Assembly: GCA_002167555.2 (NCBI GenBank)
Contig: NHDL02000002.1
Location: 208,760-243,226, forward strand
Reading direction: 5' to 3'
Source of the DNA: Deltaproteobacteria bacterium TMED58
GTDB taxonomy: Bacteria; Desulfobacterota_D; UBA1144
DNA: 34,467 nucleotides
The stretch's first letter is position 1. Each line of letters opens with the position of its first letter. Of the stretch, positions 1 to 34,467 are shown piece after piece. Below the pieces are notes generated by a model. It was not told where the DNA came from and did no database searches. It was given only the letters and a program-made list of their open reading frames with translations. The translations under genes were made by a program, and so were the position numbers.

Positions 1-713
1 TCTTTCGTGTTTGTATCGATAGTATAAAAGATATTTGCAGGATTTGCATTTAGCTCTGAAATATCATCAGTAAATTTCTTAACTTTGGAAATGGAAATAT
101 TCAATGATTTACTGATATTTTTATAATCTTTTTTTACTATATCTGCTAGATGGTTATCAATTATATTACAGTATAGCTCAAAGTTCTTATTGTTTGACAT
201 ATCTAATTGAATTTTTAAGGATTCATTTATGGTCCTTGCAAGTATTCCACATGGATCTAGCATTCTTTGTCCTTTTAATATTAACTCCTCAATATCAATT
301 AAACTGATATCAATATTTTCCTGAGATTTTAATATAATTATTATTTCCTCATTTGAGTAGCAAAGAAAACCTTTATCATCTAGAAGATAAACTAAGCATG
401 CATAAATTTTTTTTTCTTTTTTTGATATATTTAATAAGTTTATTTGTTTGATAAGATAGTCAACAATATTATTTTCATCATATTCAGTGAAAGTTTCGTT
501 ATCTAAATCCTCATGTTCAGGTAGTAAACTTTTTTCATTCAAGTTTCGAATAGGTTCCTCTTCTAGGCATGGGTTTTCTAATAATTCTTTTTCTAGTAAA
601 TCATTTATTTCATCAATGTTTAGCTTTATTAATTTTATAAAAAGCTTGGACTCAAGGCTTAAATATCCCTTTTGGGTTGTTTTTAAGTTTTGTTTCAGTT
701 TAATTTTTACCAT
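1..713 (-). CDS. rpoN: RNA polymerase sigma-54 factor, N-terminal part (truncated by the left window edge)
   Basis: Hand translation of the minus strand from ATG at 711-713 is open for 237 codons to the window edge: MVKIKLKQNLKTTQKGYLSLESKLFIKLIKLNIDEINDLLEKELLENPCLEEEP...VYLLDDKGFL...GQRMLDPCGILARTINESLKIQLDM...LNANPANIFYTID. These match the sigma-54 region I 'EL..NP.LEE' pattern, the core-binding 'LDP.G(I/V).AR.L.E.L..QL' motif and the 'LNP.P' motif. The ORF track omits it because it runs off the edge. Confidence 0.88.
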   Translation of the reverse strand, partial: MVKIKLKQNLKTTQKGYLSLESKLFIKLIKLNIDEINDLLEKELLENPCLEEEPIRNLNEKSLLPEHEDLDNETFTEYDENNIVDYLIKQINLLNISKKEKKIYACLVYLLDDKGFLCYSNEEIIIILKSQENIDISLIDIEELILKGQRMLDPCGILARTINESLKIQLDMSNNKNFELYCNIIDNHLADIVKKDYKNISKSLNISISKVKKFTDDISELNANPANIFYTIDTNTK

Positions 714-809
714 TTAGAAAACCAACAATTAATATTTATATATAGGGTATTTTATCCGATATATCACTTAGTTGTTTTTTTAGATAATATTTTTGGAAAA
801 ATTCTGGCT

Positions 810-1400
810 TTACTTAGAAAATTTATTTTCATATAAAGTTATCTTTTCTTCGTGCATCAATGTCAAAGAGATATCATCTAACCCTTCTAAAAGACATTTT
901 CTTCTATATGGATCAATATTAAATTTATATGAAAATCCTTTATTATCTCTTAAGGTCATTTCATCTAGATTGACTATGACCTTATAATCATTGAAGTTTA
1001 ATGATGAATTGAATAGGTAATTTAAGTGCTTTTCATCAACTATGATTGGTAATATGCAGTTTTTAAAGCAATTGTTGTAAAGTATGTCTGCAAAAGAAGT
1101 TGATATTATTACCTTAAAACCATAGTCTCTTAAAGCCCAAGGTGCATGTTCTCTAGAGCTACCGCAACCAAAGTTTTCCTGAGATAATAATATTTCTGAA
1201 TTCTTAAATCTTGGATCATTTAATATAAATTTATCATTCTCAGTTCCATCATCATTAAAACGCCAATCAAAAAAAAGAAATTGCCCAAAGCCAGTTCTTT
1301 CAATTCTTTTCAAAAATTGTTTAGGAATAATTTGGTCAGTATCAACATTAGATGAGTCTAAAGGAGCAGGTCGACTTTCTACAGTCTTAAATTTTTCCAT
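810..1400 (-). CDS. leuD: 3-isopropylmalate dehydratase small subunit
   Basis: 196 aa; DSSNVDTDQIIPKQFLK and NFGCGSSREHAPWALRDYGFK motifs; directly downstream of leuC. Confidence 0.95.
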   Translation of the reverse strand: MEKFKTVESRPAPLDSSNVDTDQIIPKQFLKRIERTGFGQFLFFDWRFNDDGTENDKFILNDPRFKNSEILLSQENFGCGSSREHAPWALRDYGFKVIISTSFADILYNNCFKNCILPIIVDEKHLNYLFNSSLNFNDYKVIVNLDEMTLRDNKGFSYKFNIDPYRRKCLLEGLDDISLTLMHEEKITLYENKFSK

Positions 1401-1403
1401 TGA

Positions 1404-2822
1404 TTAATAATCTCCTAAATCTACATCATATGCTCTTATATCTATAAATCTACCTTCTATTGCTGCCGCAGCTGCCATTGTTGGGCTTACAAGATGGGTT
1501 CTCCCACCTTTACCTTGCCTACCTTCAAAATTTCTATTTGAAGTACTGGCTGCTCTTTCGCCCGGTGACAATTTATCTGGATTCATCGCAAGACACATAC
1601 TGCATCCGGACTCTCTCCATTCAAATCCAGCATCTTTAAAAATTTTATCAATACCAAGTTTTTCTGCTTGATATTTAACTACTTGCGAGCCTGGAACAAC
1701 TATTGCTTTAACTTTAGGCGATACTTTATTACCATGGATAATTTTACTTGCAGCAATTAGGTCTTCTATCCTTCCATTTGTACAAGAACCAATAAAAACA
1801 GTATCAATTTTTATATCCTCTATTAAAGTATCAGCTTTTAAATCCATATATGTCAAAGCATCTTCAATTGATTTCCTTTTTACAGGGTCTTCAATATTCT
1901 TGGGGTTTGGAACTTTACTATCAACGCTCGAAACCATCCCTGGACTAGTTCCCCAACTCACCTGAGGAGCAATTTTTGCAGCATCAAGAAGAAGTTTTTT
2001 ATCAAAAACACAACCTTGATCAGAAGCAAGCTTTCTCCATTCTGACATTAGACTATCCAAATTATCTAAAGATTTTATTCTAGGCTTATCTCTTAAATAG
2101 TTCAATGTTATTTCATCTGGACTAATCATCCCAGCTCTTGCCCCACCTTCAATTGACATATTACAAATTGTCATTCTCTGCTCCATAGATAATGATTTAA
2201 TTGCATCACCTGTATACTCAATTACATGACCTGTTGCACCTGCAGTGCCAATCTCTCCTATAATATTTAGAATAATATCTTTCGCTGTTACTCCCTTAGG
2301 TCTTATACCATCAACTCTTACTTCAAAAGTTTTAGGCTTGTTTTGCCATAGGCACTGGGTTGATAAAACATGTTCAACCTCACTTGTTCCAATTCCAAAG
2401 GCCAAAGCCCCAAAGGCTCCATGAGTAGAGGTATGACTATCCCCGCAGACTATTGTGCTACCAGGTTTAGTTAGACCTTGTTCAGGACCTATAACATGAA
2501 CAATGCCTTGATAAGGGCTTGCGAGATCAAAAAGTTCTATTTGAAATTCTTTACAATTATTTTCTAATGTTTCAATTTGTTGCGCAGAAATGGGATCTTT
2601 AATGTTATTCCTATCTAATGTAGGAACGTTATGGTCCATAGTAGCGAAAGTTTTATTTGTTTTTCTGACTTTTCTTCCTGCTTGTCTAAGTCCTTCAAAT
2701 GCTTGAGGAGATGTAACTTCATGGACTAAATGCAGGTCTATGTAAAGAAGGGTAGGTTTACCATCTTCTTCATGGACTATATGATTATTCCATATTTTGT
2801 CAAAAAGTGTTTCTGGTTTCAT
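1404..2822 (-). CDS. leuC: 3-isopropylmalate dehydratase large subunit
   Basis: 472 aa; aconitase-family motifs [58 protein letters not shown]. Confidence 0.96.
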
Positions 2823-2844
2823 ATGAAGATATTATAATACCTAA

Positions 2845-4123
2845 TTAGGCTATAGTATTAAAAGTTTTTAATTTTGCAAATTTCGCCTTTTTTCCTAATG
2901 AGTCCTCGATTCTAAGTAGCTGATTATATTTAGCAGTTCTATCTGTTCTTGAACAAGAACCAGTTTTTATTTGGCCTGAGTTTGTTGCTACTGAAATATC
3001 AGCTATGATAGCATCCTCAGTTTCACCTGATCTATGTGAAATTATATATGAATAATTATTTTTCTTAGCTAAGTCTATAGCTTGTAAAGTTTCTGATATA
3101 GATCCGATTTGATTAATTTTAATTAAAATACTATTTCCAGCACTTTTATCAATTCCTGTTTGTAATCTAGAATTATTAGTGACAAATAAGTCGTCTCCAA
3201 CAAGTTGCACTTTATCTCCTATCAGATTAGTTAGCATTGCCCACCCATCCCAATCATCTTCATCGAGTGGATCTTCTATAGAAATTATTGGGTATTTATC
3301 AATTAATTTTTGATAATAAATTGAAATCTCCTCAATATTTAAATCTTTTTTGTCTATTCTATATTTTTTATTATTATAGATTTCTGTAGCTGCTACATCT
3401 AAGGCAAAGAATACTTCACTTCCTAATTTGTAGCCCGCATTCGATACAGCTTCAGATATAAAACTTAAAGCCTCTTCGTTTGATTTTAAATCAGGAGCAA
3501 AGCCACCTTCATCACCAACTGCTGTAGAATGAGAATTCTTATTTAATAACTCTTTTAAGTTGTGGAAGATTTCAACTCCCGCCCTTAAGGACTCCGAAAA
3601 CGAATCGAAACCAGCGGGCACAATCATAAATTCTTGAATATCTAGTCCATTATTTGCATGAGCTCCACCATTTATAATATTCATTAAAGGAGCAGGTAAC
3701 ATAAAATCTTCATTTTTATTTAAAAATTGATAAATTTCCTGACAATTATTCTTAGCTAAACATTTTAGGAAAGTGATTGAACATGCAAGGATAGTATTTG
3801 CACCTAATTTAGATTTATTATAAGTCCCATCTAGATTAAGCAAGAAATCGTCAAATTTTTCATAAGAATCAAAATTTTTACCCTCTATATTTTTTTTTGA
3901 CTATTTCATTAATATTTTTAACTGCATTTTTGACACTCTTTCCATTAAACTCATTTTTATTTCCGTCTCTAAGCTCAATAGCTTCATGCGAACCTGTAGA
4001 AGCCCCTGATGGAACCGAGCCACGACAAATTTCACCATCATCCAGCACCATATCAACCTCTACGGTAGGGGTACCGCGTGAATCAAGGATTTGTCTACCT
4101 CTTAAATAAGTTATTTTTGCCAT
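2845..4123 (-). CDS. eno: Enolase, reading frame interrupted by a 1-nt shift at an A9 tract (two ORFs: 3878..4123 N-terminal and 2845..3843 C-terminal)
   Basis: N-terminal [33 protein letters not shown]...[17 protein letters not shown] ends at ...EIVKKKYRG*. Deleting one A from the A9 run (T9 on + at 3890-3898) gives [37 protein letters not shown]..., continuous with the C-terminal ORF, which carries [19 protein letters not shown] and SHRSGETED. Confidence 0.92.
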
Positions 4124-4222
4124 AGTTTTAGTATTTGAATTCTATATCAGTAAGATTTTTTTTCAATAAAAGATAGAAAAAAGTTTGAATTCATCTTGTA
4201 TTAAGATAATGTATTTTAAATT

Positions 4223-6187
4223 ATGGATTCAAGAATTCCTAATTCTATAAGATTTTTATCTATTGATGCTGTTGAAAAAGCTAACTCAGGCCACCCAGGT
4301 ATGCCAATGGGTATGGCGGACGTGGCGACTATATTGTTTCGTGAGTATTTGAAATTTGATGCATCCAAACCGAGTTGGCCAAATAGAGATAGATTTGTTT
4401 TATCTAATGGTCATGGCTCAATGTTACTATATTCTCTTCAGTATTTATTAGGTTTTTCTGAACCATCTCTAAAGGAAATTATAAATTTTAGAAAATTAAA
4501 ATCTAAAGCTCCTGGTCACCCTGAATATAAACATACGATTGGGGTTGAAACTACCACGGGACCTCTTGCACAAGGCCTTGGCAATGCTGTCGGTATGGCA
4601 TTAGCTGAGAGGATTCAAAATAGTAGATTTGGTGACGAAATAGTAGACCATTTCACTTATGCATTTGTCGGCGATGGATGTCTTATGGAGGGTTTAAGCC
4701 ACGAGGTTCTAAGCTTAGCTGGTCACCTTAAATTAAACAAATTAATAGTTTTCTTTGACGATAACGAAATTTCGATAGATGGACCAACTTCTCTTTCAAA
4801 CTCTGATGATATCAAAGGTAGAATAAATTCTTATAATTGGAACTATATAAAAATAGATGGACATAATCATGCAAAAATAAGGACGGCAATTGAAAAAGCT
4901 CAAAAATCAAAGAAGCCAACACTTATTGCATGCTCTACTAAAATTGGCTTTGGATCCCCCAATAAAGAGGGCACTGAAAAGAGCCATGGGGCAGCACTTG
5001 GGAAGGAAGAGGTTGCTAAAACCAGAAAAAATTTAAAATGGAATTATAAACCCTTTGAAATCCCAAGCTCTATTTTAAAGAAATGGAGAACTGCAGGTCT
5101 AAGGTCCAAAAAAATAAGATTAAAATGGGAATCAAATCTTAAGAAAAGTATTTTGAAGAAAGATTTTAATAAAAGTTTATCCGGAAGCTTTACAATGCCA
5201 TTTATTGAGAATTTGTACAAAATTTTCAGGAAAAATAATTCTGAGGTGGATCTGATTTCGACTAGGAAGTCGAGTGAGAAAGTTTTAGAGGTTTTGAAGA
5301 ATTATATTCCCGAATTGATAGGAGGCTCTGCTGATTTAACACCATCTAATAATACTAGGGTCAATTCGATGGCCGATATTTCTCATAAAAATTACTCTGG
5401 TGAATATGTTCGTTATGGTATTAGAGAGCATGGTATGGCTTCAATTATGAATGGCCTATCTTTACATAAAGGTGTTATTCCATATGGAGGAACTTTTTTA
5501 GTTTTTTCTGATTACTGTAGACCCTCAATAAGATTGTCAGCAATGATGGGTATTAAGGTTATATATGTTATGACCCATGATTCTATAGGTCTAGGTGAAG
5601 ATGGACCAACACATCAACCAGTAGAGCATTTGGCAAGCCTAAGAGCTATTCCAAATTTAAATGTATATAGACCATGTGATATTAATGAAACCTTTCATGC
5701 ATGGATTGATGCTATAAATTCTGATTCCCCTTCAATAATCGCTTTAAGTCGACAAAATTTAAAACTTTTAAATCCTTTGCCATTGAATATTGACAAGAAG
5801 TTGTTGAAATCTGGGGCTCAAATTATATTTCAACCAAATGATAAACGAGATTTAACTTTTTTATCATCAGGATCAGAAGTTGAGATTGCCTTTTCTGCGG
5901 CAAAAGAATTAGAAAAGAGAGGAATTTCCGTTACGGTCGTTTCTATAAATTGTTTGGATAAATTTATAGCCTTATCTAGTAGTTCTAGAAAGACTATTTT
6001 GGGAAATGCTCCAATTTTATCTATTGAAGCGGGATTATCGATGGGTTGGAGAAACTTTTTTGATGACCTTTCAAATGTTGTATCTATTGAATCCTTCGGT
6101 GCTAGTGCACCTAAGGATGATTTATATAGATACTTTAAAATTAGTAAAAATGAAATTATTAAGAAGTCTTTAAAGCTGCTATCTTAA
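4223..6187 (+). CDS. tkt: Transketolase
   Basis: 654 aa; IDAVEKANSGHPGMPMGMADVATILF, GDGCLMEGLSHE, EYVRYGIREHGMASIMNG, THDSIGLGEDGPTHQPVEHLASLRAIPN. Confidence 0.95.
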   Translation: MDSRIPNSIRFLSIDAVEKANSGHPGMPMGMADVATILFREYLKFDASKPSWPNRDRFVLSNGHGSMLLYSLQYLLGFSEPSLKEIINFRKLKSKAPGHPEYKHTIGVETTTGPLAQGLGNAVGMALAERIQNSRFGDEIVDHFTYAFVGDGCLMEGLSHEVLSLAGHLKLNKLIVFFDDNEISIDGPTSLSNSDDIKGRINSYNWNYIKIDGHNHAKIRTAIEKAQKSKKPTLIACSTKIGFGSPNKEGTEKSHGAALGKEEVAKTRKNLKWNYKPFEIPSSILKKWRTAGLRSKKIRLKWESNLKKSILKKDFNKSLSGSFTMPFIENLYKIFRKNNSEVDLISTRKSSEKVLEVLKNYIPELIGGSADLTPSNNTRVNSMADISHKNYSGEYVRYGIREHGMASIMNGLSLHKGVIPYGGTFLVFSDYCRPSIRLSAMMGIKVIYVMTHDSIGLGEDGPTHQPVEHLASLRAIPNLNVYRPCDINETFHAWIDAINSDSPSIIALSRQNLKLLNPLPLNIDKKLLKSGAQIIFQPNDKRDLTFLSSGSEVEIAFSAAKELEKRGISVTVVSINCLDKFIALSSSSRKTILGNAPILSIEAGLSMGWRNFFDDLSNVVSIESFGASAPKDDLYRYFKISKNEIIKKSLKLLS

Positions 6188-6194
6188 TAATTTC

Positions 6195-6222
6195 TTGACA
6201 TTAAATTAATACTAATATAAAT
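6195..6222 (+). promoter_or_regulatory. Candidate sigma-70 promoter for rpsU-dnaG-rpoD
   Basis: Perfect TTGACA at 6195-6200, then TATAAA/ATAAAT about 15-16 nt downstream; lies just after the tkt stop and before rpsU. Confidence 0.5.
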
Positions 6223-6245
6223 TTTTCTACTTATTGGAGTTGTTT

Positions 6246-6443
6246 ATGCCAGGTATATATGTTGGAAGTAATGAAAATTTAGAGAATGCTCTTAGAAGAT
6301 TTAAAAGGCAGGTAGAAAAGGGTGGAATTCTGTCTGATGCAAGAAAAAAAGAGTATTTTGAAAAGCCAAGTGAAACAAAAAAGAAGAAGCTTTTTGCAGC
6401 AAAGAAAAGGATGAATAAAAAAGTCAGAAAACCAAGATATTAA
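6246..6443 (+). CDS. rpsU: 30S ribosomal protein bS21
   Basis: MPGIYVGSNENLENALRRFKRQVEKGGILSDARKKEYFEKPSETKKKK; start refined from ORF start 6234 to ATG 6246, preceded by GGAG. Confidence 0.92.
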   Translation: MPGIYVGSNENLENALRRFKRQVEKGGILSDARKKEYFEKPSETKKKKLFAAKKRMNKKVRKPRY

Positions 6444-6453
6444 AAGAAATTAA

Positions 6454-8214
6454 ATGTCACCTAATGATTCATACCAAGACAAAGAAGACATTCTAAGCAA
6501 AACCTCAATTAAAGAATATATAGATAAAAATTGGTCAGAGTGCAAAAAATCTGGTAGCGGATACAAAGTCTTATGCCCCTTTCATGATGATAAATCCCCA
6601 TCAATGCATATAAATGATGAAAAAGGTCTATATCATTGTTTTGTTTGTAAAGCTGGCGGTAATTTAGTCCAGTTTATCAAAGAGTTTAAAAATTTAACTT
6701 ATCCAGAAACTCTTGAAGAAATATCTAACTTTTTTAATATTAAGATTCCAAAAAAGAACTATAAACCGATTGGTGAAATTGGACTGGATAAAAAAATGTT
6801 CGATTTTAATAAGAAGATTTCGCTTTACTTTAAAAGATGCTTGTCAGATGAACAAGCTAATTTGAAGCCAATTAAGTATCTGAAGAGCAGAGGGTTTAGC
6901 AGTCAAGATATTGAAGAAAATTCACTAGGCTTTGCACCTGATAGTTGGGATTCTATTACAAAAATGGTTCAAGATAAAAAAGAATTGTTAAATATCGCCC
7001 TCTCTCTAGGGCTAATAATAAAGAAGGATGGGAAAGAAGATTTTTTTGATTTCTTTAGAAATAGGATTATCTTTCCTATTAAAAATCGTCAAGGTAACAT
7101 CCTAGGTTTTGCAGGAAGAACAATTGGCGATGATAAAGCTAAATATATCAACTCAAAAGAGTCAGAAATTTTTTCAAAACGTAAAGTCCTATACGGACTA
7201 GGAAATTTCAATAAATTAAATGGTAGAAAGCCAAAATACATTTTCATTGTTGAGGGTTATACAGATGTATTAATGATGAACCATTTTGGACTTTATAATG
7301 TTGTTGCTACTATGGGGACAGCTTTAACATTGGAGCATGCTAACGAAATAAAGAAAATCAGTAATAAGGTTATTATTTGCTATGATTCAGATGCTGCGGG
7401 CATTGACTCATCATTTAAAAATATTGACCCTTTGTTTCAATTTGGAATTGAAATTTTCACTCTAAGACTAGAAGATGGGTTAGATCCATGCTCTTATTTA
7501 GAGAAATTTGGAATGGATAATTTTATACAAAGGGCAAAAAAATCTAATTTAATTATTGATGAGTATATAAATTATTTAAAGGATAAATTAATTGAAAAGG
7601 ATTTATCCATAAACGAGGTTGTCGATAACTTTGTAAGTAAGATAAGATTTGTTCAAGATTATATTCAGAGAGATGAGTTTATAAATAAATTTTCTTCTTC
7701 ATTTTCAATTTCTAAAAGAAAAATTGAAAGTATTATTGATAATGAATTTGTAAAATCTGAAATATCTAGTCAAAAACATAATTCAAATCGATTGTTAGGT
7801 CCAGAAGATATAATTTTAAAAGTTTTTTTAGAGTTTATAGATTCTCGAGATATTGGCATCATGAATAAATGTTCAAAAATCTTTAATAATATTTTTCATA
7901 AAGAAATTATAGATATTATTAAAATTAATCCAGAAGCGGAAGCCTCAGGAGTAATAGGGAGTATTGAAGAAGATGCGACAAGTAGTATGCTTTCAGACTT
8001 GGTATTTACACCTTTTGATATTCCAAATGATAGACAGTTAAGAGGAAAGTTAATTCTTGACTGTATTAAAAGGATAGAGCTAGATTCGATAAAAGATTTG
8101 AAGCGTTTAATAAATCTCAGGCTTAGTAAAGATGGAGAGCTAACAGATAAAGATGAAAAAGAGCTACTAAATGAACTAAAAGACTTAATAGACAGGGAAA
8201 AACAGTTGCAATAG
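6454..8214 (+). CDS. dnaG: DNA primase
   Basis: 586 aa; CHC2 zinc finger CPFHDDKSPSMHINDEKGLYHCFVCKAGGN; TOPRIM IVEGYTDVLMMNHFG; YDSDAAG; rpsU-dnaG-rpoD order. Confidence 0.96.
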   Translation: MSPNDSYQDKEDILSKTSIKEYIDKNWSECKKSGSGYKVLCPFHDDKSPSMHINDEKGLYHCFVCKAGGNLVQFIKEFKNLTYPETLEEISNFFNIKIPKKNYKPIGEIGLDKKMFDFNKKISLYFKRCLSDEQANLKPIKYLKSRGFSSQDIEENSLGFAPDSWDSITKMVQDKKELLNIALSLGLIIKKDGKEDFFDFFRNRIIFPIKNRQGNILGFAGRTIGDDKAKYINSKESEIFSKRKVLYGLGNFNKLNGRKPKYIFIVEGYTDVLMMNHFGLYNVVATMGTALTLEHANEIKKISNKVIICYDSDAAGIDSSFKNIDPLFQFGIEIFTLRLEDGLDPCSYLEKFGMDNFIQRAKKSNLIIDEYINYLKDKLIEKDLSINEVVDNFVSKIRFVQDYIQRDEFINKFSSSFSISKRKIESIIDNEFVKSEISSQKHNSNRLLGPEDIILKVFLEFIDSRDIGIMNKCSKIFNNIFHKEIIDIIKINPEAEASGVIGSIEEDATSSMLSDLVFTPFDIPNDRQLRGKLILDCIKRIELDSIKDLKRLINLRLSKDGELTDKDEKELLNELKDLIDREKQLQ

Positions 8215-8279
8215 TTAACTAAAGTAAATATTTTATTTATGCACTTCTTATAAAATTGGTTAAAATTATACAGGTGCAA

Positions 8280-9596
8280 ATGTTTAGCAAGAGTGTACTC
8301 CCCATAGCTATAGATTTTCTTCCCCATTTTGTTAATGAAATTCTGCCCAAAATTAAACTAGATAAGAAAATCAAAAAAGAATTTGAGTTAAGTATTCCTG
8401 AAAAAAAAGTTGAATCAACCGATGACCCTGTTAAAAGCTATTTGAATACCATTGCTTTTCATTCACTTCTTAAAAAATCTGAAGAAGTTGATGTTGCATC
8501 AAAGTTAAGTATTGCTAAGAATCATATATGCGATTCAATAGTATCTGATTTAGATTTATTAGAGTATTTAGGTGAAAATTATTTATCTGAGAGCATTACA
8601 GAAGATCAGTTTGATTATGATATTGAAAATTCAGAATATGAAAATAAAAAAAATGATAATATAAATAGAAGGGTTTCGAATGTTTTTGAGGTTATTAAAG
8701 ATGCTTTATCCAAACAAAGATTGCCTAATAAAAAAAGGAAGAACTTAAAAGAAGAACTTCTTAAAATTGAGTTTTCTTCAGAATTTCTAAAATCTTTAGT
8801 TGGATTCATAAAAAATAAAAAATATAGCCATGATTTTATATCAGAGGTTAAGAAAGCGAAGCTTAATTACGTTGTTTCTAAGAAAAAACTTGTAGAATCT
8901 AATTTGAGGCTAGTAGTTAGCATTGCTAGGCGTTACACCAACAAGGGTCTTCCTTTCTTGGATTTAATTCAGGAAGGAAATATTGGACTGATTAGAGCTG
9001 TAGAGAAGTTTGAATATGAAAGGGGCTATAAGTTCTCAACTTATGCAACTTGGTGGATTAGGCAAGCAATTACTCGTTCTTTGGCGGATCAGGCAAGAAT
9101 AATTAGGATCCCTGTCCATATGACTGAGCAGATAAATAGGTTAGCATCAGCCTCCCGAACCTTGGTCCAAAAACTAGGGCGAGAGCCTACTTCTTCTGAA
9201 TTAGCTGTAGAATCTAACTATGATATAAACAAAGTAGAGAAAATTTTAAGAGTAACAAAAGACCCCATAGCTCTTGATTCTCCTATCAATGATGACGAAT
9301 CCTCACAAACACTTTTAGATACTGTTGGAGATGAAAAAACACCTTCTCAATACGATTCTTTTAAAAGTAATGAACTGAAAGATATGATCAATAGTTCTTT
9401 GCACAAGGTTTTAAATGAAAGGGAAAAAGATGTTATTAAAAAGAGATTTGGTATTGATGAGGACCAAGCATTTACATTAGAAGAGATTGGTAAAGAGTTT
9501 AATGTTACACGAGAAAGAATTAGACAAATTGAACTAAAAGCATTAAAAAAGTTAAAAAAACTTCGTAAATCTCCCGTCCTTAGCTATTTGGATTAA
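8280..9596 (+). CDS. rpoD: RNA polymerase primary sigma factor
   Basis: Region 2 [57 protein letters not shown]; region 4 [12 protein letters not shown]...[30 protein letters not shown] begins at TTG 8256; ATG 8280 is the likelier start. Confidence 0.95.
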
Positions 9597-9612
9597 AAAA
9601 TTAAGTTTAATA

Positions 9613-9640
9613 TTGACATAAAATTTTTTTTGTATAAGAT
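9613..9640 (+). promoter_or_regulatory. Candidate sigma-70 promoter for the 5S rRNA gene
   Basis: TTGACA at 9613-9618, 16-nt spacer, TAAGAT at 9635-9640 (overlapping TATAAG); predicted TSS coincides with the 5S 5' end. Confidence 0.6.
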
Positions 9641-9648
9641 TTTAGATT

Positions 9649-9764
9649 CTAGGTGGCCACACTGGAGGGGGTACACCCGGTTCCATTCCGAACCCGGAAG
9701 TTAAGTCCTCAGAGGCCGATGATACTGAGACCCGTTGGTTTTGGGAAAGTAGGTAGCTGCCTAG
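9649..9764 (+). rRNA. rrf: 5S ribosomal RNA
   Basis: Conserved core GGTTCCATTCCGAACCCGGAAGTTAAGTCC...GATGATACTGAGACCC...GGGAAAGTAGGTAGCTGCC; terminal helix CTAGGTGGC/GCTGCCTAG pairs over 9 bp (with G-T wobbles). Confidence 0.95.
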
Positions 9765-9774
9765 TTAATTTTTT

Positions 9775-10380
9775 ATGTCTGACAAATTTAAAATAGCTAT
9801 TTTTTCATCAGGTAATGGTTCAAATTTTGAAGCTATTGTTAAATCCAACATTCCTAATGTTGAAGTTTCTTTCCTTTTTTGCAATATGCCTGATGCATAT
9901 GTTTTAGAAAGAGCTAAAAATTTATCAATAGAATCAATCTTTTTGTCTCACAAGGATTATGATAGTAGAAAATCATTTGAATCAGAGATAATTTCTAGAA
10001 TTGAAAAGTATGATGTTGAATTGATAGTACTAGCAGGATTCAAAAGAATCCTTTCACCTTTTTTTACTTCACATTATGAGAAAAAGGTAATAAATCTTCA
10101 TCCCTCATTGCTGCCAGCATTTACTGGATTGCATGCACCCAGACAGGCTGTAGATTATGGAGCTAAATATAGTGGATGCACCGTTCATTATGTAGATGAA
10201 GGAATTGATACAGGACCGATTATAACTCAAGGGGTAGTTGAAATTGATGACAGTGATACAGAGGAATCTTTGATTACGAAGATACACGAAAAAGAACACG
10301 AAATATTACCTAAAGCAATTCAGCTTATATCTGAAGACAAATGTATTCTTAAAGGAAGAAGAGTTCTAATAAAAAGTTAA
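9775..10380 (+). CDS. purN: Phosphoribosylglycinamide formyltransferase
   Basis: 201 aa; IAIFSSGNGSNFEAI, LAGFKRILSPFF, INLHPSLLPAFTGLHAPRQAVDYGAKYSGCTVHYVDEGIDTGPII. Confidence 0.95.
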   Translation: MSDKFKIAIFSSGNGSNFEAIVKSNIPNVEVSFLFCNMPDAYVLERAKNLSIESIFLSHKDYDSRKSFESEIISRIEKYDVELIVLAGFKRILSPFFTSHYEKKVINLHPSLLPAFTGLHAPRQAVDYGAKYSGCTVHYVDEGIDTGPIITQGVVEIDDSDTEESLITKIHEKEHEILPKAIQLISEDKCILKGRRVLIKS

Positions 10381-11396
10381 ATATTTTTCCCTATCGCTTC
10401 TGCTATTATCCTAGCTTTAATTACCATTTCCGCGAATTTTTTAGGCTTTAATGATTGACCTCCATCACTTAATGCTATTTCTGGTTGATTGTGAACTTCT
10501 ATAGCTAGTCCATCTGCACCAGCAGCAATTGCAGCATATGCGATGGGAGAAACATATTGCCAGTATCCAGTCCCATGAGCTGGATCACCGATTACAGGTA
10601 GGTGAGTTTTTTCTTTTAAAACAGGGATTGCATTTATATCAAAAGTATTTCTTGTTGCTGTTTCGAATGTCCTAATTCCTCTCTCACATAATGCAACGCT
10701 CATATTTCCCTCAGCAAGAAGATACTCGGCACAAAGTAAAAATTCATTTATTGTTGTGGACATACCTCTTTTAAGAAGTACTGGTTTTTTAGTCTTGCCC
10801 ACAGCTTTAAGTAAGGCGTAATTCTGACAATTTCTGGCACCTATTTGAATCATGTCTGTATATTTACAAACCAAGTCTAAATCCTCCACATCAAGAAGCT
10901 CAGTGACAATAGGTAATCCTGATTCGTTACCCGCCTGTCTAAGCAGCTTTAGACCTTCCTCACCCATTCCTTGGAAGGTATAAGGTGATGTTCTAGGCTT
11001 GAAGGCTCCACCTCTTAATATTGTAGCACCACTTTTTTTGACGGAATCTGCAATTTGAATTATTTGATCTTCAGATTCTATAGAGCAAGGTCCAGCTATA
11101 AGTGTTAAATTCTTTCCACCAACAGTTGTATTGCCTACTTGAAATTCTGAGTCTTCATTTTTAAACTCTCTGCTTCCTAATTTATGGGGCTGTGTTATTG
11201 GAACAACAGCCTCAACTCCAGGGAGTTGCCCTAATAAGTTCATGTGCTGTTGTTTTTCTTTTTGGTCACCTACTGCGCCAACTATAGTCTTTGATTTACC
11301 TTTTACAACCTCTGGATGATATCCGTATCCTTTAACAGCCTCAACAATCTTTTCTAGTTCTTCATCAGTAGATGAAGTTTTTAAAACAACTATCAT
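10377..11396 (-). CDS. aroF: 3-deoxy-7-phosphoheptulonate synthase (type I-beta, with N-terminal ferredoxin-like regulatory domain)
   Basis: MIVVLKTSSTDEELEKIVEAVKGYGYHPEVVKGKSKTIVGAVGD..., LTLIAGPCSIESEDQ, ILRGGAFKPRTSPYTFQGMGEEGL, IQIGARNCQNYALL, LLKRGMSTTINEFLL, ALCERGIRTFE, GDPAHGTGY. Start refined from 11447 to the ATG at 11394-11396 (MIVVLK), preceded by GGAGG. Confidence 0.92.
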   Translation of the reverse strand: MIVVLKTSSTDEELEKIVEAVKGYGYHPEVVKGKSKTIVGAVGDQKEKQQHMNLLGQLPGVEAVVPITQPHKLGSREFKNEDSEFQVGNTTVGGKNLTLIAGPCSIESEDQIIQIADSVKKSGATILRGGAFKPRTSPYTFQGMGEEGLKLLRQAGNESGLPIVTELLDVEDLDLVCKYTDMIQIGARNCQNYALLKAVGKTKKPVLLKRGMSTTINEFLLCAEYLLAEGNMSVALCERGIRTFETATRNTFDINAIPVLKEKTHLPVIGDPAHGTGYWQYVSPIAYAAIAAGADGLAIEVHNQPEIALSDGGQSLKPKKFAEMVIKARIIAEAIGKNI

Positions 11397-11464
11397 ATGA
11401 ACCTCCAATGCTATATAGTATTTTATGGAAAAAAGAATCTTTATCAAATTAAATAAGGAAAATT

Positions 11465-12181
11465 ATGAGTATTAATTTTATAAAAAAGTCCATATCAGCA
11501 CTTAAATGGCTAATAATAGCTCTATTAACACTAGTCTTAGGTCTATTTACAATTGTTATTTCTTTTCTTTCACCAAAAATTGCTTGTTTAACTGCCGTAA
11601 AACTTTGGGGGAAACTAATTCTATTTTTTTGTAACATTAAGCTTAATGTTGATGGAATTCAGAATCTTTCAGATAAGCCTTTAATTGTGATGTATAACCA
11701 CAAAAGTTTTTTTGATATCTTTTGTTTTAGCTCCTTTATGCCATATGATTGGAGAGCTATGATGAAAAAAGAACTTTTAAGCTTTCCAGTTTTTGGCCAA
11801 GCAGTAAAGATTATCGGGCATTATTTTGTTGCTAGGGATGGTTCTTTTGAAGATAGAAGAGAAGTTGTGAAGATGTTAAAAAAAATAAAAATGGGAAGAA
11901 TTGTTTTTATTGCACCCGAGGGAACTAGAAATCCAAATCCAGGTCTTTTAGAATTTAAAACTGGTGGTTTTTTTATAGCAAGAAAAACTGATACTAATAT
12001 AGTGCCAATGATAATTCATGGGGCAGGGGACATACTCGATAAAGGGTCCTTAAATATTTACCCAGGGACTGTCAACATTAAATTCTTAGATGAGATTGAT
12101 GTTGGATCTTATGATTCCAATAAAGATGGAATTGAAAATCTAAGATTAGATACTCAAAAAATATTTAATGATAATATTTAG
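11465..12181 (+). CDS. plsC: 1-acyl-sn-glycerol-3-phosphate acyltransferase (PlsC family)
   Basis: 238 aa; N-terminal hydrophobic segments; HX4D motif NHKSFFD; FIAPEGTRNPN; KTGGFFIARKTDTNIVPMIIHGA. Confidence 0.9.
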   Translation: MSINFIKKSISALKWLIIALLTLVLGLFTIVISFLSPKIACLTAVKLWGKLILFFCNIKLNVDGIQNLSDKPLIVMYNHKSFFDIFCFSSFMPYDWRAMMKKELLSFPVFGQAVKIIGHYFVARDGSFEDRREVVKMLKKIKMGRIVFIAPEGTRNPNPGLLEFKTGGFFIARKTDTNIVPMIIHGAGDILDKGSLNIYPGTVNIKFLDEIDVGSYDSNKDGIENLRLDTQKIFNDNI

Positions 12182-12182
12182 A

Positions 12183-12776
12183 CTATTTCTTTAAAAGCTT
12201 CATAGAGTATATTGGCTTATTATTTTTCTTATAAAATTCTTGAAATTTTGTTGATGGGAGAAATGAGTCAATATAGCTTTTAGTATCATCTTTGATGAAA
12301 TTAGAATTGTTTACATTAACTTTTATATATTTAAAATAATTGATATCATCGGTTTTTATATACACGTTACCTTTTCTTTTTAATTTTCTATGAAGTAGCT
12401 GAATAAAATCACTATTAAGTAATCGGTTTTTATGATGCTTGTCTTTGGGCCAAGGGTCAGGATTATTTATAAAGATTTTATTTATAGATTTATCAGGAAG
12501 AGCTTTATCTATAAAAATTGTTGCATCTGAAATCACAAATTCTAAATTCGAAAGATTCAAAGCCCTAGCTTTTTTTAGGCATTTTAATATCCTTCCATAT
12601 TTAATTTCTATCCCTATGAATTTCTTCTTAGGGTATTGATAGGCAAGTCTAGATATAAACTCACCTTCACCGCATCCAATATCTAGTATCACATTATAAT
12701 TTTTTAGAGAATCAGAAAATTTTATTGATGTATAATTTATTAAGTATTTATACAATTCTTTAATTTTTAATTTCAT
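12183..12776 (-). CDS. trmB: tRNA (guanine-N7)-methyltransferase
   Basis: 197 aa; VILDIGCGEGEFISRLA, FIGIEI, INKIFINNPDPWPKDKHHKNRLL, GNVYIKTDD. Confidence 0.93.
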   Translation of the reverse strand: MKLKIKELYKYLINYTSIKFSDSLKNYNVILDIGCGEGEFISRLAYQYPKKKFIGIEIKYGRILKCLKKARALNLSNLEFVISDATIFIDKALPDKSINKIFINNPDPWPKDKHHKNRLLNSDFIQLLHRKLKRKGNVYIKTDDINYFKYIKVNVNNSNFIKDDTKSYIDSFLPSTKFQEFYKKNNKPIYSMKLLKK

Positions 12777-13842
12777 TTATAACTTTATTTATTGATTCTT
12801 CTATAATAATATCACTAATCTCAATAGAATGTTTTCCTTTATTTTTATATATATTTCCAATATTTTTTGGAATTGAAAAAGTAATATTATTTGTACTATT
12901 TTTTTTATCCAGCCTCATAAATGAAATAAGTTTCTTAGTATTTGTTTTATTTATTTTTAAACTTAGCAAGTTGTATCGGAATAATATTCTCTTAATTTCT
13001 TCATATTCTTCATCTGTTATTTTATTGATATTCTGTGATATTTTTGATTCAATTAGCATACCTAAACCTATACAATCTCCATGAGCTTCTTTGTAATTGA
13101 ATAGTCTTTCAATGGCATGTCCAACTGTATGGCCAAAATTAAGAATCATTCTTTTATCGCCTTCTCTAAAGTCAGATTTTATAGTTTTTATTTTAATTTG
13201 CATGCAAGTTTTTATTATCCTTTGGATTATAGATTTATTATTAGATAAAAGATTAGTATTTATAGTCTTTAATGTTTTAAATAGCTGTTTATTGTCAATA
13301 ATAGAGTATTTTATAATTTCAGCCATTCCTTGTCTTATTTCCTTACTAGGTAGGGATGATAAAAAGTTTAAATCTATCAATATTTCTTTTGGATTATAAA
13401 AAGTTCCTATTAAGTTTTTTCCATACTTATTATCTATAGCAGTCTTGCCCCCTATAGAACTATCAACAATTGATACAAGTGTAGTTGGTATATGAATTAA
13501 ATCGATACCTCTCATGAATGTAGAGGCTGTGAATCCAACTAGATCTCCAATAACACCTCCACCAACTCCAATTATAACACTTTTTCTATTGAAATTATTT
13601 TCAAGTAGATTTTCTTCAATATAATTTTTTACCAGAATTGACTTACTCTTTTCACCTGGCCTTATCAAAATATTTAATACATCTTTATTTTTTAAAGTTC
13701 CACTATAAATGCTCCATATATTTTTATCGGTCACTATAGCGACTTTCTTATATTTTTTACTTAAAGATTTAATGGATTCTTTAATTTTATTTGTAAATCT
13801 AATGTTATAGGAGCTCTTATCTTCTAAGTGTTCAACTTTCAT
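12760..13842 (-). CDS. aroB: 3-dehydroquinate synthase
   Basis: 360 aa; VIIGVGGGVIGDLVGFTASTFMRGIDLIHIPTTLVSIVDSSIGGKTAIDNKYGKNLIGTFYNP; ILNFGHTVGHAIE; HGDCIGLGM. Confidence 0.95.
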   Translation of the reverse strand: MKVEHLEDKSSYNIRFTNKIKESIKSLSKKYKKVAIVTDKNIWSIYSGTLKNKDVLNILIRPGEKSKSILVKNYIEENLLENNFNRKSVIIGVGGGVIGDLVGFTASTFMRGIDLIHIPTTLVSIVDSSIGGKTAIDNKYGKNLIGTFYNPKEILIDLNFLSSLPSKEIRQGMAEIIKYSIIDNKQLFKTLKTINTNLLSNNKSIIQRIIKTCMQIKIKTIKSDFREGDKRMILNFGHTVGHAIERLFNYKEAHGDCIGLGMLIESKISQNINKITDEEYEEIKRILFRYNLLSLKINKTNTKKLISFMRLDKKNSTNNITFSIPKNIGNIYKNKGKHSIEISDIIIEESINKVINEIKN

Positions 13843-13846
13843 TTAA

Positions 13847-14356
13847 TTAATAACTTATCAAAGATGTGATATTATCGCAATTTAATTTTTCTCTTCCCTT
13901 TAATTTTTCTAATTCAATAACAAAAGAAATTGAGCTAATTGTACATTGAAAATTTTGAATTAATTCCTCTATTGCCTCTATTGTCCCCCCCGTTGCCAGC
14001 AAATCATCAATAATACATACTTTATCTCCAGGCTTAATTGAGTCAGTATGAATTTGAAAAGTATCAGTCCCATACTCAAGTTGGTAATCAATATCGAAAG
14101 TTTTATAAGGCAACTTACCTTTCTTTCTTACAGGGACAAGATTCTTATTCAAATTATAGCAAACCGCAGAAGCAAATATAAAACCTCTTGATTCAGGTGC
14201 AACAATAGTTGTTACATCTTTTGGTATATTTCTTGAGATTTCATTAACAACAAAGGTGAATGCTTTATAGTCTCCTAATAAAGGTGTTATATCTTTATAT
14301 AAGATTCCATCCTTTGGAAAGTTTGGGATGTCTCTAATATATTTTTTTATATCCAT
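13847..14356 (-). CDS. apt: Adenine phosphoribosyltransferase
   Basis: 169 aa; IRDIPNFPKDGILYKDITPLL; APESRGFIFASAV; PRPP-binding VCIIDDLLATGGTIEA. Confidence 0.94.
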   Translation of the reverse strand: MDIKKYIRDIPNFPKDGILYKDITPLLGDYKAFTFVVNEISRNIPKDVTTIVAPESRGFIFASAVCYNLNKNLVPVRKKGKLPYKTFDIDYQLEYGTDTFQIHTDSIKPGDKVCIIDDLLATGGTIEAIEELIQNFQCTISSISFVIELEKLKGREKLNCDNITSLISY

Positions 14357-14931
14357 TTTATAATTAAATATATAATTAAAACTAGTATTAAGCCAATTGA
14401 TATATAAAAAATTTCCTTACTTTTTAACATTTTATCAAATTGATTTTCAAATATTTTGGCAAGATATCCGACTAATGCAAATCTTAACCCTCTCCCAATA
14501 ATAGATCCTAAAAGAAAAGGAATAAAGTCGACATTTAAAACTCCTGCTGTAATACAAAAAAGCTTAAAGGGTAAAGGTGTAAATCCAGATGTTATCATCA
14601 ATAAAAAAGTACCACCATTGAACTTATTTCTTATAATTTCAATTTTATCCAAGTTATCTGAGATTATTGATAAATTATTTTTTATGCCAAAATTAACTAT
14701 TTCTTCGCCAAGATAGTAACCAATACACCCACCTACAACTGAGCAAATAAGGCATGCAAAAACAAGATTAATTATTCTCTTGTAGGATTGCTTTATACAT
14801 AGCAAGCCCAAGAATGGATCTGGAGGAATTATAAAAAAAACTGCTTCAGTAAAAGAAACAATAGACATTATGAGAGAACCCTTAGGCCCTTGGCAAAGCT
14901 TTAAGATGTATTGATATAATTTATCCATCAT
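14347..14931 (-). CDS. DedA/SNARE-associated family inner membrane protein (YqaA-like)
   Basis: 194 aa, hydrophobic; SFTEAVFFIIPPDPFLGLLCI; VVGGCIGYYLG; GFTPLPFKLFCITAGVLNVDFIPFLLGSIIGRGLRF, typical of the YqaA branch. Confidence 0.82.
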   Translation of the reverse strand: MMDKLYQYILKLCQGPKGSLIMSIVSFTEAVFFIIPPDPFLGLLCIKQSYKRIINLVFACLICSVVGGCIGYYLGEEIVNFGIKNNLSIISDNLDKIEIIRNKFNGGTFLLMITSGFTPLPFKLFCITAGVLNVDFIPFLLGSIIGRGLRFALVGYLAKIFENQFDKMLKSKEIFYISIGLILVLIIYLIIKWI

Positions 14932-15656
14932 ATCTTTAGTTTTAATCTCTTAGTGTCAGTATAGTTTGTAATTAACGGAGTGATTGAAATAAATTTATTT
15001 CTAATTGCGAAGATATCAGTTCCTGGTTTCGCATTATAGGTTAAGTCACTTCCACCTATCCAATAATACTCATTACCACGTGGGTCTTTTTTGGGAACAA
15101 TACTTTGACCATAAGCTCTTGCTCCTTGCTTAGTCATTTTTATTCCTTTAATTTCGCTGATACCTATATTTGGATAATTAATGTTTAAGAAGAACGATTT
15201 TAATTTAATTGCATAAATTTTTTTCAGAATCTTTTCAAAGGCTAAACAGCAATCCTTATACTTTGGGTTTTTTTTATTGGCAATTGAAATAGCTATTGAG
15301 CTCACCCCATGTAAGTATCCCTCACGTGCCGCAGCGACAGTTCCAGAGTAATTTATGTCGTCACCAATATTTGCTCCATCGTTTATACCTGATACAACCA
15401 AGTCAAAAGCTTTTTTTCCAATCTTTGAGTTGATTGCAAAATTAACACAATCTGCGGGCAGTCCCGTGAGAGCAAATTTATTTTTTTCAACTTCCTTAAC
15501 TCTTAAGGGTGTATTTAGACTAATCGAGTGACTCTTTGTGCTCTGGTTATACTCAGGAGCAACTATTGTTGTTTCACCAAAATTTGAAAGTAGATTATAT
15601 AAATTACCAAGACCTTCTGCATTTATTCCATCATCATTAGTTAAAAGAATTTTCAT
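14928..15656 (-). CDS. surE: 5'/3'-nucleotidase SurE
   Basis: 242 aa; MKILLTNDDGINAEGL; VAPEYNQSTKSHSISLNTPLRV; VSGINDGANIGDDINYSGTVAAAREG. Confidence 0.95.
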   Translation of the reverse strand: MKILLTNDDGINAEGLGNLYNLLSNFGETTIVAPEYNQSTKSHSISLNTPLRVKEVEKNKFALTGLPADCVNFAINSKIGKKAFDLVVSGINDGANIGDDINYSGTVAAAREGYLHGVSSIAISIANKKNPKYKDCCLAFEKILKKIYAIKLKSFFLNINYPNIGISEIKGIKMTKQGARAYGQSIVPKKDPRGNEYYWIGGSDLTYNAKPGTDIFAIRNKFISITPLITNYTDTKRLKLKI

Positions 15657-15710
15657 GTATACATCTTAACCAATTTTAATTGAATATACCTAACTTTATA
15701 TTCAAATTTT

Positions 15711-16040
15711 TTAACTATTAACCGCAAGTAGATTCTTTAATCTATCCCTTATTTTTTTTAGTTTTTCAACCGTTTCAATTTGGCTACTAAGTTTATTGTG
15801 TAATTTTTGATTAATATTATCTTTGCTACTTAAAATATTTATATTTTTTAAATATTTATCAATTGTAATAATTATTTCAATTGAATCTTTGTGATATAGC
15901 TTATGGGTTGAATTCGGAGTTTCTCGAAGTTGAGAGTTTAATTCTTTATATTTTTTTGTCCAATACCTTATTTTGGTGCTCGTGATTCCAGTTAACTCTT
16001 CAAGCTCACTAATTTTAAAGAAAAGTTTTTCTTTATTCAT
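15711..16040 (-). CDS. MerR-like helix-turn-helix transcriptional regulator
   Basis: 109 aa; FFKISELEELTGITSTKIRYWTKKYKELNSQLRETPNSTHKLYHKDSIEIIITIDKYL resembles the MerR winged HTH pattern; C-terminal coiled-coil-like tail. Confidence 0.7.
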   Translation of the reverse strand: MNKEKLFFKISELEELTGITSTKIRYWTKKYKELNSQLRETPNSTHKLYHKDSIEIIITIDKYLKNINILSSKDNINQKLHNKLSSQIETVEKLKKIRDRLKNLLAVNS

Positions 16041-16082
16041 CTTCTATAACTCACAAAAAAATAAAAGAATAAGTATTTAATG

Positions 16083-16679
16083 TCAATTTTGTTTGATTCT
16101 AAAAGTTTTTCTATGAAATGGGCTTGGACCATATTTCTTCAATGAGTCTATATGTTCCTGGGTCCCATATCCCTTATTTTTTTCTAATCTGTAATACGGA
16201 TAGATTCTAGAGATTTTTTTTAAGATAAAATCTCTGGTGAATTTTGCTATAATTGATGCAGCAGCTATCGATTTACAGGTCTTATCACCTTTGATAATAC
16301 ATATCTCCTTCAATCCAGTGCCAATATTTTGATTTCCATCTATTAGTAGAGTAGTGGGCCTAGCATTTAAATTTTTTACGGCCCTTTTCATCGCAAGCTT
16401 AGTTGCATTTAAAATATTAATTTCGTCAATTTCCTCATTACTTGAATAACCTAAAGCAAATACGGAATTATTAATTAATAGTTCTAAAACTTTAGATATT
16501 CTTTTATTCTCAGATAGCATTTTTGAATCATTTAATTCAATATTTTTAATTATTGAATCAAGCTGAAAAGCACATGCAACAACTGGACCAACTAAAGAAC
16601 CTCTTCCAACCTCATCAATACCAACAGTTAATTCTTCCTTTAATAACAGCTCACTTTCAATTTTTGAAAATTTCCTCAT
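16083..16679 (-). CDS. rnhB: Ribonuclease HII
   Basis: 198 aa; VGIDEVGRGSLVGPVVACAF; LNDSKMLSENKR; LLIDGNQNI; KGDKTCKSIAAASIIAKFTRD. Confidence 0.95.
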   Translation of the reverse strand: MRKFSKIESELLLKEELTVGIDEVGRGSLVGPVVACAFQLDSIIKNIELNDSKMLSENKRISKVLELLINNSVFALGYSSNEEIDEINILNATKLAMKRAVKNLNARPTTLLIDGNQNIGTGLKEICIIKGDKTCKSIAAASIIAKFTRDFILKKISRIYPYYRLEKNKGYGTQEHIDSLKKYGPSPFHRKTFRIKQN

Positions 16680-17578
16680 TTATCAAGCTTGTTTTCTTTG
16701 ACAATATGTTTCTCTAACTCAGTGGAAAGAATTAAGGATTTCTCTTCATCCAAGCAACATAGCGGAAGTCTCAGTGAGTTTTTACATAATCCTAACCTAC
16801 TCATTGCATATTTAATCGGAATAGGATTTGTATCAATAAAAAGAAGTTTATTAATCTCTAATAAATCTAAATTGATTTTTTCTGCATTATTGGTGTTTCC
16901 ATCAATATAAGCATTGAACATTGAGGAGCATTTATTAGGTAGTAAGTTTGATGTGACAGATATATAACCCGCCCCCCCAAGCTCTAGAATTGATAGATTT
17001 AATGAATCTTCTCCTGAGAGCACTATAAACTTATCACTACATGATGATTTTATCCCTTTAACCATTTCTATATCACCAGAGGCTTCTTTAATTCCAATAA
17101 TATTTTTATTTTCTTGTTCAAGGTTAGCTATAGTTTCAACTGTTAAATTTACAACGGATCTCCCAGGAATATTATAAAGAATCAAAGGTAGAGATGTATT
17201 TTTTGCAATTTCAGAAAAGTGATTAAATAGTCCAGACTGATTTGGCTTATTATAATATGGAACCACTTGCAAAGTTGCATCAGCTCCCGCTTTTTCAGCA
17301 TTTTCAGTCATTTTTATTGCTTCATAAGTTGAGTTTGAGCCCGTACCGGCAATAACAGGGACTTTATTTTTAGTTACATCAATAGCAATTTTTATAACTT
17401 CTTGATGTTCTTCATGACTTAGTGTTGGTGACTCACCAGTTGTACCACACGGAACTAAACCATGGACACCATTTTTAATTTGCCTTAATATTAAGCTTTC
17501 AAAAGCCGATTCATCAATTTTCCCATCAGAATCAAATGGGGTTATTAAAGCGGTTATGCATCCTTTAATTTTAGACAT
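16676..17578 (-). CDS. dapA: 4-hydroxy-tetrahydrodipicolinate synthase
   Basis: 300 aa; GCITALITPFDSDGKIDE; GLVPCGTTGESPTLSHEEH; VVPYYNKPNQSGLFNHF; LILYNIPGRSVVNL; GIKEASGD. Confidence 0.95.
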   Translation of the reverse strand: MSKIKGCITALITPFDSDGKIDESAFESLILRQIKNGVHGLVPCGTTGESPTLSHEEHQEVIKIAIDVTKNKVPVIAGTGSNSTYEAIKMTENAEKAGADATLQVVPYYNKPNQSGLFNHFSEIAKNTSLPLILYNIPGRSVVNLTVETIANLEQENKNIIGIKEASGDIEMVKGIKSSCSDKFIVLSGEDSLNLSILELGGAGYISVTSNLLPNKCSSMFNAYIDGNTNNAEKINLDLLEINKLLFIDTNPIPIKYAMSRLGLCKNSLRLPLCCLDEEKSLILSTELEKHIVKENKLDK

Positions 17579-17601
17579 TTATTAAATATAGTACTATAAA
17601 A

Positions 17602-18603
17602 TTACTTTTTCTGTAAACATTCTGCGATTTGCACAGCATTTAATGCTGCCCCTTTCCTTATTTGATCACCGACTACCCATAATGATAATCCGTGTTTAAC
17701 TGAGTAATCTTTTCTTAATCTTCCTATTAAACAATTATCTTTATTTGACGAATCTAAAGGAGTAGGATATTCCATCGGATCATTAATATTTATATTTTTT
17801 ATCCCAGCAAAGCCGTTTAAAGCTTTTCTAGCTTTTGCCAAAGGTACATCTTTATTGAATTCTATATTTAAACTGATACTATGCGATCTAACAATAGGAA
17901 CTCTTACTGTTGTCGCAGAAATAAGAATTTTATTGTCAGATAGTATTTTTCTAGATTCATTATGTAATTTCATTTCCTCTTCCGAGTATAAATTTCTTGT
18001 TATACCTCCTATCTTAGGGATAGCATTAAAAGCAATTCTTCTTTCAAAAACACTATTTCTAGCTTTTCTTTTTCCATTTAAAAATCTTTTAGTTTCTGAA
18101 ATTAACTCAGTAATTCCTACATTTCCTGCTCCTGAGACCGATTGAAAACTTGTAGCAACAATTCTCTTGATGGAAGATAGTTCATGTAATGGTTTTATAG
18201 CCATTAGAGAAATAATTGTAGTGCAATTAGGATTAGCAATTATTTTAGATTTATATTTTTTTAAATCATTTGAGTTAATTTCTGGTATGATCAAGGAATT
18301 ATCTTTATTTAGTCTGAAGGCTGAACTATTATCTATAACATAGCAATTATTTGATGCTGCTATAGGCGCATACTTTTTACTGACACTGGAACCTGCTGAA
18401 AAGAAAACAATATCAAAATCCTTTAAAGAAGACTTTCTTAGCTGTCTAATTTTAATAGATTCTTTTTTATACAAGATTGATTTACCTGCTGACCTACTGG
18501 ATCCAAAACAGACTAAGCTGGAAACTTTGAATTTCCTTTCTTGTAAAATTTTAATAATTTCTAATCCTACGGCTCCACTTGCACCTACAATAGCAATTCT
18601 CAT
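17602..18603 (-). CDS. asd: Aspartate-semialdehyde dehydrogenase
   Basis: 333 aa; MRIAIVGASGAVGLEIIKIL; NPNCTTIISLMAIKPLH; SFQSVSGAGNVGI; VRVPIVRSHS. Confidence 0.94.
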   Translation of the reverse strand: MRIAIVGASGAVGLEIIKILQERKFKVSSLVCFGSSRSAGKSILYKKESIKIRQLRKSSLKDFDIVFFSAGSSVSKKYAPIAASNNCYVIDNSSAFRLNKDNSLIIPEINSNDLKKYKSKIIANPNCTTIISLMAIKPLHELSSIKRIVATSFQSVSGAGNVGITELISETKRFLNGKRKARNSVFERRIAFNAIPKIGGITRNLYSEEEMKLHNESRKILSDNKILISATTVRVPIVRSHSISLNIEFNKDVPLAKARKALNGFAGIKNININDPMEYPTPLDSSNKDNCLIGRLRKDYSVKHGLSLWVVGDQIRKGAALNAVQIAECLQKK

Positions 18604-19043
18604 AATTCAAACTCGCTTATTTTTTTAATATTAGATAGTTCAGAGCTATCAACCTTTGTATTAATCCATGTTGATAATATTTCTTTAATTTCATCATCTT
18701 TAACGCTCATTACACCTATTCCTAGTACATTTGCGTCATTCCATTTTCTAGCACCTTCCGCAACTAGTTTATTATTACAAAGAGCAGCTCTAATTCCTTT
18801 AAATTTATTAGCTACTATGGTTACTCCTGTTCCAGTATGACAGAAGAGAATTCCATAATCAGATTTTTTTTCTTGAATATCTTTAGAAACCTTTTTTGCT
18901 ACTCCAACCCAATCAAGCCCATCCCCAGCCAAACTTCCGTATTCATTGAATGAGTATTTATTTTCAATCAGGTACTCTTTTGCAATGCTAACACATTTTG
19001 ATTTATTATCAGCACCGATTGAAAAACGAATTTTCTTTTTCAT
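18600..19043 (-). CDS. RpiB/LacA/LacB-family sugar-phosphate isomerase-like protein
   Basis: 147 aa; ILFCHTGTGVTIVANKFKGIRAALC and NDANVLGIG match the family; several canonical RpiB residues are replaced (see findings), so no rpiB symbol is asserted. Confidence 0.82.
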   Translation of the reverse strand: MKKKIRFSIGADNKSKCVSIAKEYLIENKYSFNEYGSLAGDGLDWVGVAKKVSKDIQEKKSDYGILFCHTGTGVTIVANKFKGIRAALCNNKLVAEGARKWNDANVLGIGVMSVKDDEIKEILSTWINTKVDSSELSNIKKISEFEL

Positions 19044-19105
19044 GGCTTTTTTTAAAACCTCTTTTATTTTATTTTACTTTAAATATTATCTAATAGGAAT
19101 TATAG

Positions 19106-19900
19106 ATGTCTAATATGAATATTAAAGTTAAAAAGGTTTTAAAGTTAGCATGCTTGGAAGCTGGGAAAATAATATTAAAAAATTATGGAAAAAAAAAGAA
19201 TGTTAAATCAAAAGGAAATAATGATTGGGTTACAAATCAAGATATAATTATTGAGAAGAAAATTATTCAGATAATAAAAAGAACTTTTCCTGATTCGTCT
19301 TTTATTGGGGAAGAAACTGGATTCTCGAATGCTAGTTCAAATATTACATGGGTTATTGACCCAATAGATGGAACAAATAATTATATCCATGATTATCCTT
19401 TTTTCTGTACATCTATTGGCGTATTAATTAATAATAAAATACAATATGGTGCTATATACGATTCTTTAAGAGATGAATTTTTCTATGCCAGTAAAAAAAG
19501 AGGGTCTTATTTGAATGGTAAGAGAATTTACGTAAGTAATATTAAGAATTTATCAGATTCATTGCTATGTACAGGTTTTATAACGTCAAAAAAATCATAT
19601 GCTAAGAATAATATTAGTAATTTTAGGAAATTAGTTTTTAAAGCTAGATCGATTAGAAGAGATGGGTCGGCTGCTTTAGACCTTGCATATGTTGCATGCG
19701 GGAGGCTTGATGGGTTTTGGGAGTTAGGTTTAAACAGCTGGGATACTTCGGCTGGAGTATTATTGGTTGAGGAAGCCGGAGGAAAAGTTATTAATTCTGT
19801 TGGTAGAAGATTTGATATTTTAAAGAACAAGAGTTTAATTTCTGGTAATAAGCATATTGTTAAGAAGCTTTTATCTGAAATAAAGGCTGATGAGATATAG
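19106..19900 (+). CDS. Inositol monophosphatase family protein (SuhB/IMPase/HisN-like)
   Basis: 264 aa; SFIGEETGF; WVIDPIDGTNNYIHDYPFFCTSIGV; RRDGSAALDLAYVACGRLDGFWELGLNSWDTSAGVLLVEEAGG. Confidence 0.9.
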   Translation: MSNMNIKVKKVLKLACLEAGKIILKNYGKKKNVKSKGNNDWVTNQDIIIEKKIIQIIKRTFPDSSFIGEETGFSNASSNITWVIDPIDGTNNYIHDYPFFCTSIGVLINNKIQYGAIYDSLRDEFFYASKKRGSYLNGKRIYVSNIKNLSDSLLCTGFITSKKSYAKNNISNFRKLVFKARSIRRDGSAALDLAYVACGRLDGFWELGLNSWDTSAGVLLVEEAGGKVINSVGRRFDILKNKSLISGNKHIVKKLLSEIKADEI

Positions 19901-19904
19901 AAAG

Positions 19905-22613
19905 TTACATATAGTTTTTAATTATTGATTTATTACTTTTCATGATTTCCTTAGGGGTCCCACTAGCAAGAATTTTTCCACCTTTTATTCCCCCACCTGG
20001 ACCAATATCGACAATATAATCAGCGATTCTAATTAAATCTAAATTATGCTCTATAATAAGAACAGTATTTCCTTGCTCCACAAGTAGTTCAAAAGTCTGA
20101 ACAAGATTTTTTAAATCATCAACATGAAGTCCAATTGATGGCTCATCTAATATATAGAGCACATTGTTTGAACCTTTAGATAATAAGGATTTTGCTATTT
20201 TAATTCTTTGAGATTCACCTCCTGATAATGTATTTGTTGGCTGTCCTAAAGTAAGGTATCCCAACCCTACTGAAGATAATATCTCTAGTTTTTTTATGAT
20301 TTTTTTATCAGACTCAAAGAAAATCATTGCTTCATCTATTGTCATATCCAGTATTTGATTAATATTTTTATTATTCAACTTTACTTCTAGGATATTCTCT
20401 TTAAATCTTTTACCGTTACATGTATCACAAATTACTTCTAGGTCAGATAGAAATTGCATTTCAATAATTTTTTTCCCTTCCCCTTTACAGTCATCACATC
20501 TTCCACCATCAGTATTAAAGGAAAAATCTCCAGGCTTTAGTTTTTGAGATTGCGCCTCTTTGGTTTTTGCCATTTTAATTCTTATCTCATCGTATATCTT
20601 CAGGAAACTTGCAGGGTTTGACCTGGAACTCGTTCCTACAGTATCTTGACTTATCATTATTAGCTCATCAATTTTAGATAAACCTGAGATAGATTCAACA
20701 TCTCCAGGATTAGGGTATATTTGTCCGAATTCCTTGCAAGCATTACCAAAAAAACAATCTTTAATGAGAGTACTTTTTCCTGATCCTGATACCCCTGTTA
20801 TGCATGTAATAGAGTGTAGCGGAAATTCAAAGCTTATATCTTTAATATTATTTTTTGTAGCCTTTTTAATTTTAATCTTTTCACTAGATATCTTACTACA
20901 ATGACTTTTTTTTATTTTAAACTCATTATTTAAATATTTTGATGTTATAGAATTGGAATTATTTTTAAGTGATGCATAGTCACCACAATGAACAAGCTCA
21001 CCGCCATGCTTACCAGATTTAGGGCCAAGCTCTATAATCCAATCTGCTTTAGATATTATCCCCAAATCATGTTCGATTAAAATGACAGTATTATCAAGAT
21101 TTCTAAGATCAACTATAGTCTTATATAAATTTTCAATATCTTTGGCATGAAGACCTATAGATGGTTCGTCAAGAACATAAAGAGTATCTGTAAGCTCAGA
21201 TCCGAGTTGTTGGGAAAGATTTACTCTTTGAATCTCGCCTCCAGAAAGAGTTTTTCCAAGTCTATCCAAAGTTAGATATTCCAATCCAACTTCAATTAAA
21301 AATCTTAGTCTCATTTTACATTGTTTTAATGGCTCCTTAATAATTTGTTGTGTAGATTTATTAACTTTTAATTCATGAAAAAATTCTTGAAGTTTTTCTA
21401 TACTTAAATTACAAAGTTGATTGATTGTATATCCTTGAAGTTGAACTTTAGACGCAAGTTTATTAATTCTTGAGCCTTCACATTCAGCACATATTGTTGG
21501 AGACCTGTATTTGCTTAATAAGACTCTAACATGCATCTTATAGGATTTTCTTTCAAGTCTTTTAAAGAGCCCCCTAATGCCTTTATACTTTATATCTCCT
21601 GTTAATATTAAATTTTGCTTTTTTTCAGGTATGTTGTGGAATGGTAAATCTGTATTGATTTTATTTCTTGAGCAAAATTCCAAGAACTTTCTTTTTTCAT
21701 AACTTAGAGACGGTCTTTCAAGTATAGATATGGCACCCTCATCAATTGATGACTTACTATTCTGAACTATTAATTCTAAATCCGGAGTTAATATATTTCC
21801 AAAACCTTTGCACTCAGAGCATGCTCCATTTGGAGTATTGAATGAGAAATTATTTGGCGATGGTTTCTTAAACTCTTTTAAGCATGTTGGACAACTGAGC
21901 TCTTTTTTATAGTTTGCGGCTAAACTTATTTCCTTATTGTAAATCTTGATTTTATTCGAAAGGGAAAATGAAAGCTCTAACGATTCTATAATTCGAGAAA
22001 AATTTGATTCTTTAATGATAACTTTATCAATCACTGGGGTGAAATAATTTAAATTAAGGTTCTCATTATTAATTTCCTGTATTTTATTTTCAACTATTAT
22101 TTCATATATTCCCATTTTTCTAAAATCTTTTGGTTCTATTGATTTAATATTTTCAATGCATATTAAAATTTCTTTGTTCTTAAAGTTTTTTATCAAATTA
22201 TTGTATATACCCTCTGTATCTAGAGTCGAACATTTTTCATTACATTCTGGGCAATATACCTCACCGATTCTACTAAATATTACTCTCATGTAATCGTATA
22301 TTTCAGTTAAAGTGCCTACAGTTGATCTAGAGTTTTTTATAGTATTCCTACTTTCAATACATATCGATGGTGGAATACCTTCAAGTGAAATTACCTCGGG
22401 TTTTTCTATTCTTTCTAGAAATTGTCTTGCGTATGTAGACAATGATTCAAGGTATCTTCTTCTACTTTCCGCATGTATTGTATCAATAGCAAGAGATGAT
22501 TTACCTGAACCAGACAATCCGGTTACAACACATAAGCTGTACCAAGGAATACTGCATTTAATTTTTTTTAAATTATTTGATGATGCACCATCAATAGAAA
22601 TAAGCTTTTGCAT
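19905..22613 (-). CDS. uvrA: Excinuclease ABC subunit A
   Basis: 902 aa; two Walker A motifs (TGLSGSGKSSL, TGVSGSGKSTL); two ABC signatures (TLSGGEIQRVNLSQQLGSELTDTLYVLDEPSIGLH, TLSGGESQRIKIAKSL); zinc motifs CPTC...CSEC and CDDC...CDTC. Confidence 0.96.
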   Translation of the reverse strand: MQKLISIDGASSNNLKKIKCSIPWYSLCVVTGLSGSGKSSLAIDTIHAESRRRYLESLSTYARQFLERIEKPEVISLEGIPPSICIESRNTIKNSRSTVGTLTEIYDYMRVIFSRIGEVYCPECNEKCSTLDTEGIYNNLIKNFKNKEILICIENIKSIEPKDFRKMGIYEIIVENKIQEINNENLNLNYFTPVIDKVIIKESNFSRIIESLELSFSLSNKIKIYNKEISLAANYKKELSCPTCLKEFKKPSPNNFSFNTPNGACSECKGFGNILTPDLELIVQNSKSSIDEGAISILERPSLSYEKRKFLEFCSRNKINTDLPFHNIPEKKQNLILTGDIKYKGIRGLFKRLERKSYKMHVRVLLSKYRSPTICAECEGSRINKLASKVQLQGYTINQLCNLSIEKLQEFFHELKVNKSTQQIIKEPLKQCKMRLRFLIEVGLEYLTLDRLGKTLSGGEIQRVNLSQQLGSELTDTLYVLDEPSIGLHAKDIENLYKTIVDLRNLDNTVILIEHDLGIISKADWIIELGPKSGKHGGELVHCGDYASLKNNSNSITSKYLNNEFKIKKSHCSKISSEKIKIKKATKNNIKDISFEFPLHSITCITGVSGSGKSTLIKDCFFGNACKEFGQIYPNPGDVESISGLSKIDELIMISQDTVGTSSRSNPASFLKIYDEIRIKMAKTKEAQSQKLKPGDFSFNTDGGRCDDCKGEGKKIIEMQFLSDLEVICDTCNGKRFKENILEVKLNNKNINQILDMTIDEAMIFFESDKKIIKKLEILSSVGLGYLTLGQPTNTLSGGESQRIKIAKSLLSKGSNNVLYILDEPSIGLHVDDLKNLVQTFELLVEQGNTVLIIEHNLDLIRIADYIVDIGPGGGIKGGKILASGTPKEIMKSNKSIIKNYM

Positions 22614-22685
22614 ATAAATATAATAGTAACTATTTTTTTACATTCCTTGAAATTTTTTACATTTTAAGTAGTCTGAAAGTAGACC

Positions 22686-23930
22686 ATGACACCAACTAAT
22701 TTAATAGATAATGAAGTTTCATCTTTAATAAATGATGAAATAAAAAGACAAGAATTTGAGCTTCAAATGATTGCTTCTGAGAATTACGCAAGTCAAGCGG
22801 TAATGGAAGTTATGGGTTCAGTTTTGACAAATAAATATGCTGAAGGATATCCTGGAAAGCGATATTACGGAGGTTGTCAATTTGTTGATATTGCTGAAGA
22901 GCTTGCAATTAAAAGAGCAAAGAAACTTTTTGGTGCAGAAGCTGTAAATGTTCAACCACACTCAGGTGCTCAAGCAAATATGGCCGTTTTCTTAGGTTTC
23001 TTGGAGCCTGGAGATACAGTTTTAGGAATGAGTCTTGATCATGGGGGACATTTATCCCATGGCTCAAAGGTTAATTTCTCAGGCAGAATTTATAACTCTA
23101 TTTCATATGGTGTGGATGAAAAGACTTTTTTGATTGACTATGATCAGATAGAAGAATTGGCAATTAAGAATAAACCAAAAATTATTATTGCTGGCTGGAG
23201 TTCTTATCCCAGAGATTTAGACTATAAAAGGTTTAGAGAGATAGCTGATAAGTCTGGCTCACTTCTTTTAGCAGATATAGCTCACCCGTCTGGCTTAATC
23301 GCTGCAGGTTTATATTCCAATCCTATACCTTTTTGTGATTTTGTTACTACTACAACACATAAGACATTAAGGGGTCCAAGGGGTGGAATGATTATGACCA
23401 AAGAGGAACATCTTAAAATTATTAATAGCAGAGTTTTTCCTGGAACACAGGGTGGGCCTTTGATGAATACTATTGCTGCAAAGGCGGTGGCCTTTAATGA
23501 AGCTCTAAGTGACTCATTTAAGGATTATCAAAAACAAGTCTTAGCTAATTCAAGACTACTAGCTAAGATTCTTATTGATAAAGGATTTAATTGTATTACA
23601 GGCGGAACTGATACTCATCTTGTATTACTTGACCTTAGAGGTTCAGGCGTTACGGGTAAAGAAGGGGAAGCAGCTTTGGCTTCTGCCGGTATAACTACGA
23701 ATAAGAATGCCATTCCATTTGACCCATTACCTCCTTCAGTAGCTTCAGGGATTAGAATAGGTACACCTGGAATTACTACCCGTGGCATGAAAGAGGATGA
23801 AGTTAGGCAAATTGGTGAATTGATTTCTAAAGTTCTATTGAATTATGACAACGAAGCCCTATTAGAAACTTGCAAAAAAGAGGTTAATGACTTATGCGTA
23901 AGATTTCCTATTTATACAAATTTATTATAG
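22686..23930 (+). CDS. glyA: Serine hydroxymethyltransferase
   Basis: 414 aa; [82 protein letters not shown]. Confidence 0.97.
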
Positions 23931-23935
23931 TTTCG

Positions 23936-23963
23936 TTGACAATTATTACCAATTTTTATGATA
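23936..23963 (+). promoter_or_regulatory. Candidate sigma-70 promoter for nrdR
   Basis: TTGACA at 23936-23941 and ATGATA at 23958-23963 (16-nt spacer; overlaps TATGAT), within the short glyA-nrdR gap. Confidence 0.4.
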
Positions 23964-23973
23964 GAATCAGATT

Positions 23974-24435
23974 ATGAGCAACGAAGAACCAGAATGCTGT
24001 ACAATTGAGAATACTAAAGTAATTGACTCTAGACAGGGATCAGATTCAAGTATAAGAAGAAGAAGAGAATGCCTAACATGCTCTAAACGTTTTACTACAT
24101 ATGAGAGAGTTGAGGATTATGAGCTATTAGTATTAAAGAAAAACGGAACTATTCAAGAATTTAATAAGACTAAAATTATTGATGGTATGCTGATGGCGTG
24201 TCAGAAAAGGAATATATCAATTGATCAAATTGAGAATGTTGTTAGATTAATTGAGAAAGAGTTAACTGAGTCATCAAGAAGAGAGATAACTTCAAGCGAG
24301 ATTGGAGATCTTGTAATCAAATACCTTTATGAAATTGATAAGGTTGCCTATATTAGATTTGCTTCTGTTTATAGATCATTTAATGATTTGGAAGAATTTT
24401 CAACAGAATTGAATTCTTTAATAAAGAAGATTTAA
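23974..24435 (+). CDS. nrdR: Transcriptional repressor NrdR
   Basis: 153 aa; TKVIDSRQGSDSSIRRRRECLTCSKRFTTYERVEDYELLVLKKNGTIQEFNKTKI, ATP-cone domain; N-terminal CPxC knuckle altered. Confidence 0.92.
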   Translation: MSNEEPECCTIENTKVIDSRQGSDSSIRRRRECLTCSKRFTTYERVEDYELLVLKKNGTIQEFNKTKIIDGMLMACQKRNISIDQIENVVRLIEKELTESSRREITSSEIGDLVIKYLYEIDKVAYIRFASVYRSFNDLEEFSTELNSLIKKI

Positions 24436-25188
24436 ATGATAATTGATTCACATGCTCATTTGTATAGCTTCGATAATATTGACAGTGTTATATCTGAGGC
24501 GGAAAATAATAGAGTTGATACAATTATTTCTATCTCAACCGATTTAGAATCATCACAAATGAATATTCAAATATCTGAAAAATACAATAATGTTTATTGT
24601 GCTGTTGGAATTCATCCATGTGATGTTGAAAAACATAAAATTTCTGATTTATCTCAAATAGAAAAACTCTCGGAGAACAAGGTAAATTTAGCAATTGGTG
24701 AAATAGGGCTTGATTTCTACCATTCTACTGACAAAAAAGAGCTTCAATACGAGTTTTTAGATCTGCAAATTGATTTAGCACAAAGAAAGAAGCTACCTTT
24801 TGTAATACATGCAAGAGGCTGCTACGAGGAACTTATTAGTTTTTTAAGCTCTAAGGAAATAAGTTCAGATTTTGTTGTTCATTGCTTCACTGGTGACAAA
24901 GTAATCGCTAAAAAACTATTAGATTTAAACTCTTATATTTCTTTCACAGGAATTATAACTTTTAAGAAATCAGATGAATTAAGAAAGGTTGCGGAATATA
25001 TACCAAACAATAAACTTATGATAGAAACCGATTCCCCTTATCTGTCGCCGCATCCAAAAAGAGGTAAAACTAATTACCCAAAGAATCTTGTCTATATTGC
25101 AGAATCTATTTCTTCCTTGAAAAATATAGATTATGAAACTTTTTGTAACACTTTGAGGGAAAATACTGTTAAATTTTATAGATTATGA
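24436..25188 (+). CDS. tatD: TatD family metal-dependent hydrolase
   Basis: 250 aa; MIIDSHAHLYSFDNIDSVI; AVGIHPCDV; AIGEIGLDFYHS; PFVIHARGCYEELISFL; IETDSPYLSPHPKRGKTNYP. Confidence 0.93.
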   Translation: MIIDSHAHLYSFDNIDSVISEAENNRVDTIISISTDLESSQMNIQISEKYNNVYCAVGIHPCDVEKHKISDLSQIEKLSENKVNLAIGEIGLDFYHSTDKKELQYEFLDLQIDLAQRKKLPFVIHARGCYEELISFLSSKEISSDFVVHCFTGDKVIAKKLLDLNSYISFTGIITFKKSDELRKVAEYIPNNKLMIETDSPYLSPHPKRGKTNYPKNLVYIAESISSLKNIDYETFCNTLRENTVKFYRL

Positions 25189-26126
25189 AAAAACCTAATG
25201 TTGGAATAACAATCGGGGACTATAATGGTATCGGCCCAGAAGTTACATTGAAGGCCCTAAAAAATAATAAAATTCTTAAAAGTTGCAACATTTTTTTGAT
25301 TACTGATAAAGAAATTATAGATTCCCTAAAGATACCAATTGACAAGAAGGTAAACCTACACCTCAGTAAAAATAAAATTATACTAAAACACGGGAATCCA
25401 ACAATACATTCGGGTAGAGCTTCTTTAGACTACATATCTGAGGGAATTGATTTAATTAAAAATAACAAAATAGATTGTTTAGTTACTGCACCCATAAGTA
25501 AGACTGCTATTTCATTGGCAGGGTCAAAGTTCAAAGGTCATACGGATTTATTACAAAAAGCTTTTAAAAGAAATGAAGTAGTTATGAGTTTTTTTTCTAA
25601 GAAATTTAATGTTTCACTCGCCACTATTCATATACCAGTGAAAAAAATTTCTAAATCTTTAACTAAAGAACTGATAATAAACCAAGTTAAAATAATTAAT
25701 GATTTTCTTAAAGTCTTTTTGAAAAGTAAAAAGCCCAGAATTGGAATTTGTGGTTTAAATCCTCATGCATCAGAAGATGGAAATATAGGAGATGAAGATT
25801 TAACTATTATTTCGCCTGCGGTTAAGTTTTTGCAAGATTCTAATATTGATATAAAAGGCCCACTTCCTGCCGATACTGTCTTTGTAAAAAGTACCAGAAA
25901 TAAATTTGATATAATTCATGCAATATATCATGATCAAGGCCTAGTTCCATTTAAAATGATTGCTTTTGATACGGGAGTCAATGTTACTTTAAATTTACCT
26001 TTTGTTAGAACATCCCCTGACCACGGGACGGGATACGATATTGCAGGGATGAATAAAGCATCCTCATCAAGCATGGAGGAGGCGATATTGTTAGCTGTCA
26101 AGATTTATAAATCATTTCATTTATAG
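25185..26126 (+). CDS. pdxA: 4-hydroxythreonine-4-phosphate dehydrogenase
   Basis: 313 aa; VGITIGDYNGIGPEVTLKAL; VTAPISKTAISLAGSKFKGHTDLL; GLNPHASEDGNIGDED; GPLPADTVF; IYHDQGLVPFKMIAFDTGVNVTLNLPFVRTSPDHGTGYDIAG. Confidence 0.96.
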   Translation: MKKPNVGITIGDYNGIGPEVTLKALKNNKILKSCNIFLITDKEIIDSLKIPIDKKVNLHLSKNKIILKHGNPTIHSGRASLDYISEGIDLIKNNKIDCLVTAPISKTAISLAGSKFKGHTDLLQKAFKRNEVVMSFFSKKFNVSLATIHIPVKKISKSLTKELIINQVKIINDFLKVFLKSKKPRIGICGLNPHASEDGNIGDEDLTIISPAVKFLQDSNIDIKGPLPADTVFVKSTRNKFDIIHAIYHDQGLVPFKMIAFDTGVNVTLNLPFVRTSPDHGTGYDIAGMNKASSSSMEEAILLAVKIYKSFHL

Positions 26127-28232
26127 AAACACTTTCCTAGGTTTGCCAGCTGATTCTTGTTCGCCAACAATTCCTTCTCTTTCCATCATTTCAATTATAT
26201 TTGCAGCTCTGTTATATCCTATTTTAAGACGCCTCTGAATCATTGAAATAGAAGCAAGCTTTGTTTGCTTAACAATATCTAGTGCTTCATCATATAGAGC
26301 ATCCTTTTCATAATTTATACTAGATTGTGCTTCCTCTTCTTCATCATATGCTTTTGTTATATCTGAATTATAATCTGGTGGTGCTTGTTCCTTAAGGTAG
26401 CTTGAAATATTATTTCTTTCTTTATCTGAAATTATAGATCCTTGAATACGAATTAAATTATTCGGTGGTTGTAATAAAAGCATATCCCCCTTTCCTAGAA
26501 GTTCCTCAGCTCCGGATGCATCTAAAATTATTCTTGAATCAATTTTTGATGAAACTGCAAAGGATATTCTAGCTGGGAAGTTAGCTTTTATTAGACCGGC
26601 AACTACATCTGCTGATGGTCTTTGACTTGCAACAATAAGATGAATTCCTGCAGCCCTTGCCATTTGAGATAATCTAGTGATTGATTCTTTAATTTCATTT
26701 GGTGCAACAAACATAAGATCTGCTAACTCATCTATTATGATTACTATGAAAGGTAAATTTTCGGTTTCAGTATCAATTTTCTTATTATATGAATCAATAT
26801 CTCTTACACCTATGTCAGATAATAATTTATATCTAGTTTCCATTTCTTTTACTGCCCATTTTAATGCTGCAGAAGCTTTTTTAGGATTTGTTACAACAGG
26901 ATGTAGTAAATGAGGTATATCTTCATATCCTGACAACTCCAGCATTTTAGGATCAATCATTATGAATTTAAGTTCTTTCGGCGTTGCTTTATATAGCATG
27001 CTTGTAATTATGCTATGAAGGAAAACGCTTTTCCCAGAACCAGTTGTGCCAGCTATCATAAGATGTGGGGCGGTTTTTAGATCTGTGAAAAGAGGAATAC
27101 CAGAAATATCTTTTCCCAATGATAAGTTTATTGGGCTTGGACTTTTTTTAAATTGATCTTTAGACAAAAGTTCCTTTAAATAAACGGTTTCTCGTAAATC
27201 ATTTGGAACTTCAATCCCAATCACATCTTTTCCTGGAATAGGCGCAATTATTCTAATTCTAGTAGCCTTTAGAGCCATTGCTAAATCATCGGATAGTGAT
27301 GATATCTTATTTATTTTAGTCCCTGCTTCGGGTCTGTATTCATAAAGTGTAATTACAGGACCAGGTTTTATCTCTGTTATCTGGCCGTTAATTCCAAAGT
27401 TTTCAAGCTTTTCCTTAATTCTCTTAGCTTTATCTAAAGCCTTCTCCTTGTCATAACTTATTGGCTGGTCTTTTGGTTCATCTAGTAAATCAAGATTTGG
27501 AAGAATAAAGTTGCTGTATTTTTTACCTTCCCTATTTGAAAGATTTTTTGGACTAATTTTATCCTCTTCCTTAGTATCAGGTTGAATATCTATAACAGGA
27601 TTACTTTCTAGAGTTTCTTCAATATTAATTTTGATTTCATCATTGGGTTTCTCTTTAATATTTATAGCTTTTTTATTATTAGATTTTTTTAAAAATATAC
27701 TTTTAATTAAATTAATAAATTTATTAAAAAGTTTTGATATTAATTCTTTATTTAGTTGTTGTATGGAGAAGAAAAGAATGAATAAGTAAAATAAAGTTGT
27801 TCCCAGATAGCCAGTAATTTGCTTAACTAAAAAAGCCGTGATTTTGCTAGGAATAAATCCAATAAATTTATATTCTGCAATTGAGAACAGCTCTTTAAAT
27901 ATTTTAAATAAGCCCCCAGTCGCAATAGTGATTAATAAAACAAAGAAGATTTTTTTAGAAATTTCCTTATTCTCGTTATTTGTTAGAAATCTTGCCGAAG
28001 CTATAAAACCGGATATTGAAATAATTAAACCTGGCGTTCCAAAGTAATAGTAGAACTTATCTGCGATTAAGAATCCAAAGTTACCAATTAGTGATCCAGT
28101 ATTAGAGAGCTCTAAAAGATTGACTGCAATTCCTAGAGTTAAGATAAGTGAAACTATTATTCCTAAAAGAGCAAAGAAATATTTAAAGAAAACTTTAGTA
28201 AGATTTAGTAATTTTTCCTTTGATTTCAACAT
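26121..28232 (-). CDS. ftsK: DNA translocase FtsK/SpoIIIE
   Basis: 703 aa; N-terminal hydrophobic segments; HLMIAGTTGSGKSVFLHSIITSML; IMIDPKMLELSGYEDIPHLLHPVVTNPKKA; C-terminal gamma wHTH ALYDEALDIV...SISMIQRRLKIGYNRAANIIEMMEREGIVGEQ. Confidence 0.96.
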   Translation of the reverse strand: MLKSKEKLLNLTKVFFKYFFALLGIIVSLILTLGIAVNLLELSNTGSLIGNFGFLIADKFYYYFGTPGLIISISGFIASARFLTNNENKEISKKIFFVLLITIATGGLFKIFKELFSIAEYKFIGFIPSKITAFLVKQITGYLGTTLFYLFILFFSIQQLNKELISKLFNKFINLIKSIFLKKSNNKKAINIKEKPNDEIKINIEETLESNPVIDIQPDTKEEDKISPKNLSNREGKKYSNFILPNLDLLDEPKDQPISYDKEKALDKAKRIKEKLENFGINGQITEIKPGPVITLYEYRPEAGTKINKISSLSDDLAMALKATRIRIIAPIPGKDVIGIEVPNDLRETVYLKELLSKDQFKKSPSPINLSLGKDISGIPLFTDLKTAPHLMIAGTTGSGKSVFLHSIITSMLYKATPKELKFIMIDPKMLELSGYEDIPHLLHPVVTNPKKASAALKWAVKEMETRYKLLSDIGVRDIDSYNKKIDTETENLPFIVIIIDELADLMFVAPNEIKESITRLSQMARAAGIHLIVASQRPSADVVAGLIKANFPARISFAVSSKIDSRIILDASGAEELLGKGDMLLLQPPNNLIRIQGSIISDKERNNISSYLKEQAPPDYNSDITKAYDEEEEAQSSINYEKDALYDEALDIVKQTKLASISMIQRRLKIGYNRAANIIEMMEREGIVGEQESAGKPRKVFL

Positions 28233-28247
28233 TTATACTCATTTATG

Positions 28248-28276
28248 AAAATAGCGAAATGCTAAAAATAAGTCAA
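28248..28276 (-). promoter_or_regulatory. Candidate sigma-70 promoter for ftsK
   Basis: Minus strand TTGACT (28271-28276), 17-nt spacer, TATTTT (28248-28253), upstream of the ftsK start. Confidence 0.5.
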
Positions 28277-28285
28277 CCTTTAATT

Positions 28286-28314
28286 TTGGAATTAGGTGAT
28301 TTAAGAGTTAGAAT
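28286..28314 (+). promoter_or_regulatory. Candidate sigma-70 promoter for pyrD
   Basis: TTGGAA (28286-28291), 17-nt spacer, TAGAAT (28309-28314), ending 12 nt before the pyrD ATG. Confidence 0.45.
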
Positions 28315-28326
28315 ATTTTTAAATAT

Positions 28327-29376
28327 ATGTACAATCTAATAAGACCATTGATTTTTCAATTTAATCCAGAGCAAGCTCATAATATTGGTGTCTTTTTAAT
28401 TAAAAATGGTTTTTTTAATTTTTACAGGTCTGAAATAGACAAAAAACTTGCTGTTAAAGTTGCTGACATTAACTTTCCTTCACCACTGGGTTTGGCGGCT
28501 GGATTTGATAAAAATGCTGAAATGTTTCATGAGTTTTATAAAATTGCATTTGGTTTTGTGGAAACCGGAACAGTAACACCGAGGCCCCAAGATGGAAACC
28601 CAAAGCCAAGGATTTTTCGACTGCAAGAAGATATGGCACTTATCAATAAATTAGGGTTCAATAATGTAGGATTAGACTCCTTTGTTTCTAATATTATAAG
28701 CAATAAGCCAAATGAATCTTCACAAAAGATTGGGGCAAATTTAGGACCGAACAAGGATTCAGAGAATAGGATAGAAGATTATATAGAAGGATTGAAAAGA
28801 GTATCAAGCATAGTTGATTATATTACGATTAATATTTCATCACCAAATACTCCAGACTTAAGAGATTTTGAAAATTCCAATATAACAGAACTTCTTGGTG
28901 AGATAAGTAAAAATAGATTGAATAGTATTCCTATTTTTATTAAAATTTCTCCTGATATCGAAGACAAAAGGATTGGGTTTATTATTGAATCGTGCGTTAA
29001 GCATGGCTTAGATGGATTAATAATTAGTAATACTTCAAAGGAGAGAAGTTTTGGATTAAAATCAAAAAATATAGATAAAGATGGTGGGCTTTCCGGGAAT
29101 CCTATTCTGAATAAATCAAATCAGAAATTATCTTATGCTTATGGTATTGCGAAAGATTCACTGCCACTAATTGGGGTAGGGGGGATATCCTCAGGAGCAG
29201 ACGCTTACAAAAAGATTAAGCTTGGGGCAAGTTTAGTTCAAATCTATACTTCTTTGGTTTATCAAGGACCATCCTTAGTTAGAAAAATTAATGATGATTT
29301 GGTTGACCTTATGAGAATCGATGGAGTTAAATCACTTTCTGAAATAGTAGGAACAGGGAAGGTAAGTTTTAAGTAA
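28327..29376 (+). CDS. pyrD: Dihydroorotate dehydrogenase (class 2, quinone-dependent)
   Basis: 349 aa; FPSPLGLAAGFDKNAEMF; FGFVETGTVTPRPQDGNPKPRIFRL; INISSPNTPDLRDF; GVGGISSGADAYKKIKLGASLVQIYTSLVYQGP. Confidence 0.96.
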   Translation: MYNLIRPLIFQFNPEQAHNIGVFLIKNGFFNFYRSEIDKKLAVKVADINFPSPLGLAAGFDKNAEMFHEFYKIAFGFVETGTVTPRPQDGNPKPRIFRLQEDMALINKLGFNNVGLDSFVSNIISNKPNESSQKIGANLGPNKDSENRIEDYIEGLKRVSSIVDYITINISSPNTPDLRDFENSNITELLGEISKNRLNSIPIFIKISPDIEDKRIGFIIESCVKHGLDGLIISNTSKERSFGLKSKNIDKDGGLSGNPILNKSNQKLSYAYGIAKDSLPLIGVGGISSGADAYKKIKLGASLVQIYTSLVYQGPSLVRKINDDLVDLMRIDGVKSLSEIVGTGKVSFK

Positions 29377-30094
29377 TAGTTTCACCATTATCAATTTTAA
29401 AGCATTCCCCAGAAATTATATTTGATTGAATTAAGAGAGAAACAACATTTAATATTCTATCAATTCCATGTTTAGATTCATATGATTTGTCGTAAAGCTT
29501 ATTTGCTTTATTAATAGGCTCTAGTATTTTCCCTGGGGCAATTGAATTTACTTGTATATTTGGTGTTAATTCTAAGGACATCGATTTGGTTAAGGTTTCC
29601 AGGCCACCTTTTGAGACGCAGTAATGACTATATCCTTTCCAAGTTTTCACAACACCTATTGAGTCTGTTATGTTGATTATCTTCCCATATTTTCTTTTCA
29701 ACATACCGACTGATATAAGTTGGGATAAAAGAAAAGGGGCCTTTAGATTAACTTCTATCATTTCATCAAAGTCTTTTTCACTTATTTTATGAAATTTCTT
29801 TTCTTTAAAAATTGACGCATTATTTATTAAAATATCAACCTTTCCATACAATGCTTCAACTTTTTTTACGAATTCTTTAATCTCGTCAGTCTTAGAAAAG
29901 TTAAATTTTATTGATTTAGCATTGATTCCATTTTTTTTAAGTTTATTTATAAGATCTAATACTTCTTTATAAGAATTATTATAATGGAGAATAAATTGAA
30001 AATTTTTGCTATTTTTGCTAAGTCCTAAAACTATTTCACGGCCTATTCTTTTCCCTGACCCTGTAACGAGAATAACTTTTTTTATATTTCTCAT
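29369..30094 (-). CDS. SDR-family oxidoreductase, pteridine reductase (PTR1/FolM)-like
   Basis: 241 aa; VTGSGKRIGREIVLGL (TGxxKRxG-type nucleotide motif typical of pteridine-reductase-like SDRs); DILINNASIF; YSHYCVSKGGLETLTKSMSLELTPNIQVNSIAPG. Confidence 0.85.
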   Translation of the reverse strand: MRNIKKVILVTGSGKRIGREIVLGLSKNSKNFQFILHYNNSYKEVLDLINKLKKNGINAKSIKFNFSKTDEIKEFVKKVEALYGKVDILINNASIFKEKKFHKISEKDFDEMIEVNLKAPFLLSQLISVGMLKRKYGKIINITDSIGVVKTWKGYSHYCVSKGGLETLTKSMSLELTPNIQVNSIAPGKILEPINKANKLYDKSYESKHGIDRILNVVSLLIQSNIISGECFKIDNGETIT

Positions 30095-30546
30095 AGAATT
30101 TTGAATTTAGTTTCCTCAAAAAACAAAGAGTCTTTATTGTTCTTATCTATTTTGGGCATAAAAGCTTTTACTTCATTAAATTTATTTTGCTTGATTGAAT
30201 ATATTAATGCGCACATATCAATTTGACAGTAAGCATTATCAGTTGATGAGGCATATGAATCTTCATCAGGATGAGAGTGATAAACTCCTAAAAGAGAAAT
30301 ACTTTTTTTTTTCGCAGCTTCTTCTGCTTTAACGAAGTCTAATGGATTAATATTAAACATCCTTTTTGGATTAACCTCATTGATATTTTTGACTGGAAAT
30401 ATTTCTGTTATGGAGTATGTTGTAATTAATCCATCAGCGGCTCTATCTACTTCTCCCAAAAGATATCCGCATACCTCATATGGAAATCCATCCTTACATA
30501 TTTTTATAAGTCTTTGATTTAGCTCATTTGGTATAGTTACCACCAT
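30091..30546 (-). CDS. JAMM/MPN+ (M67) metallopeptidase, Mec-like
   Basis: 151 aa; Glu in FPYEVCGYLLGE and H-x-H-x7-S-x2-D in GVYHSHPDEDSYASSTDNAY form the JAMM zinc motif; directly downstream of a cysteine synthase gene. Confidence 0.85.
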   Translation of the reverse strand: MVVTIPNELNQRLIKICKDGFPYEVCGYLLGEVDRAADGLITTYSITEIFPVKNINEVNPKRMFNINPLDFVKAEEAAKKKSISLLGVYHSHPDEDSYASSTDNAYCQIDMCALIYSIKQNKFNEVKAFMPKIDKNNKDSLFFEETKFKIL

Positions 30547-31460
30547 ACACCACCACTTAGATATCTATAACCTCCATCTGGTATCACACAGACGATATTT
30601 GCTGCATCAGATTCTCTAAGTATTTCTAATGCAGATAGGACAACAGCACCACCAGAGTGACCTACGAACATTCCCTCCAACTGCATTAATTTTTCCATTA
30701 TTAAGTATGACTTTTCAGTATTTGCGTTATATAAAATATCAAGCTCTTCTTCGTTATATATCCCTGGAACAATTGACGAAGGTATATGCTTTAGACCTTC
30801 TAGTCCATGAAGTGGCTCGTCTGGTTGAACACCAACTATTTTTATTTTTTCATTCATAGATTTCAAATATCTTCCTGTCCCCATTACAGTTCCACTAGTA
30901 CCAATTCCACTAATTAGATGTGTAATCTCACCATTTGTTTGATCCCAAATTTCTGGACCAGTTGTTTGATAGTGCGCTAACGGATTTGCTATATTATTAT
31001 ATTGGTCGGGCATAAAATATTTATCTGGAAAATTTCTCGCTAGCTTTCTAGCCTCTAAAATTGCCCCATCAGATCCTTCAAATGGACTTGAATAAATTAT
31101 TTTTGCACCATAAGCTTCTAAAGTTTTTTTTCTTTCAATATTTATATTTTCAGGTGTTACAAGTTCAACTTTGAAACCAAGAGCCGAACCTATCATTGCA
31201 TATGCGATAGCAGTGTTGCCGGATGATGAATCCATAATGGTTTTTTCTTTAGTCAGGCTACCTTTTTTTATACCTTCTTTAATCATAGATAAAGCTGCTC
31301 TATCTTTGATGGAACCACCAGGATTAAACCACTCAGCTTTAATGTATATTTTTTTGTCAGACGATAGTTCGGAGAATTGATTTAGTTTAATCAGTGGAGT
31401 ATTACCAATTAAATCAATAATTGAATCAATCTTATTCAAATTTTCTGCCTTAAGATTCAT
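30537..31460 (-). CDS. cysM: PLP-dependent cysteine synthase (CysM/CysK family)
   Basis: 307 aa; IDLIGNTPLIKLNQF; WFNPGGSIKDRAALSMI (PLP Lys); DSSSGNTAIAYAMIG; HLISGIGTSGTVMGTGRYLK; HGLEGLKHIPSSIVPGIY. Confidence 0.9.
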   Translation of the reverse strand: MNLKAENLNKIDSIIDLIGNTPLIKLNQFSELSSDKKIYIKAEWFNPGGSIKDRAALSMIKEGIKKGSLTKEKTIMDSSSGNTAIAYAMIGSALGFKVELVTPENINIERKKTLEAYGAKIIYSSPFEGSDGAILEARKLARNFPDKYFMPDQYNNIANPLAHYQTTGPEIWDQTNGEITHLISGIGTSGTVMGTGRYLKSMNEKIKIVGVQPDEPLHGLEGLKHIPSSIVPGIYNEEELDILYNANTEKSYLIMEKLMQLEGMFVGHSGGAVVLSALEILRESDAANIVCVIPDGGYRYLSGGVWW

Positions 31461-31500
31461 CGTATTAATTTAACATAAAATAAAATTTTGATTTGATTAA

Positions 31501-32199
31501 TTATGTGAGATTTTTAATTATAGATTTAAAGATTCCTTTTCCGTCCAGACCGCCTAATAAGTTCTCTGAGACTCTTTCTGGGTGTGGCATCATACCCATA
31601 ACATTTCCTTTTTTATTCGATATAGCTGCAATATTCATAAAAGAGCCATTGGGATTAGAACTATCATCAATTAAACCTTTGTCATCACTATACTGAAAGA
31701 TTATTTGGTTATTTTTCTTTAAGTTTTTTATTTCTGATTTCTTTACAAAAAAGTTACCCTCAGCGTGAGCGATAGGTATTTTAAGGGTTTCATTTAATTT
31801 ATATTCGGAAGTAAATACAGAATCATTATTCATTGTTTTTAGGTATACATCCTTGCATATGAAGTTTAATGATTTATTTCTAAGGAGAACACCAGGTAAT
31901 AATTCTAATTCAGTCAGTATTTGAAATCCATTACAAATACCTAAAACCAATCCTCCTTTTTCTGCATACTCTTTTATTCTTAAGCTTATATTACTTTGAG
32001 CAGCAATTGCGCCTGTCCTTAAATAGTCTCCATAAGAAAAACCTCCAGGAACTATAACGCAGTCTATATTTTTTAAGGTTTTTGTATCATGCCATATATA
32101 TCTACAATTTTGTTTTAATACATAACTCAAAACATGGAAACAATCTTGTTCACAGTTAGAACCTGGGAATTGTATTATACCAAAGTTAATTTTTCGCAT
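31501..32199 (-). CDS. purQ: Phosphoribosylformylglycinamidine synthase subunit PurQ
   Basis: 232 aa; GIIQFPGSNCEQDCFHVL; VIVPGGFSYGDYLRTGAIA; GLVLGICNGFQILTEL; MGMMPHPERV. Confidence 0.96.
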   Translation of the reverse strand: MRKINFGIIQFPGSNCEQDCFHVLSYVLKQNCRYIWHDTKTLKNIDCVIVPGGFSYGDYLRTGAIAAQSNISLRIKEYAEKGGLVLGICNGFQILTELELLPGVLLRNKSLNFICKDVYLKTMNNDSVFTSEYKLNETLKIPIAHAEGNFFVKKSEIKNLKKNNQIIFQYSDDKGLIDDSSNPNGSFMNIAAISNKKGNVMGMMPHPERVSENLLGGLDGKGIFKSIIKNLT

Positions 32200-32446
32200 T
32201 TTCTATTTTAATTTTATATTTTTCAATAATTTCGTTTACAAGGAATTTTTCGCAAAGATCTTTAACTGTATTTTTTGCGGTCGAATTATTGTTAGATTCT
32301 AAAGTAAATTCTATTTTTTTACCTACACGAAAATTATTAGCCTGATAATTTGGATTATTTTTCAATATTAATTCTATTGCTTCACCTTGTGGGTCGAGAA
32401 CGCTGTCTATTGGCATAATATCTATTGTTATTTTAAATTTTCTCAT
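32186..32446 (-). CDS. purS: Phosphoribosylformylglycinamidine synthase subunit PurS
   Basis: 86 aa; ITIDIMPIDSVLDPQGEAIE...NNFRVGKKIEFTLE...CEKFLVNEIIEKYKIKIE; directly upstream of and overlapping purQ. Confidence 0.92.
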   Translation of the reverse strand: MRKFKITIDIMPIDSVLDPQGEAIELILKNNPNYQANNFRVGKKIEFTLESNNNSTAKNTVKDLCEKFLVNEIIEKYKIKIENAKN

Positions 32447-32451
32447 TATGT

Positions 32452-33297
32452 CTATTCAATGTGGCCTATAATTTTATTCAACTCTTCAAGGCTACTGAAT
32501 TCAATCTCTATTTTCCCTTTAGTTGAAGTACCTTTTACATTAATTTTTGAACCAAGTTTAGTTTCCAGTATTTTTATAATATTTTCAATATAAATATCTT
32601 TTTTAACTTTGTCTGATTTAACCTCAGACTTGGTATTCTTGCTAAGTTTCTCTACTTGTCTTACGCTCAACTCTTTTTCTATTATGCTCTGTGCAATCTC
32701 AAGCAAGTTCGCGTCCTCTTTAAACGATAATAATGCTATTCCATGCCCGCGAGATATTTTTTCTTCAGCTATAAGCTTTTGTACTTTATCAGGTAAATCA
32801 AGAACTCTAAGTATATTGACTATTCTAGTTCTTTTTTTACCTGTAATATCGATTATCTTTTCTTTAGAGAAATTATATTTTTCAATAAGTTCTTTTATAG
32901 CTAAAGCTTCTTCTATTGGATTTAAATCTTCTCTTTGGACATTCTCCATAATTGCAAGTTCAAATGTTTTTTCATTATTAGCCTCAAATAAGATTATGGG
33001 AACTTTAGTCAATCCTGCTAGTTGTGCTGCTCTCCATCTTCTTTCGCCAGCTATGATTTCATATTTATTATTATCCACTTCTCTTACAGCAATTGGTTGA
33101 AGTATCCCGTTGATTTTAATAGACTCAGCTAAGTCATTCAGGAGCTCACTGTTAAAAGCTTTTCTGGGTTGGTTTTTATTTGGCAATATATCTGTTAGGT
33201 AAGCTTCTGTTTTTGTAATTTCCTGATTTTTATTAATAAAGTTTGTTTCATTTGATCTGATTAGTGAACCTAAACCTTTACCTAACGATTTTTTCAA
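32452..33297 (-). CDS. parB: Chromosome partitioning protein ParB
   Basis: 281 aa; KSLGKGLGSLI; LPNKNQPRKAF; LAESIKINGILQPIAVRE; YEIIAGERRWRAAQLAG; IMENVQREDLNPIEEA; HTH GKKRTRIVNILRVLDLP; SRGHGIALL. Confidence 0.96.
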   Translation of the reverse strand: MKKSLGKGLGSLIRSNETNFINKNQEITKTEAYLTDILPNKNQPRKAFNSELLNDLAESIKINGILQPIAVREVDNNKYEIIAGERRWRAAQLAGLTKVPIILFEANNEKTFELAIMENVQREDLNPIEEALAIKELIEKYNFSKEKIIDITGKKRTRIVNILRVLDLPDKVQKLIAEEKISRGHGIALLSFKEDANLLEIAQSIIEKELSVRQVEKLSKNTKSEVKSDKVKKDIYIENIIKILETKLGSKINVKGTSTKGKIEIEFSSLEELNKIIGHIE

Positions 33298-34078
33298 TAA
33301 AAGTTCCTCCGTTTCTTGATATCAATTCTTTTGATAATTCAAGATAACTAGTTGCACCTAGACAAGAATGATCATAATCAAAAATGCACTTACCAAAACT
33401 AGGTGATTCAGCTAGTTTAACATTTTTAGGAATCAATGTTTTTAAAACCTTATCCTTAAAAAATTCTTTAACTTCTGATGCAACTGTTTTACAAATATTA
33501 TTTCTAGTGTCATACATTGTTAGTAATAGGCCCTCAATTTCTAGCGATGGATTTAGTCTATTTATTATAAGCTCTATGGTTTTGTTTAATTGAGCGAGTC
33601 CTTCCATTGCGAAAAACTCACATTGGACAGGAATGAGAAGTGAGTCTGCAGCCGTAAATGCATTAATCGTTAAAAGACTTAGTGAAGGGGGGCAGTCTAT
33701 CAATATAAAATCATATCCATCAATATTATCTATTATAGCTTTTTTCAAAATCCATTCACGATCCTCAATTCCTGAAAGTTCAATATCAGCTCCTGATAAA
33801 TCACCGACCGATGGGGAAAGAGTAATTTTTTTGTTTTCTTTTAACTCAATGGTCTTAAAACTTTCTTTTAAATCTATTTCATTTAGTAAGACGTTATATA
33901 TGGATTTAGTAATCAAAGATTTATCTATTCCAAAACCACTGGTTGAGTTACCTTGGGGATCTAAATCTAATATTAGTATTTTTTTGCCTAGAAGGCTTAA
34001 TCCAGCAGCCAAATTTATAACAGTAGTAGTTTTTCCAACACCACCTTTCTGATTAACTATAGCAATTGTTTTAGGCAT
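33278..34078 (-). CDS. parA: Chromosome partitioning ATPase ParA
   Basis: 266 aa; MPKTIAIVNQKGGVGKTTTVINLAAGL; ILDLDPQGNSTSGFG; DFILIDCPPSLSLLTINAFTAADSLLIPVQCEFFAMEGL. Confidence 0.97.
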   Translation of the reverse strand: MPKTIAIVNQKGGVGKTTTVINLAAGLSLLGKKILILDLDPQGNSTSGFGIDKSLITKSIYNVLLNEIDLKESFKTIELKENKKITLSPSVGDLSGADIELSGIEDREWILKKAIIDNIDGYDFILIDCPPSLSLLTINAFTAADSLLIPVQCEFFAMEGLAQLNKTIELIINRLNPSLEIEGLLLTMYDTRNNICKTVASEVKEFFKDKVLKTLIPKNVKLAESPSFGKCIFDYDHSCLGATSYLELSKELISRNGGTFIEKIVR

Positions 34079-34133
34079 TTAATCTATTATATATCTTAAT
34101 TTTTACTTTATAAAAAAATATATTTCATATACC

Positions 34134-34161
34134 TTGACAATTAGCTTTATTAATATAGATT
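34134..34161 (+). promoter_or_regulatory. Candidate rRNA promoter
   Basis: TTGACA (34134-34139), 16-nt spacer, TAGATT (34156-34161; overlapping TATAGA), followed by a GC-rich segment AGCTCCGGC. Confidence 0.55.
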
Positions 34162-34183
34162 AATAGCTCCGGCTTTAGCTGGA

Positions 34184-34201
34184 TGATGTTTGAAAATTTA
34201 T
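34184..34201 (+). promoter_or_regulatory. boxA-like antitermination element in the rRNA leader
   Basis: TGATGTTTGAAAATTTAT matches the E. coli rRNA boxA-region sequence TGCTCTTTAACAATTTAT at 14 of 18 positions by eye; lies between promoter and 16S. Confidence 0.45.
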
Positions 34202-34226
34202 TAGAAGATACGTGTGAGTTTTTTAA

Positions 34227-34249
34227 ATATCACGTTTTTTACGTGATAT
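34227..34249 (+). repeat. Perfect 9-bp inverted repeat (hairpin) in the rRNA leader
   Basis: ATATCACGT-TTTTT-ACGTGATAT; arms are exact reverse complements. Confidence 0.9.
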
Positions 34250-34277
34250 CGAGTCAATAATATTAACAAAATCTTTT

Positions 34278-34467
<190 letters not shown>

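Follow-up and report, generated by a model that had tools for sequence, protein, structure and literature searches.

Genes broken by a one-base indel in a long poly(A) run are known from the insect endosymbionts Buchnera and Blochmannia, where slippage of RNA polymerase is proposed to rescue them (Tamas 2008 and Wernegreen 2010, as these studies are cited in PMC3017870 and PMC6260861). Blochmannia has 4-8 such frameshifted genes per genome and 114-153 such runs (PMC3017870, PMC4389277). Slippage on A9 has been documented in endosymbionts, and 12-50% of the transcripts of their poly(A) genes are reported to be corrected (PMC5009743). On poly(A) runs tested with the E. coli RNA polymerase, deletions were undetectable (PMC6260861). 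Transcription errors at A/T homopolymers are mostly insertions in both E. coli and Buchnera, and they were not seen to restore any reading frame (PMC5574713).

The enolase gene (eno) described here can be compared with two systems. With the slippage genes of Buchnera and Blochmannia it has in common a small AT-rich genome, a long A run with an indel of one base, a core gene that is otherwise intact and a similar number of affected genes per genome. It differs in that the organism is apparently free-living, the lesions are in no relative tested, the draft genome is a composite of several strains, and the repair of eno needs an RNA deletion. The second system is the homopolymer and consensus indels of metagenome-assembled genomes (MAGs). 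Here the likeness lies in one-base indels in A runs and beside ambiguous bases (Ns), in their being private to one assembly and in the damage to genes that should work, of which the eno of another draft genome, G035, is an independent example. The difference is that eno lies within a stretch free of ambiguous bases. On balance, the extra A in eno is probably a consensus or assembly indel of the MAG and most likely not fixed in the organism.

The enolase locus

The genome is a MAG of 6 contigs (1.01 Mb, 31% GC). The source organism is uncultured, probably marine and apparently free-living; Candidatus Dadabacteria, which are streamlined marine bacteria (PMC8115339), are a possible group for a genome of this size and GC content. 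The window, the whole stretch of 34,467 nucleotides that was analysed, carries eno in two frames (Table 1).

Table 1. Positions of the enolase features in the window and of the other one-base frameshifts in the genome.
Feature	Position	Strand	A run	Change	Remark
A9 tract of eno (T9 on +)	3890..3898 of window	-	A9	one base too many	an extra base shifts the frame here
N-terminal enolase ORF, 81 aa	3878..4123 of window	-			Enolase_N PF03952 match
C-terminal enolase frame, 351 codons open	2845..3900 of window (upper end about 3900)	-			TIGR01060
panC	C5:325329		A10	one base too many	
pepA	C4:35205		A11	one base too many	
ntrC-like regulator	C5:278063		A9	one base too many	
mnmG	C5:42023		A7	one base too few	
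248-aa protein	C4:168015		A8	one base too few	
trpB	C5:235590			best fitted by an extra C within CCC	72 bp from an N
192-aa protein	C1:44866			extra base some 30 bp ahead of its A8 run	N-rich stretch
transporter-like protein	C5:104190			not clearly in A run	N-rich stretch
287-aa protein	C3:142613			not clearly in A run	

On the minus strand, positions 3900-3860 read GTC-AAAAAAAAA-TATAGAGGGTAA, i.e. GTC-A9-TATAGAGGGTAA, across the enolase junction. The N-terminal ORF carries the DSRG and SGAST motifs and ends in ...EIVKKKYRG*, with its TAA stop (3878-3880) just past the tract. The C-terminal frame overlaps it across the A9 tract; when read from its first usable start, a TTG, the ORF in this frame spans 2845-3843 and encodes 332 aa. 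The C-terminal half matches the TIGR01060 eno model with 490 bits (cut-off 300). A tblastn search of the genome with the enolase of a congener (G003) gave two abutting HSPs with a shift of +1 exactly at the A9 tract. If the tract is read as A8, eno encodes 425 aa with zero internal stops, and this repaired protein aligns gap-free and residue for residue with those of G003 and a second congener (G004) through the junction, opposite which the G003 residues are INSSIKSSVTDINFGSIAEFDNFLLELDGT. The lesion is a single one-base indel in an A run of nine, the remainder of eno being intact, and the split is confirmed as one interrupted reading frame, not a chance pair of ORFs. The preliminary description had reported an enolase split by one nucleotide at A9, repairable without lost residues by dropping one A, with enolase motifs kept in both halves; the sequence, ORFs and HSPs establish the split and its coordinates, and the alignment and profile matches bear out the rest.

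The conserved motifs kept in both halves would also be compatible with separately translated enolase halves, or with programmed ribosomal frameshifting at the tract. Either is very improbable. First, ATG is absent from the C-terminal frame near the junction; the start available is a TTG (3843), which lies 35 bases beyond the stop and at which no Shine-Dalgarno-like stretch was seen by eye. Second, ribosomes would have to shift by +1 (or -2), but the slips for which A-AAA-AAA sites are known are of -1. Third, the split architecture is a shared trait in none of the relatives searched. In addition the catalytic loop (SGAST) belongs to the N half, so that a C half on its own is expected to lack activity.

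Copy number and selection

The C-terminal half has a single match genome-wide, and a genome search with Enolase_N (PF03952) gave matches only at both sides of the eno junction. Enolase had been described as normally single-copy, and the search for a second enolase was indeed empty in the assembled sequence (genome estimated 92.8% complete). An ordinary pseudogene does not fit, as eno has no further stop or frameshift and no second copy; the preliminary description had linked that reading to a second intact eno and accumulated lesions, neither of which was found in the assembled genome.

The downstream half of eno has 79% identity, the same as the genome median (79%). The changes in this half that are private to the genome number 36 at third codon positions versus 16 and 13 at the other two. 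This bias indicates that eno was under selection until very recently, and an ancient lesion was rejected on the same ground. Among other glycolytic genes, pgk is intact, and no match to gpmI (TIGR01307) exceeded the cut-off in this genome. In-frame stops show no excess genome-wide; interior stop counts resemble those of relatives, and such stops mostly sit near over-extended ORF starts. The pattern is thus not one of general gene decay.

Enolase in related genomes

Homologous loci of related genomes, a check raised in the preliminary description, were compared in four congeners and nine genomes from the family, the isolates SI054_bin67 and SAT211 among them. Each congener and each family member has an enolase frame of 428-444 codons without stops. 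The A run is absent from the corresponding site in the relatives inspected, where the residues encoded vary. Thus the eno tract and its lesion are private to this genome, and no eno frameshift common to other lineages was found among these congeners and family members. None of the frameshifts or tracts tested is common to a congener, and mnmG, panC and trpB are whole in congeners.

G035, a genome of 7 contigs from another family in the class, has an enolase frameshift of its own (L255, C5 about 83378). There one A is missing in an A7 run, at a position that differs from the eno break described here. Among 58 genomes of the phylum that were searched, at least 2 have a homopolymer break of eno; the remaining partial matches include some at contig ends. 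The G035 case indicates that homopolymer breaks of eno turn up independently in draft genomes.

The assembly and its one-base frameshifts

About 1,700 isolated single Ns are scattered in clusters across the genome. Of the 1461 that fall in genes of at least 150 codons, 1031 (71%) occupy the third codon position, 264 the first and 166 the second. Such a preference indicates strain polymorphism collapsed to ambiguous bases, and hence a multi-strain composite consensus. Minimus2 is used in at least one pipeline for marine MAGs to merge contigs from different samples at 95% identity (PMC5769542). A multi-sample merge of this type would be a possible route to such composites. The Ns are invisible from the window alone, because the window (C3:208760-243226) is exactly the 34-kb N-free stretch between the Ns at C3:208759 and C3:243227; the N nearest to the A9 tract lies 3,894 bases (3.9 kb) away.

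Frameshifts were counted by tblastn of the G003 proteins against the genome and by the reverse comparison, with one match in an RNA-like region left out. Ten one-base frameshifts are present in about 800 coding kb, versus about one in 802 kb of G003, which is N-free. Six were assigned to the homopolymer class by reading each junction. Both trpB and the 192-aa protein were rejected as members of this class, since an extra C fits trpB better and the extra base of the 192-aa protein falls before its A run. Three of the four frameshifts not clearly within A runs lie by Ns (trpB, the 192-aa protein and the transporter-like protein). A partial sample of the N-bearing congener G002 has three +1 frameshifts (L238, L234 and L233), all adjoining Ns, a pattern suggesting that the N-bearing type of assembly makes one-base insertions. 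A partial sample of another N-bearing genome, G008, has almost no frameshifts despite many Ns, and a sample of G001 (138 kb) has none. Taking all the frameshifts in the present genome, 6 of 10 lie within 500 bp of an N where 37% would be expected (P = 0.12); for the homopolymer frameshifts the figure is 3 of 6, not significantly closer than chance against the 37% background. As this enrichment is not significant, proximity to Ns was rejected as proof of artefact. One-base indels are thus frequent in this assembly, whereas its genes show no general decay.

Run length

When coding A runs are classed by their printed length, the frequency of frameshifts climbs steeply: 0 of 1541 runs at A6, 1 of 737 at A7, 1 of 308 at A8, 2 of 78 at A9, 1 of 8 at A10 and the only A11 run (1/1). 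Replication slippage would produce such a rise, and so would homopolymer errors in the reads or the consensus. Among runs of A9 or longer, 4 of 87 are frameshifted here and 0 of 71 in four relatives (P = 0.09); at A8 or longer the counts are 5 of 395 and 0 of 408 (P = 0.03). The per-tract excess over relatives is weak because this genome is simply richer in long A runs, its 87 coding runs of nine or longer being 2.6 times the number in G003. Compared with codon-shuffled genes, A9 runs are at 0.72 of expectation here and 0.42 in G003, and runs of A10 and above at 0.15 and 0.12, a depletion of about sevenfold in both. Since the longest runs are about equally depleted in the two genomes, selection against long runs appears to persist.

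Origin of the extra base

The preliminary description had offered transcriptional slippage in its title, with an assembly error and a recent mutation as the other readings. The split, the tract and the repair stand; slippage is unsupported, and an assembly error is now likeliest, followed by a recent mutation. If A9 were real, full-length enolase could come from a fraction of transcripts in which RNA polymerase slippage had removed one A or added two. The setting is suggestive: an AT-rich genome of 1.0 Mb with 87 coding A runs of nine or longer, six homopolymer-frameshifted genes, a count like that of Blochmannia, a downstream half of eno conserved to the level of the genome median, and the slippage on A9 seen in endosymbionts (PMC5009743). 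It is nevertheless unlikely that slippage maintains eno. Four of the six homopolymer lesions, eno among them, require RNA deletions (or two-base insertions), no tested frameshift or tract is common to a congener, and runs of A10 and above are depleted as strongly as in G003, so that selection still appears to act on long runs. Moreover, a glycolytic enzyme needed in abundance could hardly be expected to forgo the greater part of its output. Slippage lacks support because the lesion is private, the assembly is a composite with other indels, and loss of one A is rare on poly(A). The wider proposal, of fixed A-run indels in about six genes of a streamlined and apparently free-living bacterium of the ocean, its sole enolase included, all rescued by slippage, is a little more doubtful still. 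If true, it would extend slippage from insect endosymbionts to planktonic bacteria, and transcription errors could then sustain a core glycolytic gene in a free-living cell.

A real and recent insertion by replication slippage, either segregating or newly fixed and deleterious, and without important rescue, has somewhat more in its favor, although it too is rather unlikely. The climb of frameshift frequency with A-run length is what replication slippage predicts, the third-position bias of the private downstream changes points to selection on eno until very recently, and eno is located in an N-free stretch. Sequencing and consensus errors are, however, expected to give the same dependence on run length. 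In addition several core-gene lesions are unlikely to have been fixed together in an apparently free-living organism that has only one eno and whose pgk is intact.

The preferred explanation, a consensus or assembly indel, draws on the assembly as a whole, namely its composite nature and its other indels. Sequences of several strains were merged into a composite with some ten single-base indels, of which six fall in A7-A11 runs. In living cells eno would then be a normal continuous gene, as in the intact relatives, and reads carrying eight As are expected at the tract. The more likely lesson of the locus is that one-base indels in essential genes of composite MAGs can mimic biology, and that a whole-genome frameshift count, not a single gene, distinguishes artefact from biology. 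Several points count against an artefact: eno is in an N-free stretch, the homopolymer frameshifts lie no nearer to Ns than chance would place them at significance, the N-rich G008 is almost frameshift-free, short-read consensus errors at A8 or A9 are usually rare, and the per-tract excess over relatives is weak. In its support, the frameshifts strike the core genes eno, mnmG, panC and trpB, all of which are whole in congeners.
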